From contig PLRS01000054.1 in assembly GCA_003164035.1 (NCBI GenBank), positions 62,001 to 126,000 on the forward strand: 64,000 nucleotides of DNA. The letters run 5' to 3'. The position numbers were made by a program, and so were the translations under genes. Each line of letters opens with the position of its first letter. The stretch's first letter is position 1. This document shows, one piece after another, positions 1 through 64,000 of the stretch. The notes under the pieces were generated by a model, which was not told where the DNA came from, did not search any database, and saw only the letters and a list, made by a program, of their open reading frames with translations. This DNA comes from Bryobacterales bacterium. GTDB lineage: Bacteria > Acidobacteriota > Terriglobia > Bryobacterales > Bryobacteraceae.

Positions 1-1234
1 TCACCAGCCCGACCGCCGCAGCGAGACCGCCCAGGGTCATCAGGTTGAAGCTCTGGCCCATGATATGAAGGGCGATGAACGTGACGCCGATCGTGGCGGG
101 AATCACCAGGCCGGCCACCAGCGACGTGCCGAAATCGCGTAAGAAAAGAACCATGATAAAGGAAGCAAGGATCAGTCCCAGCAGAATCGCGTCGCGAACG
201 CTCGCGATCGACTCGTTTACCAGTTCCGATTGATCGTAGAAGGGACGAATGTCGATGCCGGGAGGCAGGTTCTTACTAAGATCGGCGATTTCGCGATGAA
301 CCGCGTTGGCAACGTCGACCGTATTACTGGCCGGCTGGCGATAGATATTGAGCAAGACCGCCGGCTTGCCGTTGGCGGTCACCACCGTATAGACCGGCAT
401 CACCGAATTGTCCACGGAGCCGATGTCGTGGATGTGTACGGGAGCGCCGGCGGGCGTGGTCTTGATGACAATATTCCCTATGTCGGCGATGCTCTTGGCC
501 TGCCCGCTCATCAAAGTCAGTACTAACTGGTGGTTGGTTTCAATCAGGCCCGGCGAGTCGATCATATTGCTTCGAGTGACCGCGTCCAGGATGTTCGGAA
601 CGGTCACTCCGTTCTGGATCAACTTGGCGGGATCCGGCTGAATGCGAAACTCCGGTACCTGGCCGCCCTGCACCACTACCGACGACACACCCGTGGCTCG
701 GTTGAGCCGCGGTTTGATGGTGTAATTAGCCAATTCCCATAGCGCGGTTTGAGGAATTCGCTCAGACGTCATACTGTAACCCAGCATCGGAAACGCAGCG
801 AAAGTCAGGCGGTTTGCGATCACTTTGGCGTTTGGAGGCAGCGTCGGCTGGATCCTCGCCAACGCCGCGTTTACCAATTCCAGGGTCTGGTACATGTCGA
901 CGTGCCAATCGAAAAACAGGTCGATCTCCGCGCTGCCACGGCTGGTGATCGAAGTGACGTGATCTAAGCCGGGGACCGTATTGACAGCCTCTTCCAGCGG
1001 CTGCGTGACCGTCACCAGCATCTGGTCGATCGGATAAACACCGACGTCGGCGCCAACCACGATGCGCGGGAAATCGGTATTCGGGAAAACCGCCACCGGA
1101 ATCGAAATCGCCAGGTAGGCGCCCACCGCGACCAGGGTGAGGATGGCGAAGATAATCGGCTTACCGTGGCGCGCGGTCCAGTGTGGCCGTTCCGCCTCCA
1201 CGGCGCCGGCCGGGAGTGTGGACGTGTCGCTCAT
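1..1234 (-). CDS. RND-family efflux pump inner-membrane subunit (partial, N-terminal part)
   Basis: Inner-membrane proton-driven RND pump of a tripartite exporter. Reading the minus strand from the ATG at 1234 gives an uninterrupted frame of about 411 codons that runs off the window. After a cytoplasmic leader there is a first membrane segment, then a periplasmic porter domain with the usual early stretch (FPNTDFPRIVVGADVG), then the second membrane segment block near the edge. The ATG overlaps the TGA of the adaptor gene in an ATGA arrangement (1231-1234), so the two are translationally coupled. The family is known to work as a trimer with a periplasmic adaptor and TolC. Sequence alone does not tell whether this is an HAE1 drug pump or a heavy-metal pump; the early porter sequence looks more like the HAE/MdtB side. 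The C-terminal half is missing because of the window boundary, not because of damage. Confidence 0.93.
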   Translation of the reverse strand, partial: MSDTSTLPAGAVEAERPHWTARHGKPIIFAILTLVAVGAYLAISIPVAVFPNTDFPRIVVGADVGVYPIDQMLVTVTQPLEEAVNTVPGLDHVTSITSRGSAEIDLFFDWHVDMYQTLELVNAALARIQPTLPPNAKVIANRLTFAAFPMLGYSMTSERIPQTALWELANYTIKPRLNRATGVSSVVVQGGQVPEFRIQPDPAKLIQNGVTVPNILDAVTRSNMIDSPGLIETNHQLVLTLMSGQAKSIADIGNIVIKTTPAGAPVHIHDIGSVDNSVMPVYTVVTANGKPAVLLNIYRQPASNTVDVANAVHREIADLSKNLPPGIDIRPFYDQSELVNESIASVRDAILLGLILASFIMVLFLRDFGTSLVAGLVIPATIGVTFIALHIMGQSFNLMTLGGLAAAVGLV

Positions 1235-2562
1235 TTCCCCTCCGGCTTCGCCCCTTCCTTCTTCTGGGCGCCTTTCTGGTCCTTGCCTGGGGCCGGTGCT
1301 TCGGGCCCGTTTTCGTCCTCGTCCTCGTCGGTTTCCTCTACCGCCGTCGTCACCACTTTCACCTTGGTCTTGTCGTCGAGGCCCATGCCGCCCACCACCA
1401 CCACCTCTTCACCGGGATTCGCGCCGCTCAGGATTTGCACCTGGTTGCCTTCACGCACACCGAGTTTCACGGCCCGCTGGTGTACCACCGAATCGGAGGA
1501 CACCGTGAGGACGGCTGTACCTCCTTCGTCGCCCGGCAGAATCGCCGCGACAGGCACGACGGTAGCGGCTTTGTAGACTTCGGTCGCGATGGCGGCGTGT
1601 ATCGCCGTCCCGGGTTTGAGCCGTTCGCCGGGGTTGTCGATTTGAATCCAGACTTGCACCGTCGTGGTGCTGGGGTCGGCCGCCGGGCTTACCACGGTGA
1701 CTCTGCCTTCCACCTGTTCGGTGCTGTCGGGCTGGGTGAGAGTCGCCGCCTGGCCCAATTTCACGAAACCCGCTTCGGCCTGCGGCACGTTGACGCGCGC
1801 CACTACGCGCGAGATATCCATCACCGTAATCACCGGCGAACCCTGAGCGGGCATTTCTCCGGCATTAACGGGCCGGTCGGCGACGATGCCCGACAGCGGG
1901 CTGACGATGCGCGTATAGACGACCTGCTGCTCCTGCGATTGCAGGTGCGCCTTGGCGGATTGAACCTGCGCGGCGGCTGTCTTGATCTGTTCTTCCCGCG
2001 AAACCCCCTGCAGCGCTCTCAAATGTTCCTGCGCTTCGCGGAATTGGGTGTCGGCTTGCGAATACGCCAATTGACTTTCATCCACCTGACGGCCGGCGAG
2101 AGCGCCTTGCTTCAGCAGTTCCCGGCGGCTTTCCAAAACCTTGCGGGCGCTTTCGCGAGACTCGCGCGCGGCTTCCAGGTCGGCTTCCGCCTTGGCGACT
2201 GCCTCCGGAACCGTCGCGCCCTCGGTCGCGCGCAGGTTGGATTCGGCCTGTTCGAGCACTCCTTTGCTCTCGGCCGCCGCATCGGCCAGGTCGCGGTTCT
2301 CGAGCACCGCCAGAAGCTGCCCTTGCTTCACGTGATCGCCGCGATTGACGTAGAACTTTTGCACCGGCGCGGAAATCTTGGGCACTATGCTGGCCTGGTC
2401 GATAGGGAAAAGAGCTCCGTCGCCGCCGACGACGCGGCGGATTGTGGCTTGCGTGACGGCGGTCACTTGCACCGGAGCGGGGGCTTTCTCGGCTTCCGGA
2501 GGGTGGCGGCAAGCGGCCAGAACCAGAAGCGGAAAAGTGACGAATGGGATACGATGCCGCAT
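1231..2562 (-). CDS. RND efflux periplasmic adaptor (HlyD/MFP lipoprotein)
   Basis: Membrane-fusion subunit linking the RND pump to TolC. I chose the ATG at 2562 (443 aa) over one 15 codons upstream because it gives a clean lipoprotein signal: MRHRIP, a hydrophobic core, then LVLAAC as lipobox. The upstream start would place the leader inside the protein and overlap tolC. Order of parts: lipoprotein signal (1-18), barrel-sandwich half-motif, a long Ala/Glu/Gln-rich alpha-helical hairpin (about 80-190), second lipoyl half (VVYTRIVSPLSGIVADR), beta-barrel domain, and an acidic tail rich in Asp/Glu and Lys near the C terminus. The low-complexity charged tail is unusual for the family. The start lies 4 bp from the TolC stop and the stop overlaps the pump start, so this is a three-gene operon. 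Confidence 0.93.
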   Translation of the reverse strand: MRHRIPFVTFPLLVLAACRHPPEAEKAPAPVQVTAVTQATIRRVVGGDGALFPIDQASIVPKISAPVQKFYVNRGDHVKQGQLLAVLENRDLADAAAESKGVLEQAESNLRATEGATVPEAVAKAEADLEAARESRESARKVLESRRELLKQGALAGRQVDESQLAYSQADTQFREAQEHLRALQGVSREEQIKTAAAQVQSAKAHLQSQEQQVVYTRIVSPLSGIVADRPVNAGEMPAQGSPVITVMDISRVVARVNVPQAEAGFVKLGQAATLTQPDSTEQVEGRVTVVSPAADPSTTTVQVWIQIDNPGERLKPGTAIHAAIATEVYKAATVVPVAAILPGDEGGTAVLTVSSDSVVHQRAVKLGVREGNQVQILSGANPGEEVVVVGGMGLDDKTKVKVVTTAVEETDEDEDENGPEAPAPGKDQKGAQKKEGAKPEGK

Positions 2563-2566
2563 GATC

Positions 2567-3937
2567 TCAGAAGGCTCCGGTAAGCGTTTGAAGGTTGCCG
2601 ATCGCAACCCGGTAGCGGACCAGGCCGTCGTCGTACGCGTTGCGGGCCTGGATAAAGGCCGTCTGGGCGTCCACCAGCTCCAGAATAGTGGCTTCGCCGG
2701 CCTGGTACCGGAGCGTGTTCAAGCGCATACTTTCGGTGCTCAGGTCGGCGGCGCTGCGCAGCAGGTCGATTTCCTGGCGCGCGGCCTGCGCTTCGCCGGA
2801 GTAGCCGCGCAGATTTCTGACGAGCAAGCGCTCGGTCGCGCTCAAGTCCACCTGGGCCTCGGCCCGCTTCAGTTCGGCCTCGCGTAGCTTGCTGCGCCGT
2901 ACCCCCCAATCCCAAACTGGAATGTTCAAGCTGGCGGTGACGAAGTAGCCGAGATTCGGCAGAGCGCCGGCTTCCTTATTGGATGCGACCGTGCTCCTGA
3001 GCGCGAAAGCGTTGGCTTCGATTCCGTAGACGGCGTCGACTGTTAATGTCGGCAGATAAGCCTGGCGCGCGAGTTTGACGTCCAGGCTGGCGCCGCCCAG
3101 CGCCTGCATGGCTGCGCCCAGCGCGGGGTTCTCACGCATGGCCATGCTCTCAATCTCGCCCATGGGCGGCAGCGGCGGGGCCACGTCCAGATCGTCGACA
3201 GCCGAGAAGTTCTCGTCGAAATCGCGGAACAACAACACAGCAAGATCCAGGCGCGAACTTTCCACGCCGAGACTGGCCTCCCGGAGCGCCTGCTGCTGAG
3301 CGATTGCCTGCAGTCGCGCTTTCACCACGTCGCTATGCGCCACTTCGCGCCCGCGTTCCAGTTGGTCGCTGATGGTGGACGCGCGCTCGGCCTGATCAAG
3401 CGCCTGCTGCGCGGTGGCGTACTTTCGCTGGGCAACGATAAATGCATAGTAGCTCTTGGTTACCGTAGCCGCCAGACCGCGGCGGGCAATTTCCAGTTTG
3501 GCGCGCGCCAGCGCTTCACCAGCCTCCGCCCGTTTGACCGCCGTGCCTCTCAGAATGCCGGGCGACAAATCCTGGTGGACTACGGCCCAATCCCGGTACA
3601 CGTGGACGCCGTCGTTGGTGACAAACCGGCTCTCGGCCAGCTTACCGTTACCCTGGGTGCCCAGGTATTCCGATCTTCCCGACAGCGACGGATACATGCT
3701 CTCGCGCGCCTGCTTACGATCCTCCGCTGCCGTCACGGCGTCGCTGGCTGCGCCAAGAACGGAGGGATCGTTTTTCTCCGCCAGCGCGAGAGCGTCCTTC
3801 AAGGTAAGCGTCAGCGGGGCCGCTGGCGGAACGCTGCCGGTTTGCGCCAAAACCGGCGAAATGAAAAGAATCAGTGCGAATGTCAGCCGGGCGGCGCCGA
3901 CGTCGGCAATGCGGAACGGTGCGCTAGGAAGGCGCAT
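2567..3937 (-). CDS. TolC-family outer-membrane efflux protein
   Basis: Outer-membrane channel of the efflux system, 456 aa, near the family's usual length. An N-terminal signal peptide ends around PVLAQ (residues 28-32). The mature part shows two long repeats of OEP type: coiled-coil helices rich in Ala, Glu, Gln and Arg separated by short strands (VVHQDLSPGI in the first, VTASLNIPVWDWG in the second). The ATG at 3937 has a GGGGG ribosome site 3 nt upstream. It is the first gene of the operon, so the region from 3938 to about 4030 should hold the promoter. A direct-repeat regulator site sits there (4009-4025). Confidence 0.93.
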   Translation of the reverse strand: MRLPSAPFRIADVGAARLTFALILFISPVLAQTGSVPPAAPLTLTLKDALALAEKNDPSVLGAASDAVTAAEDRKQARESMYPSLSGRSEYLGTQGNGKLAESRFVTNDGVHVYRDWAVVHQDLSPGILRGTAVKRAEAGEALARAKLEIARRGLAATVTKSYYAFIVAQRKYATAQQALDQAERASTISDQLERGREVAHSDVVKARLQAIAQQQALREASLGVESSRLDLAVLLFRDFDENFSAVDDLDVAPPLPPMGEIESMAMRENPALGAAMQALGGASLDVKLARQAYLPTLTVDAVYGIEANAFALRSTVASNKEAGALPNLGYFVTASLNIPVWDWGVRRSKLREAELKRAEAQVDLSATERLLVRNLRGYSGEAQAARQEIDLLRSAADLSTESMRLNTLRYQAGEATILELVDAQTAFIQARNAYDDGLVRYRVAIGNLQTLTGAF

Positions 3938-4008
3938 GATCCCCCTTTTCTTACAGTCGTATTTTCAGCTCCTGCGGCGGCAGGCTGAAACGATGGTAGA
4001 AACAGTAC

Positions 4009-4025
4009 CTTAAGATTGGCTTAAG
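4009..4025. promoter_or_regulatory. CTTAAG-N5-CTTAAG direct repeat, putative OmpR-type regulator site
   Basis: Two perfect CTTAAG hexamers at 4009-4014 and 4020-4025 are separated by 5 bp, giving an 11-bp repeat period. The layout is the one known for PmrA/PhoP-type OmpR-family regulators. The site lies about 72 bp upstream of the TolC start, a suitable place for control of the efflux operon. No regulator gene is in the window next to it. A bulged stem-loop (3963-3990) lies between this site and the start codon. Confidence 0.5.
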
Positions 4026-4032
4026 AGACTCG

Positions 4033-4116
4033 GAGACTCTCTCGACACCCGTGCGCGAATGGTACGCCGAGCGTCGGCAAAAGTGCCGACGCGGCACGCA
4101 CGAGTGCGTGCGCCAC
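4033..4116. repeat. Palindromic repeat family B, copy 1 (left-truncated)
   Basis: Shares the internal stem CGTCGGCA..TGCCGACG and the right end (CACGCACGAGTGCGTGCGCC) with the complete copy at 5785-5898. The left inverted arm is missing. It accounts for most of the 310-bp gap between the efflux operon and the gene at 4249. Spurious short frames starting MAHALVRAAS arise from this element. Confidence 0.85.
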
Positions 4117-4248
4117 GGATGAAATTCGCGCTACTCTTATCGTGGGGGGGCGTAAGCGGACAATAAGATCGGCATGCGCGGTTGCGTTATGCCTATCAGG
4201 GCCGCGCGGCAAGGATGGACTCCGGCCGCCGCTGGCCAAGGGAGAACC

Positions 4249-5745
4249 ATGATGGGGCTGAACCTGGAAAATGCAGTTCCGATGCGCTGGCCCAGCGGTC
4301 CGCTGGAGATCGCGCGGCGCCAAAAGGCCGAAGGCTTCCCTCCGCGCGTGCGGCAGGCGCTGGAGCGCTGGCACGAGCCGGCCGCGCTCGAAATCCTCGA
4401 AGACACGCCCATCGATTGCCTCGTCTTCACTTGGGCCGCTGGCCTGCCCGCCGATCAGGAACAGTGGCGCACCGCGGCTCCGCTGGTTGAGGCGGCCCGC
4501 CGGCGGAATCTGGCCGTGGTCGGATGGGTTGAGGATGCGGCGGATCGTGGCCAGGCGCTCGCGGCCGCCAAAACCGCCGGCCTCGCCGCGGTCGCCATTC
4601 ACGGTTTCAAGGGCACGGCCGATCTCCCCGTGGTCGCCTGGAGCCAACGCGAAGACGTGCCTTGGGACTCCGGGGCGCCGGCAGTGGCGATTGGCGGCAA
4701 CGTCTGGCCCGGCGTGAATATAACCCAGGGCGGCGGCGACGCTAATGCCGGACCGACCAACCTTCCCTGGCTGGACTCCAACGGCTGGTATATCCAGATG
4801 GCCCGCGCCCGGCTGCGCGCGCCGCTCTGGGTGGCGTTCGATCCGCCGGGCAAGAGCGCGGTCTTTTCCGCCCAGAGCTACGCCAACGCCATCGCCGATT
4901 CCGAGGTCGCCGGCGGGCGCTGGCTGATTTCGCTCGACGACGACTTCCGCTCCTCGCTCGCCGAAGGGGCCGCTCCCGCACTCCAATCCTGGAAGCGGAT
5001 CGCCGCCGCTGCCCGTTTCTTCCGCGACCACGCCGCCTGGAAATCCTACCGGTCTCTAGGCCTGGTCGGCGTAATCTCGGATTTCACCGGCCCCAATTTC
5101 GATCTCAGCGGCGAGCTTCTCAACTTGATGGCGCGCCGCGACCTCCTCTTCCGCGTCATTTGGAAATCGCAGGCCGCCGCGCAGCCGTTCACTGGCCTCA
5201 AAGCGCTGCTCTACGCCGATGCCGCCGCCCCGGACTCCGCGCTGCGCCGCAAGATCGCCGAATTCGTGGAGCAGGGTGGTTTGCTGGTCGCCGGGCCCGA
5301 GTGGGGCGCGCAGGGCAAGCCGGCGCCGCCCGATTTCCCCACCCAATTCGACGTCCGCTCGCTGGGCAAGGGCCGGCTCGCGGTCGGCCGCGAGGCGCTC
5401 TCCGATCCCTACCAGGTGGCCGTGGATACGCAGTTCCTCCTCAGCCACCGTTACGATCTGGTCAAGATTTTCAATGCGCCCAGTTCCGGCTGCACCCGCT
5501 TCACCGTGCCCGCCCCGGGCGGTAAGGCGCTGCTGCAATGCGTCAGTTACGCCGATGGCGGGCGCGGCGGCGGCGGCCTGCGGACCATCTGGATTCGCGA
5601 CCAATTCGCCAAAGCCCGGCTCTGGAGCATCGGAAACGATCCCGTTTCCGTCGGCGCCGAGCCTTCCGAAGAGTACACGGGCACCGACTACCACCTGCCC
5701 GCTAGCGCGCCGCGATCGTATCTGGCGCTGGAATTTGAAGTTTAG
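4249..5745 (+). CDS. Uncharacterised protein with TIM-barrel-like and GATase1-like regions
   Basis: 498 aa, no recognised family. I place the start at 4249 because AAGGGAG lies 5 nt upstream; a longer in-frame start at 4174 lacks a ribosome site. No signal peptide is evident. The first 270 residues look like an alpha/beta barrel (IDCLVFTW, LAVVGWVED, LAAVAIHG, PLWVAFDPPG, RWLISLDDDF). Residues about 280-400 resemble the glutamine-amidotransferase-like trimerisation domain of GH42-type beta-galactosidases (LGLVGVISDFTG, LKALLYADAAAP, EQGGLLVAGPEWG), and a small beta-domain follows. This layout suggests a degenerate or distant glycoside hydrolase, but I cannot point to catalytic residues. It stands upstream of the DUF362 and ManD-like genes on the same strand, with a repeat in the gap. 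Confidence 0.6.
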   Translation: MMGLNLENAVPMRWPSGPLEIARRQKAEGFPPRVRQALERWHEPAALEILEDTPIDCLVFTWAAGLPADQEQWRTAAPLVEAARRRNLAVVGWVEDAADRGQALAAAKTAGLAAVAIHGFKGTADLPVVAWSQREDVPWDSGAPAVAIGGNVWPGVNITQGGGDANAGPTNLPWLDSNGWYIQMARARLRAPLWVAFDPPGKSAVFSAQSYANAIADSEVAGGRWLISLDDDFRSSLAEGAAPALQSWKRIAAAARFFRDHAAWKSYRSLGLVGVISDFTGPNFDLSGELLNLMARRDLLFRVIWKSQAAAQPFTGLKALLYADAAAPDSALRRKIAEFVEQGGLLVAGPEWGAQGKPAPPDFPTQFDVRSLGKGRLAVGREALSDPYQVAVDTQFLLSHRYDLVKIFNAPSSGCTRFTVPAPGGKALLQCVSYADGGRGGGGLRTIWIRDQFAKARLWSIGNDPVSVGAEPSEEYTGTDYHLPASAPRSYLALEFEV

Positions 5746-5784
5746 GAATCGTCGTGAATGACCATGCCAAGTCCTGGAGCCCAC

Positions 5785-5898
5785 GTGGCGCACGCACTCG
5801 TGCGTGCCGTGTCGAGACTTTTCTCGACACCCGCTCGCGTGTGGTACGCCGAGCGTCGGCAAGAGTGCCGACGCGGCACGCACGAGTGCGTGCGCCAC
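5785..5898. repeat. Palindromic repeat family B, copy 2 (complete element)
   Basis: A 114-bp element with perfect 25-bp inverted ends at 5785-5809 and 5874-5898 (outer part GTGGCGCACGCACTCGTGCG and its complement). The middle carries an 8-bp stem CGTCGGCA/TGCCGACG. It fits between 4249-5745 and the DUF362 gene. The size and terminal inverted repeats are those of a MITE- or REP-like element; no transposase is encoded here. Confidence 0.9.
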
Positions 5899-5948
5899 AT
5901 CGGAATGGCGCGGTTATTTCCTGACAGGGTCTTAGAGAGGGGAAGCAA

Positions 5949-7136
5949 ATGGGGATGAATCGTCGTGAGTTTGTCGGGGGATTGGGAACCGCCGCATTGG
6001 CCATGGTGCAGCCGGCGCGCCTGCGCGCGTCCGCGCCCACCGCGCCGGTGGCGTTAGCCCGCTGCAAGAGTTACGGACCTGAGTTTCTGGCCGCCGCCGA
6101 GAAGATGTTCGACCAGTTGGGCGGTATTGGCCGGATCGTCAAGGGCAAAACAGTAACCATTAAAGTCAACCTCACCGGTGGCGAAAACACCCGCCTGGAT
6201 TACCTGCCGATGGGGCGCGCCTGTTGGAGCCATCCACGGACGGTGGGCGCCGTCATCCACCTGCTCGACAAGGCCGGTGCGCGCCGCATCCGCGTGGTCG
6301 AAGGCGCTTGGGTGTGGCCGGCGCCGCTGGAGGAATTCATGTACAAGGCCGGCTGGGATCCCAATCTGCTGCTGGGGGCCGCGCCGCGCGTGGAGTTGGT
6401 CAATACCAACATGCCTTACAAGGGCGCCAAGCCCTACACCCGCTTTACGGTGCCACGTACCGGCCACCTCTTCCCGGCTTACGATTTGAGCACCGCCTAC
6501 GCCGAATCCGACGTGCTGGTTTCCATGGCCAAGCTCAAGGAACATGCTACCGCCGGCGTCACCCTCTCGATAAAGAACCTGTTCGGCATCACTCCCACCA
6601 CCATTTACGGCAACAAGGTTCCGCTGGATGAACCGGCTCCGGTTCCCTACGGCGGCCGCCAGGAGATCGGGCATAACGGCAGCCGTCAGCCGCCCAGGAG
6701 TTCGCCGCCGGAAAAGGACCCCACTACGCCGCGCCAGGCAGGCTACCGGATTCCTCGAATCATCGCGGACCTCTCGGCCGCCATCACGCCCGGCCTGGAA
6801 ATTATCGAAGGCATCGAAACCATCGCCGGTTCCGAGCTTCCGCGGCCCGGCACCACCGTGGCTGTCAGCCCGGGCATCCTGCTGGCTGGCACCAATCCGG
6901 TGAGCACCGATGCCGTCGCCATGGCCGTGATGGGCTTCGACCCGATGGCCGAGCGAGGCACCGCACCCTTTGAAACCTGCGACAACACGCTTCGGCTGGC
7001 CGAAGACCTGGGCGTGGGAACGCGCGATCTGAGCCGCATCGAAGTCGTCGGGGCTGCCATCAAGGACGTGGCATTCAAGTTCCGCGACTATGGAGGGCCG
7101 CGGCAGTTCCAGCGGCCGGCCGGGCGCAGGGGATAG
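5949..7136 (+). CDS. Tat-exported DUF362 domain protein
   Basis: 395 aa. The start at 5949 has AGGGG 6 nt upstream. The leader MNRREFVGGLGTAALAM is a twin-arginine signal. The body is DUF362: VTIKVNLTGG, the ARRIRVVEGAW strand, VSMAKLKEHATAGVTLSIKN and a C-terminal block NPVSTDAVAMAVMGFDP followed by a CDNTLRLAEDLG helix. DUF362 has no firmly established reaction; some members are fused to ferredoxin domains, but no Fe-S cluster motif is present here. A paralogue with the same architecture lies at 43292-44455, again next to an enolase-superfamily dehydratase. That repeated pairing suggests a linked job in sugar-acid processing. The stop is 10 bp from the next start, so the two form an operon. 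Confidence 0.85.
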   Translation: MGMNRREFVGGLGTAALAMVQPARLRASAPTAPVALARCKSYGPEFLAAAEKMFDQLGGIGRIVKGKTVTIKVNLTGGENTRLDYLPMGRACWSHPRTVGAVIHLLDKAGARRIRVVEGAWVWPAPLEEFMYKAGWDPNLLLGAAPRVELVNTNMPYKGAKPYTRFTVPRTGHLFPAYDLSTAYAESDVLVSMAKLKEHATAGVTLSIKNLFGITPTTIYGNKVPLDEPAPVPYGGRQEIGHNGSRQPPRSSPPEKDPTTPRQAGYRIPRIIADLSAAITPGLEIIEGIETIAGSELPRPGTTVAVSPGILLAGTNPVSTDAVAMAVMGFDPMAERGTAPFETCDNTLRLAEDLGVGTRDLSRIEVVGAAIKDVAFKFRDYGGPRQFQRPAGRRG

Positions 7137-7146
7137 GAGAGACGTT

Positions 7147-8529
7147 ATGAACAGACGCGCCATGTTGCGCACCATCGCCGGCACCGCCGCGGCCGGGCTC
7201 AGCACCCGCCGCCATTTGCTCGCCCAGGAGAAAGCGGCGGGAGCCGTTCGCGGCATGCCCACGCCCAAGATCAAGGACGTCATCGTCATCGCCACCCAGC
7301 CCGCCGGCGCGCGCCTGAGCGTGGTCAAGATCGTGACCGATCAGGACGGCCTCTTCGGATACGGCTGCGCCACCTTCACGCAGCGCGCCGAGCTGGTCAA
7401 CCTGGCGGTGGAGAAATACCTGAAACCGCTGCTCATCGGCAAGCCCACCAACCGCATCGAGGACACCTGGCAGATGTGCTACGACAGCTCCTACTGGCGC
7501 AACGGCCCGGTGCTGAACAACGCCATCAGCGGCGTGGATGAGGCGCTGTGGGACATCAAGGGCCGGCAGGCCGGAATGCCGGTTTACGAGCTGTGGGGCG
7601 GTAAGTGCCGCGAAGCCGTCCAGACGTTCGCCAATGCCGGCGGCGCCGAGCCCAAAGACGTCGTCGAAGGCGTGCGCCAAGCCATGGCGCGCGGTTATAA
7701 ACACGTCCGCGTCAGCGCCGGCGGTTTTGGCGGGGGTGGGCGTGGCGGTGGACGCGGCGGTCCCGAAGGCGGAGGCGAGCCGGCCGCCGCAAGGGGTGGT
7801 TCCACCCGAGGCTTGCATGAAGGTCCCGTCTTCGAGCGCGGTCCCGCTCTGCGCCGCATGCTCGATGTCTTCACCGCTTGCCGTAAGGAGCTCGGCTTCG
7901 AAGTCGAGCTCATGCACGACATGCACGAACGCTACGACCCTCGCCAGGCCATCCGGTTCGTCAAGGATTGCGAACAGTTCAAGCTATATTTCCTGGAGGA
8001 CCCGCTCTCGCCCGAGGACAACGACTGGTTCCGCGAGATGCGCGCCCAATGCGCCACGCCCATCGCCATGGGCGAGCTGTTCAACAGCCCGCACGAGTGG
8101 ACGCCGCTGATCACCGGCCGCCTCATCGACTTCATCCGCTGCCACGTCTCGCAGGTCGGCGGCGTCACGGTGGCGCGCAAAATCGCCCTGCTCGCCGAAC
8201 CCTTCGGAGTCGAAACCGCCTGGCACGGCCCCGGCGACGTTTCTCCCGTCGGCCACACCGCGCAGCTTCATCTCGATCTCGCCAGCTACAATTTCGGCAT
8301 CCAGGAGGGCGGCCTGATCGGCGGCGTTTCCGCCCAGATCTTCAAAGGTTGCGCCACCTTCAAGGACGGCTATCTGTGGGCCAACGACGGACCCGGCTGG
8401 GGCATCGAAGTGGACGAAAAACTCGCCGCCAAGTACCCCTACGGCACCAACGAGCAAGGCGAGCGAGGCCGACTCAACGGAGGTTGGGGCGATCTCCGCT
8501 CACCCGACGGCACCGTGATCAAACAGTAG
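7147..8529 (+). CDS. Exported ManD/RspA-like enolase-superfamily dehydratase with Gly-rich loop
   Basis: 460 aa. The start at 7147 follows GGAGAG by 5 nt and gives an exported leader (MNRRAMLRTIAGTAAAGL). Family: mandelate racemase/muconate-lactonizing branch, closest to D-mannonate dehydratase ManD and RspA, as shown by IAMGELFNSPHEWTPLI, HVSQVGGVTVARKIALL and AWHGPGDVSPVGH. The metal ligands look intact: D258 in HDMHER, E284 in FLEDPLS, E310 in MGELF. The expected activity is dehydration of a hexonate to a 2-keto-3-deoxy acid. Two things are odd. The enzyme is predicted to be exported although ManD is cytoplasmic, and residues about 193-225 are a Gly/Arg-rich stretch where ManD has the active-site loop. 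Substrate is therefore uncertain. Confidence 0.85.
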   Translation: MNRRAMLRTIAGTAAAGLSTRRHLLAQEKAAGAVRGMPTPKIKDVIVIATQPAGARLSVVKIVTDQDGLFGYGCATFTQRAELVNLAVEKYLKPLLIGKPTNRIEDTWQMCYDSSYWRNGPVLNNAISGVDEALWDIKGRQAGMPVYELWGGKCREAVQTFANAGGAEPKDVVEGVRQAMARGYKHVRVSAGGFGGGGRGGGRGGPEGGGEPAAARGGSTRGLHEGPVFERGPALRRMLDVFTACRKELGFEVELMHDMHERYDPRQAIRFVKDCEQFKLYFLEDPLSPEDNDWFREMRAQCATPIAMGELFNSPHEWTPLITGRLIDFIRCHVSQVGGVTVARKIALLAEPFGVETAWHGPGDVSPVGHTAQLHLDLASYNFGIQEGGLIGGVSAQIFKGCATFKDGYLWANDGPGWGIEVDEKLAAKYPYGTNEQGERGRLNGGWGDLRSPDGTVIKQ

Positions 8530-8580
8530 ACCGAGGCCATTCCCGTGGCCGACAGCCCTCCCTAGTGAACAGCCCTGCGT

Positions 8581-9192
8581 TTAGGACGCGGTTCGCTGCC
8601 GTACCAGCGATAGAAATTCGTCGCGCGTTTCCTTGCGGTTGCGAAAAGCCCCCAGCATGGCGCTGGTGACCGCGCCGGAATGCTGTTTTTCCACTCCGCG
8701 CATCATCATGCAGAAGTGGCGGGCCTCGCAGATCACGCCTACTCCCATCGGGTCGATGGTCTGCTGGATAGTCTCCGCCACCTGCTGCGTGAGGCGCTCC
8801 TGAATCTGCAGCCGCCGCGCGAACGCGTCCACGATTCGCGGGATCTTGCTCAGCCCGATGACGCGGCGCTTCGGCAGATAGGCCACGTGGATCTTGCCGA
8901 AGAACGGCAGCATATGGTGCTCGCACATACTGAAAAACTCGATGTCCTTGACGATCACCATCTCGTCGTACTTCACTTCGAAAAGCGCGCCGTTGACGAT
9001 CTTCCCGATATCGGTCCGGTAACCGCTGGTCAAAAATCGCAGGGCCTTTTCCACCCGCTGCGGGGTCTGCCGCAGTCCCTCCCGGCCGGGGTCCTCGCCC
9101 AGTCCCTTGAGCAGTTGTTCCACCAGCGGAGCCAGGCATTCGGACGAAGCGCCCGCGGGCGGCATCTTCAGCACTGCCTTACGAGATTTCAT
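8581..9192 (-). CDS. folE: GTP cyclohydrolase I
   Basis: Converts GTP to 7,8-dihydroneopterin triphosphate, the first step of folate and biopterin synthesis. The Zn ligands are visible in [11 protein letters not shown] (Cys, then His three residues on) and in [11 protein letters not shown] (second Cys). The family blocks [17 protein letters not shown] and [12 protein letters not shown] are present, and the length (203 aa) is normal. I chose ATG 9192 over the one two codons upstream because GAGGT is 8 nt away. The start lies inside the end of the upstream PTPS gene, so the three pterin genes are one overlapping operon read on the minus strand. Confidence 0.95.
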
Positions 9193-9613
9193 CGGCATTT
9201 ACCTCAAAGATGTTGCGGTCTGTTTCCGCGATGCGGATTTTTTCCAGCTTCGGCCAGGCGCCCGGAAACGCTTCTCCCCAATGGGTCTTCAGGCGGCGGC
9301 AAATCTCCACTGCCACGTTCTCGGAAGTAGCCGGCAAATCCTGGAACCGCTCGATCTCGCTCGACAGGTCGCGGTGGTCGAACGCCGCGATCACCTGCCG
9401 ATTCACCAGCGCGTCCAGCACCGCCGGATTCACCGCCGTGCCGGTGACGTCGTCGGCCGGCCCGCGGGCGCTCACCTCCACCACGTAGTTATGGCCGTGG
9501 CCGAACGGGTTGTTGCATTTCCCGTACAGGCGGCGATTCTCCTCGGCGCTCAGCGAAAGTGCGTGCAGCCGGTGCGACGCCGAAAACCGGTAGCGGCGGG
9601 TCAGGCGGAACAT
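9179..9613 (-). CDS. 6-pyruvoyl-tetrahydropterin synthase homologue (Cys-containing)
   Basis: 144 aa, PTPS/QueD family. The Zn ligands are H14, H39 and H41 (SASHRLH, GHGHNY). The catalytic Cys33 is present in [10 protein letters not shown], a context very close to animal PTPS. The acid-base residues D79-H80 (AFDHRDL) and E130 (ETDRN) are also present, so this copy should be catalytically complete. It may turn dihydroneopterin triphosphate into 6-pyruvoyl-tetrahydropterin, or into 6-carboxy-tetrahydropterin as QueD does. No queC or queE is nearby, which favours a pterin role, but this is inference. The gene overlaps both neighbours (13 bp with the second PTPS gene and 14 bp with folE). Confidence 0.9.
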
Positions 9614-10032
9614 GTTTCCGCCGCCTCCCCGAAATAATCCACGAACAAATCCGGGGTTTCGTACACCCGCACCGCGTGAAGGCGCATGCCGCCGCGGGCC
9701 ACGTGCGGCTCCAGCCGCCGCCAGATGTCGCGCGCGATATTTTCCGTGGTAGGCACGATGCGGTCGAACGGCGTCACTTCGTAGTTCAGAAAACGATGGT
9801 CGTACGGGTTCACTACTTCGCGCTCCAGAATCGCCTTCAGCTCTTTCAAATCCAAAACCATGCCGGTCACCGGATGGGGCTCACCCGAAAGCGTGACTTC
9901 AAGCACGTAATTGTGCCCGTGGCCGCGCGGATTGGCTCCGGCCCCATACTGGCGCAGGTTTTCCTCCTCGGAGAGCTGGGGGCTGCGGCATACGTGAGAG
10001 GCGGAGAATTCGGCTTTACGGGTGATCAACAT
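9601..10032 (-). CDS. Second PTPS homologue lacking the catalytic cysteine
   Basis: 143 aa from the ATG at 10032 (MLITRKAEFSASH), which matches the family N terminus; a start 14 codons upstream adds an unrelated leader. The Zn ligands H13, H38 and H40 are kept (SASHVC, GHGHNY), as are D78-H79 and E125 (YETPDL). The residue equivalent to the catalytic Cys is Gly32: the motif reads GAGANPRGHGH instead of GKCNNP. The usual PTPS or QueD reaction therefore looks impaired or altered. The gene leads the operon and overlaps the complete paralogue by 13 bp, which suggests co-translation and possibly a mixed oligomer. Known Cys-less PTPS-III enzymes use a Glu; I see none at this position. Confidence 0.88.
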   Translation of the reverse strand: MLITRKAEFSASHVCRSPQLSEEENLRQYGAGANPRGHGHNYVLEVTLSGEPHPVTGMVLDLKELKAILEREVVNPYDHRFLNYEVTPFDRIVPTTENIARDIWRRLEPHVARGGMRLHAVRVYETPDLFVDYFGEAAETCSA

Positions 10033-10121
10033 ACGACCAGTCTTAGATTCGCGGGGACATCCGCGGGATTCCATTCCAATGGTAACGCACCCGGCCGTTT
10101 CGGCCGTGCGAGACTGAGGGT

Positions 10122-11225
10122 ATGCGCTTCCGCCTCTTAGCCGTCGCGTGTCTCGCCGCCGCGCTGGCGCTGGCCGATACGTTGACGGTCTCGAAAGTCG
10201 TCGAGTTCGTGCGCTCCTCGGTCAAAACCAATCTGGCCGACAAGGACGTCGCCGCGTATCTCGCCAAAGTGAAATTGACCGACCGGCTGGACGACCGCGT
10301 GATCGAGCAGCTCCAAAGCATCGGCATCGGCGCGAGAACCCTGCACGCCCTGCAGGCGTTGCGCGATCTATCGGCGAGCCTGCCCGAGCCGTCCGCCGCC
10401 ATGACCACCGCCGCCCCGGTTTACCAGCAGGCGCCGCCGCCTTCGGCCGCCGAACAGGGCCGCCTGATTCAGGAAGCTCGCGAGTACGCCTTCAACTACG
10501 CGCGCAGCCTGCCGGACTTCATCTGCACCGAAGTGGTGCGGCGCTCGGCAGCGCCCAAGCCGCGCCCCGGCACGGCGCCGGATTGGCGCGATCAGGATAC
10601 CCTGCAGATCCGCCTCAGCTACTACCAGCAGAAGGAGCAGTACAAGCTGATGCTGGTCGACAACCGGATCACCAACCAGGATTACGAAAAGGTGGGCGGC
10701 GCCAAATCCTTCGGCGATTTCGGCAGCCTGATGGCGGGCATTTTCGACCCAGCCAGCCAGGCGCGCTTCGAGTGGGCCCGCTGGTCCTACCTGGACCGGC
10801 GCCCGGTCATGGTTTTCAGCTATTTTATCGACCAGCCCCGCTCGCACTATGAAATCCGCTCGGAAGGCACCGATCGGCGCGTGATCTCGGCTTACAGCGG
10901 GCTGGTGATGCTGGACAAAGACACGCACCAGGTGATGTGCGTCACCGTCAAAGCCGAAAATCTTCCGGCAGATTTTCCCGTCAAGGCCGCGGAAACCCGG
11001 CTCTATTACGATTACGTGGAGTTGAGCGGCCACACCTTCCTGCTGCCGCTGAAATCGGTGATCACCATGGCCGGCGACGACTACCTGAGCCGCAACGACG
11101 AGCAGTTTCGCATCTATCGGAAGTACTCGGCCGATTCCGAAATCACCTTCGGCGACGTGGATAGCAAGCCGATAGCGCCGATCGACGATAGCAAGACCAA
11201 GGAAGGCCCAGCGGTCAAGCACTGA
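10122..11225 (+). CDS. Secreted protein of an acidobacterial family (YARSLPDFIC motif)
   Basis: 367 aa with a signal peptide (MRFRLLAVACLAAALALA). GAGGGT directly precedes the ATG. Residues 20-85 form a helical segment, followed by a Pro/Ala linker (QQAPPPSAAE). The rest is an alpha-beta domain beginning FNYARSLPDFICTEVVRR, with later blocks NRITNQDY, GIFDPASQARFEWARW and LYYDYVELSGHTFLLPL. I recognise this motif from secreted proteins frequent in Acidobacteria; no function is established. The beta-rich second half resembles outer-membrane-associated LolA-like folds only loosely. It is divergent from the pterin operon with 89 bp between starts. Confidence 0.75.
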   Translation: MRFRLLAVACLAAALALADTLTVSKVVEFVRSSVKTNLADKDVAAYLAKVKLTDRLDDRVIEQLQSIGIGARTLHALQALRDLSASLPEPSAAMTTAAPVYQQAPPPSAAEQGRLIQEAREYAFNYARSLPDFICTEVVRRSAAPKPRPGTAPDWRDQDTLQIRLSYYQQKEQYKLMLVDNRITNQDYEKVGGAKSFGDFGSLMAGIFDPASQARFEWARWSYLDRRPVMVFSYFIDQPRSHYEIRSEGTDRRVISAYSGLVMLDKDTHQVMCVTVKAENLPADFPVKAAETRLYYDYVELSGHTFLLPLKSVITMAGDDYLSRNDEQFRIYRKYSADSEITFGDVDSKPIAPIDDSKTKEGPAVKH

Positions 11226-11235
11226 GGGTCGTTCA

Positions 11236-12822
11236 CTAACTCCCCAGTTTTTCCCGCACCTTGCTGTGGTGGCGGCTGTAGCCGAAGTAGACTCCCATGC
11301 CGATCGCGAGCCAGATAATCAGGCGCGCCCAATTGACCCAGCCCAGCTTATACATCATGTAGCCGTTCACGAAGATGCCGAGTATCGGGATCAACGGCAC
11401 CCAGGGCGTGCGAAATGGCCGCGACTGGCCGGCATTGGTACGCCGCAGCACCAGCACCGCGATGCATACGATTACAAACGCCAGCAGCGTGCCGATGTTC
11501 ACCATCTTTCCAATGTCGTCGATGGGAGTCACGCTCCCCACCACTCCGGCCAGTACGCCCACCAGGATGGTGTTTTTCCACGGCGTGCGGAAACGAGGAT
11601 GAATGTCGGCGAAGAATTTCTTCGGCAGAAGACCGTCGTTCGCCATGGCATAGAGCACCCGCGTCTGGCCCAGAAGCATCACCAGCATCACGCTCGTCAA
11701 CCCCGCCAGCGCGCCAGCCGTGATCACGTCGGCAGCCACCGTCAGCCCCCGATCCAGAAAGGCAATAGCCAGGGGAGCTTCGATATTGACGTTCTGCCAT
11801 GGCACCATGCCCGTCAGCACCGCCGCCACGGCAATATAGAGGATCGTGCACAAAAACAGCGACGCGATGATGCCGATGGGCAAGTCGCGCTGCGGATTCT
11901 TGGCTTCCTGCGCCGTGGTAGAGACGGCGTCGAACCCGATGTAAGCGAAAAATATGTACGCCGCTCCGGCCCCGATACCGGAGAAGCCCATGGGCGCAAA
12001 CGAAGACCAGCCCGTTCCCCAATTCGCCGCGTGTACGTACTGAAAACCCAGGCCGATGACAAAAAGCACCACCGCCACCTTCACCACCACGATGGTGGCG
12101 TTGAAGCGCGCGCTCTCCTGAATGCCGATGGTGAGAATCGCCGTAATCAGCAGCGCGATGAGCAATGCCGGAAGATTGAAGCCAAACTCAACCCCGAAAA
12201 TATGCGGCGCACCCAGCAGTTCGTGCGCGCGCCGCAACAGCTCCGGCGAGCCCGCGGCCAGGATTTGGCTGACGCGGGCCAGAAACGCCTGCGTCCCGGG
12301 AACCAGCGAGCCGTCGGTTTGCGCCATCTGCCGCGCGATTACGTTTTCCGCCGTGCGCAATGCCGTCCAGTGATCGTAGGCCAGCCAGAGCGGCATCTTC
12401 AGGTGAAGAATATCCAGCAATGCTACGAAGTGGTTCGACCATCCCGAAGATACCGTGCTCGCGCCCATGGCATATTCCAGCGTCAGGTCCCACCCTATAA
12501 TCCAGGCGAAAATCTCGCCCAGACTCGCGTAGGCGTAGGTATAGGCGCTGCCGGCCAGCGGAATCATGGCGGCGAACTCCGCGTAGCAGAGTCCCGCGAA
12601 TGCGCACCCCAACCCCGACATGACGAAGGAGAGCATCAGGCCCGGCCCGGCATAGTGCGCACCCAGGCCCGACAGCACAAAAATGCCGGCGCCGATGACC
12701 GCGCCCACACCCAAGGCGGTGAGCTGAAAAACTCCCAGCGTGCGCTTTAGACTGTGCTCGCCGGTTTCTCCCGATTCCTCTAGAAGCATGCTCAGGGGCT
12801 TGCGTAACAGTAAATTGGCCAT
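11236..12822 (-). CDS. APC-superfamily amino-acid permease (cationic amino-acid transporter type)
   Basis: 528 aa with about 12-14 hydrophobic segments. The N-terminal signature GVGAVIGAGIFVLSGLGA is the unwound substrate-binding helix of APC carriers. FFAYIGFDAVSTTAQEAKNPQRDLPIGI is typical of the CAT/YfnA branch, which carries arginine, lysine or other amino acids. The first periplasmic loop contains an extra hydrophilic insert (about residues 145-205, including GTQAFLARVSQILAAGSPELLRR), longer than in most members. No operon partner is evident; ThiE lies 87 bp upstream on the same strand. Confidence 0.92.
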   Translation of the reverse strand: MANLLLRKPLSMLLEESGETGEHSLKRTLGVFQLTALGVGAVIGAGIFVLSGLGAHYAGPGLMLSFVMSGLGCAFAGLCYAEFAAMIPLAGSAYTYAYASLGEIFAWIIGWDLTLEYAMGASTVSSGWSNHFVALLDILHLKMPLWLAYDHWTALRTAENVIARQMAQTDGSLVPGTQAFLARVSQILAAGSPELLRRAHELLGAPHIFGVEFGFNLPALLIALLITAILTIGIQESARFNATIVVVKVAVVLFVIGLGFQYVHAANWGTGWSSFAPMGFSGIGAGAAYIFFAYIGFDAVSTTAQEAKNPQRDLPIGIIASLFLCTILYIAVAAVLTGMVPWQNVNIEAPLAIAFLDRGLTVAADVITAGALAGLTSVMLVMLLGQTRVLYAMANDGLLPKKFFADIHPRFRTPWKNTILVGVLAGVVGSVTPIDDIGKMVNIGTLLAFVIVCIAVLVLRRTNAGQSRPFRTPWVPLIPILGIFVNGYMMYKLGWVNWARLIIWLAIGMGVYFGYSRHHSKVREKLGS

Positions 12823-12909
12823 GCAGTTAAAGTGTCGCCTTTCCTTGCCAAGAACAGAGAGTATAGCGAACTGGCCGGGGCTCTTGCCCGCGGCCGCCGC
12901 GTGTTGAAT

Positions 12910-13545
12910 TCATCGATTGGCGATGGCTTGCCATTCTTCCATCCTTTGCCGCAGCGAGCCGAAAGTGGCCGGGTCGGGCAGCAGGTCCGCGATCACGGCC
13001 ACCGAATCGGCCCCGGCTTCGAAAACGGCGGGCGCGTTGCCGGCCGTAATTCCGCCGATGGCCACCAGCGGCTTCGCCGTCAAAGCGCGGCACCGCCGGA
13101 GTTCATCGAGTCCGACAACCGGGTCGGGATTCTGCTTGGAAGAAGTAGAAAAAATGGGTCCCAGCGCTACGTAATCGACCGGCTCCACGGCCGCGGCGGC
13201 AAGCTGCGCGGCATTGTGACTCGAAAACCCGACCACCGCGCCGGCGCCCACCAAGCCCCGAGCGTCCGTCGGCGCCAGATCGTCCTGCCCCAGGTGCAGC
13301 CCGGCCGAGAGAAGACGGGCGAAATCGGCACGGTCGTTCACGATCAGGGTGGCGCCGAACCGGCGGCACAGCTCCGCTACCTGTATGGCGTCTTGATGCA
13401 CCGCCCGGCTCCAGTGGCCCTTATGTCGAATTTGCAAAATCCGCGCGCCGCCCTGGAGGAAAGCTTCGGCGGCGGCGGCGAGCGTGAGGCCGCGCCGGCC
13501 AAGCGCGTCGGTATCCAGAATCGGGTAGACCCGCGGCAAAGTCAT
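12910..13545 (-). CDS. thiE: Thiamine-phosphate synthase
   Basis: Joins HMP-pyrophosphate and thiazole phosphate to thiamine phosphate. 211 aa from the ATG at 13545 (MTLPRVYPILDTD); an in-frame ATG 12 codons upstream is less like the family. Visible motifs: RILQIRHKGH (diphosphate/Mg region), LIVNDRADFA, GLHLGQDDL, DYVALGPIFSTSSK and PLVAIGGITAGNAPAV. HLGQDD with the NDRAD motif marks the active site. No TPP riboswitch could be recognised upstream and no other thiamine gene is near, so it seems to be a solitary copy. Confidence 0.93.
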   Translation of the reverse strand: MTLPRVYPILDTDALGRRGLTLAAAAEAFLQGGARILQIRHKGHWSRAVHQDAIQVAELCRRFGATLIVNDRADFARLLSAGLHLGQDDLAPTDARGLVGAGAVVGFSSHNAAQLAAAAVEPVDYVALGPIFSTSSKQNPDPVVGLDELRRCRALTAKPLVAIGGITAGNAPAVFEAGADSVAVIADLLPDPATFGSLRQRMEEWQAIANR

Positions 13546-13685
13546 GGAGCTGAAATTTTTGCTGTTCGCCCATGATACCATTGCCGGCGCGGGCCGGGCT
13601 GCGCGTGCATGGTGGAGACGAACGTCCCCGACACGCCAGTTGGCGGAAACCCGTCATACCTGTAGACTACTCAGAGGAGGATCAA

Positions 13686-14528
13686 GTGAAGAGCGCTCAA
13701 CTATTGACCCTGGTATTGGCGGCGAACTTTCTGGCTCACGCGGATTTCAGCTATACGCAAACCAGAAAGGGCTCGCAAGGCATGGCTGGCGCCGCCGCCG
13801 CGCCGCAGGTCACCAAGTACTTCTTCAAGGGTTCCAGGGTGCTGTTCGATAGCGGCGCCACGGCGCACGTTATCGATTACGGTGCGCAGACCATGACCAC
13901 CATCGATAAGGCCGCCAAGACTTACTCGGTGCGGCCCATGGGCGGGAACATGCCGGCCGACGCCGCCAATGTCGATGTCCAGATCGACGTCAAGGAAACC
14001 GGCCAGACAAAGACCATCGCCGGTTTCAACTGCAGGCAGGTGGTGATGACCATGGCTACCGCCGCGGCCGGAATGAAGATGCAGATCGAAACCGAGTCCT
14101 GGATATCGGCCGACGTGCCCGGCTGGCAGAACATGCGCGCCTTCTACCAGAAGAACGGCAGCGCACTTTCGGCGATGGCGGGCGGAAGCCCGGGCGTGCA
14201 AAAAGCCATGGCGGAAATGCAGAAAAAGATGTCGGCCATGAACGGCGTGGCGGTTCTGCAGACCGTGCGCATGAAATCCGCCGCGGGGTCGGAGGAGCAA
14301 ATGGGCCAGGCGCAGGCCGGTCTGGCGCAGGCGCGGGCCCGCCTGGAAGAGATGGCCAAGCAGGGTGGGCAACAAGGCGAGATGGCCAGACAGGCCCTGG
14401 CCCGGATGCCCGGCGGAAGCGGTGCGGGGGCTCCCCTGTATGAGACCACCACCGAATCCAGCGACTTTTCCGCCGCCGACATCCCCGATTCCATCTTCGC
14501 CATCCCGGCCGGCTTTACCCGGAAGTAG
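13686..14528 (+). CDS. Secreted DUF4412-like protein
   Basis: 280 aa. The start is GTG at 13686, supported by GAGGAGG 6 nt upstream and by the signal peptide it gives (KSAQLLTLVLAANFLAHA). An upstream in-frame ATG at 13572 lacks both. The body resembles DUF4412: KYFFKGSRVLFD, HVIDYGAQTMTTIDKAAKTY, IAGFNCRQVVMTMA and a C-terminal Ala/Met/Gln-rich helix (EEQMGQAQAGLAQARARLE). The function is unknown. It is a periplasmic or surface protein transcribed away from thiE, with the starts 140 bp apart. Confidence 0.75.
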   Translation: MKSAQLLTLVLAANFLAHADFSYTQTRKGSQGMAGAAAAPQVTKYFFKGSRVLFDSGATAHVIDYGAQTMTTIDKAAKTYSVRPMGGNMPADAANVDVQIDVKETGQTKTIAGFNCRQVVMTMATAAAGMKMQIETESWISADVPGWQNMRAFYQKNGSALSAMAGGSPGVQKAMAEMQKKMSAMNGVAVLQTVRMKSAAGSEEQMGQAQAGLAQARARLEEMAKQGGQQGEMARQALARMPGGSGAGAPLYETTTESSDFSAADIPDSIFAIPAGFTRK

Positions 14529-14540
14529 GCCGCGCCTACC

Positions 14541-15014
14541 ATGAAACCATGGCATGAGTCTCTCGTCGGTTATCCCGTCGTCGTTACAGTCCCCCTGTTA
14601 TGGGGCGACCAGGATGCCTTCGGGCACGTGAACAACATCGTGTACCTGCGCTGGTGCGAGACCGCGCGGGTCGAGTACCTGGTGCGTATCGGGTTATGGC
14701 CGCCGTTGCCGCCGGCGGGCATCGGGCCCATCCTGGCCAGTATTTCATGCGACTACAAACGGCCTTTGACCTACCCCGACACGGTCGATATCGGCGCCCG
14801 CGTGACACGGATCGGGAACCGCAGCTTCCGCATGCAACATCGCGTGATAAGCCAAGCCCTCAATACGATCGCCGCCGAGGTGGACTCCACCATTGTGGTC
14901 CTCGATTACGCGGGCAATAAGGCCGTCCCCGTCTCCGACGATTGCCGGAAGGCGATCGAAGATCTGGAGACGAATCCACAGGACGCGCCCCCGGACGGCG
15001 CGGGCGGGGAGTGA
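14541..15014 (+). CDS. Hotdog-fold acyl-CoA thioesterase (4-HBT/YbgC type)
   Basis: 157 aa. The active-site block WGDQDAFGHVNNIVYLRW carries the catalytic Asp and the HVNN turn of the 4-hydroxybenzoyl-CoA thioesterase family. ISCDYKRPLTYPDTV and IGNRSFRMQHRV follow in the usual order. It should hydrolyse short or aromatic acyl-CoA esters; the substrate cannot be told from sequence. It sits 12 bp after the DUF4412-like gene and may be co-transcribed with it. The final 20 residues are Pro/Asp/Gly-rich and not part of the fold. Confidence 0.9.
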   Translation: MKPWHESLVGYPVVVTVPLLWGDQDAFGHVNNIVYLRWCETARVEYLVRIGLWPPLPPAGIGPILASISCDYKRPLTYPDTVDIGARVTRIGNRSFRMQHRVISQALNTIAAEVDSTIVVLDYAGNKAVPVSDDCRKAIEDLETNPQDAPPDGAGGE

Positions 15015-15068
15015 AGCTACTAGCGGGGCGGTTGTGGTGCAGGCACTTATGAGCCCTGGGGAAGCGGG

Positions 15069-15113
15069 CGTCGAGACGAGTCTCGACGCGGCACGCAAAA
15101 GTGCGTGCGCCAC
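15069..15113. repeat. Palindromic repeat family B, copy 3 (short)
   Basis: Carries the right end of the family B element (GCGGCACGCAAAAGTGCGTG then CGCCAC) and a short stem CGTCGAGAC..GTCTCGACG. It lies between the convergent thioesterase and FG-GAP genes. It could form a stable stem-loop and act as a transcription end in either direction. Confidence 0.75.
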
Positions 15114-15132
15114 GTCGATCCCTCGGTAGGCC

Positions 15133-16227
15133 TCAGCGATTTTCGTACCACTTGAGCCGGTTGGCCCCGATGCAGGCGACGTCCGGGCGGCCGTCTCCGT
15201 TCAAGTCGGCGATGGCGCAGGCCGCGGCGCCCATGCCCCCATTGTCGAGATCGGAACGGACCCAGCGTTTGGCGGCGCTGTCGAAGCTGTACAGGTAGAC
15301 CGAGTGGGGCTGGCCGCGAAAGCCGGCCACGATCTCATCGTTGCCGTCGCGGTTGAAATCGGCGGTCTGGATGGTATGGCCGTCCAGCAGAGAATCGTCG
15401 ATCACTTCGCGTTCCCACTTGGAATTCTTCTCGGTGTAGACGGCCACCTGGTTGCCGTGCCAGGGCTCGATGGTGGCGAGGAACCGGGTCTTGCCGAGAT
15501 GGCCGACGGTGATGTCGCTCGATCCGGACTTGGGCCAGGGCGCTGGATCGCCTTTGGCGATTTCGGTACGCTCGAAGGCGCCGGCCTTGCTGGCGCAGAA
15601 GCGGTGAATGCCGGTGAAGCTGGCGGTCAAAATGCAATTGGAATCGGTGATGAAGATGCCGTGCACCACGCCCGAGTTTTCCGTGCTGATGACGCGCCGC
15701 TTCCATTCGCCGGGCCGGTAGTAGACCAGCGGAGTTTGATCGCGGTAGTCCGGTGCCGTGGCTGAAGGGCCGGTGAGCGCGGCGTTGACGACGACCGGGT
15801 GGCCATCGCCGAACAGATCGGCCACGCGCAGCCGGTGGCTGGTCGGGAGGCGGTCGATTTCCGTGGCCGTCCAGGGCTGCAGCGGGTCTGGGCCGGGGCG
15901 AAGAACGCTCACCAGACCGATGGAGTTCTTGGCCTCGTTGCTGAATTCGCTGGCGAGAACGATTTCGTTGCCGATGACGACGCAGTTGATCATGTGGGAC
16001 TGGCCGGCCGCCAGCACGTGGCGCTGCCAGCCGGGGTTCTCGTACCAGACCAGTTCGCTCATGCCGCTCGCGAGCGCGATCAGGTCGGGCTTGCCATCGT
16101 GATTGAGGTCGGCGACCACGACCTGGTAGCCGCCGCGGAGATCCGTGGCGATGGTGTGCTCGACGAAGGCGGCGGGCGGCGCGGCGGCGAGTAGCGGAAA
16201 TGCCAAAAAAATGGGGAGACGGCGCAC
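15133..16227 (-). CDS. Secreted FG-GAP/VCBS-repeat protein
   Basis: 364 aa from a GTG at 16227, chosen because it begins a signal peptide (RRLPIFLAFPLLAAAPPAAF). A longer upstream frame overlaps the divergent gene and is unlikely. At least four calcium-binding FG-GAP-type repeats are visible: VVADLNHDGKPDLIAL, LRVADLFGDGHPVVVN, IQTADFNRDGNDEIVAGF and AIADLNGDGRPDVACIG. These make a seven-bladed propeller in known members, usually in secreted or surface-bound proteins. No enzyme domain is visible. It is divergent from the putative glycoside hydrolase at 16291. Confidence 0.85.
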   Translation of the reverse strand: MRRLPIFLAFPLLAAAPPAAFVEHTIATDLRGGYQVVVADLNHDGKPDLIALASGMSELVWYENPGWQRHVLAAGQSHMINCVVIGNEIVLASEFSNEAKNSIGLVSVLRPGPDPLQPWTATEIDRLPTSHRLRVADLFGDGHPVVVNAALTGPSATAPDYRDQTPLVYYRPGEWKRRVISTENSGVVHGIFITDSNCILTASFTGIHRFCASKAGAFERTEIAKGDPAPWPKSGSSDITVGHLGKTRFLATIEPWHGNQVAVYTEKNSKWEREVIDDSLLDGHTIQTADFNRDGNDEIVAGFRGQPHSVYLYSFDSAAKRWVRSDLDNGGMGAAACAIADLNGDGRPDVACIGANRLKWYENR

Positions 16228-16234
16228 ATCCCAC

Positions 16235-16284
16235 AGTATACTTTCGTTTTCCGCTCGGTTCCCGCCATTGCTCCTACTTATAAT
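16235..16284. promoter_or_regulatory. Divergent -10 elements with nearly leaderless starts
   Basis: A perfect TATAAT at 16279-16284 ends 6 bp before the ATG at 16291. On the other strand TATACT (16240-16235) ends 7 bp before the GTG at 16227. Both positions would start transcription at or beside the start codon. Neither gene has a Shine-Dalgarno sequence, which agrees with leaderless mRNAs. The -35 regions are poor. Confidence 0.4.
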
Positions 16285-16290
16285 GATGAG

Positions 16291-18666
16291 ATGGCGCCCC
16301 GATCGCGCGTCGCGGTTTCCGCCCTCGTTCTGCTGCTGCTGGCGAAAGCGGGAGCCGCGCTGAACCTCGGAAATGCGGTGGTGGTTCCGGCTCCCAACCT
16401 GGCCGGGCCGGAGAAGAAGGCTGTGGCGATGCTGCTCGATGAAATCGAGAAGCGCACACGCATCCGGCTGTCCACTGTCGATCGCTGGCCAGGCTCCGGA
16501 CCGGCGATCTTCGTCGGCCGCGAATCGGGCTTGGGCGTGGCCGTTCCTTCGCTTGCCCCGCAACTGATTTCCGCGGTGGCCGGCGCGGACGGATATCGGA
16601 TTCAGACTATCGGCGAACACGTGCTGGTGGTTGGCAACAATGCCCGCGGCACGCTATTCGGCGTGGGAGCGCTGCTGCGCCACCTGAAGATGGATCGCGA
16701 CGTGGTGGAAGCGCCGGACGATCTACGCCTGGCGACGGCGCCGAAGTACCGGCTGCGGGGCCACCAGTTGGGCTACCGGCCAAAGACCAATTCTTACGAC
16801 GGCTGGAGCGTTCCGCTCTGGGAGCAATACCTGCGCGACCTGGTGGTGTTTGGCGCCAACGCCATCGAGCTGATTCCGCCGCGCTCGGACGACGCGGCCG
16901 ACAGCCCTCTGTTTCCCCTGCCGCCCATGCGCATGATGGTCGAAATGTCCCGCCTGGCCGATGCCTACGGGCTCGACGTGTGGATCTGGTATCCGGCGAT
17001 GGACGGCGACTATTCGGACGCGAAGACGGTGGCGTCCGCTCTGGAGGAATGGGGCGAGGTCTTCCGCCAACTGCCGCGCGTGGACGCGGTTTTTGTTCCC
17101 GGCGGCGATCCCGGCCACACCCGGCCGAAGGAGCTGATGGGGCTGCTCGAAAAGGAGACGGAAGTCTTGCGCCGCTACCACCCCAAGGCGCAAATGTGGG
17201 TTTCGCCGCAGAGCTTCACCAGCACGTGGATGGATGAATTCCTGAGCACTTTGAAGAACCAAAAGCCGGCATGGCTCAGCGGCGTGGTTTTCGGGCCGCA
17301 GGTGGGCATGAGCCTGCCGCAATTGCGCGCGGCCGTGCCGGAGCGGTACCCGATTCGCCACTATCCCGACATCACCCACAGCCGCCAGGCGCAGTACCCG
17401 GTTCCGGATTGGGATGTGGCCTACGCCGTCACCGAGGGGCGCGAGACGATCAACCCGCGTCCCATCGACGAGGCCAATATCTTCCGCTTGCTGCAGCCCT
17501 ATACCATCGGCTTCCTGACGTATTCCGAGGGTTGTAACGACGACGTGAACAAGATGGTGTGGAGCGCCCTGGGATGGGACCCGGACCGCAAGGTGGCCGA
17601 TATTCTGCGGGAATATAGCCGCTACTTCATCGGCGAACGCTATACCGGGAGTTTCGCCCAGGGTCTGCTGGCGCTGGAACGGAATTGGCGCGGCCCGCTG
17701 GCGGCTAATGCCGGAGTGGAGACTACGCTCCAGCAGTTCCAGGAGATGGAGCGGAGCGCGGCGCCCCCGGTGCTGGCCAACTGGCGGTTCCAGCAGGCGC
17801 TCTATCGCGCCTACTACGATGCCTACACGCGCTCCCGCCTGCTGTACGAAACCAGCCTGGAGGACCGCGCCATGTCCGAATTGCGCCATGCAGCCGCGGC
17901 CGGATCTCTGAACGCCATTAAGCGCGCCGAAGACGTGCTGGAGCTGGCCGTAACCGATCGCGTAGCCGGCGACCGCCGCGCGCGTATCTTCGAGCTGGCG
18001 GAAGGGTTGTTTCAGAGCATTCGTATGCAGTTGAGCGTGCCGCGCTATAAAGCCATCGCGGTCGAGCGCGGCGCTAACCTCGATACCGTGGACGCGCCCC
18101 TGAACAACCGTCTGTGGCTGGAGGGGAAGTTCACCGAGCTGCGCCGCATGCCGGAGGAAAGCGAGCGTTTGAAGGAGCTGGACGGCATCCTTCATTGGAC
18201 CGACCCGGGTCCGGGAGGCTTCTATGACGATTTGGGGAATCCCGCCCAACAACCGCACCTGGTGCGCGGGCCGGGCTACCAGTCCGATCCGGCCTTCTGG
18301 GAATCGTCAATGGTGGGATTTGCGAGCGACCGGACGCTCCGCACCTCCTGGTGGACGCAGGCGGAATCGCTGTTCGACGCTTGGCTGCAGATGCGCTACC
18401 AGGATCTGGACCGCGGCGCCGAGTATAAAATCCGCGTGGTGTACGGCGGCGACAGCCCGCGCGCTAAAATCCGGTTGTTGGCCAACGGTCGAATCGAAAT
18501 TCACCCGTCGATCGCGAAGCCGATGCCGGTGCGGCCGCTGGAATTCGACATTCCCAGGGAGGCCACCGCCACCGGCGAGTTGACCTTGAGCTGGAGCCGC
18601 GAGCCGGGCCTGGGCGGCAACGGGCGCGGCAGCCAGGTTTCGGAGATTTGGCTAATAAGAAAATGA
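16291..18666 (+). CDS. Putative exported glycoside hydrolase (alpha-glucuronidase-like architecture)
   Basis: 791 aa with a signal peptide (VAVSALVLLLLAKAGAAL). Residues 25-140 look like the alpha/beta N-terminal domain shared by GH67, GH115 and GH20 enzymes (GPEKKAVAMLLDEIEKRTRI, VVGNNARGTLFGVGALLRHL). A barrel follows, with YRLRGHQLGYRPKTNSYDGW, VDAVFVPGGDPGHTRP and FLTYSEGCNDDVNKMVWSALGWDP. The C-terminal part (about 640-790) is beta-rich and may bind carbohydrate. GH67-like proteins release glucuronic acid from xylan, but I cannot confirm the catalytic acids, so family and substrate are inference. Its stop overlaps the start of the aldolase gene (ATGA), so the two products likely belong to one pathway. 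Confidence 0.7.
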   Translation: MAPRSRVAVSALVLLLLAKAGAALNLGNAVVVPAPNLAGPEKKAVAMLLDEIEKRTRIRLSTVDRWPGSGPAIFVGRESGLGVAVPSLAPQLISAVAGADGYRIQTIGEHVLVVGNNARGTLFGVGALLRHLKMDRDVVEAPDDLRLATAPKYRLRGHQLGYRPKTNSYDGWSVPLWEQYLRDLVVFGANAIELIPPRSDDAADSPLFPLPPMRMMVEMSRLADAYGLDVWIWYPAMDGDYSDAKTVASALEEWGEVFRQLPRVDAVFVPGGDPGHTRPKELMGLLEKETEVLRRYHPKAQMWVSPQSFTSTWMDEFLSTLKNQKPAWLSGVVFGPQVGMSLPQLRAAVPERYPIRHYPDITHSRQAQYPVPDWDVAYAVTEGRETINPRPIDEANIFRLLQPYTIGFLTYSEGCNDDVNKMVWSALGWDPDRKVADILREYSRYFIGERYTGSFAQGLLALERNWRGPLAANAGVETTLQQFQEMERSAAPPVLANWRFQQALYRAYYDAYTRSRLLYETSLEDRAMSELRHAAAAGSLNAIKRAEDVLELAVTDRVAGDRRARIFELAEGLFQSIRMQLSVPRYKAIAVERGANLDTVDAPLNNRLWLEGKFTELRRMPEESERLKELDGILHWTDPGPGGFYDDLGNPAQQPHLVRGPGYQSDPAFWESSMVGFASDRTLRTSWWTQAESLFDAWLQMRYQDLDRGAEYKIRVVYGGDSPRAKIRLLANGRIEIHPSIAKPMPVRPLEFDIPREATATGELTLSWSREPGLGGNGRGSQVSEIWLIRK

Positions 18667-19445
18667 CGGACGCAAGTTGGGAGAGTCCCGTAAAGCGGAA
18701 GCTCCGCGAGGGGCGGCCAGTCGTCGCCGCCACTATCACCACCGCCAGCCTGGAGACGGCTGCGCGCATGGCCGAGCTCGGCTTCGATTTTCTGTGGATC
18801 GAGATGGAGCACTCGCCCATCACCCTCGAAACGCTGCGCGGTATGGTGCTGGCCACCCGCGCATTGCCCACGCTGCCTTTTGCGCGCGTGCCGGTGAATG
18901 AACTCTGGATGGCGAAGCGGGTGCTGGACGCGGGCGTGAGCGGCGTGATCTTCCCCTTCACCACCACGCCCGAACTGGCGCGGCAAGCCGCCGCGGCGTG
19001 CCGCTATCCACCCGCCGGACGGCGCGGTGCGGGCCCCGGACTGGCGCGGCGCAGTTGGCCCGGCGGCGAAAGCTATTACGATTCCGCCGATCGCAACGTC
19101 ACCGTCATCACCGTGGTGGAGGAAGCCGCCGCCGTGGAGCGGATCGATGAGATCGCCGCCACTCCCGGCGTGGATGCGCTCTTCATCGGCACCAACGATC
19201 TATCGTTCTCGCTGGGGCTGCGCGGCGACCAGAGCCATCCCAAGCTGCACCAGGCCATCGCCCGGGTGGTCGAAGCAGGCAAGAAGCACGGCAAGTGCCT
19301 GGGGCGGCCGGCCCGTACGCCGGAGCAGGCCGAGGAATATATGCGCCAGGGCTTTCTGCTCTTCCAGGCGCCCACCGACATGGACTTCATGGCCGCGGCG
19401 GCCGGGAACTATCTCGCCCCTCTGGCGGGGCCGCGATCCGGCTGA
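18663..19445 (+). CDS. HpcH/HpaI-family class II aldolase
   Basis: 260 aa. The start at 18663 overlaps the TGA of the preceding gene (ATGA). It cleaves 2-keto-3-deoxy sugar acids or 4-hydroxy-2-oxo acids to pyruvate and an aldehyde. Family residues are visible: His in WIEMEHSPI, Arg in FARVPVNE, the metal-binding Glu in TVVEEAAAV and Asp in FIGTNDLSFSLG. The segment GVIFPFTTTPELARQAAAAC is also typical. There is no signal peptide, so it acts in the cytoplasm, unlike its exported neighbour. It offers a final step for sugar-acid products of the dehydratases in this window. Confidence 0.9.
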   Translation: MTDASWESPVKRKLREGRPVVAATITTASLETAARMAELGFDFLWIEMEHSPITLETLRGMVLATRALPTLPFARVPVNELWMAKRVLDAGVSGVIFPFTTTPELARQAAAACRYPPAGRRGAGPGLARRSWPGGESYYDSADRNVTVITVVEEAAAVERIDEIAATPGVDALFIGTNDLSFSLGLRGDQSHPKLHQAIARVVEAGKKHGKCLGRPARTPEQAEEYMRQGFLLFQAPTDMDFMAAAAGNYLAPLAGPRSG

Positions 19446-19455
19446 GCCCGCGCCG

Positions 19456-21927
19456 TCACGCGAACAGTACGCGATAAACGCGGCCCGCCTCCAGCCGGAC
19501 CCGCACCGAAGAATCGCCGCCGGGCGTGACCTGGACCGGCTTTCCGTCCTGGCCGCGGATTTCGCGGATGCGCGTGCCCGGGGTCGGCCGCAGCAGATGC
19601 TCGCCCGCCAGGCTCGGCCGTAAAACCGCTTCCGACGCCCTCCCGCCGTCCCAGCCGATGTCGATGGTGACGCCGCCGCGCGCCCGCAATCCCCGCACGC
19701 TTCCCTTGCTCCAGGCTTTTGGCAGCGCCGGCAGAAAGTCGATCCCGCCGTCGTGGCTCTGCAGCAGCATCTCGGCGATTGCCGCTGTCGCTCCGAAATT
19801 ACCGTCGATCTGGAAGATCCAGGAATCGCCGGCCGGGTGCGTGTCGAACAGATTGGGCCCGGTGCTGTGCTGGAGCAGCAGCCGAACCGATTCCCAGGCC
19901 TTTTCGCCGTCGAGCAGCCTGGCCCAGAAGTTGATCGCCCACGCGCGGCTCCAACCGGTATAGGCGCCTCCGGCCGCCAGGCGCCGCTCCAGCGACACGC
20001 GCGCGGCCTTCCACAATTCCGGCTTGTGCCGCGAGGTGAACTCGCTGCCTGGAAACAGTGGGTACATGTGGGACATGTGGCGCTGGCCGGGCGTGGCCTC
20101 ATCGAAGTCCCGCGACCATTCCTGAAGCTGGCCGTGGCTGCCGATCTGGTACGGGACCAGCCGCCCACGCGCCGCCTGCAAACGGGCGGCAAAATCGGAA
20201 TCGACTCCCAGCGTTCGCGCCGCCTCCATCGTGTTCGAGAACAGCTCGGAGAGGAGCGCCATATCCATGGTGCAGCCCTCGCTGGTCTCGGCCGTGCGCC
20301 CGTCCGGTGCCAGAAAACTGTTCTCGGTGGAATGCGAGGGGCAGGTCGACAGGCGCCCATCTTTTCGCTCGATCAGCCAGTCTAAGTAAAACTCGGCGGA
20401 GGACTTCATCAGGGGATAGGCCTTGGCGCGCAGAAATTCTCGGTCGCCGCCAAAAGCGTAATGCTCCCAAAGGTGGGCACAAAGCCACGGTCCGCTCATC
20501 GCCCAGTTCGCCCAGGTAGGATTACCCTGGCCATAATCCCCGACCGGCGCCGATTGCCGCCAAAGGTCCACGTTGTGATGGGAAACCCAGCCTTTGCAGC
20601 CGTAATTCACGGCGGCGGTTTTGGCGCCCTCCTTGCTCAGCCCCCCGATGAGCTCGAACAGCGGCTCGTGGCACTCCGCCAGGTTGCAGGTTTCCGCCGG
20701 CCAATAGTTCATCTGCACGTTGATGTTGGCCGTCCAGTTCGAGCTCCACGGCGGCCGCATCTCCGGGTTCCAAATGCCTTGAAGATTGGCCGGCTGCGTG
20801 CCTGGCCGCGAACTGGAAATCAGAAGATAGCGCCCGTACTGGAAGTACAGCGCGGCCAGATCGGGATCGGGATTGGCGGCGAAATCGCGCAGGCGTTCAT
20901 CGGTGGCGAGGTTGGACGGCCCAAGTTGAGGCAGGCTCAGCGCCACCCTCCGGAACCGCGCCTGGTGGTCCGCCACGTGGGCGCGCAGCAGGGCCGCATA
21001 GGGCTTCTTCCGGGCCTCCTCCAGTTGTCGCCGGCACGTTTCGCCGATCTCGGCCGCCGTTCCGTGCGGGGCGCGGTCGTATCCCCGAAACCCGGTATTG
21101 GCGGCGATCAGCAGGGTGATGGCGCGGGCGCCTTCGATGCGGAGCTTCCCGCCCTGTGCGCGCATCCTGCCGCCTTCCGGCACCGCTTGCAATCGCACTT
21201 CGAAGCGCATCCCTTTGCCCTCGGCCGCGTCGTAGACCACCGGGTTGGCGGAGCTGACGTAGTTCGGCTCCACGTTCGAGGGCGCTTTGCCGGCGAGCCG
21301 CACCACGCCGCTATCGGACGCTTGCGCATCGGAATCGACCGGGCTCGCCAGAAAGAGCGTCACGTCGATCCCGGTGCGATCAGTCGTGGTCCATCGCGCC
21401 ACGATGACCTGGTCCGGCGCCGAGGCGAACGCTTCCCGAGCGTGACTGGCGCCCGCCGCGCGATAGCTCACGCGCGAAACGCCCAGGTCCAGGTCCAGCT
21501 CGCGGCGATAGTCGTCAATCGCGTCCGCCCGCCCGGTCTCGATGTGCAGGTCGGCTAGCGCCAGGTACGATTGGTTGTACGGCCCCTGCATTTGGCGGCA
21601 AACACGATCGGCGCCCACGTAGTCCCCGTCGTCGAGAACCAGCCGCCGCACTTCGGCCAGGTGCCGGCGGGCATCCGGGTTGTTCCACTCCCGCGGGGCG
21701 CCGGACCAAAATGTATCTTCGTTCAGCCCGAGCCGCTCGTCCGCCACTCCGCCGAACACCATCGCGCCCAGCCTGCCGTTGCCGATAGGCAGCGCATTGG
21801 TCCATCTTTCGGCCGGCTTCCGATACCACAGCGTCAGTCCGCCGGACGTCCGCTGTGCCAACGCTTTCGAGGCGCAGAGCGAAGCGGAAATTCCGCCGAC
21901 GAATGCGCGCCTGGTCCATTTAGCCAT
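19456..21927 (-). CDS. GH95 alpha-L-fucosidase-like glycoside hydrolase, Tat-exported
   Basis: 823 aa, the normal size for GH95. Leader: [20 protein letters not shown], a twin-arginine signal. GH95 marks are [19 protein letters not shown] and [20 protein letters not shown] at the N terminus, [20 protein letters not shown] and YTTNINVQ-like sequence ([17 protein letters not shown]) in the barrel, and [11 protein letters not shown] further on. The family hydrolyses alpha-1,2-fucosyl linkages by inversion; some members act on galactosides. It is last in the TonB-dehydratase-cupin-GH95 row on the minus strand. A GC-rich hairpin at 21942-21972 separates it from the cupin gene, and no Shine-Dalgarno sequence was seen, so expression may be lower or separately controlled. 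Confidence 0.92.
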
Positions 21928-21941
21928 AGCAGAAATAAAGC

Positions 21942-21972
21942 GCTCGGCCGCGAAATGCCAGCGCGGCCGAGC
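21942..21972 (-). terminator. GC-rich stem-loop between cupin and GH95 genes
   Basis: Perfect 11-bp arms (GCTCGGCCGCG and CGCGGCCGAGC) enclose a 9-base loop. On the minus strand the stem is followed by a short T-rich stretch (CTTTATTT), which fits a weak intrinsic terminator or an attenuator inside the operon. The GH95 ATG is only 15 bp further on. Confidence 0.6.
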
Positions 21973-21998
21973 ATGGGACGAAGGGATAAGGGGGTCGA

Positions 21999-22877
21999 TT
22001 ATTCCCTTCGTTGAAACGGAAACCGCGACCGCACGGCGAGGATCAGGTCGTGGTCCCCACCGGTCGATCCGCTATAGAATCCGACCGTGGTGTTGAGCCG
22101 GATGAAGAACGCGTCGCCCTCTTTGGCGGGGTGGCGCCCTTCGTTGCCGTCCGCGCCGCCGCCGGCCACCATATCGCCATGTCCGCGAAGAACGTAGTAG
22201 ATCTCTTCCTCACTCTCGTGATGGTGCGGGATGTTGGTCCCGGTGGGGGAAAAGTCCATGATGAACAGGCTCACCATCTGACTGGCCGCGGCCAGTTTAT
22301 CGCGCTTGCTTTCGGTGGTGCCCATCAGCAACTTGAACTGCACGGTCGGACCGTGGCTCTCGAGCTGCACCGGTTTCACGTCGGCGGCGTTGGCCAACAT
22401 GAGCTGCGGCGTGGGCGGTACATTGGTTCCGCGAGGAATCTTGAAACCCATCACCAGCAGCCGCACGGGCTGGTTGGACGTATTGGCCATCCCGTGCTTG
22501 ACGCCGACCGGAAGGTACATGAAATCGTCCTTCTTGACCGGCACCTTCTGGTCTTCGTAGAGCAACGTCCCGTTCCCGCCGAGAATATAGTAAATCTGCT
22601 CTTCGGCGGGATAACTCACCAGCGCACTGGTGCCGTCGGCGGCCACGGTCAGTTCCCCGTAGCGGGCGATGCCCTTGAGCTGTTTCGACTGGGCATCGCC
22701 GATCCCGAACGCCGGCCTGTAGGAGGCGCCTTTGCCGCCCACCGTCAGGTCGTCCGCCGCCGGCTGAACGTCGGGAATCACCCGCCTCAGAAACGTCGGG
22801 TCTGCCGCAAACAGACCCGACGCAGCGGCCAAAATAGTAGCGATCAATCTATGCGAGCGCACCAAGCCTCCTGGCAT
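21999..22877 (-). CDS. Exported bicupin protein
   Basis: 292 aa with a signal peptide ([17 protein letters not shown]). Two cupin barrels are visible. The first is about residues 80-145 ([35 protein letters not shown]). The second is about 215-280 ([35 protein letters not shown]). The second holds a full metal-site pattern (HHH...E) and the first a partial one. Cupins bind sugars or act as isomerases, epimerases or dioxygenases, so no reaction can be assigned. It is coupled to the dehydratase gene upstream by a TAATG overlap at 22875-22879, which implies a linked step. Confidence 0.85.
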
Positions 22878-24280
22878 TACTCGTAGCTAACGCAGTTGCA
22901 CCACTTGCCCGTTTCATCGAAATGCGGCCAGGGGCCGCCGGTACGGAATCCAGATAGGATCACGTCGTCAAACATCGGCGTGGGCTCAAAGTATCCGGGC
23001 CTCCGCAGGTGCTCCTTCACCACCGCATCGTTCAGCTCCAGTCCGAGTCCGGGTTTTTCCGGAACCGTCACGTAGCCTTTGTCGATGATCGGCTTGGGAA
23101 CGCCCGTCACCAGGTCCTGCCACCACGGCATATCCAGAGCGTGGTTCTCCATGGCCAGGAAGTTGTTGCCGAACGTGGCCGCGCAGTGATACCCGGAGAA
23201 GGCGCCGATCGGCGATCCGGCATGGTGCATGGCTACCCGAATGCCCGCCAATTCGGCGGCATCGGCGATTTTCTTGGTCTCCAGTAACCCACCCGAAGTC
23301 TCGATGTCGGGATGGATTCCGTCCACGGCGCGGTGCTCGATCAGACCATCGAAACCGCCCTGCAGGCCGAAAATATCCTCGCCGGTCAGGACGGGAGTGA
23401 TAGTGGCATCGGAGATCGTCTTATACGCCTTCCAGTTCAGATAGGGATACTGAGTGCCTTCCCCAATCTGCAACAGGTCTTCGGCCCAGGAAAGCTGGTA
23501 TGGCTCAAAGGCCTTGGCGTACATAATCGCATCGTTGATGTTCAGCCGCCCGAAATGGTCGGCGGCTAAAGGAGTGCCCGGTCCGATGACGTCGCGAATG
23601 GCGGCGATGTATTCGCACAGGTACCCCAAGCCCTTTTCGGTGCAGACGCCGCGCTCGTTGAGAGCGCCCGGACGGTCCTTCAGCATGTCGGACTGCAGAT
23701 CCATCTTGAAGAAGGTCAGCCCCATTTCCTTGCGTTTCTTCATGCGCTCGGCATAGACCTTGGGATCCGGGTGACTGGTGGTATCGGCGTAGATCCGAAT
23801 CTTATCGTGGTTCTTATTGCCGATCAGGCGATAGGCCGGAACGTTGAAGACCTTGCCGGCGATATCGTGCAGGGCCATATCCACCGCGCTGTAGCCGCCG
23901 CCCATGCGCCCATGGTTGGAGAAATTGCGCAACATTCTCAAGTTACCTTCGATGTTCAGCGGGTTCTTGCCTAACAGGTGCGCTTTAAGAACCAGGGCGA
24001 TGCCTTCCACCCCCGCATCCCGTACCTCGCCCAACCCGTAAACGTCCTGATTGGTATAGATCTTGATCAGCGGGTAGTCGTAATTCGCGGCCAGCCGGCA
24101 GGCGCGCATATCCGTGATCTTCAGCGTGCTCGGCGAGGAGTTCTTATTCACCGTTTGCTGCGCGCTCACCTGTCCCTCGGTGGCTTTGAACAGGGGACCG
24201 AACATGGCCCCCGCGGCGGCGCTTCGCAGCATCGACCGGCGGCTCAGTATTGCCTTTTGCGTTTTCTGTAGTAACGTCAT
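22877..24280 (-). CDS. Exported enolase-superfamily sugar-acid dehydratase
   Basis: 467 aa, mandelate racemase/muconate-lactonizing family. The N terminus has a twin-arginine-like leader (LSRRSMLRSAAAGAMFGPLF). The metal ligands are in order: Asp in PLAADHFGR, Glu in LSWAEDLLQ, Glu in LTGEDIFG. The KMD lysine motif (FFKMDLQ) and the C-terminal His (AMHHAGSPIG) supply general acid and base. It should dehydrate a sugar acid, but the substrate is unknown; the GH95 neighbour makes a fuconate-type acid a reasonable guess. It lies 33 bp after the TonB receptor gene and overlaps the cupin start. Confidence 0.88.
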   Translation of the reverse strand: MTLLQKTQKAILSRRSMLRSAAAGAMFGPLFKATEGQVSAQQTVNKNSSPSTLKITDMRACRLAANYDYPLIKIYTNQDVYGLGEVRDAGVEGIALVLKAHLLGKNPLNIEGNLRMLRNFSNHGRMGGGYSAVDMALHDIAGKVFNVPAYRLIGNKNHDKIRIYADTTSHPDPKVYAERMKKRKEMGLTFFKMDLQSDMLKDRPGALNERGVCTEKGLGYLCEYIAAIRDVIGPGTPLAADHFGRLNINDAIMYAKAFEPYQLSWAEDLLQIGEGTQYPYLNWKAYKTISDATITPVLTGEDIFGLQGGFDGLIEHRAVDGIHPDIETSGGLLETKKIADAAELAGIRVAMHHAGSPIGAFSGYHCAATFGNNFLAMENHALDMPWWQDLVTGVPKPIIDKGYVTVPEKPGLGLELNDAVVKEHLRRPGYFEPTPMFDDVILSGFRTGGPWPHFDETGKWCNCVSYE

Positions 24281-24313
24281 ATATTCCTCGATCCTTCGAC
24301 TTCCCTCAATCTC

Positions 24314-27300
24314 TCAAAACTCGAGCCGCAGTATGCCTTGCCAGTTCGGGTTGGGAGTATACCAATTGCTATAGCTATACCCGGTAAGTGGAGCGAACCT
24401 GCCGAAACTCTGAGGGCTCGAGATATTAACGACCGTGTTCGGGGCCAGGAAGGCTCGCGTCTTCGGCAGCACGTTGTGGCCGTCGAATCGCACCGTAATT
24501 TTGAACTTTTCTTTGTAGGACCAGCTCTTGTACAGCGAGTATTCCGGCCACCACACATTGCCTTGACGGGCTATCCCCACCCCGGCGTCGCCGTTCTGAT
24601 AGTTCCCCGGGTAGGAGAAGGCATTGATATTGAGAAACGGGTTCTGGTTCGATTGGGGCCACAGATTCGGGCCCACCGAATAGTTCGAAACGTTGATCTT
24701 TTGCCCCGGCACGATATTCGGTATCGTCTGGCCTGGCAATTGCTTGTAAGGGCTGCCGGCCATGGTGAAGAACAGCGGCTCGCCCGTGCGCATGCTCTGA
24801 ATCGAAGTGAAGGTCCAGCCCCCCACCAGCACGTCCGCCATGTAGCCCACCGTGGTGTTCCGGTTCAGGTATTTCCGGTGTTTGCCGAATGGCAGGTCGT
24901 ATGTAAACGTGGCGACGCCCATCAATTTCACGTCGGTGGCGGTGGGTCCCTTGGTCAGGTTCCAGTCGTAGAACTGCTCCCCCGAACCGGCCGTACCGGC
25001 CAGGTTCCTGCTCCACGTAAACAGGAAATTGTACGAGAATCCGCTGTTGAACCGCCGCTCCACGCGCGCCGTCAGCGCGTTATAGGTGCTGTGGCCGTAA
25101 TTGCCGTAGTAAGTGATGGTGCCGAACTGCGGGTAAGTCAGATAGTTTTGCGAGCTGGCATACACCTGGCTCAGCAGCGTGGTATTCGTCGACTGGTAAA
25201 TCGACTGGGGCAGTACGTTGATATTCACCGCGTTGCCCGGGTTGGGCGCGGTGGTGGAAGATGCCACGCCGGAGCTGGGGACGAGACCGACGCCGTTCGA
25301 CCCCTGATAAACCACCTCCGCCACCTGGTTGGGCTTGAACTCATACTGGAACCCGGTGGCCCAAGTCATGCTATAGGGGTTGCGGAGATTCGGGTCGATG
25401 TAGGTGGCGGTTCGGGCGCTGTAGTTAGTCCCGACGTAATTGGCCGTGTAGGTAGACGGATTGATGGTATAGTTGACCGATCCAGGACCTTGAGACAGGT
25501 AGAAGGCGGGATACGGGTTTCCCGAAGGCTGCTGCACGTTGGCCGTGGCCAGGTAATTGTCCTGCCCAAGTTCCGGCATCACGTCCTGGGTAAACATGTC
25601 GAACGAACCCCGGAACACAAACTTCGGAGCGAAGTTCCACGACAGGCCGAGACGCGGCGCAAAGTTGTTATGGTCGGCGCTGTACAAGGTCCCTTTGGGG
25701 TTCGTAATCGCGCCCATCAGACCGGTCAGCGGATCGACTACGTTGGGATTGAACTCGGACTTCAGTCCCCACTTGGTATTGGCCGGAGTTTCATAGCTGT
25801 AGCGCACGCCTACACTTATGGTCATGTTGTGGAGAATGCGCCAGTCGTCCTGAACGTAGGCTTGGTGGGACCACCAGCGAGGCAGATAATTTGCCAGCAG
25901 GTTGGTGAAGGTGGCCGAATTCACCGCGCCCAGCAGAAACGAGGCGAACGAGTTGCCGGTGTTAGGCGTAAACGGCAGGCCGCTTCCGGCGGTAGCGAAG
26001 TTGTAAACGCCCGACGGCTGCGACACCGTAACGTCGTTCTCCCTGACGATCATGCCCTGGTAGCCAACCTTAAAGGTGTGCGCTCCGTGCACCCAGGTCA
26101 CGTTGTCGATAAACTCGAAATCCTCATTGAGCGTCCGCAGGTAGTTGCTGGCGGTTCCGCTCGGGTTAGCCGTCCAGGTGACCGAGCTTCCGCCCGATGC
26201 CCCAACGAATCCGGGGAAGGTCTGCGGGCCAACCCCTGGAATTCCTAAACTGCTCGCCCACCCCTGGTTATTAAGCTGTGGCTGGACGGTGTCGTTGCGC
26301 CGTTGATAGGCAAATCGAAACTCGTTGATCAGGGTCGGGCCGAAATTGTGATAATAACCCAGCGTCGGATTCTTTACGTCGATTGGTTCGCGCAACCCGT
26401 AGCTGTACTCCGTGTTGTCGATGGCGCCCCAGGCGTACTGTATGGCGTTGCGGCCGATCGGCTCCCGGAACATGTTGCTGCCCCATCGCACGAAGAACCT
26501 GTCGTTGTTGCCAAGCTGCTCGTCGAACTTGAGGATATAGCCCTCGCGGTCCGACAGGTAATGAGTCAGAGCCGTCAGGTTGTTGTTGGGACCGGTGGCG
26601 CTGTAAAATCCCGCCGTGTTAGCGGGAGTATAGGGGCTGTAAGACAGGAATTTGGCCGCGACCGGGTCAATACGGCTCTGTGGAATCTGGTAGTTGGGAA
26701 AGGCTGTCGCGGTCCAACCGGTGGAACCGGGACAGCCCGCTGCCGCCGTGCAGGCTATGCTTTTGGGGTCGTAGATCTGGTATCCAAGCCCCCCGAACGC
26801 AAAATTCCCGCTCAGCATGCCCGCATCCGGCGTGGAAACCGTGGAGACATTGGCTTCATGATCGTAATCCAGCCGGTAGGAGAGCAGGAAAAAGGTCTTG
26901 TTCCGTCCGTTGTAGAGTTTGGGAATGACCACCGGCCCGCTCAGAAGGGCGTCGAAGTTGTGATACTCGAACGGGGCGGTCGCGAGGTTGGCAACGCTCT
27001 GCTGAAAATAGGCCCGGTCCATAAAATCCTTGTTGATATAGCGTTCCTCGGTGGCGAAGTGTAGGTTGTTGCCTCCACTCTTCAGGACCATGTTGTATGT
27101 CCCACCGGCGCTATGGCCCACTTCCGCGGGGATTCCAGTAGTCCACACCTGGGCCTCCGCGACCGAATCGACCGGTGGAGTCAGGGAGGTGCTGGTTTCG
27201 CCGATCGCCGAACGGATAGACTGCTTCACGTTTGCCCCGTCCACGGTGTAGTTGATGAGGTTGGCGGGCTCGCCCAGGATGTGATAAGTTCCGCCATTAT

Positions 27301-27790
27301 CCGCATAGGCGCCCTCCATGTAGTACATGAGGTGCTGCGGCTTGGACTGGACCATGGAACTCTCTTCAATCTTCTTGGCGTCGTCCAGCCCTCCGACCAC
27401 CGCGTCGTCGGTCGCCAAAAGCGGCGTGGCCGCCGTTACCTCCACCGCCTGGGTGGTAGTGCCAACTTCGAATTTGACGTCGACGCGCACCGTGGATCCC
27501 GCTTCCAAAATGAGGCTGCTCCGAACGAATTTCTTGAAGCCTGGGGATTCTACGCTGACGTCGTATGTACCCAGGTTCAAAAACGGAAGGTAATATTCGC
27601 CCTCAGGCGTCGTCTGGGTCTTTGTTTCGACTTTGGTCTGAAGATTGACCGCGGTAACTTGAGCGTTAGGAACGGCCGCGCCGCTGGGATCGGTGGCGGT
27701 ACCGACCACCGTGGCGGTGCGCATGTCCTGGGAAAAAGACACTACCGAACAGGCCAGGACAATCAACAGGGAACGTCCTACTAGAGACAT
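24314..27790 (-). CDS. Oar-like TonB-dependent outer-membrane receptor
   Basis: 1158 aa. Signal peptide (SLVGRSLLIVLACSVVSFS), then a carboxypeptidase-regulatory beta-sandwich (residues about 25-110: GTATDPSGAAVPNAQVTAVN, GEYYLPFLNLGTYDV), then a plug region (about 120-240) and a long beta-barrel ending in an aromatic C-terminal residue (GILRLEF), as outer-membrane barrels require. This architecture is abundant in Acidobacteria and resembles Oar. It probably takes up oligosaccharides. The ATG has AGGAGAGG upstream. It is the first gene of the operon that continues with dehydratase, cupin and GH95. No SusD-like partner was seen. Confidence 0.93.
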   Translation of the reverse strand: MSLVGRSLLIVLACSVVSFSQDMRTATVVGTATDPSGAAVPNAQVTAVNLQTKVETKTQTTPEGEYYLPFLNLGTYDVSVESPGFKKFVRSSLILEAGSTVRVDVKFEVGTTTQAVEVTAATPLLATDDAVVGGLDDAKKIEESSMVQSKPQHLMYYMEGAYADNGGTYHILGEPANLINYTVDGANVKQSIRSAIGETSTSLTPPVDSVAEAQVWTTGIPAEVGHSAGGTYNMVLKSGGNNLHFATEERYINKDFMDRAYFQQSVANLATAPFEYHNFDALLSGPVVIPKLYNGRNKTFFLLSYRLDYDHEANVSTVSTPDAGMLSGNFAFGGLGYQIYDPKSIACTAAAGCPGSTGWTATAFPNYQIPQSRIDPVAAKFLSYSPYTPANTAGFYSATGPNNNLTALTHYLSDREGYILKFDEQLGNNDRFFVRWGSNMFREPIGRNAIQYAWGAIDNTEYSYGLREPIDVKNPTLGYYHNFGPTLINEFRFAYQRRNDTVQPQLNNQGWASSLGIPGVGPQTFPGFVGASGGSSVTWTANPSGTASNYLRTLNEDFEFIDNVTWVHGAHTFKVGYQGMIVRENDVTVSQPSGVYNFATAGSGLPFTPNTGNSFASFLLGAVNSATFTNLLANYLPRWWSHQAYVQDDWRILHNMTISVGVRYSYETPANTKWGLKSEFNPNVVDPLTGLMGAITNPKGTLYSADHNNFAPRLGLSWNFAPKFVFRGSFDMFTQDVMPELGQDNYLATANVQQPSGNPYPAFYLSQGPGSVNYTINPSTYTANYVGTNYSARTATYIDPNLRNPYSMTWATGFQYEFKPNQVAEVVYQGSNGVGLVPSSGVASSTTAPNPGNAVNINVLPQSIYQSTNTTLLSQVYASSQNYLTYPQFGTITYYGNYGHSTYNALTARVERRFNSGFSYNFLFTWSRNLAGTAGSGEQFYDWNLTKGPTATDVKLMGVATFTYDLPFGKHRKYLNRNTTVGYMADVLVGGWTFTSIQSMRTGEPLFFTMAGSPYKQLPGQTIPNIVPGQKINVSNYSVGPNLWPQSNQNPFLNINAFSYPGNYQNGDAGVGIARQGNVWWPEYSLYKSWSYKEKFKITVRFDGHNVLPKTRAFLAPNTVVNISSPQSFGRFAPLTGYSYSNWYTPNPNWQGILRLEF

Positions 27791-27836
27791 AACCTCTCCT
27801 TCGCGTCTTCACCTAAATCAGGGAAGACCTTTCTTG

Positions 27837-27851
27837 AGTGGAGACTCCACT
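27837..27851. promoter_or_regulatory. 15-bp palindrome AGTGGAGACTCCACT in the TonB leader
   Basis: Perfect dyad around position 27844, located 47 bp upstream of the TonB receptor start and downstream of the proposed P1 start point. It could be a repressor operator or a small hairpin in the mRNA leader. Confidence 0.45.
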
Positions 27852-27906
27852 ACCGATTTGTTACCTGAGCGCCACTCCCACACCTGAAGCACTCAGCTTG
27901 GACAGC

Positions 27907-27950
27907 AGGCTAACACCTTGAAACCTTACAGTCAACTATCGAAAGTTAGG
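27907..27950 (-). promoter_or_regulatory. Promoter-like unit P1 for the TonB operon
   Basis: On the minus strand: motif CCTAACTTTCGATAG, then -35 TTGACT (27935-27930), a 17-bp spacer, and -10 TAGCCT (27912-27907). The motif abuts the -35 box, the position used by class II activators. The predicted transcript leader is about 110 nt. Confidence 0.5.
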
Positions 27951-28151
27951 CGACCCGGACTGGCGAAAAGGGGACAGTCGTCCGGCCCTTCGGGATCCGA
28001 CACTAACTTAACTTCACTCAACCTCCGCTAAGGCTAAGGCGTTCGAAAAGGCGGTCTTCCCAAGAAATCCCCGGCTCGTCGTTTCACAATCCCTGGAACG
28101 TCGCCGCTGGCGCCCCGCGCAGCCTGGCGGCCGACCACAATCGCCCCTGGA

Positions 28152-28195
28152 ATAATATGCCCGAATCCGAAATTAGTCACCTATCGAAAGTTAGG
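28152..28195 (-). promoter_or_regulatory. Promoter-like unit P2 for the TonB operon
   Basis: Second copy of the same motif 245 bp upstream of P1: CCTAACTTTCGATAG, -35 GTGACT (28180-28175), 17-bp spacer, -10 TATTAT (28157-28152). It begins only a few bases past the stop of the response-regulator gene and faces the TonB gene. Confidence 0.5.
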
Positions 28196-28201
28196 GAATC
28201 G

Positions 28202-28849
28202 CTAAAGACACACCAGCCCGCGCTGCAGGGCGGCGACGGCGGCCTGCGTCCGGTCGGTCACTTTCAAGTGGCCCAGAAGCACGTTTACGTGCCACTTCAC
28301 GGTACCCTCGGTGATTCCCAACCGGACCGCGATCTCCTTATTGCTCAGGCCATTGACAATAAGTTCGAGAACTTGCATTTCACGGTTGGTCAGTTCCGAG
28401 CGGGGTGGCCGCCCGGCCAGGCTGGCCGACACCGAAAGCGGAATGAATCGTTGTCCGCGCAACACCGTGCGGATCGCCGTCAGCAATTCCACGTGCGACG
28501 CGCCCTTCAGGACGTATGCGTGTGCGCCGGCCTGCAGCGCCCGGTGAATATCTTCGTCGCCTTCGTATGCCGTCACCACCACGAAGCGCGTGGCCGGCAG
28601 CCGCTGCCGGATCGCCTTGATGGCTTCGACGCCGCTCATTCCGGGCAGGCGCAGGTCCATCAACACAACGTCCGGCCGGTGCTGTGACGCCAACTCCACC
28701 GACTCGGCCCCGGAGGCGGTTTCCCCAACCACCGTCATGTCCGGTTGGGCCGCGATAATAGCCGCCAAACCGAATCGCACCACGGGGTGATCGTCGACCA
28801 ACAGAATTCGAACCGCAGCCGGATCGCGCACAGTGAAATCCGACACCAT
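28202..28849 (-). CDS. NarL/LuxR-type response regulator
   Basis: 215 aa. The receiver domain (about 13-130) has the acidic pair D19-D20, phosphorylation site D65 in VVLMDLRLPGMSG, Thr in VVVTAYEG and Lys115 in AYVLKGAS. A LuxR-type helix-turn-helix follows (about 150-215: LTNREMQVLELIVNGLSNKE, then IAVRLGITEGTVKWHVNVLL). It should bind DNA as a phosphorylated dimer. It lies directly upstream of the TonB operon on the same strand with no kinase beside it; the closest candidate kinase in the window is the propeller sensor at 37070. Its likely targets are the repeated motifs in P1 and P2, by inference. Confidence 0.93.
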   Translation of the reverse strand: MVSDFTVRDPAAVRILLVDDHPVVRFGLAAIIAAQPDMTVVGETASGAESVELASQHRPDVVLMDLRLPGMSGVEAIKAIRQRLPATRFVVVTAYEGDEDIHRALQAGAHAYVLKGASHVELLTAIRTVLRGQRFIPLSVSASLAGRPPRSELTNREMQVLELIVNGLSNKEIAVRLGITEGTVKWHVNVLLGHLKVTDRTQAAVAALQRGLVCL

Positions 28850-28985
28850 TTAAACCGCAATCACCCATGGAGTCAAGGCCGGATTTGTCCCGGCCCTGTC
28901 CCGCCCGCCGGTCGCCTGTCGAAACCCGCGGCGAAAAGCCCATCATGCCACCGCCGCTATTTCCGAGTATTATGAGGGTTCATCC

Positions 28986-30263
28986 ATGAAGACTCTTCTG
29001 CGGGGCAAAATTCGCTGGCTGCTGATCGTCTGGATTTTCCTGATCGCCGCCATCACCTACATGGACCGCGTGAACATTTCCATCACGGGCCGTTTCATCG
29101 AGCAGGAATTTCACCTGACTCACATTCAACTGGGATGGGTTTTCAGCGCCTTCATCCTGGGATACGCCTTGTTCCAGGCTCCCGGCGGCCGCCTGGCCGA
29201 CCGCTACGGTCCCGCCCGCGTGGTCGCCATTGTCGTCGTGTGGTACGCACTGTTCACTTCGGCTACCGCATGGACGCCCGCCACCATCCCCTTCGCCTTG
29301 GCGCTTCTCTTGTCGGTGCGCTTTCTGCTCGGTAGCGGCGAAGCCTGTGTCTTTCCTTCGTCCAACCGCGTGGTCGCCACCTGGATCCCCAGCCAGGAAC
29401 GCGGCTTGGCCAACGGCATCATCTTCGCCGGCGTCGGCGCCGGAGCAGCCACCGCGCCGCCCATCATCAGCTACATCATCACTCACTACGGCTGGCGCTG
29501 GTCGTTCTGGATCACCGCCCTGGTCGCGATCTGCATCGGCGTGGTATGGTTCCTGATCGCTCGCGACCAACCCGAGGACCATCCCTGGATGAGTCCCGAA
29601 GAACTCGCCTACATCCGCTCCGGCATCCCCGCCTCCGCGCCCTCCGGTTCCACCGCCGTGCCCTGGGGCGCCATCTTCCGCAGCAAGGAAGTCCTCGCCG
29701 TCAGCGGCAGCTACTTCTCCTTCTGCTATGTCGCCTATCTCTTTTTCTCGTGGTTCTTCACTTATTTGCGAGAGGTTCGCCACCTGAACCTGAACACCAG
29801 CGCCATCTATGGCATGCTACCCTTCATCGCCATGTCGAGCTGCTCTCCTCTGGGAGGCTGGATCAGCGACCGCCTCACCAGCCGCTACGGTAAGCGCATC
29901 GGCCGCTGCGGCATCGCCCTGGTCGGCCTCGTCCTCACCGCCATCTTCCTGGCCATCGGCACCCAGGCATCCAGCGCCCCCATGGCATGCCTGGTGCTGG
30001 CCGGCGGCGCCGGAGCCCTGTATCTTTCCCAAAGCTCTTATTGGTCGGTGACGGCGGGCATAGCCGGACATTCGGCCGGTTCGGTTTCCGGCGTCATGAA
30101 TATGACCGGCCAGTTCGGCGGCGTGGTTACGGCATCCCTCACCCCTTTGATCGCCGCGCACTACGGTTGGACCGCGTCGTTTCTGGTCGCCGCCGCGCTG
30201 GCGCTGTGCGGCTCGCTGGCCTGGCTGCTGGTCGATCCCGAACGCGAATTGAAGTTGAGTTGA
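28986..30263 (+). CDS. MFS transporter, anion:cation symporter (hexuronate-type)
   Basis: 425 aa with 12 predicted membrane helices. The first helix block ITYMDRVNISITG and the loop signature FQAPGGRLADRYGPARV are typical of the ACS family (ExuT, GudP, GarP), which carry sugar acids such as glucuronate, galacturonate or glucarate. DFG-like motifs of sugar permeases of other MFS families are absent. Its neighbour at 30393 belongs to the same broad family but to another branch. The substrate is inferred from family and context (dehydratases and aldolase in the window). Confidence 0.9.
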   Translation: MKTLLRGKIRWLLIVWIFLIAAITYMDRVNISITGRFIEQEFHLTHIQLGWVFSAFILGYALFQAPGGRLADRYGPARVVAIVVVWYALFTSATAWTPATIPFALALLLSVRFLLGSGEACVFPSSNRVVATWIPSQERGLANGIIFAGVGAGAATAPPIISYIITHYGWRWSFWITALVAICIGVVWFLIARDQPEDHPWMSPEELAYIRSGIPASAPSGSTAVPWGAIFRSKEVLAVSGSYFSFCYVAYLFFSWFFTYLREVRHLNLNTSAIYGMLPFIAMSSCSPLGGWISDRLTSRYGKRIGRCGIALVGLVLTAIFLAIGTQASSAPMACLVLAGGAGALYLSQSSYWSVTAGIAGHSAGSVSGVMNMTGQFGGVVTASLTPLIAAHYGWTASFLVAAALALCGSLAWLLVDPERELKLS

Positions 30264-30308
30264 TCGCCCCGGCCCGCGCCCGCCCATGACAACGCCGGCC
30301 CGAGTTGT

Positions 30309-30324
30309 CATACTGGCCAGTATG
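30309..30324. promoter_or_regulatory. Perfect 16-bp palindrome CATACTGGCCAGTATG
   Basis: An uninterrupted dyad 69 bp upstream of the MFS gene at 30393 and 46 bp after the first MFS gene. The size and symmetry suit a GntR- or LacI-type repressor operator. No such regulator is encoded in the window. Confidence 0.5.
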
Positions 30325-30392
30325 GCGTTGTTCTTACAGATTCCGTTTATCCGAAATAGCTCCTCGCCTGCCCGCCCCGCAAGGAGGGACCG

Positions 30393-31706
30393 ATGAACCC
30401 GTCGCCTGCTTCAGCGTCCGACCGGTTCGAAGCGGCGCTGTACCGCAAAATCACGGTCAGGCTGATGCCGTTCCTGTTCCTCTCGTACGTTGTCGCCTAT
30501 ATCAACCGGGTCAATGTCAGCTTCGCCAAGCTCCAGATGCAGCAGGACCTGGGCATGAGCGAGGCGGTCTACGGCCTCGGGGCCGGCATGTTTTTCATCG
30601 GCTATTTCTTTTTCAACGTTCCCAGCAACATGGCCCTGAAGAAGATCGGCGCGCGCGGATTGTTGGGCCCGATCCTGATCGTTCGCGGCATTCTCTCCGC
30701 CTGGATGATGTTCGTCCACGGCCCAACCAGCTACTACGTCCTGCGCTTCATCGGCGGCGCCGTCGAGGCCGGTTTCTTTCCCGGCGTCGTTCTCTACATG
30801 ACCTTCTGGTACACGCGCAAGCACCTCAGCAAAATGATGGCCCTGTTCTTTGCCGCCGTGCCGCTCTCGGGGATTTTCGCCGGACCCTTTTTGGGATGGA
30901 TGCTGAAGCATCTCCAGGGAGTGGCCGGTTTGGCGGGCTGGCAGTGGCTCTTCCTCATCTGCGGCATTCCCTGTTCCCTGGTGGGCGTGGGCGTGTGGCT
31001 CCTGTTGACCAACGATCCGGAGCGGGCCGCCTGGCTGAGCGCCGAAGAAAAACGGGTCGTTTCGGGAAACCTCCAGGCGGAACATGAAGCCGACAAGCGC
31101 GCCGGCGGGGCCAAGTCCAAGTTCTCCGACGCGTTTCGCAACAGCAGCGTCTGGCTGCTGTGCTTCGTCGATTTCGGTGTCACCGCCGGCAATTACGGCA
31201 TCGCCTTCTACCTGCCGCAGGCGATCAAGAACGGCATCACCAAAGATCCCGTCGCCATTGGGTGGCTTTCCGCCATTCCCTGGGTGGTCACCATCATCGC
31301 CATGCTCGTCGTAGGGAACCACTCCGACAAAACCGGCGAGCGCCGCTGGCACCTGGCGATTTCCTGTTTCGTCGGAGCCGTGGCCTTCGCCATCAGTGCC
31401 CTTCCGGGCGCGCCCGGCACCGTGGCGCTGGCCGCCCTCAGCGTCGCCACCGCCGCGATTCTGTGCGCCCTCACCGTGTTCTGGGCGGTTCCTTCGGCGC
31501 TCCTGGCGGGTACCGCGGCCGCCGCCGGCATCGCCTGGATCAATGCCGTCGCCAACCTGGCGGGCTATGCGTCTCCCCATGCCATCGGCATCATTGTCGA
31601 CCACACTCACAGCATGATGCTGGCGATGCTCGCCATGTCCGGCGCCATGCTGGTTTCCGCCGCGCTCACCTTGATCGTTACCCGCAAGGGCGCCCTGCAC
31701 CAGTAA
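30393..31706 (+). CDS. MFS transporter, ACS family (tartrate/phthalate-like branch)
   Basis: 437 aa with 12 helices. AAGGAGGG lies 4 nt before the ATG. YVVAYINRVNVSFAKLQMQ and YFFFNVPSNMALKKIGAR are the marks of the tartrate/phthalate/pantothenate branch, whose members carry carboxylated substrates. The middle loop (LTNDPERAAWLSAEEKRVV) is also characteristic. With the carrier at 28986 it may give the cell two uptake routes for different sugar acids. A palindromic operator candidate precedes it. Confidence 0.9.
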   Translation: MNPSPASASDRFEAALYRKITVRLMPFLFLSYVVAYINRVNVSFAKLQMQQDLGMSEAVYGLGAGMFFIGYFFFNVPSNMALKKIGARGLLGPILIVRGILSAWMMFVHGPTSYYVLRFIGGAVEAGFFPGVVLYMTFWYTRKHLSKMMALFFAAVPLSGIFAGPFLGWMLKHLQGVAGLAGWQWLFLICGIPCSLVGVGVWLLLTNDPERAAWLSAEEKRVVSGNLQAEHEADKRAGGAKSKFSDAFRNSSVWLLCFVDFGVTAGNYGIAFYLPQAIKNGITKDPVAIGWLSAIPWVVTIIAMLVVGNHSDKTGERRWHLAISCFVGAVAFAISALPGAPGTVALAALSVATAAILCALTVFWAVPSALLAGTAAAAGIAWINAVANLAGYASPHAIGIIVDHTHSMMLAMLAMSGAMLVSAALTLIVTRKGALHQ

Positions 31707-31725
31707 CAGCTTACAGTCTTTGGCC

Positions 31726-31765
31726 GTGGGGCAGCCATCGTTTTTCGTGGTCTGCCCTGGCGGCT
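31726..31765. repeat. Palindromic repeat family D, half copy 1
   Basis: GTGGGGCAGCCATCG...CGTGGTCTGCCC matches the left part of the complete family D element at 40150-40239 with several changes. It lies just after the MFS gene, in the 337-bp gap before 32044 that is otherwise filled by the nested repeat at 31876-32027. Confidence 0.6.
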
Positions 31766-31875
31766 TCGATTGCCAACCGGCTCTATTAATTCCTGCCGGT
31801 CACAAATGAATAGTCCTCCAATTGGCCGCCAAGCTGTATAATTGTCGGTCCAGCAACCTCGTAATGTGCGAGTCA

Positions 31876-32027
31876 GAGCCGCGACCGTAAGGAGTTGTGA
31901 AAAAACCGTCGCAGGCGGAACCGCCTGCGCCACCAAAGCAAGTGCATCGTTTTCAATGGTGGGGCAGGCAGTTCCGCCTGCCCAGCGCATTTCGATTTCA
32001 CAGCCTTTAAGGGAGCGGTTGCCGGGA
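31876..32027. repeat. Family A repeat split by an inserted family C palindrome
   Basis: The left half GAGCCGCGACCGTAAGGAG (31876-31894) and right half AAGGGAGCGGTTGCCGGGA (32009-32027) together make a family A arm. Between them lies a 114-bp insert with inverted arms at 31910-31934 and 31958-31983 (core GGCGGAACCGCC and its relative). The AAGG(G)AG at both junctions looks like a short target duplication. Confidence 0.7.
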
Positions 32028-32043
32028 TGGCGGGGAGTCAACT

Positions 32044-34146
32044 TTGAATCGGCCAATCGGACTTATTCTCTCTCTGGTGCTGCTTTACCCTGCCGGCCTA
32101 TGGGCGCAGTGGGACGACGGCCTGCTTCGGCCGTTCACGATGGATCATCGGGCCGCTGGCCCGGCGGCGGTGGATGTCTCCTTCCTGCTCGACGCGCCCG
32201 CCGGTAAGGACGGCTTCATCCGCATCCAAAACGGCCACTTGGTCACCCCCAATGGCAGCCGCATCCGTTTTTGGGGCGTCCATTTCACCGACTGGAGCCG
32301 CGGTTCGGTCGAAATCCCGCCTAAAGAGGACGCCGGAATGTGGGCGGCTACGCTGGCGCGCTATGGCGTCAACCTGGTCCGCTTGCATTTCCTCGACCTC
32401 CCCTCCCCGCGCGGCATCGTCGATTCCACCGGTAACGACAGCCGCTCCTTCGATCCCCGCCAACTCGACCGGCTCGATTTCGAGATCTCCGAGCTCAAGA
32501 AACGTGGCATCTACGTCGATCTCAACCTGAACGTAGGCCGCTCCTACAAAGCCGGCGATGGCGTCCCGGATTTCGATAAGATTCAGTGGGGTAAGGGTCT
32601 CACTCTTTATGACTCGCGCCTCATCGAGCTCGAAAAGGAGTACGCCCAGCGACTGCTGACTCACGTCAATCCCTACACCAAGACTGCCTATCGCGACGAA
32701 CCGGCCATTGCGATTGTTGAGATATTAAATGAGAACGGCTTGTATCTCGGTTTTCACCCGCCCACGCCTTACTACGACGACGAGCTGACCAGTCTCTATA
32801 ACGCCTGGCTCGAACGGAATCGTAGCTCCGCACAGTTAAGCGGACTGCGCCATCTGGCGTCGGTTCCGGAAGGCGCGCCGATCCCGCGTCTCACAAGCCA
32901 GGAGGCGGCCGCGGCGCCCGACCAGCGCTATGAAGCCGAGATGGCTTTCTACATGGACACGGAGAGTAAGTTCTATGCCGATATGAGCGGCTATCTGAAG
33001 AACACGCTCGGCGTCAAAGTCCCCATCACCGGCACCGCCGATCACAGCCACTCCAGCAGCCCCTATCCCATGCTGGCTTCGCTTTCGAAGCTGGATATTC
33101 TGGATGGTCACGTCTATTGGGAACACCCGGGTTCGCCTCCGCCCCTCAATACTCCCATGGTCGACGATCCGCTCCACTCCACCGTCGTCCAACTCTCGCG
33201 CACCGCCTTCGCCGGTAAACCTTACACCGTCAGCGAAACCAATCACCCCTTTCCCAACGAATGGGCCAGCGAGGGAATTCCGATTCTGGCCGCCTACGGC
33301 AGCTTCCAGGATTGGGACGCTATCGTCGTGTACACCTTCGAGCCCAAGCTCGCTGCCGATTGGAAGCCCTATCTGGGCGACCCGTTCGATATCTCGCTCG
33401 ATCCGGTGCGCATGACCCAGATGGCCGCCGGCGCGTTGATGTTCCTGCGCGGCGACGTGCGGCCCGCCCAACAAACCGTCAACCGGACTTACTCCAACCA
33501 GCAGGTGATCGAGAGCCGCCGGTTGCCGCGCACCGAACAGCCCTACTTCACACCCGGCTTCCCGCTCGCCCTCCCGCTCGAACATGCGGTTCGCATTCAG
33601 TCTCTGGACGGCGAGCCCACCGTCGCGCTCGCGGCCACCGGAACGAACCCGATCGTCTCCGACACGAAGGAACTGTCCTGGTATACGCCGGCCGGGAAGT
33701 CCGGCCTGGTCACGGTGGAAACCGAACGCACCCAGGCGCTCGTCGGCTTCCTCAAGGCCAACCGCAAAGTATTAAAGAATCTCGCTGCCGACGTCACTAA
33801 TCACTTCGGCGCCATCGTGCTCTCTTCCCTGGATGGAAAGCCCCTGGCGCGGTCGGACAGGATGCTCCTCACGGCGGGCTCGCGCGTGGCCAATACCGGC
33901 ATGGAGTGGAACCAGGAGCATACCAAGCTTCAGAACCAGGGCGGCTCGCCTTCACTGATCGAGCCGATCGCGGGCATCCTGACCCTACGCAATATCGAAC
34001 CGGCCAACACGGTGAGCGTCGCCGCTCTCGGCGGCTCCGGCAAACCGCAAGGCGAAGCCGTTCCGGCCAAGCGGACGGCCGATGGCTGGGCATTCCCGAT
34101 TGGCGACCCGCCCACTACCTGGTATCTGGTTTCCATTCGCCGATGA
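32044..34146 (+). CDS. Secreted GH-A clan (cellulase-like) glycoside hydrolase
   Basis: 700 aa from a TTG at 32044 with CGGGGAG upstream; the TTG begins a signal peptide (NRPIGLILSLVLLYPAGLWA). The catalytic barrel (about 60-480) has NGSRIRFWGVHFTDWSRG, YGVNLVRLHFLDLP, the acid/base Glu in IVEILNENGLY and the candidate nucleophile Glu in YTVSETNHPFPNEW. This is the clan GH-A layout, near GH5 or related families. A beta-rich C-terminal part (about 490-700) follows. The substrate is unknown; a hemicellulose or beta-glucan is likely. A transport and GH2 context suggests joint use of a plant polysaccharide. Confidence 0.82.
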   Translation: MNRPIGLILSLVLLYPAGLWAQWDDGLLRPFTMDHRAAGPAAVDVSFLLDAPAGKDGFIRIQNGHLVTPNGSRIRFWGVHFTDWSRGSVEIPPKEDAGMWAATLARYGVNLVRLHFLDLPSPRGIVDSTGNDSRSFDPRQLDRLDFEISELKKRGIYVDLNLNVGRSYKAGDGVPDFDKIQWGKGLTLYDSRLIELEKEYAQRLLTHVNPYTKTAYRDEPAIAIVEILNENGLYLGFHPPTPYYDDELTSLYNAWLERNRSSAQLSGLRHLASVPEGAPIPRLTSQEAAAAPDQRYEAEMAFYMDTESKFYADMSGYLKNTLGVKVPITGTADHSHSSSPYPMLASLSKLDILDGHVYWEHPGSPPPLNTPMVDDPLHSTVVQLSRTAFAGKPYTVSETNHPFPNEWASEGIPILAAYGSFQDWDAIVVYTFEPKLAADWKPYLGDPFDISLDPVRMTQMAAGALMFLRGDVRPAQQTVNRTYSNQQVIESRRLPRTEQPYFTPGFPLALPLEHAVRIQSLDGEPTVALAATGTNPIVSDTKELSWYTPAGKSGLVTVETERTQALVGFLKANRKVLKNLAADVTNHFGAIVLSSLDGKPLARSDRMLLTAGSRVANTGMEWNQEHTKLQNQGGSPSLIEPIAGILTLRNIEPANTVSVAALGGSGKPQGEAVPAKRTADGWAFPIGDPPTTWYLVSIRR

Positions 34147-34184
34147 CTAAGTGCTCCATTTCGGAATTACGGCCACATATCAAA

Positions 34185-34252
34185 CAACCGCTCCCTAACG
34201 GTCGCGGCTCGGAAACACGCGAAACCGAGCCGCGACCGTTAGGGAGCGGTTG
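34185..34252. repeat. Palindromic repeat family A, copy 1 (complete, perfect)
   Basis: Perfect 28-bp inverted arms (34185-34212 and 34225-34252) around a 12-bp loop. One arm begins CCGAGCCGCGACCGTTAGGG. It stands between the GH-A and GH2 genes and would form a very stable hairpin in the mRNA. Confidence 0.9.
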
Positions 34253-34323
34253 CCCGGAAATACGCTAGCGAACTTATGAAGCTGTGTACTGAGAATTCCG
34301 AAACGACACAAGAGGAAATTTGC

Positions 34324-36852
34324 ATGAATTCGAACGATGCAATGACGCGCCGCGGCTTGCTGGGCCGGGCGTTGGGAGGAGCGGCCCTGGTTTCGGCGCT
34401 CGACTCCGCCAGCCAGTTGCTGGCCCAGACGCCGCAGCCCCAAGTGCGTATCCGCGATAGCTTCGACTTCGGCTGGAAGTTCTTCAAGGGCGATGCGCCC
34501 GGCGCCCAGGAACCGGGATTCGCCGATGCGTCCTGGCGCGGCCTCGATCTGCCGCACGACTGGAGCGTGGAAGGCCCCTTCTCGCAGAACGAGTCCAGCG
34601 CCGGCTCGGGTGGTTACGCCCCCACTGGTATTGGCTGGTACCGCAAACGCTTTCGCCTCCCGGCATCCTTCCAGGACCGCAAGGTGTCCATCGAGTTCGA
34701 TGGCGTCTACCAGAATGGTGAAGTGTGGATCAACGGGCATTACCTCGGCAAGCGCCCCTACGGCTATATTAGCTTCGCCTACGACCTCACGCCGCACTTG
34801 AACGCCGGTGAGAACGTGGTCGCCGTGAAAGTGGATAACTCCCCGCAGCCCGGCTCGCGCTGGTACTCGGGGTCGGGCATTTACCGGCACACGTGGCTGC
34901 TGGCGGTCAATCCCGTCCACGTCGCCCAGTGGGGAACTTTCGTCACCACGCCCAGGGTTGCCAAGGAAGCCGCGACCCTCCATGTCGAGACTCAAGTGCG
35001 CAACACCAAAACGGCGGCCGTAAATTGCACCCTGGTCACCGCGCTGGTCGATGGCGAGGGCAAAGTAATCCAAACGGCGGAGGCGCCTGGCGAGATCGGC
35101 CCCAACGCCGAATACCAGTTCGAGCAGTCTCTTATCGTCGAAAAACCCGCGCTCTGGAGTGTGTCCGCCCCGTATCTTTATAAAGTGCGCAGCACCGTCC
35201 GCGTCGGCCAGCAAACGGTGGACGAGTACGATACCCCGATCGGCATTCGCGAGGCGATATTCGACGCCGATCGCGGGTTCCTGCTGAATGGCGAGCACGT
35301 CAAACTGAACGGAGTTTGCCTGCACCACGATGCCGGCGCGGTGGGCGCGGCCGTGCCGGAGCGCGTCTGGGAGCGGCGCTTCGAGATCCTGCGCGAGATG
35401 GGCTGCAATGCCATCCGCACCAGCCACAATCCGCCCGCGCCCGAGTTCCTAGATCTCTGCGACCGCATGGGTTTCCTGGTCATGGACGAGTCCTTCGACG
35501 AGTGGAAGGCCGGCAAGGGCCAGGTGCGCGGCAACGGCTATTCCAGGCTCTTCGACGAGTGGCACGAGCGCGATGTGACCGATTTCGTCCGCCGCGACCG
35601 CAATCACCCTTCCGTGGTGCTGTGGAGTTGCGGTAATGAAATCCCCGACCAGCTCACCGAGCACGGCCTGGAGATTCTGCGCGAACTGCTGGCCATCTTC
35701 CATCGCGAAGACCCCACCCGCCCGGTCACGGCCGCCTGCGACAACATCGCCGCCGAACCCAAGGCGACCCCCGCGGAGTTTCTGAGCACGCTCGATATCG
35801 TGGGATACAACTACGCCGACCGTTGGCGCGAGCACCGCGAGTTGTACTATAGCCTCGACAAAGCCGCCCATCCCAACTGGCGCATGATCGGAACCGAAAG
35901 CAGCGGCATGGGCGGGCAACGCGGCGACTATAGCGCCATTTTTCCCCCATCCCCGGCGCAGGCCGCGGCCGGGCCCAGACGCAGAGGCGGCATGGGCGGT
36001 TTCGCCCTCGATACCGAGCAGCTCTGGAAGTTCGTGCGCACCCACGATTACGTCGCCGGCGATTTCATGTGGACCGGCATCGATTACCTCGGCGAGGCTT
36101 TCGGCGCTGCCCGAGGCTCCGGCGCGGGCTGCATCGACAGTTGCGGTTTCCCCAAGGACGGCTACTACTTCTACCAGAGCCAGTGGACCGATAAGCCGGT
36201 CCTGCACCTCTCCCCGCACTGGAACTGGAAGGGACATGAAGGTGCCTTCCTGCCATTCTCCTGCTACACCAATTGCGACAGCGTCGAGTTGTTTCTCAAT
36301 GGCAAGTCCGTCGGCGTCAAAGGCTACGCGTTCCCGCGGTACGGCATGCAGGGCCGCTACGGCCAATCCGCCCCGGTGCCCGCCGGAGCCGCCCGCACCA
36401 CCAACGACCTGCACCTCTCCTGGGACGTGCCCTTCGAGCCCGGCACCCTTAAGGCGGTCGGGATGAAGGGTGGAAAGGTTGCCGTGGAGAGGGAGATCTC
36501 GACCACCGGCGACCCTGCCGCCATCGCCCTTTCCGTGGACCGCGAGACCATCCGCGCCGACCGCCGCGACGTGGCCCACGTCATCGTGAAGGTGTTGGAC
36601 GCCCAGGGCCGTTTGCACCCCGATGCCGCGAGCCCGATCGCCTTCGCGGTCCAGGGCGAAGGCCGCCTGATCGGCGTGGACAACGGCAATATGGCCGACA
36701 TGGCGGCGGATTTCAAGGGCAAGACCTGCAAGGTCTTCCACGGTATGTGCCTGGCGATGGTGCAATCGGCCGCCGCTGCCGGCCAGATTCGCGTCACCGC
36801 CACTTCTCCCGGCCTCCAGCCGGCAACGCTGACCATCCTGACCAAGGTGTGA
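34324..36852 (+). CDS. GH2 family beta-galactosidase-like enzyme, Tat-exported
   Basis: 842 aa. I placed the start at 34324 (GAGGAAA upstream; MNSNDAMTRRGLLGRALGG is a twin-arginine leader); an earlier ATG at 34276 is less likely. Domains: sugar-binding (FGWKFFKGDAPGAQEPGFAD), Ig-like sandwich (ATLHVETQVRNTKTAAVN), TIM barrel with acid/base E439 (LWSCGNEIPD) and nucleophile E525 (MIGTESSGMG), then beta-rich C-terminal domains ending in a DUF4982/Ig-like part. The HNPPAPEFLDLCDRMGFLVM motif is typical of the family. Barrel insertion IFPPSPAQAAAGPRRRGG (about residues 540-558) is low-complexity. It probably releases beta-linked galactose or a similar sugar. Confidence 0.92.
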   Translation: MNSNDAMTRRGLLGRALGGAALVSALDSASQLLAQTPQPQVRIRDSFDFGWKFFKGDAPGAQEPGFADASWRGLDLPHDWSVEGPFSQNESSAGSGGYAPTGIGWYRKRFRLPASFQDRKVSIEFDGVYQNGEVWINGHYLGKRPYGYISFAYDLTPHLNAGENVVAVKVDNSPQPGSRWYSGSGIYRHTWLLAVNPVHVAQWGTFVTTPRVAKEAATLHVETQVRNTKTAAVNCTLVTALVDGEGKVIQTAEAPGEIGPNAEYQFEQSLIVEKPALWSVSAPYLYKVRSTVRVGQQTVDEYDTPIGIREAIFDADRGFLLNGEHVKLNGVCLHHDAGAVGAAVPERVWERRFEILREMGCNAIRTSHNPPAPEFLDLCDRMGFLVMDESFDEWKAGKGQVRGNGYSRLFDEWHERDVTDFVRRDRNHPSVVLWSCGNEIPDQLTEHGLEILRELLAIFHREDPTRPVTAACDNIAAEPKATPAEFLSTLDIVGYNYADRWREHRELYYSLDKAAHPNWRMIGTESSGMGGQRGDYSAIFPPSPAQAAAGPRRRGGMGGFALDTEQLWKFVRTHDYVAGDFMWTGIDYLGEAFGAARGSGAGCIDSCGFPKDGYYFYQSQWTDKPVLHLSPHWNWKGHEGAFLPFSCYTNCDSVELFLNGKSVGVKGYAFPRYGMQGRYGQSAPVPAGAARTTNDLHLSWDVPFEPGTLKAVGMKGGKVAVEREISTTGDPAAIALSVDRETIRADRRDVAHVIVKVLDAQGRLHPDAASPIAFAVQGEGRLIGVDNGNMADMAADFKGKTCKVFHGMCLAMVQSAAAAGQIRVTATSPGLQPATLTILTKV

Positions 36853-36864
36853 GGCCGGCGATCC

Positions 36865-36897
36865 CTGGGGTAGACCAGGGTTCTTTGTGGTCTGCGG
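36865..36897. repeat. Palindromic repeat family D, half copy 2
   Basis: GGGGTAGACCAGG...TTTGTGGTCTGCGG resembles the half copy at 31726 and the left side of the full element at 40150. It directly precedes a family A repeat, so two element families lie back to back here. Confidence 0.55.
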
Positions 36898-36902
36898 CGC
36901 GG

Positions 36903-36995
36903 CGACCGCTCCCTTGCGGTCGCGGCTCGGTAAGTGATTGAGAACACGCGGCATCCGTTACCGAGCCGCGACCGCAAGGGAGCGGTTGCCGGGAA
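36903..36995. repeat. Palindromic repeat family A, copy 2
   Basis: Inverted arms at 36903-36933 and 36958-36995, with the tail GTTGCCGGGAA; the sequence AAGCACC follows at 37022. It fills the gap between the GH2 and sensor kinase genes and adds a false N-terminal extension to the kinase reading frame (YRAATARERL). Confidence 0.88.
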
Positions 36996-37069
36996 CCAAT
37001 TTCCCTGCATCGGCTGAGGCTAAGCACCCCACCCGCCTTCCACAGATTCAGATATGCGAAGCTGATTAC

Positions 37070-40057
37070 ATGCGTGCTTTGGGTAGCGGAACCGGGTCGC
37101 CTCAAACCACTCGCGTCATATTGCTAGGCGCGATCCTGGTTTCGGCGGCATTGGCTCTCACTCCGCCGCGAAGCACTCTCGACGGTTATGGCCATCGCGT
37201 GTGGCAGAGCGCGGACGGGCTGCCGGAAAGCACCATCCAGGCATTCGCGCAAACCCGGGATCACTACCTTTGGATCGGCACCACGGGCGGACTGGTGCGG
37301 TTCGACGGCGTTCATTTCACCGTCTTCGATCGCGAGAGTACTCCCGCCCTTGGTGAGAACAGTGTGTATACCTTGTTGGCCGCCAGCGACGGCGCCTTGT
37401 GGATCGGCACGGAGGGGGCCGGCCTGGTGCGGTATAAGAACGGCCTTTTCCAAAGCTTTTCCGAAAAGGAGGGACTCACCAACCCGTTTGTCCGCGTCGT
37501 TTTCGAAGACAGCCAGGGAACCGTGTGGGTCGGCACGGACCGTGGACTTTTCCGCATTCACGGCGCCGGGCTGGTTCGCGTGGACAGCCAATCGGGTATA
37601 CGGTCCATCGCCGTGCATACGATCCGGGAGGATCGCGAGGGCGGCCTTTGGGTTGGTGGAGAGCGCCTGATTCGCCTCTCGGGCGTCAAGGCAACCTTGC
37701 TTCATTTTCCCGGCGGACTCGGCGAGAATACCGTCCGATCCGTGCTGGAGGCGAGGGATGGAACCATCTGGGTCGGGACCGTCGCGGGACTGCAGCGGGT
37801 GACTCGCGCCCCCTCCGGGGTTGGGTTTGTCTCCCAAAAAATCGATGGTATCGAAACTACCGTCCAGGCCCTGCGCGAGAGCCGCGACGGGGCCCTGTGG
37901 GCCGCCACCGTCGGCGGCGGGTTGATTCGCTATCGCGATGGCGCCTTTTCGGAGCAGACGTCGCCCGCCGTGCTGCCGAGCAATGTCGTGCTGGCGCTGT
38001 TTGAGGATGAGGAACGGAATCTCTGGGTCGGAACTCAGGCCGGGCTGGTCCGGTTCAGCCAGACCCCGGTCGCCATGTTGCCGTTTCCCGATTCTCGCGA
38101 TTCCGTTTTCGGAACCGTCTACGCCGACCGCGACGGTAGTATTTGGATCGCCGGTCCGCATTTGTACCACTCCGACGGCCGCGCTATCGTTCCGGCTGCG
38201 CTGCCGCCGTCGCTCGCGGGCATTTCCGTTCGGAATGTATTTCGCGATAGCCGGGGTACTCTTTGGCTTGGGACAAAGACCGGCGCCGTTCGCATCCTGG
38301 GAAACCGGGTGTTCCGTTACACCATGGAGAATGGTCTCATCAACGATTTCGTCCGGGCGTTTGCCGAAGATTCCAGCGGCGCCATCTGGATCGGGACGGA
38401 CAGCGGCCTAAGCCGCTGGACTCCCAACGGCTTCACCAGTTTTCATACCCGCAACGGCCTGGCCTATGGCAGCGTCCGAGCCCTGTTGATCGACCATACC
38501 GGAGACTTATGGGTGGGAACCGAACGGGGACCCAGCCACATGCGCGCCAGCGTATTCGTGAACGATGCCCCGGTCAGGCTGCTGGCCGGCGAGAAGATCT
38601 GGACGATTCATGAAGACCCCGATGGCGGTTTATGGTTCGGCACCCGGGCCGGCGGTCTCTATCGCTGGAAGAACGCCAGGCTCAGTCATTTCACTACCCG
38701 TGAAGGACTTGCCAGCAACAGCATTTCGCAAATCCTGGAAGACGCCCGCGGCAACCTTTGGATGAGCGGCCCGACTTACATTTCTTCCGTCCCCAGAACC
38801 GAGCTGGACCGGTCGGCGGACGCTCCGCCGTACCACCCCGCGGTGACTTTCTACGACATCTCCGACACCATGCAGACCAGCCAGTTGAATGGCGGAATTC
38901 AGCCGGCCGGATGCATTACCTCGAAGGGGGAAATCTGGTTTGCCGGCAGCAAAGGCCCCGTCCTGGTCACCCCGGATACTCCCCGCCCCGCCCAAGCGCC
39001 TCCCGTGGCGATCGAGCGCGTGGTTGCCGATGGCCAGGACGTCCCCGCGACCGGAAAGCTGAACCTGGGCCCTGGGGAGGGTAAGCTGGAGATCGACTAC
39101 ACCGCTGTCCGGCTCAAGGCGCAGGCCAGAATCCGTTTCAAGTACCTGCTCGAGGGCTTCGATCGCGGCTGGACCGAGGCCGGCAGCCGCCGCGCCGCTT
39201 ACTACACCAACCTTCCGCCCGGCCGCTATCGCTTCCGCGTGATGGCCTTCGATATGGAAACACCGCGCAGCACCGCCGAAGCCGCGCTCGATCTGTATTG
39301 GCGGCCTTATTTCTACCAGACCACCTGGTCGCTCGCATGCGCCATAGTCCTCGCCGGCGCAATGGCATGGGCCGCCCACCGCGTCCGCGTCCGGCGGATT
39401 CGCTCACGGTACCAGGGTATCCTGCTCGAACGGAACCGGGTGGCGCGCGAAATGCACGATACCCTGATTCAAGGTTGCGCCGGCGTGTCCGCTTTGCTCG
39501 AAGCCGCCTCCTGCGTCAACGGCAGTTCCCCCGAAACCAGCCGGGACCTTCTCGATCGCGCCCGCACCCACGTTCGCGAAACCATGGACGAGGCGCGCCG
39601 CGCCGTCTGGGACCTGCGGCACACCGTTCCCGCCAGCGGAATCGCCGCCGCGCTGGCCGAAGAGGCCGGCCGGACCCAGAGGGAAACCGGCATACCGGTT
39701 CGCTATGAGCCCTCCGGGCCGCCATTCCCGGTACCCGGGCACATCGAAGCCGAGCTGCTGTCCATCGCCCGCGAGGCTCTTCGCAATGCCGTCCGCCATG
39801 CCCATCCCCGCACCCTCAGCCTGCGGCTTCACTTCGGCCGCCGCAAAGTGCAGATGGATATCACCGACGATGGCTGCGGCTTCGCCGTGGAGCAGAACAC
39901 CGCCGATCGCTACGGCATCACAGGCATGCGCGAACGCGTCGAAGCCCTGGGTGGCGAGTTCCTCGTCGAAAGTGAACCCGGCGCCGGCTCCCACATCGCC
40001 GTGACAGTGGCCGTGAACCGCTCGGTGGCGAATTCCAAATGGGTCCGCCGGTTCTAG
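37070..40057 (+). CDS. Two-component propeller sensor histidine kinase (HisKA_3)
   Basis: 995 aa from the ATG at 37070. The longer in-frame start at 36938 lies inside a repeat and is rejected. A membrane-spanning leader (TRVILLGAILVSAALALT) is followed by a large periplasmic sensor made of about a dozen Reg_prop propeller repeats (WIGTTGGLVRFDG, LWIGTEGAGLVRY, VWVGTDRGLFR). The Y_Y_Y domain (FKYLLEGFDRGWTEAG, YTNLPPGRYRFRVMA) comes next. A membrane helix (SLACAIVLAGAMAWAA) precedes the NarL-type kinase core: H796 in REMHDTLIQG, N-box N906 in EALRNAVRHA, and G-boxes DDGCGF and GITGMRERVEALGG. It lacks the DNA-binding domain of the HTCS hybrids, so it must signal to a separate NarL-type regulator such as the one at 28202. 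Confidence 0.93.
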   Translation: MRALGSGTGSPQTTRVILLGAILVSAALALTPPRSTLDGYGHRVWQSADGLPESTIQAFAQTRDHYLWIGTTGGLVRFDGVHFTVFDRESTPALGENSVYTLLAASDGALWIGTEGAGLVRYKNGLFQSFSEKEGLTNPFVRVVFEDSQGTVWVGTDRGLFRIHGAGLVRVDSQSGIRSIAVHTIREDREGGLWVGGERLIRLSGVKATLLHFPGGLGENTVRSVLEARDGTIWVGTVAGLQRVTRAPSGVGFVSQKIDGIETTVQALRESRDGALWAATVGGGLIRYRDGAFSEQTSPAVLPSNVVLALFEDEERNLWVGTQAGLVRFSQTPVAMLPFPDSRDSVFGTVYADRDGSIWIAGPHLYHSDGRAIVPAALPPSLAGISVRNVFRDSRGTLWLGTKTGAVRILGNRVFRYTMENGLINDFVRAFAEDSSGAIWIGTDSGLSRWTPNGFTSFHTRNGLAYGSVRALLIDHTGDLWVGTERGPSHMRASVFVNDAPVRLLAGEKIWTIHEDPDGGLWFGTRAGGLYRWKNARLSHFTTREGLASNSISQILEDARGNLWMSGPTYISSVPRTELDRSADAPPYHPAVTFYDISDTMQTSQLNGGIQPAGCITSKGEIWFAGSKGPVLVTPDTPRPAQAPPVAIERVVADGQDVPATGKLNLGPGEGKLEIDYTAVRLKAQARIRFKYLLEGFDRGWTEAGSRRAAYYTNLPPGRYRFRVMAFDMETPRSTAEAALDLYWRPYFYQTTWSLACAIVLAGAMAWAAHRVRVRRIRSRYQGILLERNRVAREMHDTLIQGCAGVSALLEAASCVNGSSPETSRDLLDRARTHVRETMDEARRAVWDLRHTVPASGIAAALAEEAGRTQRETGIPVRYEPSGPPFPVPGHIEAELLSIAREALRNAVRHAHPRTLSLRLHFGRRKVQMDITDDGCGFAVEQNTADRYGITGMRERVEALGGEFLVESEPGAGSHIAVTVAVNRSVANSKWVRRF

Positions 40058-40149
40058 ATTTTCTCGTAGCGCGGACTCTCAAGTCTGCAGCGTCAGCTTT
40101 CGAGCCGACGTTCTTCGCCGCGCTGGCTATGCTGACCGGCTGAGGCCCA

Positions 40150-40239
40150 GTGGGACAGACGATCGTTTCTTGTCGTCTGTCAAGCTGCTGTGCTTTGGCA
40201 AGGGCACTGACAGACCGCGAAAACGTTGGTCTGTCCCAC
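40150..40239. repeat. Palindromic repeat family D, complete element
   Basis: GTGGGACAGAC at 40150-40160 is the perfect complement of GTCTGTCCCAC at 40229-40239. Imperfect pairing continues inward (GATCGTTT against AAAACGTT, and GTCTGTC against GACAGAC). The 90-bp unit lies between convergent genes and may also end transcription. Confidence 0.75.
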
Positions 40240-40246
40240 CCCACCC

Positions 40247-41503
40247 CTATGCGCTCGCCGCAAACCACGGCGTGCCCGGCATCTGCGCCTTTTTCGCTAC
40301 TTCGTCGTCCATTTCCACCCCGATTCCCGGCCGGTCTGGAATCGCGATGTGTCCCTTCTCGATGATTTCCCCTTCTTTCACCCAGTTCTTCCACAGATCC
40401 GGGTGATTGATCCAGTGCCATTCGCACACCAGGAAATTCGGAACCGACGCGCACACGTGCGCCGACGCCATCGTCCCCACCGGCGACACCACGCAGTGCG
40501 GCGCGAACGGAATATAGTAGGCGTCCGCCAGGTTCGCGATCTTGCGCGCTTCCGATAAGCCGCCGGTCTTTTGAATATCGGGCATGATGATATCCACCGC
40601 CCGCTTCTCCAGCAGCGCCGTGTAGCCCCAGCGCATGAACAGGTTTTCGCCGCAGCAGATCGGCGTCCTGGTCGAGCGCCTGATCTCCGCCATCGCATCC
40701 ATGTTCTCCGCCGGCACCGGTTCTTCCAGCCACAGCAGGTGGAAGCTTTCGAGTTCCTGGGCCACCCGTTTGCCCGTCGGCGCGTCGTAGAACCCGTGCA
40801 TGTCCACCGCCAGGTCGATCGACGGAGGGAGTTTCTCGCGAATGTGCCGGACCTCTTTTACCATCCGATCGATCTCGCCGTTGCTCGCTGTCCGGTTCAC
40901 CCGGTCGAAGCGGGCCGGATCGCGCGCATCATCGATGTCCATCTTGGCCGCCGTGAATCCCGCTTCCTGAATCCAGGGCACTTTCCGGTCGCCCTCCGCC
41001 CCCATCACATCGTGCATGTCCGAGTCGCAGTACATCCGCACGCGGTCGCGGAACTTGCCGCCCATCAGTTGGTAAATGGGCAGCCCGAGCGCCTTTCCCA
41101 CCAGGTCCCAAAGCGCGATCTCCAGGCCGCTGAGCGCGGTGGTGTACTGCCCGCCCTGGGCGCCGGCGAAAATGCCGCTTCGCCTCAGCGCCTCCCAGAT
41201 GGCATCGATATTCAACGGGTCCTTGCCGGCGAGAAATTGCTTGAAACTCGCCACCAACGCCGGTGTGCCGATGGCGGCATCGGTCGATTCGCCCTGGCCG
41301 ATCAGCCCCTGATCGGTGTAGATCCGCACGTGCGCCTGCGGCCCGTGTACCATCACCATGGCGGTGCGGACGTCGGTGATCTTCAGCTTCGGCCGCTGGT
41401 ACGTGGTGGTCGCGGCCTGAATGGCCTTCGACAGAGACGGAAGCGCAAACGCGGCTCCGATCGGCGCCGCGGCCGTCTGCAAAAGGGTCCTACGCGTAAT
41501 CAT
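40247..41503 (-). CDS. Exported DgoD-like enolase-superfamily dehydratase
   Basis: 418 aa. GAGGAGG lies 7 nt upstream of the ATG. Leader MITRRTLLQTAAAPIGAAFA is a twin-arginine signal. Family motifs follow the galactonate-dehydratase branch: AKMDIDD (KxD lysine region), Asp in AVDMHGFYD, Glu in LWLEEPVPAE, Glu in CCGENLFMRWG, and the His/Asp site FAPHCVVSPVGT. It should dehydrate an aldonic acid to a 2-keto-3-deoxy acid. It is preceded on the same strand by dhaK and dhaL with 55 bp between, so it likely belongs to that operon. Export is unusual for this enzyme type. Confidence 0.88.
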   Translation of the reverse strand: MITRRTLLQTAAAPIGAAFALPSLSKAIQAATTTYQRPKLKITDVRTAMVMVHGPQAHVRIYTDQGLIGQGESTDAAIGTPALVASFKQFLAGKDPLNIDAIWEALRRSGIFAGAQGGQYTTALSGLEIALWDLVGKALGLPIYQLMGGKFRDRVRMYCDSDMHDVMGAEGDRKVPWIQEAGFTAAKMDIDDARDPARFDRVNRTASNGEIDRMVKEVRHIREKLPPSIDLAVDMHGFYDAPTGKRVAQELESFHLLWLEEPVPAENMDAMAEIRRSTRTPICCGENLFMRWGYTALLEKRAVDIIMPDIQKTGGLSEARKIANLADAYYIPFAPHCVVSPVGTMASAHVCASVPNFLVCEWHWINHPDLWKNWVKEGEIIEKGHIAIPDRPGIGVEMDDEVAKKAQMPGTPWFAASA

Positions 41504-41558
41504 CCCGGTCCTCCTCGGTTCCCGATTCGTGCGGAATTTCCATTCTAGCCCGGTCTAC

Positions 41559-42179
41559 CTACCCCGGCCGCGCACTGAGGCTCTCGACGATGCGCGCCAA
41601 CGCGACCATGCCGGGGTCGTCGCGGCCGATCCCTTTGGCGCCGAAGATACGCGCGCGGCCTTGTCGAAACGGCAGTTCGCGAAATTGAACGATGGCGCCG
41701 GCGATGGCCCGTGCCGCCTCGCTCGCCATGGCGGCGGGGTCGTCGAGTGCTGCCACGGCGAGCCGTGCGGCTTCGAGCGCGTCCAGAACCGTCTTATCGC
41801 CCAATTGCCCTTTGCCGCGATCCGACATCGCCTGGATCGCGCCGCCGAGCAGTCCCGGCACCTCCGCCCACGGCACTTCGTTTCGGCCTTTCACCGCCTT
41901 GGCCGCCGACATCAGCCCGGTGGCCAGCAAGGTCCCGTAAGTCGACGCCGAGACGCGCGTGAAAGCCTGCGCGCACCTGAGCAGCGCCATGCCGATATCG
42001 TCGGGAAGGTTCGGCAGATCCTCCGCCAACCGGTCGGCCGCACGCATCAGGTTGACGCCCAGGTCGCCGTCCCCCAGCGCCGCGTCGAGTTCGTTCAGCT
42101 CGCCGGCCGAGACGCCCATCCGCTCTTTCAGTTTGACCACGGCCCAGCGGAGGGATTCGGTAGTGAGTGCGCCAGCCAT
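41559..42179 (-). CDS. dhaL: Dihydroxyacetone kinase-type subunit DhaL
   Basis: 206 aa. All-alpha nucleotide-binding subunit. ELDAALGDGDLGVNLMRAAD carries the Asp residues that bind Mg-ADP or Mg-ATP, and FTRVSASTYGTLLATGLMSA is the second nucleotide-binding block. The start follows the DhaK stop by 1 bp, with GAAGGTG upstream, so the two are coupled. No DhaM is in the window. The protein may use ATP directly, or DhaM may be elsewhere. Related pairs phosphorylate erythrulose or other tri- and tetroses, so the substrate need not be dihydroxyacetone. Confidence 0.9.
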   Translation of the reverse strand: MAGALTTESLRWAVVKLKERMGVSAGELNELDAALGDGDLGVNLMRAADRLAEDLPNLPDDIGMALLRCAQAFTRVSASTYGTLLATGLMSAAKAVKGRNEVPWAEVPGLLGGAIQAMSDRGKGQLGDKTVLDALEAARLAVAALDDPAAMASEAARAIAGAIVQFRELPFRQGRARIFGAKGIGRDDPGMVALARIVESLSARPG

Positions 42180-42180
42180 G

Positions 42181-43179
42181 TCACACCTTCAGAAACGGGC
42201 AGTCGCAGGGCGCCTTCCACAGCGCCTCCAGTTCGGCGTCGAGCTTCGCGAACGTGATCGACATGCCCGCCATTTCCATGGAAGTGGCATAGCGGCCGAC
42301 CAGCGGCGAAATCACGGTGACCCCCAATCCGCCGAGGGCCGCCGCCACATATCGATAGGCGATGTACAACTCCTCCAGCGGCGTCGCGCCCAGGCTGTTC
42401 ACCAGCACCGCCACCCGATCGCCGGCGCCGAGCGGCATATCCGCCAGCAGCATACCGAGCATTTCGGCCACAATTTCATCGGCCGTGCGCAGCGGTCCGC
42501 GCCGCACGCCGGGCTCGCCGTGAATGCCCATGCCGATTTCCATTTCGTCCTCGCCGATGCTGAAGGTGGGCCGCCCGGCGCAGGGCACCGTACAGGGCGT
42601 CAGCGCGACTCCCACCGAGCGGCAACTGTCCGCGGCCTTTTGCGCCAGCGCGGTGACCTCGTCCAGGGAGGCCCCGGCGGCGGCTTTGGCTCCAGCCATC
42701 TTGTAACAAAGCACCAGCCCGGCCACGCCGCGGCGCTTATGCCGTTCCTCGGGCCCGGCGCTCGAGACATCGTCGGCCACCAGTACCGTGGTGGTGCGGA
42801 TGCCTTCCATTTCCATCATCTCGCCGGCCATATCGAAATTCATACGGTCCCCGCCGTAGTTGCCATAAAGCCGGAGAACACCCGCGCCCCCATCGGCGGC
42901 GCGGATGGCATCGGTCATCAAGTCCACGCCGGGAGACGAAAAAACGTCGCCAATCGCACAGGCGTCGGCCAAGCCCGCACCCAGGTAGCCGGTGAACACC
43001 GGCAGGTGACCGGAACCGCCGCCGGTCACAATCCCCACCTTGCCGCCGATAGGGGCGCTCGTACTTACCACGACCCGCCCCTCGGCGCCGGTGCGGCGGT
43101 AGTATTGCGGGTGGGCGGCGCAAAGCCCGTCCAGCATTTCGTTGACGTAATCGGCGGGCCGATTGAGAATTTTCTTCAT
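42181..43179 (-). CDS. dhaK: Dihydroxyacetone kinase-type subunit DhaK
   Basis: 332 aa. Substrate-binding subunit. GGGSGHLPVFTGYLGAGLAD and IGDVFSSPG are the usual N-terminal blocks. NYGGDRMNFDMAGEM binds substrate and phosphate. The His that forms the hemiaminal with the substrate ketone is visible in EIGMGIHGEPGVR. Together with DhaL it phosphorylates a small keto sugar. The row DUF362, dhaK, dhaL, dehydratase on one strand points to sugar-acid use: dehydratase and aldolase products would include a triose or tetrose. Confidence 0.92.
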   Translation of the reverse strand: MKKILNRPADYVNEMLDGLCAAHPQYYRRTGAEGRVVVSTSAPIGGKVGIVTGGGSGHLPVFTGYLGAGLADACAIGDVFSSPGVDLMTDAIRAADGGAGVLRLYGNYGGDRMNFDMAGEMMEMEGIRTTTVLVADDVSSAGPEERHKRRGVAGLVLCYKMAGAKAAAGASLDEVTALAQKAADSCRSVGVALTPCTVPCAGRPTFSIGEDEMEIGMGIHGEPGVRRGPLRTADEIVAEMLGMLLADMPLGAGDRVAVLVNSLGATPLEELYIAYRYVAAALGGLGVTVISPLVGRYATSMEMAGMSITFAKLDAELEALWKAPCDCPFLKV

Positions 43180-43291
43180 GTTCGCTGTCCCAGCTTACTC
43201 AAAGGAAGTGTAGCAAGCTTGTGGCAAGCAGCCCGGGGGGCCGGCGGCGATCCATGAACGGGCCTCTTCGATGCGGCCGAAAGTTCGGCGC

Positions 43292-44455
43292 TCAGATTCT
43301 TTGTCCGGTCGGCCCGGGACCGAAGTCGAAGAACGCTTCCTTCACGCTCAGGCCGGCCACCTCGATGCGCCTCAGGTCGGTAGTCCCCACGCCCACGGCT
43401 TCGCACAGCTTAAGCGTGTTATCGCCGCGCAGGAACGGCTTGGTGCCTCGTTCGGCGCGCGGATCGTATCCCATTGCCGCCATCGACACGGCGTCCACGC
43501 ACACTGGGTTTTTGCCCGCCAGCATCACTCCCGGCTTGACGATCTGGACACCGGGGTTCCACGCGCCCTCGCCGCCGCGGATGGATTCCACCCCGTCCAC
43601 GATGGCCAGGTCGATGGGGCGAACCCGCACCAGGTCCGACACAATGCGCGGAATGCGATAGCCCGGGTCCCGCGGCGAATCGGGGTGCAACTCCTGGGCC
43701 ACCGCGGCGGCCGGTTTCCGTGCCCCGTTGTGGCATACCGGGCCGCGCTCCTGCCGCGGATTCTCGTTGCCGTCGGTGCCACAGTCGCCGCCGTAGAGCG
43801 AGCACGGCGTGATGCCGAAATTGTTCTTGAGCGCCATGGTCACCCCGGCCAGCCAATGGTTCTTCAGCTTCGACATGGAAACGTACACGTCGCAGTCGGC
43901 GAAGCTGTGGTTGAGGTCATAAGACGGGTACATGTAGGGGTCCGAGGGCACCTTCATGCGCGCGTACTGCTTTGCCTGCCCCATGTTTTGCGCGTTCTCC
44001 CACTCCACTTTGCAGCCGACGTTGTTCATGGCGGCAATCTCGAGTTGGTAGCGTCCCCACAGGGCCAAATCCTGCCCCGCCGGGAAGAAGGTCTCGATCA
44101 TGCGGATGCGCCGCGCCCCGGCGCGCGCGATCAGTTGCGCGGTGGCGAGCACGGTGTCCGGCTGCGAGCGGTACGGCAGGGCCGGGTCGATGGGAAAGCG
44201 CTGCGGCTGGCCGGTGAGGTTCAGCTTGATGGCCACGGTTTTGTTCTTCACCAGCGTACCGATGCCGCCGATCTGGTCGAACAGGGTGCGCAGCGACTGT
44301 TCGATCGCCGCGCGGTCGTAGGACCGGCAGCGCGCGATGGCGACCGTCGCGGCCGGCGCCTCCTTGGCTTTGGCGGCTCCGCCGAGAGCCAGACTACCCA
44401 GAGTCGCGCCGCCCACGGCCAGCAGGTCGCGGCGGGTAAGTTGACGCTTTTCCAT
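43292..44455 (-). CDS. Tat-exported DUF362 domain protein, second paralogue
   Basis: 387 aa. The ATG at 44455 has GGAGGT 6 nt upstream; an ATG four codons earlier would lie on the ribosome site itself. Leader: TRRDLLAVGGATLGSLALGG, a twin-arginine signal. DUF362 blocks are shared with the protein at 5949: VAIKLNLTGQ, ARAGARRIRMIETFF, VSMSKLKNHWLAGVTMALKN, NPVCVDAVSMAAMGYDP and LKLCEAVGVGTTDL. It lies 113 bp upstream of dhaK on the same strand. As with its paralogue, an enolase-superfamily dehydratase is close by. Confidence 0.85.
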   Translation of the reverse strand: MEKRQLTRRDLLAVGGATLGSLALGGAAKAKEAPAATVAIARCRSYDRAAIEQSLRTLFDQIGGIGTLVKNKTVAIKLNLTGQPQRFPIDPALPYRSQPDTVLATAQLIARAGARRIRMIETFFPAGQDLALWGRYQLEIAAMNNVGCKVEWENAQNMGQAKQYARMKVPSDPYMYPSYDLNHSFADCDVYVSMSKLKNHWLAGVTMALKNNFGITPCSLYGGDCGTDGNENPRQERGPVCHNGARKPAAAVAQELHPDSPRDPGYRIPRIVSDLVRVRPIDLAIVDGVESIRGGEGAWNPGVQIVKPGVMLAGKNPVCVDAVSMAAMGYDPRAERGTKPFLRGDNTLKLCEAVGVGTTDLRRIEVAGLSVKEAFFDFGPGPTGQRI

Positions 44456-44563
44456 TTCCACCTCCATTGGTATCAGCCCACTCCGGCCGATTCCCTCGGT
44501 ACTATATTACGCGACCGCACGGTTCCGAGTGCCGGCGAGGGGTAACCGCTCTGGGGAAATTTG

Positions 44564-44601
44564 TTCCCGGCAACCGCTCCCTCGCGGTCGCGGCTCGGTA
44601 A
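44564..44601. repeat. Palindromic repeat family A, copy 3 (single arm)
   Basis: TTCCCGGCAACCGCTCCCTC followed by GCGGTCGCGGCTCGGTAA is one arm of the family A element. Only a decayed trace of the other arm (ACCGACCGT) follows. It is in the gap between the DUF362 gene and the cyclic-nucleotide-domain gene. Confidence 0.75.
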
Positions 44602-44640
44602 GGCGCGAAACCGACCGTAATTGCGAAAAGGGGGTCCGTT

Positions 44641-45099
44641 TCATTTCGTCCGGCCGAGGGCCTCCACCAGGCGTTGGCGAGTGCTCTGGAGTTGCTCGAC
44701 GCCCCGGGTTAGCAGCCGCTCCAGGAAGGCGCAGCCGAAGTAGGGGTTGTTGCGGCAGGCTTCGCGCAGTTGGGAAACTTCGAAAGCCATGGCGGTGACC
44801 GGTTCCACGGCGCGCGCCTGCAGTTGGCGCTTGCTGTTGACCACCGCCGGCCAGCCGATCTCTTGGTTGGGATACAGGGTCTCTAGGCGAAAGGTGCTGC
44901 CGGCGTAGTGCGCTTCCAGCACGACGCGTCCGGTGAGGATCACATAAAAGAGGTGGGACTCATCTTCTTCGTGAAAGATGATCTCGTCCTTTTCGAATTC
45001 GACTTGGGTGCCCAGCGCCATCAGTTTCTCCATGTGCTTGGGCTGAAACTCCTCGAAGAAGGGACACTGGCGCATGGCCGTCAAGGTATCGATCATCAT
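44641..45099 (-). CDS. Cyclic-nucleotide-binding-domain protein without DNA-binding domain
   Basis: 152 aa from the ATG at 45099 (GGAGG 10 nt upstream); a start at 45156 is possible but has no ribosome site. A single Crp-type beta-roll is visible: PFFEEFQPKHMEKLMALGTQ, FEKDEIIFHEEDESHLFYVI and LTGRVVLEAHYAG. The C-terminal helix (LERLLTRGVEQLQSTRQRL) is present but the winged helix of Crp/Fnr is absent. It cannot bind DNA as Crp does, and may sense a ligand or act through a partner. It is divergent from the hydrogenase operon with 166 bp between starts, a position often used by pathway regulators. Confidence 0.82.
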   Translation of the reverse strand: MMIDTLTAMRQCPFFEEFQPKHMEKLMALGTQVEFEKDEIIFHEEDESHLFYVILTGRVVLEAHYAGSTFRLETLYPNQEIGWPAVVNSKRQLQARAVEPVTAMAFEVSQLREACRNNPYFGCAFLERLLTRGVEQLQSTRQRLVEALGRTK

Positions 45100-45225
45100 G
45101 AGGGAATTACCTCCGTTTGTCTGGAAAATCGGCATAGCTGTCGCCGAATCCGACACACCAGATATTAGGCTCCGCCCAACGCAATAGTCAAGCGTGCGCT
45201 TCTTCTGTTTCGGACTTTAATATTC

Positions 45226-45231
45226 TATAAT
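45226..45231 (+). promoter_or_regulatory. -10 element (TATAAT) of the hydrogenase operon
   Basis: Consensus TATAAT, with transcription expected near 45238 and the TTG start at 45266. The -35 region is poor (TTCTGT), which suggests activator dependence. The region is the only AT-rich patch between the divergent genes. Confidence 0.45.
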
Positions 45232-45265
45232 CTGCTTGGGCCGGTTCCGGCAAAGGAGGCGCCGC

Positions 45266-46300
45266 TTGAAGATTCTCAAGCTGCCCAAGGGCAAGCTGGA
45301 TCTCTTCGCGTCCGTCGTCCAGCAGTTCGGCGAGTTGCACGCGCCGGTGGAGCAGGACGGCAAGTACGTCTTCAAACGACTCGCGCGATGGCCGGATGCG
45401 CGGTTGGAGTACGACCGCACCATCCTGCCTCCCAAGAAATACTTTCTTCCTCCCCGCGAGACTCTGTTTCGCTACCGGCCGGGCGAGGGTTTCGTGCCCT
45501 CCACCGACGGGCTGGATCAGCGCATCGTGCTGTTCGGCGTACACGCGTGCGACGTTTACGCCATCAACATTCTGGACCAGGTATTTCTGGGCAAGTACAA
45601 AGACCCGTATTACCAGGCGCGGCGGCGCAACATCGCCATCATCGGTATCGACTGCACGCCGGACAAGCAGTGTTTTTGCCGCTCGATGCGGGCGGATTTC
45701 GTGGATCACGGATTCGATCTGTTCTTCTACGACACGGGCGACTACTACCAGGCACTGGTGGGCACCGCGCTGGGCGACGACATGGTGCTGGCCACCGGCA
45801 ACCTGTTCGAGCCGGTGGGCCCGGCCGATATCGACGCTTATAAGGAACGCTCCTGGAACAAGCGCCGCGCCTTTCATCTCGACGTAGAGATTCGCGATCT
45901 GTCCGAGATCTTCGAAATGGAGTACGAAAGCGGGATCTGGGACCAGTTGGGGCGCAAATGTCTCTCGTGCGGCAGTTGCAGCATGGTGTGCCCGACCTGC
46001 TACTGCTACGACGTCAGCGACGACGTGGAGTTGGGGTCGCGCGCCGGCAAGCGCACCCGCTCGTGGGATTCGTGCCTCTATTTCAACCATGCCCTGGTGG
46101 CCAGCGGAGAGAACTTCCGCCGCGACCGCGCCAGCCGCATCAAGTTTCGCTTCTATCACAAGCAGCGCGGCTTCGTGGCGGAGTACGGCCGGCCGAGCTG
46201 CGTGGGCTGCGGCCGGTGCGTGAGCGCGTGCCCGGTCAATATCGACACGGCGCAGGTGATCGACCGGCTGAGGAGGGTGGAAGATGTTGGTAGCCGATGA
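45266..46300 (+). CDS. [NiFe] hydrogenase group 3b, beta (4Fe-4S) subunit
   Basis: 344 aa from a TTG at 45266, preceded by AAAGGAGG 6 nt upstream; this start also matches the family N terminus (KILKLPKGKLDLF). Homologue of sulfhydrogenase HydB/HyhB. Two cysteine clusters near the C terminus hold [4Fe-4S] centres: CLSCGSCSMVCPTC and CVGCGRCVSACPV. It carries electrons between the diaphorase and small subunits in the cytoplasm. FGVHACDVYAINILD is a conserved family segment. First gene of the operon; it overlaps the next gene by 17 bp. Confidence 0.93.
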   Translation: MKILKLPKGKLDLFASVVQQFGELHAPVEQDGKYVFKRLARWPDARLEYDRTILPPKKYFLPPRETLFRYRPGEGFVPSTDGLDQRIVLFGVHACDVYAINILDQVFLGKYKDPYYQARRRNIAIIGIDCTPDKQCFCRSMRADFVDHGFDLFFYDTGDYYQALVGTALGDDMVLATGNLFEPVGPADIDAYKERSWNKRRAFHLDVEIRDLSEIFEMEYESGIWDQLGRKCLSCGSCSMVCPTCYCYDVSDDVELGSRAGKRTRSWDSCLYFNHALVASGENFRRDRASRIKFRFYHKQRGFVAEYGRPSCVGCGRCVSACPVNIDTAQVIDRLRRVEDVGSR

Positions 46301-47156
46301 AGTCGCGACCTATCATCCGGTGCTGACGGAAAATCCGTACCAGCCCCACATGGCGCGCATCGTGCGCATTCACAAGATGGTGGAGAACAACCACCTGTTC
46401 ACTTTGCGGTTTCTGGAAGACCAACTGGCGCATTCGTTCCGCCACCAGCCGGGGCAGTTCATCATGCTGAGCGTGCCCGGGGCGGGAGAGATGCCCATCT
46501 CGATTTCGTCCTCTCCCTCGCGGCCGGAAGTGCTGGAGCTGTGCGTGCGCCGGGTGGGGCGCGTCACCGACGCCCTGTACCGGCTGAAAACCAACGACCT
46601 GGTGGGCGTGCGCGGGCCTTACGGCAACGGCTATCCGATGCAGGAGATCATGGCCAACGATGTGCTGCTGGCGGCGGGCGGCTTGGGCATGGCGCCGCTC
46701 CGCTCGCTGCTGTGGTACGCGCTGGATCACCGCGACAAGTTCGGCAACATTACCTTAATGTACGGCGCCAAGCGGCCGGAGGACATGCTGTTCCGCGAAG
46801 AGCTGGTGGCGCTGGTGGACCGCACCGATATCAACTGCCTGCTGACCGTGGACGCGGATCCCTCCGGGGCCTGGAAGGGACACGTCGGCCTGCTGCCGGC
46901 GCTGTTCGACTACGCCAAGATCGACCCCGCCCGAACTTATGCGGCCGTCTGCGGCCCGCCGGTGGTGTACAAATTCATTCTGCAGCGGCTGCTGGACCTG
47001 GGGTTCCCCAAGAACCGGATTCTGATGTCGCTCGAGCGCCGTATGAAATGCGGCGTGGGCAAGTGCGGCCACTGCAGCATCGGCTATAAATACACCTGCA
47101 TGCAAGGGCCGATTTTCACCTACTGGGACGCCATCAACCTGCCGGAGATGATCTGA
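46284..47156 (+). CDS. [NiFe] hydrogenase group 3b, gamma (FAD/NAD(P)-binding) subunit
   Basis: 290 aa. Diaphorase subunit HydG/HyhG. The FAD-binding barrel has QPGQFIMLSVPGAGEMPISI, the NAD(P) domain has VLLAAGGLGMAPLRSLL, and the C terminus binds a [2Fe-2S] cluster (CGVGKCGHCSIGYKYTC). It passes electrons between NAD(P)H and the hydrogenase module. Its stop and the next start overlap as TGATG (47154-47158). Confidence 0.94.
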   Translation: MLVADEVATYHPVLTENPYQPHMARIVRIHKMVENNHLFTLRFLEDQLAHSFRHQPGQFIMLSVPGAGEMPISISSSPSRPEVLELCVRRVGRVTDALYRLKTNDLVGVRGPYGNGYPMQEIMANDVLLAAGGLGMAPLRSLLWYALDHRDKFGNITLMYGAKRPEDMLFREELVALVDRTDINCLLTVDADPSGAWKGHVGLLPALFDYAKIDPARTYAAVCGPPVVYKFILQRLLDLGFPKNRILMSLERRMKCGVGKCGHCSIGYKYTCMQGPIFTYWDAINLPEMI

Positions 47157-47902
47157 TGAGCAAACCAAAAGTGGGCATATTCGGTTTGACCGGCTGCGCC
47201 GGCGACCAGCTCGCCATTCTCAACTGCGAGGACCGCCTGTTGGACCTGGTGGCGCTGATCGACATACGCGATTTCCCGATGGCCTCTTCCGACGGCAACC
47301 AGGAGTGCGCCCTGGACATCGCCATGGTGGAAGGCGCCGTCGTGACCATGCGCGACGCCCGGCGGCTGCGGGCCATCCGGCAACGCTCGGCCACGCTGGT
47401 GGCGCTGGGCACCTGCGCGGTGTGGGGCGGCGTGGCGGCCATGGACCGCGACCTGGACCGCGCCAAGCTGCTGGAGGAAGTGTACGGAGAACTCGGCAAG
47501 GAATACGATTCGTGCCCAGCGCGGGCCTTGCACGAGATCGTGAAGGTGGATCACAACATCACCGGCTGCCCCATCGAAAAAGAACATTTTCTCGCCGCCG
47601 TGGCGTCGCTGTTGAACGGCGATCCGCCGCTTTACCCGGCCTATCCGGTGTGTACGGAGTGCCGGATGCGCGAAAACAATTGCCTGCTGATCGAGCGCGG
47701 GGAGCTCTGCTGCGGCCCCATCACGGTGGCCGGCTGCGACGCGCGCTGTCCCCAACTGCGCATCCCGTGCGTGGGATGCCGCGGGCCGGTGACGGACGCC
47801 AATCCGGCCTCGGCGCTGGCGTTATTCGAAGAGAAGGGGTTCGACCGCGAGCGGATTTGGGCGCGGCTCAGAACCTTCGCGCCGGTGGGGGTGGCGTCGT
47901 GA
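47156..47902 (+). CDS. [NiFe] hydrogenase group 3b, small subunit
   Basis: 248 aa. Electron-transfer subunit HydD/HyhS with three Fe-S clusters. The proximal cluster ligands include Cys in FGLTGCAGDQ, Cys in LGTCAVWGG and Cys in NITGCPIEKE. The C-terminal region is rich in Cys (VCTECRMRENNC, ELCCGPITVAGCDARCP, CVGCRGP) for the medial and distal clusters. No Tat signal is present, so the enzyme is cytoplasmic as expected for group 3. The stop overlaps the GTG of the large-subunit gene. Confidence 0.94.
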   Translation: MSKPKVGIFGLTGCAGDQLAILNCEDRLLDLVALIDIRDFPMASSDGNQECALDIAMVEGAVVTMRDARRLRAIRQRSATLVALGTCAVWGGVAAMDRDLDRAKLLEEVYGELGKEYDSCPARALHEIVKVDHNITGCPIEKEHFLAAVASLLNGDPPLYPAYPVCTECRMRENNCLLIERGELCCGPITVAGCDARCPQLRIPCVGCRGPVTDANPASALALFEEKGFDRERIWARLRTFAPVGVAS

Positions 47903-49191
47903 GCACCATCGTCATCGAACACCTGGCCCGAGTGGAGGGCCACGGCGGCATCACGGTGGAACTGGATGGCGACGCGGTTGCCAGCGTGCGCTTCGACGTC
48001 TTCGAAGGCGCGCGCCTGCTGGAGCCGCTGGTGCGCGGCAAACGGTTCGACGAGGTGGCGCCCATCCTCTCGCGCATCTGCTCGATCTGCTCGGTGGCGC
48101 ATTCGTTGACCTCGCTGAAGGCCACCGAGAACGCATTCGGCATTCGCGTGAGCCCGCAAACGGACCTGTTGCGCGAGCTGATGTTCCGCGGGGAAAGCAT
48201 CGAGAGCCATGCCCTGCACCTGTTTCTGCTGGCGCTGCCGGATTACCTGAACTATCCGAGCGCGCTGGCGCTGGCGGCCGATAAGCCGGCCCCGGTGCTG
48301 CTGGGGCTGCGCCTGAAGCGGCTGGGCAACCGGATCCAGGAGACCATCGGCGGGCGCGCCATCCATCCGGTCAACGCCGTGGTCGGCGGATTCGGCAAAG
48401 CCCCGCCGGTGGAGGAACTGATCGCGCTGCGCAGCAGTTTGATGCAGGCGGTGCCGGATGGCGATTCGGTGATCGACCTCGTCGCCTCGCTCCCGGCCAC
48501 GGATTTCTGCCACTCCGATACGCTCTACGCCGCGCTACGTTCGCCTAACCTGGATACCTACTATGCCGGCGACGAGGTGATGGTGGTGTCGAACGGCAAC
48601 CGGGCCATCGTCAACGCCGCCGATTATCGCTCGCTCACCGCCGAGAAGGCCGTGCCCCATTCCACCGCCAAGCACAGCAGCTTTCGCGGCCGCCCGTTCA
48701 TGGTGGGCTCGCTGGCACGGCTGACGGTGAACCCGCGCCGGCCCATGGGAAAACTGGCGGTGGCCATGAAGCGGCTGAAACTGCTGCTACCCGCCGACAA
48801 CCCCATGGACAACAACAAGGCCCAGGCGCTGGAACTGGTCAACGATGTGGAGCGGGCGCTGGAGATTATCGAGCAACTGTTGCGCGACGGCATTAAGGAC
48901 GAACGGCCCGTTCCGGTGCTGCCGCGGGCCGGAACCGGTGCGGCCATTACCGAAGCGCCGCGCGGCCTGCTGATCCATAGTTACACCTATGACGACGAAG
49001 GGCGCGTGACGGCGGCGGACGTGGTTACGCCCACGGCGCTGAACGCCGCCTCCATGGAGCTGCACTTCCGGCGCGCCGTGGAACAGTGCGCCGACCGCGA
49101 CGAGGCGGCCATCTCGCGCCGTTTGCAAATGATCGCGCGGGCCTACGATCCCTGCATTTCCTGCGCCGTGCACCTGGTGCGAAAGCGATGA
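47899..49191 (+). CDS. [NiFe] hydrogenase group 3b, large (catalytic) subunit
   Basis: 430 aa from a GTG at 47899 overlapping the previous TGA; a much longer frame upstream is only the shadow of the small-subunit gene. Ni-Fe ligands are in RICSICSVAH (N-terminal pair) and DPCISCAVH (C-terminal pair). Only LVRKR follows the final His, a very short tail like the 4-residue tail of Pyrococcus sulfhydrogenase I, and it should be removed by the protease encoded next. This type reversibly couples H2 to NADP(H); in other bacteria it is made during starvation or fermentation. Confidence 0.95.
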   Translation: MSTIVIEHLARVEGHGGITVELDGDAVASVRFDVFEGARLLEPLVRGKRFDEVAPILSRICSICSVAHSLTSLKATENAFGIRVSPQTDLLRELMFRGESIESHALHLFLLALPDYLNYPSALALAADKPAPVLLGLRLKRLGNRIQETIGGRAIHPVNAVVGGFGKAPPVEELIALRSSLMQAVPDGDSVIDLVASLPATDFCHSDTLYAALRSPNLDTYYAGDEVMVVSNGNRAIVNAADYRSLTAEKAVPHSTAKHSSFRGRPFMVGSLARLTVNPRRPMGKLAVAMKRLKLLLPADNPMDNNKAQALELVNDVERALEIIEQLLRDGIKDERPVPVLPRAGTGAAITEAPRGLLIHSYTYDDEGRVTAADVVTPTALNAASMELHFRRAVEQCADRDEAAISRRLQMIARAYDPCISCAVHLVRKR

Positions 49192-49637
49192 AGCCGTTCG
49201 CGGTCCTCGGGCTGGGCAATTCCCTGATGGGCGACGACGCGGCCGGCGTCGCGGTAGCCGAAATGTTGGCGCGAGATTCCACCGTAACCGATCGCGCCGA
49301 AGTGTGGACGGCGGGTGCGGACGTGCTGCGCTCGATGGACCGGATCGATGGCCGCGAGCGCGTGATTCTGGTGGATGCCGTGGAATGCGGGGAAGAGCCC
49401 GGGCGAGTCTCGGTCGTGGACCAGCCGCCGCTCGACCGGCAACACGGGCACGCGCATTGGCTTTCCGCCGCCGAGGCCGTGGAACTGATGCGCCGCGCCA
49501 TGCCCGGTCTGCGCCCGGCGAAATTTACCTGGGTGTTGGTACACGTAGCGTCGATAAAGGCGCAAGAGGGCTTGTCGGCCGAAGTGGCCGCCGCGATCCC
49601 AGCGGCTGCGGCGGCGGTGAAAGCGCTGATCCCTTAA
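49188..49637 (+). CDS. Hydrogenase maturation protease (HyaD/HycI family)
   Basis: 149 aa. The ATG at 49188 overlaps the large-subunit TGA (ATGA). FAVLGLGNSLMGDDAAGVAV holds the first metal-binding acid (Asp), VDAVECGEEPG the second, and the His site is in QHGHAHWLS. The family removes the C-terminal peptide of the large subunit after Ni insertion. Its operon position points to specificity for this hydrogenase. The Hyp assembly genes (hypA-F) are not in the window and must be elsewhere. Confidence 0.92.
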   Translation: MKPFAVLGLGNSLMGDDAAGVAVAEMLARDSTVTDRAEVWTAGADVLRSMDRIDGRERVILVDAVECGEEPGRVSVVDQPPLDRQHGHAHWLSAAEAVELMRRAMPGLRPAKFTWVLVHVASIKAQEGLSAEVAAAIPAAAAAVKALIP

Positions 49638-49805
49638 GCCGCCCTTGAGGTGGTGTGCGCTTGGAGCTATCCTCCGTGTTACGGTGGAGACGGGTGGGCC
49701 GGCTCGATGCGCCGGTCACCGGTCCGCACCCGAATGCGGTTGTCGAGGTTCGCCCTCTGAAGGCGGGCAAGCTGGCGAAAGAGAAGCTTGCCTGAAAGGA
49801 ACAAG

Positions 49806-50771
49806 ATGGAGTTTACAAGACGGGATTTGGGAAGGATCGCCGCGGCGTCGGTGTCATTGTCGACAGGTTTCGGCGCGCGCCGGATCGACTCGAAGTTCGG
49901 GGGCGTTCAGATTGGCGCCATCACCTACAGCTTCAACCTGATCGCGAGCCCCGACCCGGAGGCGATCGTCAAGGCGTATGTCGAGATCGGGTTGGGCGAA
50001 GCCGAGCTGATGTCGAACCATTGCGAAGCACTGGCGGGCGCGCCCCCGCTGCCGATGTTCGGCCGCGGCCGCGGGCCGGGCGGCCGTACTCCGCCAACCC
50101 CGGAACAGCAAGCCGAACGGCAAGCCGCGTTGGAGAAGCTGGCGCAATGGCGCACCTCGACCAATGCCAACACCTGGAAGGCCGTCGCCAGAAAATTCAG
50201 CGACGTGGGGGTCGAGGTTGCCCTGCTCTGCTACAACATGCAGGACAGCATGAAAGACGAGGATATCGAGTACGGGTTCGCCATGGCCAAGGGACTGGGC
50301 GTGAAGGGCATCACGACGAGCACAACCCTGACCATGGCGAAGCGCATCGCGCCGGTGGCGGACAAGCACAAGCTGATGGTGGGCTATCACGGCCACGACG
50401 CCACCAGCGACCCCAACCAGACCGCCACGCTCGAAAGCTACGATACCCTGATGGCGTATGGAAAGTACAACGGCATCAACCTCGATATCGGCCACTTCAC
50501 CGCCGCAGGGTACGATGCCATCGCGTTCATCAAGCAGCACCACGATAAGATCACCAACCTGCACATCAAAGATCGCAAGAAGGACCATGGCCCCAACGTG
50601 GCCGTATGGGGCACCGGCGACACCCCCATCAAGGCAGTGCTCCAACTCCTCAAAACCGAAAAGTACCCCTTCCCGGCGAACCTGGAGCTGGAATATCCCA
50701 TTCCCGAGGGTTCGAACATTATTGCCGAGGCCAAGAAGTGCCTCGCTTACGTAAAGAGTTGTCTGGCGTAG
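49806..50771 (+). CDS. Tat-exported sugar isomerase/epimerase-like TIM-barrel protein
   Basis: 321 aa from the ATG at 49806 (AAAGGAAC upstream), giving a twin-arginine leader (MEFTRRDLGRIAAASVSLS). The xylose isomerase-like barrel shows metal-site strands: GLGEAELMSNHCEAL, MVGYHGHDATSD, GINLDIGHFTAAG, ITNLHIKDRKKDHG and NLELEYPIPEG. The His, Asp and Glu pattern is that of the AP endonuclease-2/IolE/xylose isomerase superfamily. A low-complexity insert (GRGRGPGGRTPPTPEQQ) lies at about residues 80-100. The partner oxidoreductase follows by 27 bp, a pairing common in inositol-like sugar pathways. Confidence 0.87.
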   Translation: MEFTRRDLGRIAAASVSLSTGFGARRIDSKFGGVQIGAITYSFNLIASPDPEAIVKAYVEIGLGEAELMSNHCEALAGAPPLPMFGRGRGPGGRTPPTPEQQAERQAALEKLAQWRTSTNANTWKAVARKFSDVGVEVALLCYNMQDSMKDEDIEYGFAMAKGLGVKGITTSTTLTMAKRIAPVADKHKLMVGYHGHDATSDPNQTATLESYDTLMAYGKYNGINLDIGHFTAAGYDAIAFIKQHHDKITNLHIKDRKKDHGPNVAVWGTGDTPIKAVLQLLKTEKYPFPANLELEYPIPEGSNIIAEAKKCLAYVKSCLA

Positions 50772-50798
50772 TCCCAGGACTACAGATTGGAGTTTTGC

Positions 50799-52355
50799 AT
50801 GGCGTTATCGAGACGACACTTCTTCTATGGCAGCCTGCTGGCGGGAGCGGTTCCGGCGGTGGGATTCGGCAGCACGGCATCATTGAAATCGGCGGGATAT
50901 AAATCCCCCAACGAAAAAGTAAACTTTGCCGCGATCGGTTCCGGAGGCCAGGGGGCCTCGAACATTTCCGCCGCGGCGCCCACCGAAAACATCGTGGCGC
51001 TCTGCGACGTCGACGACCGGCGGGCGGCGGCTACCTTCGACCGTTTTCCCCATGCGACCAAGTATCGGGACTTCCGGCAGATGCTCGATAAGGAGGGCAA
51101 GAACATCGACGCCGTGATCGTGGCGATTCCGGACCATATGCATGCCACGGCGGCCATGTGGGCGATGGAGCGCGGCAAGCACGTCTATGTGCAGAAGCCC
51201 CTGGTGCGTACGGTCTGGGAAGCGCGCCAATTGCGAGAGGCGGCGGCGAAATACAAGGTCGCCACGCAGATGGGGAACCAGGGCTACTCCAACGAAGGTA
51301 CACGGCAGTGCGCCGAGATGATCTGGAACGGCGATATCGGCAATGTCACCGAAGTGCACGCCTGGAGCGACCGGCCGATGTGGCCGCAAGGGCTAACCGA
51401 GATTCCGAAGGAAGATCCGGTGCCATCCACTCTCGACTGGGATCTGTGGCTCGGCATCGCCGACAAGCGGCCCTTTACAGCGGACGGCAAGACCGAACCC
51501 GACCGTAACGGCGGCTTCTTTTACCAGCCGTTCAACTGGCGCGGGTTCTACGACTTCGGCTGCGGCGCCCTGGGCGATATGGCCTGCCACATTCTGGGCG
51601 CGCCGAACATGGCGCTGCATCTGTCCAATCGCAAGCTCCTCAGCGTCGAGTGCGTCAAGAAGGAAGGCGCCAGCCCGTTCATGTTTCCCAAGGCCTCGGT
51701 TCTGCGGTTCGATTTTGCGGCCTACGGCGATATGCCGGCCCTCAAGATCTTCTGGTACGACGGCCTGAAGGAGACTCCCAAAATCGTCGGCGTTCCGGAT
51801 GGCGAGTGGATCGGCGATCTGCCCTATCCGCCGCGTCCGGCGGGAGGAAGAGGCGGAGCGGCCCCTGGGCGAATGCCAATGGGACCGATGCGCCCACCGG
51901 GTAACGAATTCCGCTCTCCGGGCCGGGTTTTCAACTGGGACGAATTCCAGGCGCTGAAAGCCACCACGGAGCAGCTCCGCGTACCGCCGCCCGACGGCAG
52001 CCTCTTCATCGGCGACAAGGGCATGCTCACCACCGGCACCTACGGCGACGTGACGCGCCTCATCCCGGTCGAGAAAATGAAGGACTACCAGGTGCCTCCG
52101 CCGCTGCTGACCCGGTCGCCCGGCCACATGCGCGATTTCATCCGGGCCGCCAAGGGCGGCGACCCCGCCTGCTCGAACTTCGAAGTGGCTGCGCCGTTCG
52201 TGGAATGGATGCTGCTGGGCGTGATTGCGCTCCGCTACGAGGGCAAGATCGAGTACGACACGGAGAAGATGCACATCACCAGTCACGCTGAGGCCAACAA
52301 GCTCCTCAAACCCACCTTCCGTAAAGGATGGGAGTTCCATACAGTCAAGGCGTAG
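50799..52355 (+). CDS. Tat-exported Gfo/Idh/MocA-family oxidoreductase
   Basis: 518 aa. The ATG at 50799 follows GGAG by 6 nt and begins MALSRRHFFYGSLLAGAVPA, a twin-arginine leader. The Rossmann fold is visible: VNFAAIGSGGQGASNI, VALCDVDDRRA, IVAIPDHMHATAAMWAMERG and the catalytic-site motif HVYVQKPLVRT (EKP variant with Gln). GFOR-type members act in the periplasm with a bound NADP, and the Tat leader fits that. Insert PRPAGGRGGAAPGRMPMGPM (about residues 345-365) is low-complexity and Gly/Pro/Met-rich. It forms an operon with the isomerase. Confidence 0.9.
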   Translation: MALSRRHFFYGSLLAGAVPAVGFGSTASLKSAGYKSPNEKVNFAAIGSGGQGASNISAAAPTENIVALCDVDDRRAAATFDRFPHATKYRDFRQMLDKEGKNIDAVIVAIPDHMHATAAMWAMERGKHVYVQKPLVRTVWEARQLREAAAKYKVATQMGNQGYSNEGTRQCAEMIWNGDIGNVTEVHAWSDRPMWPQGLTEIPKEDPVPSTLDWDLWLGIADKRPFTADGKTEPDRNGGFFYQPFNWRGFYDFGCGALGDMACHILGAPNMALHLSNRKLLSVECVKKEGASPFMFPKASVLRFDFAAYGDMPALKIFWYDGLKETPKIVGVPDGEWIGDLPYPPRPAGGRGGAAPGRMPMGPMRPPGNEFRSPGRVFNWDEFQALKATTEQLRVPPPDGSLFIGDKGMLTTGTYGDVTRLIPVEKMKDYQVPPPLLTRSPGHMRDFIRAAKGGDPACSNFEVAAPFVEWMLLGVIALRYEGKIEYDTEKMHITSHAEANKLLKPTFRKGWEFHTVKA

Positions 52356-52373
52356 CGGCGTCGCGGATCGCGC

Positions 52374-52412
52374 GAGGGGATAATCGGCAGCCAGCTCGCC
52401 GATTATCCTCTC
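52374..52412. terminator. Stem-loop after the Gfo/Idh/MocA gene
   Basis: 15-bp arms (52374-52388, 52398-52412; core GGATAATCGGC and its complement) with one G-T wobble and a 9-base loop. No T-tract follows, so it may be a Rho-related end or an RNA-stabilising hairpin. It lies in the gap between convergent genes. Confidence 0.6.
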
Positions 52413-52480
52413 GGCGTCTCATAACTCCGAATACTGAAGACGCTTCATGCTGGCGCGCGTGTGTTGCGCCCACCCTGCCC

Positions 52481-52891
52481 TTATGCCACGGCCCTGGCGA
52501 CTAGAAATGGGGCGTAGCGCTTGTCCGACTCCCCGATATGCGCCTTCAGCCAGTTCTCCAGGAATTTCAAAAGCCGGACACTGACGGAGATCTGCCCACG
52601 ATGGAACTCGTCATAAAACTGCGTGACCTGCTGCGTTAGAGCGTCGTGCTCCGCTTTGTGAGCCGCGTAATCCGGATAACGGTGAAGCTGCATCAACCGC
52701 TCTTCGTGGGCAAAATGAGTGCCAGTGTAGTCCAGCAGCCGGGTCAGGATTCTGTGCATCTTCTCTCTCGACTGGCCCACGCTCATGGCTGCATGCAGTT
52801 CCGTCCCAATGGCGAAGAGCGTCTTGTGCTGGACATCTATGCTGGAAATGCCGGTGCGCAGTTGGTCGTTCCACTCGAACATAACGACCAT
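52481..52891 (-). CDS. Bacteriohemerythrin
   Basis: 136 aa, single-domain hemerythrin, the standard length. The di-iron ligands are visible: His in IDVQHKTLF, His and Glu in THFAHEERLM, His in YAAHKAEHDAL (two His), and His plus Asp in HIGESDKRY. It binds O2 reversibly and may store, buffer or sense it. The N terminus (VVMFEWNDQLRTGI) matches the family; an ATG three codons in is equally possible. It is transcribed alone and lies near signalling genes. Confidence 0.93.
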   Translation of the reverse strand: MVVMFEWNDQLRTGISSIDVQHKTLFAIGTELHAAMSVGQSREKMHRILTRLLDYTGTHFAHEERLMQLHRYPDYAAHKAEHDALTQQVTQFYDEFHRGQISVSVRLLKFLENWLKAHIGESDKRYAPFLVARAVA

Positions 52892-52938
52892 ATCGGCCCA
52901 GCCGGTTGAGATTTTAGGATTTCGCGATATAGCCGCAC

Positions 52939-53031
52939 CAACCGCTCCCTCGCGGTCGCGGCTCGGTTACAAATACCACGTGTTTTCAGTCACTTACCGA
53001 GCCGCGACCGCGAGGGAGCGGTTGCCGGGAA
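52939..53031. repeat. Palindromic repeat family A, copy 4
   Basis: Inverted arms at 52939-52967 and 52996-53031, with the tail GTTGCCGGGAA and then TTAAGCACCC at 53051. It fills much of the 291-bp gap between the hemerythrin and PilZ genes, which are divergent. Confidence 0.88.
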
Positions 53032-53182
53032 CGGATTTTCCCTGGATCGGTTAAGCACCCATCGTTGGCGCGCCAGGCGATTGTCATCAAATTCATGCTA
53101 AAGTTCTGCCGCGACCCGCCGATATTATGCTTATGTTAATTGGACTGAACTGGTCCACATTATCTGCCGGAGGTGACCTGCA

Positions 53183-53521
53183 GTGAAGGAAAAACGTTCC
53201 GAACCGCGTTTCATGTGCGCCGACCTGATTAAGGTCCGCATTCAAGATGCCGCCGGGGCCCGCGAAGTCATCGCCAACCTGGAAGATATCTCGCCATCCG
53301 GCGCGTGCATCCAGCTTGAGGCCGCCACTCTGGAGGGTGCCGATGTCGAAATGATATGCGCAAAGTGCCGGCTGAGGGGAAAAGTCCGTTACTGCCGGTT
53401 TGCCCAAATCGGATACGACGTCGGCATCGCGTTCGATCAGCGGCGCACTTGGAATCGGAGTCGATTTGAGCCGAAGCACCTGCTGGAAATTCCGGCTGAC
53501 GACCGTGCCGGCGCCGATTGA
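53183..53521 (+). CDS. PilZ-domain protein
   Basis: 112 aa from a GTG at 53183 with GGAGGTG upstream. The c-di-GMP site is represented by RSEPRF at the N terminus (RxxxR-like) and by DISPSGACIQL (D/NxSxxG motif). A beta-barrel follows (LEGADVEMICAKCRLRGKVR). Single-domain PilZ proteins usually act as c-di-GMP effectors in motility or exopolysaccharide control. No diguanylate cyclase is nearby. Confidence 0.85.
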   Translation: MKEKRSEPRFMCADLIKVRIQDAAGAREVIANLEDISPSGACIQLEAATLEGADVEMICAKCRLRGKVRYCRFAQIGYDVGIAFDQRRTWNRSRFEPKHLLEIPADDRAGAD

Positions 53522-53599
53522 GCCCGATCGGCGAACGTCCCACCCTTCCCGAGTCGGGATCAATCGATTCTACAGTCACTGTGATTCCGAACGCGAGCC

Positions 53600-55153
53600 C
53601 TAAGCGCTCAGCAATCGCGCCATCCGCGCCTCGAATTCCCGCGGATTGATGGGCTGCACCATGCAATCGAAGGCGCCCAGTTTGAAACCTTCCACCATTT
53701 CCTCGCAGTTCGCATTGTCGGTGAGGAGCAGCGCCTTGACAGGCAACTTCTCGGCGCGGATTCTCGCCAGCAGCGCGAAAGCGTCCATGCCGGGCAAAGC
53801 CACGTCCAGAACCGCCGCGCCGGAGCGCCGTTGCCGAATCGTTTCGAGCGCTTCGGTTCCATCCGCGGCGAACAGGCACTCGATGGCGGCCTCCGCCGCC
53901 GCGCGCGCCAAAGCCGTCCTTAGCGCCCGGTTCTCGATGGCGACGACCACGCTCCGCGGCAATCCTTCCTCGGGTTGGGCGGACGCCTCAGGTTCGGGCA
54001 CGGCCCGATCCGCCATTTTTCGCGCCGCCCGCGCGCGGCCAAACCCCAAGCGCAGCACCACTTCCTCCGGCGCCCAGTCGTCGATCAGAAAATCGTGCGC
54101 GCGCGCCTGCACCGCCGGGTCCAGCGCCAGAATATCCGTCCGCGCGCCCATCAGCACCAGCACCTTCGGCTCGCGCATCACCAGTTTGGGCCGTAGCCAG
54201 GACGACTGCACCGTCTCCGGCCGCACCTGCACGATCACCGCCGAGCAATTCTGGATCGCCTCCGAGGTGGGAGGTTCGTTCTCGTCGAACAGATACGGAC
54301 GAACTCCGGCGCGCCGCAGCCCTATGCACGCCCGTTCGGCTTCCCGCTGACCCAGCCCCACCAGCGCGATTCTCTCGCCTTTGAGCCCCTGTGCCAGCGC
54401 ATCCACCTCTTCCGGGCTGGCGGCGTGAATCGGATCGCGAAACCCGTGCGAAAGGTTGGTCAGCAGCAAAGCCGTGCGCGCGCGGTCCCAGAGCGGAGCC
54501 TCCAGCACCTCCTCCAGTTCCCGCGCCGTCGCCAGGATCTCCCGGTACCCCAGCGATTCGGCCGTCCCGATCCACTGCTGCACCAGGAACTTGGCCTGGC
54601 GCGAGGGAAACGCAATATCGATGGCGTCGATCAGCGCCAGCGCGTGCCGGTACCCATCTTCCAGAAACTCGTGGGTCAGGTCCGCAACCTCCGTTTCCCC
54701 TTCCGCGGTTCTGCGCGGCAATGTTCTCTGCACCGGCGGCGCCTCGCGCGTTGGCGCCGCGTAATCGATGGGTGCGGTATTCACCCCCTCAGCCAGGATT
54801 TTCCGCAGTTGCACGCCTAATGTCTTGGCGTCCAGTGGTTTGGAGATCGACGCCCGAAACGCCGCGGTATTGGCAATCCGATGGCGGTCCTCCGTGCCTG
54901 CCCCCGCTATAGCCACGACCGGGGTGTCGCTCACCAGCGGGTCCTCGCGAATCCGCCGCGCCAGTTCCCATGCTTCCATGCCGATAAGCTGGAGGTCGAC
55001 CAGAATCGCACTGGGCCGCAGCGTTACCAGCATGGACAGCGCCAGCTCGCCACTCGACGCCAGCCGCGGCTCGTAGCCCTCGGCGCGGAGCAATGCCGCC
55101 GCCAGTTTCAGGCCCATCGGATTGCTGTCGACCACCAGAATTGTCTCGGTCAT
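53600..55153 (-). CDS. Double-receiver response-regulator-like protein
   Basis: 517 aa with no DNA-binding or output domain. The N-terminal receiver (1-115) keeps D9, phosphorylation site D53 (ILVDLQLIGME) and K105 (ASISKPLD), although the second acid of the usual pair is Ser10. The middle (about 150-400) has a helical region that resembles HPt or a docking domain without an obvious phospho-His, then a degenerate receiver-like fold (AVIVQVRPETV). The C-terminal receiver (about 397-517) has VLDVALPGMDAF, but Gln replaces the conserved Lys (CMVQPINP). One domain may receive phosphate while the others act as scaffold. It is divergent from the Ser/Thr kinase. Confidence 0.8.
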   Translation of the reverse strand: MTETILVVDSNPMGLKLAAALLRAEGYEPRLASSGELALSMLVTLRPSAILVDLQLIGMEAWELARRIREDPLVSDTPVVAIAGAGTEDRHRIANTAAFRASISKPLDAKTLGVQLRKILAEGVNTAPIDYAAPTREAPPVQRTLPRRTAEGETEVADLTHEFLEDGYRHALALIDAIDIAFPSRQAKFLVQQWIGTAESLGYREILATARELEEVLEAPLWDRARTALLLTNLSHGFRDPIHAASPEEVDALAQGLKGERIALVGLGQREAERACIGLRRAGVRPYLFDENEPPTSEAIQNCSAVIVQVRPETVQSSWLRPKLVMREPKVLVLMGARTDILALDPAVQARAHDFLIDDWAPEEVVLRLGFGRARAARKMADRAVPEPEASAQPEEGLPRSVVVAIENRALRTALARAAAEAAIECLFAADGTEALETIRQRRSGAAVLDVALPGMDAFALLARIRAEKLPVKALLLTDNANCEEMVEGFKLGAFDCMVQPINPREFEARMARLLSA

Positions 55154-55322
55154 AAATCGGACGGACCCGAAGCTTCACCAATTAGCGTAAGCCGCCGCCG
55201 CTCGTCAGACAAGTTTCAGTACGATAACCGGCGCCCTCATAACGAGCGGTAGCATCTCATAACCAACAGCTAAAGAGTACCAGCCACCGGGCGCTCCGCG
55301 CACGCTGTACAATCGGAATCTG

Positions 55323-57932
55323 ATGGAGCGCCCTTCCCAGCCCTCGTCGATTGAGACGGTACTCGAAGGACCTCGTCTCGCCGATACCTCGTCTTCCCAT
55401 AGCTCAGCCGCCGAAGAAGGCCGCTTCGTTCCCGGTACCCTGATTGCCGGCCGTTACCGCATCATCGCTCTGTTGGGCCGCGGCGGCATGGGTGAAGTTT
55501 ACCGCGCCACCGACCTCACCCTCGGCCAGTCGGTCGCCCTCAAATTCCTGCCCGAACAAGCCGCCAACGATCTCCGCCTGCTCGAACGCTTCCACGGCGA
55601 GGTCCGCGTCGCGCGCCAGGTTTCCCACGCCAACGTCTGCCGCGTCTACGACATCGGCCAGGCCGAAGGCATGCCCTTCATCTCCATGGAGTACATCGAC
55701 GGCGAAGACCTGTCGTCCCTGCTGACGCGAATCGGCCGCCTGCCCGCCGACAAAGCTCTCGACGTCGCCCGCAAGATCTGCGCCGGCCTCGCCGCCGCCC
55801 ACGCCCGCGGTATCGTCCATCGCGACCTGAAACCGCAGAACATCATGATCGACAAGCGCGGCGAAGTGGTCATCATGGATTTCGGCCTGGCCGCGCTGGG
55901 CACCCAGATCACCGGCCGGGAAGCCCACAATGGAACCCCGGCCTACATGGCCCCGGAGCAGTTGAAGGGCGCCGAAGTCACCCAGAAAAGCGATATCTAC
56001 GCGCTTGGCCTGGTGCTCTACGAGCTGTTCACCGGCAAGCGCCCGTTCGACGCCAAGACCATTCGCCAGCTCCTCGATCAACAGGAGTCCGGCCATCTCA
56101 CCAGCATGACGTCGATCGCCGCGGATGTCGATCCCGCCGTCGAGCGCGCCATCCGCCGCTGCCTCGATCCGGAACCGCACAAACGGCCGGCATCGCCTCT
56201 AGCCGTAGCCGCGGCTTTGCCCGGCGGCGATCCATTGGCCGTCGCCCTGGCCGCCGGCGAAATGCCTTCGCCGGAGTTGGTTGCAGCCGCCGGCAAGACC
56301 GACGCCATGCCGCGCCGTTTCGCCATCCCCTGCCTGCTGGCGGCTCTGGTCTGCCTCGGCGCCACCGTGGCCCTCCACCAGGCCGCCAACGCGATCATCC
56401 ACACGCCACTTGTCTTGCCGCCCGATGCGCTGGCTGTCAAAGCCCGCGCCCTGGCCCAGTCCTTCGGCTACCCGCGCCGCCCGGCCGATTCCACCCTCTG
56501 GCTCGAACCCCGTTCCAGCCTCACTTCGTATCTGAAAAAGCTGCCCGCGCCCCATCGCTGGAACGATTGGCTCGCCGCCGAAGCACCAGTTATAGCCGTT
56601 TACCGCGAGAGCCTTTCGCCGCTGGCGGCCGAGCCCGACGGCCAGGTCGACCGCCAAAACCCGCCACCCACCGCCCCCGGCATGATTCAGGTCTCGCTCG
56701 ATAGCCTCGGCCAGTTGCGCCAATTCTCGGCCATCCCCTACGAGCTGGCCGCCGCGCCCGACAACCCCGTCGCTATCGATACCGTCTTCCGCGCCGCCGG
56801 GCTCGATCCCGCCAATTTCATGGAAACCTCGCCCGACCGGCTCCCGCCCGCGCCCGCCGATCAAGTTCGCGCCTGGAAAGGACCTCATCCCAAAATCCCC
56901 GCCACCGAGCTCCGCATTCAAATCGCCACCTGGAAAGGGCGTGTCACCCTCGCCAGCGTCGATTTTCCCTGGCGTAAACCGGCCTCGAGTTCGTCCTCGC
57001 TCTCCTCGCGCGATATCTACTCGCTGCTGCTGTCGGCTGTGGGGATACTGGCCATGCTGCCCTTCGCGCGCCGCAACTGGAAGCGCGCCAGGGTGGATCG
57101 CAATGGCGCCCTGCGCATCGCCGCCGCCAGTTTTCTGCTGGGTATGATCGCCTGGTTTGGCGATGTGCATGCCGTTCCCACTGCCGATATGCTCACTTTC
57201 TTCTACCGGGCCGCCGGGAGCTGGCTGATCGGCGCCGCCGTGCTCTGGTTGATGTACCTCGCCCTGGAGCCCGCTATCCGCGCGCGCTGGCCCCACGCCA
57301 TCGTCACCTGGAACCGCGTGCTCGCCGGCCGTTGGCGCGACTCTCAGGTGGCCGCCCACGTGCTCATCGGCGCCGCCATGGGCTGCTCCATCTGGGTGGC
57401 AGCCTCCCTCGTGGATTTCTGGCGTGGCGGCACCGGCGACCTGGACGCCTCCAGCAACTTGTACTTCACCATGGGCGCGCTCCACTGGTTCGCCGGCTGC
57501 GCGCACGTCTTCGGCGATGCCCTCTTCACCGGCATCAGCCTGTTCTTTGCCGTCTTCGCCCTTCGCTTCCTGCTGCGCCGGGACATCGCGGCCGCCATCG
57601 CCGCGTCGCTTCTGTTCGTCTTCTCCGAAACCTCCGTCGTGGATGCTCCTCACTGGCAGATCCGAGCCCTGGTATTCTTCCTTATTTACGCCAGCATCTT
57701 CTTCCTGCTGCTTCGTTACGGCCTGGTGGCGACCATGGCCGCGGTGGTCTTTATCAACGGCTCGAACAGCATTCTGCTGGGCGGCGATTGGCAGGCCTGG
57801 TACATTCCCTACAGCCTGGCGTCGCTGCTTTTCCTGGTGGGCATCGCTCTGTTTAGCTTCTGGCAGGCGCTGGGCCCGGCCGGCCTGTTTGGCGACGCGC
57901 TGGACAAAGACGAAGCCGGCGCGGCAGCGTAG
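55323..57932 (+). CDS. Membrane Ser/Thr protein kinase (PknB-type) with multi-TM C-terminal domain
   Basis: 869 aa. The kinase domain is residues about 45-300. G-loop LGRGGMGEVY (G52-G57), K74 in VALKFL, HRDLKPQN (D168), DFG (D187) and GTPAYMAPE (204-212) show an active Hanks-type kinase. One membrane helix (IPCLLAALVCLGATVAL, about 335-355) is followed by an extracytoplasmic segment and then about nine further hydrophobic helices (600-860), e.g. LLLSAVGILAMLPFA. Typical PknB kinases have one helix and a sensor domain, so the polytopic C terminus is unusual and resembles the non-kinase region of some acidobacterial STPKs. It could sense membrane or cell-surface state. Confidence 0.92.
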   Translation: MERPSQPSSIETVLEGPRLADTSSSHSSAAEEGRFVPGTLIAGRYRIIALLGRGGMGEVYRATDLTLGQSVALKFLPEQAANDLRLLERFHGEVRVARQVSHANVCRVYDIGQAEGMPFISMEYIDGEDLSSLLTRIGRLPADKALDVARKICAGLAAAHARGIVHRDLKPQNIMIDKRGEVVIMDFGLAALGTQITGREAHNGTPAYMAPEQLKGAEVTQKSDIYALGLVLYELFTGKRPFDAKTIRQLLDQQESGHLTSMTSIAADVDPAVERAIRRCLDPEPHKRPASPLAVAAALPGGDPLAVALAAGEMPSPELVAAAGKTDAMPRRFAIPCLLAALVCLGATVALHQAANAIIHTPLVLPPDALAVKARALAQSFGYPRRPADSTLWLEPRSSLTSYLKKLPAPHRWNDWLAAEAPVIAVYRESLSPLAAEPDGQVDRQNPPPTAPGMIQVSLDSLGQLRQFSAIPYELAAAPDNPVAIDTVFRAAGLDPANFMETSPDRLPPAPADQVRAWKGPHPKIPATELRIQIATWKGRVTLASVDFPWRKPASSSSSLSSRDIYSLLLSAVGILAMLPFARRNWKRARVDRNGALRIAAASFLLGMIAWFGDVHAVPTADMLTFFYRAAGSWLIGAAVLWLMYLALEPAIRARWPHAIVTWNRVLAGRWRDSQVAAHVLIGAAMGCSIWVAASLVDFWRGGTGDLDASSNLYFTMGALHWFAGCAHVFGDALFTGISLFFAVFALRFLLRRDIAAAIAASLLFVFSETSVVDAPHWQIRALVFFLIYASIFFLLLRYGLVATMAAVVFINGSNSILLGGDWQAWYIPYSLASLLFLVGIALFSFWQALGPAGLFGDALDKDEAGAAA

Positions 57933-57940
57933 CCGGAATC

Positions 57941-57959
57941 GTTCATACTGAGTATGAAC
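57941..57959. promoter_or_regulatory. 19-bp palindromic operator before the RHH antitoxin
   Basis: GTTCATACTGAGTATGAAC is a perfect dyad with 8-bp arms and a 3-bp centre, 13 bp upstream of the antitoxin ATG. It lies in the 40-bp gap after the kinase gene and is well placed for autoregulation by the RHH protein. Confidence 0.65.
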
Positions 57960-57972
57960 AGGCAGGAACCAT

Positions 57973-58269
57973 ATGCGCACCAGCAAAGTCGTTTCCGTTT
58001 CCATGCCACCCAACCAGCTCAAACAGGTTGAGCGCCTGGCGAAAAAGGAAAATCGCACGATGAGTGAACTGATCAGGGAAGCCCTCCGCCGGTACCAGCA
58101 GCAGCAGGAACGCCCGGTAAATGCCGACTTGATCGCCGCCCTGCGGGCCGTGCAAGAGGATGCCAACCGGGCAGGATTGGACAAGCTGTCCCAAAGAGAA
58201 ATCAACGCCGAGGTGGCAGCTTCTCGCCGGGAGCACCGGCGAAAGAAGACCAAACAACCTGTCGAATGA
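57973..58269 (+). CDS. RHH (CopG-type) antitoxin
   Basis: 98 aa. The N-terminal ribbon (KVVSVSMPPNQ) and two helices (LKQVERLAKKENRTMSELIR) form a ribbon-helix-helix DNA-binding domain. The C-terminal part is charged and disordered, and would wrap the toxin. The AGGAAC ribosome site is 5 nt before the ATG. Its stop overlaps the start of a truncated PIN reading frame at 58266, as in typical RHH-PIN operons. It probably represses its own operon through the palindrome at 57941. Confidence 0.87.
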   Translation: MRTSKVVSVSMPPNQLKQVERLAKKENRTMSELIREALRRYQQQQERPVNADLIAALRAVQEDANRAGLDKLSQREINAEVAASRREHRRKKTKQPVE

Positions 58270-58325
58270 TCCGTCCGCGCATCGTGCTCGATGCCAGCGT
58301 GCTCATTTCCGCGCGCCGGGTATAG
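58266..58325 (+). pseudogene. Truncated PIN toxin start (duplicated first 19 codons)
   Basis: A 19-residue frame MIRPRIVLDASVLISARRV ends at TAG 58323-58325. Its ATG overlaps the antitoxin TGA (ATGA), the coupled place where a toxin should begin. The segment RIVLDxxVLIS recurs almost word for word in the intact PIN protein 8 bp further on, both in protein and in DNA. It is best read as a remnant or partial duplication of the toxin start. Confidence 0.75.
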
Positions 58326-58332
58326 TAACTGC

Positions 58333-58761
58333 ATGAATGCAATCAACGTGCGCATCGTGCTCGATACCAACGTGCTGATCTCCGCGGCTCTCCAACCGCG
58401 CGGCCTGCCGGCGCGCGTTCTCGAAAAGGTTGCGTACGGCGCCGTCGAGCTATGCGCCTCTTCGGAGATTCTCGACGAGTACCGCGAGGTCCTCAGCCGT
58501 CCAAAGTTCGCCGGGCTCGATCCGAGGCGCGTAGCCCGTCTGCTTACGCTGGTTACGGAGGCCGCGACTATGGTTACCCCTGCAGGTCGCCTGGCTGAGT
58601 CCCCCGACGAGTCGGACAACCGCTTCTACGAGTGTGCCGATGCCGCGGCAGCCGACTTCATCGTGACCGGCAACGCCAAGCATTTCAGCAAGCCGTATAA
58701 GTCCACCAGGGTCGTGACGGCCCGCCAGTTGCTGGACCTTCTGGCCGCCCGGCCCGGTTGA
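58333..58761 (+). CDS. PIN-domain toxin (COG1569 family)
   Basis: 142 aa from the ATG at 58333; an earlier in-frame ATG lies inside the stub. The PIN nuclease acidic residues are present: Asp in RIVLDTNVLIS, Glu in SSEILDEYREV, Asp in SPDESDNRF and Asp in AADFIVTGNAKH. The family cleaves RNA with Mg. Two tandem copies of the LDxxVLIS start exist at this locus. The antitoxin is immediately upstream, so the pair is a type II toxin-antitoxin system. Confidence 0.88.
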   Translation: MNAINVRIVLDTNVLISAALQPRGLPARVLEKVAYGAVELCASSEILDEYREVLSRPKFAGLDPRRVARLLTLVTEAATMVTPAGRLAESPDESDNRFYECADAAAADFIVTGNAKHFSKPYKSTRVVTARQLLDLLAARPG

Positions 58762-58815
58762 CGCTCCACGCCGCGCTGCGCTAAGCTTCCCGCAAGCCCT
58801 TTCCAAAATATTCCC

Positions 58816-60306
58816 ATGAGCGCGCCTGCCCAGCCACCCTCCGCCACCCCCGTGTCCGACGCCGGGTTTGTCCGCGGTCTGAACCTGTTCGACTCCACCA
58901 TGATCGTGATCGGCACCATGATCGGCTCCGGCATCTTTATCGTCTCCGCCGACATGAGCCGCCTCATCGGCAGCCCTGGCTGGATGCTGATGGCCTGGGT
59001 GCTCACCGGCGTTCTCACCATCACCGCCGCGCTTTCCTACGGCGAGCTGGCCGCCATGATGCCCCACGCCGGCGGCATGTACCTCTACCTCCGCGAGGCC
59101 TATTCGCCGCTCTGGGGGTTCCTGTACGGTTGGACGCTTTTCGCCGTGGTCCAGGCCGGCACCATCGCCGCCGTGTGCGTGGCGTTCGCCCGTTTTTTCT
59201 CCATCCTGTGCCCGTGGGTTTCCGAAACCCGCTATTGGATCGCGCCCATCCACATCTCCTCCGGCTATGCCGTGTCGCTTTCGACCGCCCAACTGGTGGC
59301 GATCGGGGTGATCGTGCTCCTCACCTGGACCAACTCGCGCGGCCTGCAGTACGGCAAGATCGTCCAGAACCTGTTCACCTCCGCCAAAACCGTAGCCCTG
59401 ATCGGACTCATTCTGGCCGGCGTCCTGCTCGGCTGGAACCACGCGGCCGTGCAGGCCAACTTTCACGATATGTTTCGCCTGGGGCCGTTCGATTCCTCCC
59501 TGGGCGTTCCCGCGGCCAGCCTGTTCGGACTGGTAGTGGCGATCTCGGTGGCCCAATCCGGCTCCTTGTTTTCGGCCGATTCCTGGCACGATATCACCCT
59601 CATTGCCGGCGAAGTGAGCAACCCCAAACGCAATGTCCCGATGGCCCTCGCCCTGGGTTGTTCGACGGTGATCGCCCTCTACCTGCTGGCCAATATCGCC
59701 TACCTGGCCGTGCTGCCCCTGCCCGCCATCCAGCACGCCCCCGCCGACCGCGTCGCCACCGCCATGCTGGAACATATCTTTCCCGGCTACGGCCCGGTCC
59801 TCATGGCCGTGGCCATCATGATCTCCACCTTCGGCTGCGCCAACAGCCTGATCCTGTCCGGCCCGCGCGGCTACTACGCCATGGCTCGCGACGGCCTCTT
59901 CTTCCGCCGAGCAGCCGAGCTGAACAAGGCCCACGTCCCCGCCTGGTCGCTCGCCGTTCAGGGCGTCTGGGCCTCCCTGCTGGTCTTGCCCCGCACCTAC
60001 GACCCCGCCACCCGCGCCTACGGCAACCTCTACAGCAACCTGCTCGATTACGTCATCTCCGCCGCCCTGATTTTCTATATCCTCACCATCGTCGCCGTGG
60101 TACGCCTCCGCTTCACCCGTCCCGATGCCGCCCGCCCTTACAAGACCTGGGGGTACCCCGTCACCCCCGCCGTCTACATCCTCCTCGGCTCGGTAGTCCT
60201 CGTTCTGCTCTTCGCCTACCGCCCCGCCACCACCTGGCCCGGCCTGATCATCATCCTCACCGGTGTCGTCATTTACGCCGGCCTGCGCCTCCGCAAGACA
60301 AGCTAG
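58816..60306 (+). CDS. APC-superfamily amino-acid permease (LAT-like)
   Basis: 496 aa with 12 hydrophobic segments. GTMIGSGIFIVSADMSR is the unwound-helix signature, and YGELAAMMPHAGGMYLYLRE plus LYGWTLFAVVQAGTIAAV follow the LAT/APC pattern. The segment FSADSWHDITLIAGEVSNPK marks helix 6b and its loop. It probably carries neutral amino acids. No operon partner is present; a family A half repeat follows downstream. Confidence 0.92.
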   Translation: MSAPAQPPSATPVSDAGFVRGLNLFDSTMIVIGTMIGSGIFIVSADMSRLIGSPGWMLMAWVLTGVLTITAALSYGELAAMMPHAGGMYLYLREAYSPLWGFLYGWTLFAVVQAGTIAAVCVAFARFFSILCPWVSETRYWIAPIHISSGYAVSLSTAQLVAIGVIVLLTWTNSRGLQYGKIVQNLFTSAKTVALIGLILAGVLLGWNHAAVQANFHDMFRLGPFDSSLGVPAASLFGLVVAISVAQSGSLFSADSWHDITLIAGEVSNPKRNVPMALALGCSTVIALYLLANIAYLAVLPLPAIQHAPADRVATAMLEHIFPGYGPVLMAVAIMISTFGCANSLILSGPRGYYAMARDGLFFRRAAELNKAHVPAWSLAVQGVWASLLVLPRTYDPATRAYGNLYSNLLDYVISAALIFYILTIVAVVRLRFTRPDAARPYKTWGYPVTPAVYILLGSVVLVLLFAYRPATTWPGLIIILTGVVIYAGLRLRKTS

Positions 60307-60382
60307 CCGGCTGCAACGTGGGGACTGAGCGTAAGGAAGACATGGATGTGCTTAGCCAATCTGGGGATTTTGCAGCCTGAGC

Positions 60383-60440
60383 GCCGCGACCGCAAGGGAG
60401 TGGTTGCGGGGAGCGGCTTTCCCCAACTCGGCCAAGCACC
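60383..60440. repeat. Palindromic repeat family A, copy 5 (single arm with tail)
   Basis: GCCGCGACCGCAAGGGAGTG, then the tail through CCAAGCACC, matches the right arm and tail of copies 2 and 4 with scattered changes. The left arm is absent. Confidence 0.7.
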
Positions 60441-60509
60441 TACCCCGCGTTAGCAGGCGGTACGGTTTTGCGCTATCCTCGGATGGAATCGGGCAACCGG
60501 GAGGTGACG

Positions 60510-60785
60510 ATGACTTACCTGCTCTGCCGCAACCATGTGGCGGACTTCTCGCGGTGGAAGGCTGTTTTCTCCTCTCACCAGGCGGCCCACCAGGACGCGG
60601 GCCTTCAACTCGTCACTATCTGGCGCAGCCTGGAGGATCCCAACAACATTTTCTTCCTGTTCGAGGTCGCCAGCCTGGAAAAAGCGCGGGCGTTCATCGC
60701 CAACCCCGAGGCCGCCAAAGCCGGAGCAGCGTCGGGCGTGATCGATGGCGAGTACCACTTCATCGAAGATGCAGGGGGGTATTGA
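60510..60785 (+). CDS. Small alpha-beta barrel protein (dimeric, ABM-like)
   Basis: 91 aa from the ATG at 60510 (GGGAGGTG 4 nt upstream). YLLCRNHVADFSRWKAVFSS and FLFEVASLEKARAFIAN suggest a ferredoxin-like alpha-beta fold of the dimeric alpha-beta barrel superfamily, which includes antibiotic monooxygenases and stress-response proteins. No catalytic residue can be assigned. It is 1 bp from the VOC gene and they are likely co-transcribed. Confidence 0.65.
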   Translation: MTYLLCRNHVADFSRWKAVFSSHQAAHQDAGLQLVTIWRSLEDPNNIFFLFEVASLEKARAFIANPEAAKAGAASGVIDGEYHFIEDAGGY

Positions 60786-60786
60786 A

Positions 60787-61104
60787 ATGGCCAACCGGTT
60801 CGGTACGGACATTCTGATTCAGGCGGAGGATCCGAACGGCGCCGCCCTGTTCTACGTCGAGCAGCTAGGATTCGAAATCACCGGCGAAACGCCGGAAATG
60901 ATCAGCCTCCACGGCAAGCACATCAACCTATTCATCGAGCGCGGTCCGGCGCTCGGGCCGGTATTGGAAGTGACGGTCGACAGTGTGGAAGAGGCCAAGC
61001 TCCGGCTGGTAAAGAATGGCTGCACCGTGGTCAAGGATGAGCCCGATTTTCCACGATGCTACATTAGGGATCCGTTCGGCTTGATTTACAACCTGACAAG
61101 CTGA
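60787..61104 (+). CDS. VOC (glyoxalase/bleomycin-resistance) family protein
   Basis: 105 aa. The start at 60787 is 1 bp after the previous stop. DILIQAEDPNGAALFYVEQL, VLEVTVDSVEEAKLRLVKNG and CYIRDPFGLIYNL are typical of the fold. The family binds metal with His and Glu residues; only part of the usual set is obvious (Glu in VLEVTVD), so a metal-free or changed site is possible. The substrate is unknown. Confidence 0.8.
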   Translation: MANRFGTDILIQAEDPNGAALFYVEQLGFEITGETPEMISLHGKHINLFIERGPALGPVLEVTVDSVEEAKLRLVKNGCTVVKDEPDFPRCYIRDPFGLIYNLTS

Positions 61105-61140
61105 AGCGCGTGCCGGAATTGGGCGCCCGATTCGGGGATC

Positions 61141-62352
61141 TCAGGCCACCCGATCCGGGAACAGCCCCGGCATCCATCGGGAGGCTAGCGCGGCGGGGAA
61201 CACGAGCCGGAGCGGTGCGCGCGGGCTTTCCGAAACCAGCACTCCCTTTTCCACCAGTGCCGAAACAATTCGCCGGGCCTGGCGTTCGCCGGTACCCACA
61301 ACCGCGTTGGCGTCACCCCGCGGCAACTCGCCGCGATAGAGAACGGCCTCGAGAATACTGCCGGACTTGGCCGGCAGCCGGCCGAGCCGGATTTCTTCCT
61401 CCGCCCAGAGCAGGATTCGGGCGCGCAGCCGGTCCGGCTGAACCAGGCTCTCCATGAAGTCGACCTGATCGATCGAAACGGTCAGAAAGAAGCGGGTGAA
61501 TTCCGCCAGAGCTTCTTCACTTAACACGCCTCGCCCGTCCAGATCGTTGCGCCGCACTTGGTCGCACCTGGCAAGCAACACCTTATAGTCGGACACATTC
61601 CTCGCCAGACCGCGCGCGACCGACCAGACCGCCCCCGTATCCAGAAGGTACAGCAGCGTGGCATGCGACATCAGCCGGGCCACGCGTCCGTTGCCATCGA
61701 GGAACGGATGCATCCATACCAGCCGATGGTGGGCAGCGGCGCTGGAGAGAATCGATTCGGTCTTGCCGAGACCGCCGTAAACCTGCTCGAAGCGTGCGAG
61801 GAAACGCGGTATCGCGCCGGGACTGACGGCAACAAGCTGGCCAACCTTCACGTCGCGTCTCCTCAATTCGCCCGGAACCAGGCGGAGGCGCTTCTTCGTG
61901 GCCGGGTCTTCGACCCAGCGGAGATCCTCGGGAAGCAAAGCGCAGAAGCGGCGATGGATCTCGGAAATTCCCTCCGCTAGAGCATGGCAGCCTTTAAGCC
62001 CGCCGGCATCGATCCATTGCTGGACCGCGATGTGAGCCTTGGCCTCCAATTGCAGATCGCGCTTGCGCGCATCCTGGCTGTAGTCGTTGGCGAGCGCCCG
62101 TTCGATATCGACCGGGTGGGTGTCGTGTCCCTCGATGAGGTTGGAGTAGTAGCAGTTCATCGCCCGAACCAGATCGGCGACCGAGGCCAGCAAGCTCGGC
62201 GGCAAACTGCGGCGGAAGCCGGCGGATTTCCGCGCGAGATCGAATGCGAGGTCGGTGAGCGGCCCGCGATGGCGGGAGCCCTCGCCGATGACGAGCGGCT
62301 CCATCGCAGCGACGGCCTCGCCCCTGTCCACCGCCCTGATGTCCGCTTTCAT
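61141..62352 (-). CDS. Fic-domain protein, class II (N-terminal inhibitory motif)
   Basis: 403 aa. I start it at the ATG 62352 because a promoter (62362-62390) overlaps the region of a longer frame. The Fic motif HPFLDGNGRVAR (H215-R226) is complete and should AMPylate hydroxyl groups on target proteins. The inhibitory helix SNLIEG (S70-G75) fits the S/TxxxEG/N rule for class II enzymes, which block ATP binding until released. The C-terminal region has a winged-helix-like domain (VLYRGELPRGDANAVVGTGE). The target is unknown. Confidence 0.9.
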   Translation of the reverse strand: MKADIRAVDRGEAVAAMEPLVIGEGSRHRGPLTDLAFDLARKSAGFRRSLPPSLLASVADLVRAMNCYYSNLIEGHDTHPVDIERALANDYSQDARKRDLQLEAKAHIAVQQWIDAGGLKGCHALAEGISEIHRRFCALLPEDLRWVEDPATKKRLRLVPGELRRRDVKVGQLVAVSPGAIPRFLARFEQVYGGLGKTESILSSAAAHHRLVWMHPFLDGNGRVARLMSHATLLYLLDTGAVWSVARGLARNVSDYKVLLARCDQVRRNDLDGRGVLSEEALAEFTRFFLTVSIDQVDFMESLVQPDRLRARILLWAEEEIRLGRLPAKSGSILEAVLYRGELPRGDANAVVGTGERQARRIVSALVEKGVLVSESPRAPLRLVFPAALASRWMPGLFPDRVA

Positions 62353-62361
62353 ATCCGCCTG

Positions 62362-62390
62362 ATTATCACATGTATGTAGATATAAATCAA
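62362..62390 (-). promoter_or_regulatory. Promoter of the Fic gene with near-leaderless start
   Basis: On the minus strand TTGATT (-35, 62390-62385), a 17-bp spacer, and GATAAT (-10, 62367-62362). The -10 ends 9 bp before the chosen ATG, so the transcript has almost no leader. The AT-rich patch stands out in a GC-rich neighbourhood. Confidence 0.6.
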
Positions 62391-62455
62391 GCATATAGAC
62401 TAATAACTAAGCGTAATATGTCCGCTCAAAAGTCCGGTAAAAGGCCGGTTGCCGT

Positions 62456-62959
62456 CTACCAGGGGCTTGCATACGGCTGGTACACCTTCTCCGGGGCGCG
62501 CACCATGCGCGTCAGCTCCCCTGGGTCCAGCCAGTTCCACTGGCAGCGCTCGCAATCGTCGATCACCACATTGCCCGGGCCCGCGTAGTAGTGCGTATCC
62601 ATGCGGCCGTGGCACCGCGGGCAAGCGACCTGGCGCCGCAGCTCGCTCTCCGCCGGACGGCGACAGGCCGGCGCCGACGTATCGCGGCGCGCGCGCAGAT
62701 CCTCCACCAGCGGCACGAACGCATCCATGGATATCAGCATGCCGCGGCAGTGCCCGCAATAATAAATGCGATGCCCGTCGAGCGCCGCGTGGGCCAGCGG
62801 CACGTTGCACACCGGGCAGGCAAACTCGCTCGCCCCGCTCAGCACCCGCACGCCTTCCTCGGTCTTCTCCGGATACACCGTGCCGCCGCAGTATTCGCAG
62901 GTAAGAAAGTCGTCGCCGTCGCGCAGTGCGAGCGGCGCGCCGCAGTTGGGGCATTTCAT
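62456..62959 (-). CDS. Zinc-ribbon protein (zf-TFIIB type, three ribbons)
   Basis: 167 aa. Three Cys4-type ribbons are visible: CPNCG...CEYCGG (N terminus), CPVC...CGHCRG (middle, about residues 47-71) and CPRCHG...CERCQWNWLDPGE (C-terminal). The last carries the WNWLDPGEL end typical of zf-TFIIB proteins. The function is unknown; these proteins bind zinc and probably protein or nucleic acid. It is 61 bp upstream of the Fic promoter and may be independent. Confidence 0.8.
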   Translation of the reverse strand: MKCPNCGAPLALRDGDDFLTCEYCGGTVYPEKTEEGVRVLSGASEFACPVCNVPLAHAALDGHRIYYCGHCRGMLISMDAFVPLVEDLRARRDTSAPACRRPAESELRRQVACPRCHGRMDTHYYAGPGNVVIDDCERCQWNWLDPGELTRMVRAPEKVYQPYASPW

Positions 62960-63131
62960 GGCAGCTTCCTGCCTTCATCTTGCCCGATCCGCGCCCTCCG
63001 GGAAACGTTATCGAAAGTCAGCCGGGGATTACTGCCCGATGCCCGCGCTGTGTATCCTGGGAAGTAATCATGAGCAAACAATCCGGCCCATTGTGTCGCA
63101 ACGATGACGATTGCAGACGAAGGTGCCGCCC

Positions 63132-64000
63132 ATGAAACCCGCCGACCCCTGCATTCTGACGATCAATGGCGGTTCGTCCAGCATCAAGTTCGCGCTCTAC
63201 CAGGGCGGCGAACCGCTGCAGCGAAGGCTGCATGGAACGGTCGACCGCATCGGCTTGGCCGGGACGGATCTGACCTTCTACGACCCGGCCACCAACCAGC
63301 GGCACAGCCGCGGTTTCGATGCCTCCGATCACAAATCGGCGGCAAATTCGCTGGTCAATTGGCTCCAGGCGCAGCCCGGTTTCGAATCGGCCCGGGCCGT
63401 GGGACACCGGGTGGTGCACGGCATGCAACATACCGCACCCGAGCTGGTTACCCCGGCACTCATGGAGGAACTGAATCGCATGAGCCCCTACGATCCGGAG
63501 CATCTGCCCGCCGCCATCGAGCTGATCGAGGCATTCGGCCGCCATCACCCGAAACTGCCCCAGGTGGCCTGCTTCGACACCGCGTTTCACCGCACCATGC
63601 CGCTGGTTGCTAAACTGCTTCCCATCCCGCGCCGCTACTTCGCCAAGGGAGTGCAGCGCTACGGTTTTCACGGCCTGTCCTATGCCTACCTGATGGAAGA
63701 GCTCGCGCGCCTGGGCGATCCGTCGGCAACCTCCGGCCGCATCGTCCTCGCTCATCTGGGCAACGGTGCCAGCATGGCCGCCGTGCGCGACGGCAAGAGC
63801 ATCGACACCAGCATGAGCTTCACCCCCACTGCGGGATTGGTGATGAGCACGCGTTCCGGCGATCTCGACCCCGGTCTTGCGCCGTATCTGGCGCGTACCG
63901 AACAGGTCGCCGCAAAGCAATACTACGAAATGGTCAACCACAACTCCGGCCTGCTCGGAGTTTCGGAAATCAGCTCCGACATGCGAGACCTGCTCGCCGC
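63132..64000 (+). CDS. ackA: Acetate kinase (partial, N-terminal part)
   Basis: 289 codons are present before the window ends. ILTINGGSSSIKFALYQ is the first phosphate-binding loop. GHRVVHGMQHTAPELV, CFDTAFHRTMP and RYGFHGLSYAYL contain the substrate and catalytic His residues. LAHLGNGASMAAVRDGKSID and MSTRSGDLDPGL are the ADP-binding region. Enzyme role: acetyl phosphate + ADP gives acetate + ATP. A TATCGAAAGTCAG motif at 63009-63021 lies 111 bp upstream and resembles the TonB-operon activator motif. Confidence 0.95.
   Translation, partial: MKPADPCILTINGGSSSIKFALYQGGEPLQRRLHGTVDRIGLAGTDLTFYDPATNQRHSRGFDASDHKSAANSLVNWLQAQPGFESARAVGHRVVHGMQHTAPELVTPALMEELNRMSPYDPEHLPAAIELIEAFGRHHPKLPQVACFDTAFHRTMPLVAKLLPIPRRYFAKGVQRYGFHGLSYAYLMEELARLGDPSATSGRIVLAHLGNGASMAAVRDGKSIDTSMSFTPTAGLVMSTRSGDLDPGLAPYLARTEQVAAKQYYEMVNHNSGLLGVSEISSDMRDLLA

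Follow-up and report, generated by a model that had tools for sequence, protein, structure and literature searches.

Why would an operon keep, beside a complete PTPS gene, a second PTPS gene that lacks the catalytic cysteine, and what could such a copy contribute? The question arises from a minus-strand run of three overlapping genes in the stretch of DNA analysed here (64,000 nucleotides, called the window), which belongs to a genome of about 8.0 Mb. The upstream PTPS gene (positions 9601 to 10032, read from 10032 to 9601; termed the donor) overlaps by 13 nt (9601-9613) the downstream PTPS gene (9179 to 9613, read from 9613 to 9179; termed the acceptor). The latter overlaps by 20 nt the third gene, folE (8581 to 9198, read from 9198 to 8581), which encodes GTP cyclohydrolase I and is the sole PF01227 match found in the genome. 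This is the arrangement described by the initial annotation, two PTPS genes that overlap each other and lead into folE. The upstream ORF is taken to start at MLITRK, the longest ATG frame opening at 10074. Against the Pfam PTPS family PF01242 (curated cut-off 22.4), the upstream ORF, scored from 10074, reached 122 bits and the downstream ORF 88.6 bits. The nearest named loci are from Acidobacteriota, with titles of Bryobacterales, Bryobacteraceae, Solibacteraceae or a higher rank only.

Both copies were numbered by alignment to rat PTPS, for which Zn ligands His23/48/50 and Cys42 are among the published residues; residue n of the upstream copy corresponds to rat n+10 until a late two-residue gap. 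At the position of rat Cys42 the upstream copy carries Gly32 (codon 9937-9939, minus strand) within the motif YGAGANPRGHGHNY. It retains His13/38/40, Asp78-His79 (codons 9796-9801, minus strand; rat Asp88-His89) and the two pterin-binding residues Glu97 and Glu125. The two residue claims made from the window alone, a Gly in place of the catalytic Cys and a full set of Zn ligands with the Asp-His pair, are thus confirmed by the alignment. The downstream copy possesses Cys33 (9515-9517, minus strand), Zn ligands His14/39/41, Glu98, Glu130 and Asp79-His80 (9374-9379, minus strand), the last being a position that decays in relatives. The Cys of the PTPS-II motif CxxxxxHGH is therefore absent from the upstream copy alone and present in the downstream one, and the Glu of the PTPS-III motif ExxHGH is absent from both. 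The AF2 model of the upstream copy (pLDDT 93.1) has rat PTPS 1gtq as its nearest fold, with a TM of 0.91, and that of the downstream copy (pLDDT 96.7) is nearest to human and rat PTPS, with a TM of 0.88.

The loss of the Cys is shared by the whole group of the window. The side-by-side pair was found in 37 of 41 close relatives (the downstream copy of G020 was matched only in part). The Cys was absent from the upstream copy in all 37 pair-carrying genomes of the window's order and in 93/93 distinct pairs of the window's group. This recurrence rules out a single-strain error as the source of Gly32, a doubt raised by the initial annotation together with its proposal to look for the motif beside complete PTPS genes. 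Among 102 distinct upstream copies, 94 are devoid of Cys, and none of the eight Cys-keepers is titled Bryobacterales. The residues found at this position are Ala 46, Glu 21, Gly 8, Cys 8, Asp 7, Ser 6, Asn 5 and Thr 1 in the 102 copies, and Ala 45, Glu 21, Gly 8, Asp 7, Ser 6, Asn 5 and Thr 1 in the upstream copies of the 93 window-group pairs. The earlier statement that the Glu of PTPS-III is not seen holds for the window copy and fails for its relatives, since Glu occupies the Cys position in 21/102 upstream copies; this Glu, however, sits in the Cys register and not in the ExxHGH register of PTPS-III.

In the same 93 pairs, every upstream copy has Asp78 and His79, and no downstream copy deviates at Cys33, at the Zn histidines or at either Glu. 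Of these downstream copies, 65 have retained the Asp, 74 the His and 57 both. When the 135 columns are ranked by entropy, that of the Cys comes 109th upstream and 5th downstream, and those of Asp and His come 14th and 15th upstream, 69th and 53rd downstream. The upstream copy is on average the more conserved (mean column entropy 1.12 bits versus 1.62). The tandem gene order was identical in 96/96 loci, drawn from the close relatives and the best 80 of at least 558 named loci, and the two genes overlap in 74 of these 96, by 4 nt in 50 of the 74. At 77 of the best 80 of at least 558 named loci a folE-like ORF cluster accompanies the pair; besides folE, no pterin gene was recognised by eye among the conserved neighbour clusters of these best 80 loci.

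The Cys-less upstream copies of the window's group share a different cysteine, Cys15 (codon 9988-9990, minus strand; rat position 25). It is present in 92 of the 94 distinct Cys32-less upstream copies of the group, the exceptions being L061 (Thr) and L227 (Leu). All eight Cys32-keeping upstream copies have Tyr and none has Cys at this place, where the downstream copies of the pairs carry Leu, once Met, and never Cys. Cys15 lies two residues after the Zn ligand His13, and strand geometry would allow the two side chains to point in the same direction. The distribution of Cys15 and this geometry favour the idea that the upstream copy is an enzyme in its own right, in which Cys15 would replace Cys32 and work with the copy's own Asp-His pair. 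We nevertheless judge a relocated catalytic Cys, the foremost rival of the heteromer described below, unlikely: the two exceptions do without it, the Cys-less donors outside the group (six fusions, five unlinked pairs and L211, see below) have Tyr or Leu there, and the idea leaves the loss of Asp-His in the partner, the fusions and the Lys/acid swap unexplained. A Cys elsewhere in the Gly copy, which the initial annotation had counted against its own proposal, is found in part, in this group and not at the corresponding place in similar donors of other families. Cys15 could serve as a relocated base or as a Zn ligand that closes a dead site, or it could be an accommodating change.

To follow both active-site halves, the pairs of the 41 close relatives were pooled with the best 80 of at least 558 loci of the named-genome scan and with a search of 297 Acidobacteriota genomes using the upstream profile. 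In this search 86 genomes matched at E 1e-20, and loci were read from 68 of the 86, the 18 weak single matches (16 of family f25) being left out. Duplicates of the window locus (L002, L003) were dropped, identical sequences were collapsed (110 to 100 upstream, 109 to 99 downstream), and a common-core comparison removed seven duplicates to give 145 distinct pairs, many of which are related, so that their counts are not independent. L040 (X at key columns), L046 (truncated), the G104 pair (L188) and the lone G237 copy (L217) are not part of the pair tables.

The losses in the two members are complementary. A Cys-less donor is combined with a complete acceptor in 57/145 distinct pairs and with an acceptor without intact Asp-His in 48/145; both members are complete in 29/145, and a complete donor accompanies an acceptor without intact Asp-His in 11/145. 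The acceptor Cys is present in 145/145 pairs, and no pair (0/145) lacks the Cys twice or the Asp-His twice. Counted by chain, the 290 members comprise 105 with Asp-His and no Cys, 126 with both, 59 with Cys and no intact Asp-His, and none without both. Loss of Asp-His was found in 0/105 Cys-less donors and in 48/105 of their acceptors. The active-site residues are hence divided between both paralogues in 48/145 pairs, six of them fused. In the window pair the loss is on the donor side only; its downstream Asp-His is present, a motif that is not intact in the acceptors of 59/145 distinct pairs. By family, 4/4 pairs of f19 are complete, 8/29 acceptors of f4 are without intact Asp-His and every f4 donor has the Cys, and in the window's group 93/93 donors are Cys-less with 36/93 acceptors without intact Asp-His. 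Seven pairs of the named scan have Cys-keeping donors (titled Acidoferrales, Acidiferrum, Acidiferrales, Terriglobus or a higher rank only), and their acceptor is without intact Asp-His in 3/7. Single-copy genomes, defined by one match at E 1e-20, which allows for a more divergent second copy, unite the Cys, Asp-His, Zn His and both Glu in one chain in 17/17 cases read.

The same division occurs in other gene arrangements. Six genomes (L178-L182 and L187; five of family f16 and one, L187, of f9) encode a Cys-less half and a Cys half as a one-ORF fusion. The N-terminal half keeps Asp-His and has lost the Cys as well as Glu125, which is replaced by Thr or Ala and falls in a gap in L187; the C-terminal half keeps the Cys and Glu with Asp-His not intact. 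Five genomes, from f36, f68 and f80, carry the two genes as an unlinked pair. Their donors have lost the Cys, Glu125 and Zn ligand His38 in 5/5 cases (two also His13), Asp-His being present in 5/5; their acceptors have the Cys, Zn and Glu residues in 5/5 and have lost the intact Asp-His in 5/5. Finally, the adjacent pair at L211:717-1798 (G196, family f55) has both halves divided and is perhaps a further independent split. The Cys-less member of L211 has lost a Zn ligand (Phe) and kept Asp-His; its partner has the Cys and lacks Asp-His.

A structural or regulatory pseudoenzyme, that is a Cys-less copy which merely stabilises or regulates the downstream enzyme, would be in keeping with the overlap of the genes and with the disappearance of the catalytic Cys without a fixed substitute. 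Such a copy would be expected to lose its residues together, contrary to the distribution of Asp-His loss among the Cys-less chains and their partners. Furthermore, the unlinked donors have kept Asp-His though a Zn ligand and a Glu are gone, and the upstream copy is the more conserved of the two. We find this explanation quite improbable for the pairs. It is a fitting description, as is another subfamily, for the second copy of G104, which is without both halves (L188:2771-3274) and accompanies one complete copy. The lone copy of G237 (L217:849-1283) is also without Cys and Asp-His. The motifs of these doubly lacking copies are FGEYYSIYPHGH in L188 and FGPYAQSHRH in L217. Both copies are divergent and belong possibly to other subfamilies, and they argue against a universal rule.

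The initial annotation had suggested that the Cys-less copy could be a structural subunit of a mixed hexamer. Comparison across the phylum strongly supports the mixed partner, and speaks against a merely structural role: the Cys-less copy looks like a donor of Asp-His. The PTPS triad is presumably distributed over two subunits, Cys A42 coming from one and Asp B88 and His B89 from its neighbour. According to PMC7546909, PTPS assembles as a dimer of trimers and has six Zn sites, each between neighbouring monomers, and the title of Burgisser et al. (1995) names an 'intersubunit catalytic triad motif'. Since the published triad is intersubunit, the pattern is best read as a heteromeric PTPS whose active site is divided, with composite sites that would be formed by the products of the two neighbouring genes; on comparative sequence grounds we hold this to be probable. 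The two genes would then encode two subunit kinds of one PTPS-II-type enzyme, the downstream subunit giving the Zn site, the catalytic Cys and the Glu that anchors the pterin, and the upstream Cys-less subunit giving the Asp-His pair across the subunit interface. A mixed unit would contain live sites, made of acceptor Cys and donor Asp-His, and opposite sites, inactive or open to decay, so that selection would maintain only one half per gene. The meeting of two subunit kinds predicts the pattern seen, including the absence of any pair chain without both halves, and the 1:1 fusions suggest equal subunit numbers. The substrate would be the 7,8-dihydroneopterin triphosphate made by the neighbouring FolE and the product 6-pyruvoyl-tetrahydropterin.

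Several observations weigh against the heteromer. Among the 105 pairs with a Cys-less donor, 57 have a complete acceptor, and the acceptor in the window, which still has Asp-His, could work alone; the window pair is an intermediate stage. Donors of the tandem lines retain Zn ligands and Glu, beyond what a donor of Asp-His needs. The conserved Cys15 hints at another role in the window's group, and it is mainly for this reason that our confidence in the heteromer is not higher.

A charge swap also distinguishes the two members. Lys66 of the window donor (codon 9835-9837, minus strand) is aligned opposite Asp67 of the acceptor (9413-9415, minus strand). This position is Lys in 17/17 single-copy chains. 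A donor Lys is combined with an acceptor Asp or Glu in 138/145 distinct pairs, and the five unlinked pairs show the reverse (donor Asp, acceptor Lys), so that Lys in one member is matched by Asp/Glu in its partner in 143/145 pairs; the remaining two, L187 and L211, carry Asp twice. The swap is present in the f19 pairs with complete active sites and so seems older than the catalytic losses. We infer that it may mark a contact between the subunits.

The folate side of the pathway bears on the possibility that the genes encode two separate homo-oligomeric enzymes with new pterin reactions, for example a Cys-less copy acting like dihydroneopterin aldolase. No FolB match was found in the window's genome, which would be in line with such a role, as would the Glu at the Cys position of 21/102 copies. 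The genome has a third PTPS (C148; L001:1495-1869) with the motif CENVHGH, and CExxHGH is a PTPS-I/III hybrid type according to PMC5041015. We read 21 of 23 third copies. Among f1 genomes without a full FolB match, CExxHGH is found in 17/18, the exception being G011 (L133), which has a third PTPS without Glu and no FolB; G014, one of these 18, has a sub-threshold FolB match. The Glu is absent from the third copies of the f1 genomes with FolB (3/3). The pair is present without a full FolB match in 19 of the 22 f1 genomes that carry it, and alongside FolB in 14/14 f3 genomes, none of which has a third PTPS match. Replacement of FolB was rejected as the main role of the Gly copy: the pair occurs with or without FolB, and the CExxHGH third PTPS tracks FolB absence. 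On the same grounds the pair seems free of folate duty.

Separate enzymes would find a better case in G025 and G016, which have the pair and neither FolB nor a third PTPS found (assemblies 81% and 62% complete), and in G011. Overall, however, the freedom of the residue that replaces Cys, the coexistence of the pair with FolB and the behaviour of the third copies make two independent enzymes very unlikely. The earlier proposal of a different pyruvoyl- or formate-type reaction by the Cys-less copy gained no support, because the replacing residue varies and because the third PTPS (CExxHGH) or FolB seems to fill the folate job in most relatives. Supply of a phenylalanine hydroxylase cofactor was likewise rejected as the role of the pair, the aromatic hydroxylase PF00351 being found in just 9/41 relatives and not in the window's own genome. 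Pterin carbinolamine dehydratase (PF01329) is present in 40/41 relatives, the window's own genome included. Given this near-universal PF01329 against the rare PF00351, there may be an unrecognised tetrahydropterin user.

Arranged by their residues, the Acidobacteriota copies may represent a living series from homo-oligomer to obligate heteromer, an ordering that we favour with some reserve. It would lead from complete single copies to tandem intact pairs with the Lys/acid swap (f19), to acceptors without Asp-His beside donors with Cys (f4 and relatives), to donors without Cys (window's group), and to full division, either fused (f16) or unlinked (f36, f68, f80), at least two of these having arisen independently. 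On a tree of 149 rows (148 hand-chosen domain rows and the third PTPS, the L188 second copy and L217 left out), whose resolution is poor and in which L187 and L211 sit on long branches, the minimum number of changes is 5 for Cys and 18 for Asp-His; the rows without intact Asp-His are all acceptors.

How does the pair compare with known systems? It resembles PTPS-II (rat 1gtq/1b66, human 3i2b) in the fold of both copies, the Zn His triad and Asp-His, the CxxxxxHGH spacing of the acceptor, and the Thr-Glu plus Glu pterin site; the triad of PTPS-II is described as intersubunit, in a homo-hexamer. PTPS-II, however, is built of six identical subunits with all residues, whereas here the residues are shared between two genes. 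According to PMC5372742, the bimodular QueF of E. coli and V. cholerae is a tunnelling-fold enzyme with two domains of weak homology, one carrying the QueF motif and one the catalytic Cys/Glu, which come together in a single interdomain site. QueF is, however, another enzyme with another reaction and a single polypeptide; the PTPS pair is mostly two overlapping genes, with fusions in f16 and f9. PTPS-III (Plasmodium; bacterial ExxHGH/CExxHGH) belongs to the same family and has the Cys replaced or supplemented, as stated in PMC2229834 and PMC5041015. Its Glu, in a fixed register, provides new chemistry, whereas the position in the donors is unconstrained; the third PTPS of the window's own genome (L001) is a PTPS-I/III-type copy. 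PTPS-IV is a named COG0720 subgroup whose reported signature, FGPAQ, has no Cys, but it is reported beside FolE2, has another motif, and is given no complementary partner in the passages of PMC5445326 consulted. A literature search, whose scope left the main subfamily papers (PTPS-V/VI motifs) outside, found no report of a heteromeric PTPS.

If the divided site is real, PTPS would stand beside bimodular QueF among the tunnelling-fold enzymes whose active site is divided, with several stages kept in living relatives, and the origin of obligate heteromers by complementary degenerative mutations would become directly testable. For annotation, this would mean that a PTPS with a neighbouring partner is not necessarily a pseudogene when its Cys or His is missing, and that PTPS activity should be assigned to neither gene by itself. 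Independently, the pattern of third-PTPS Glu against FolB (L114-L133) offers a natural test of the PTPS-III assignment. Plasmid relatives of the pair amount to 119 records with a best identity below 60%; among the 25 matches listed, four are gene-named, all queD.
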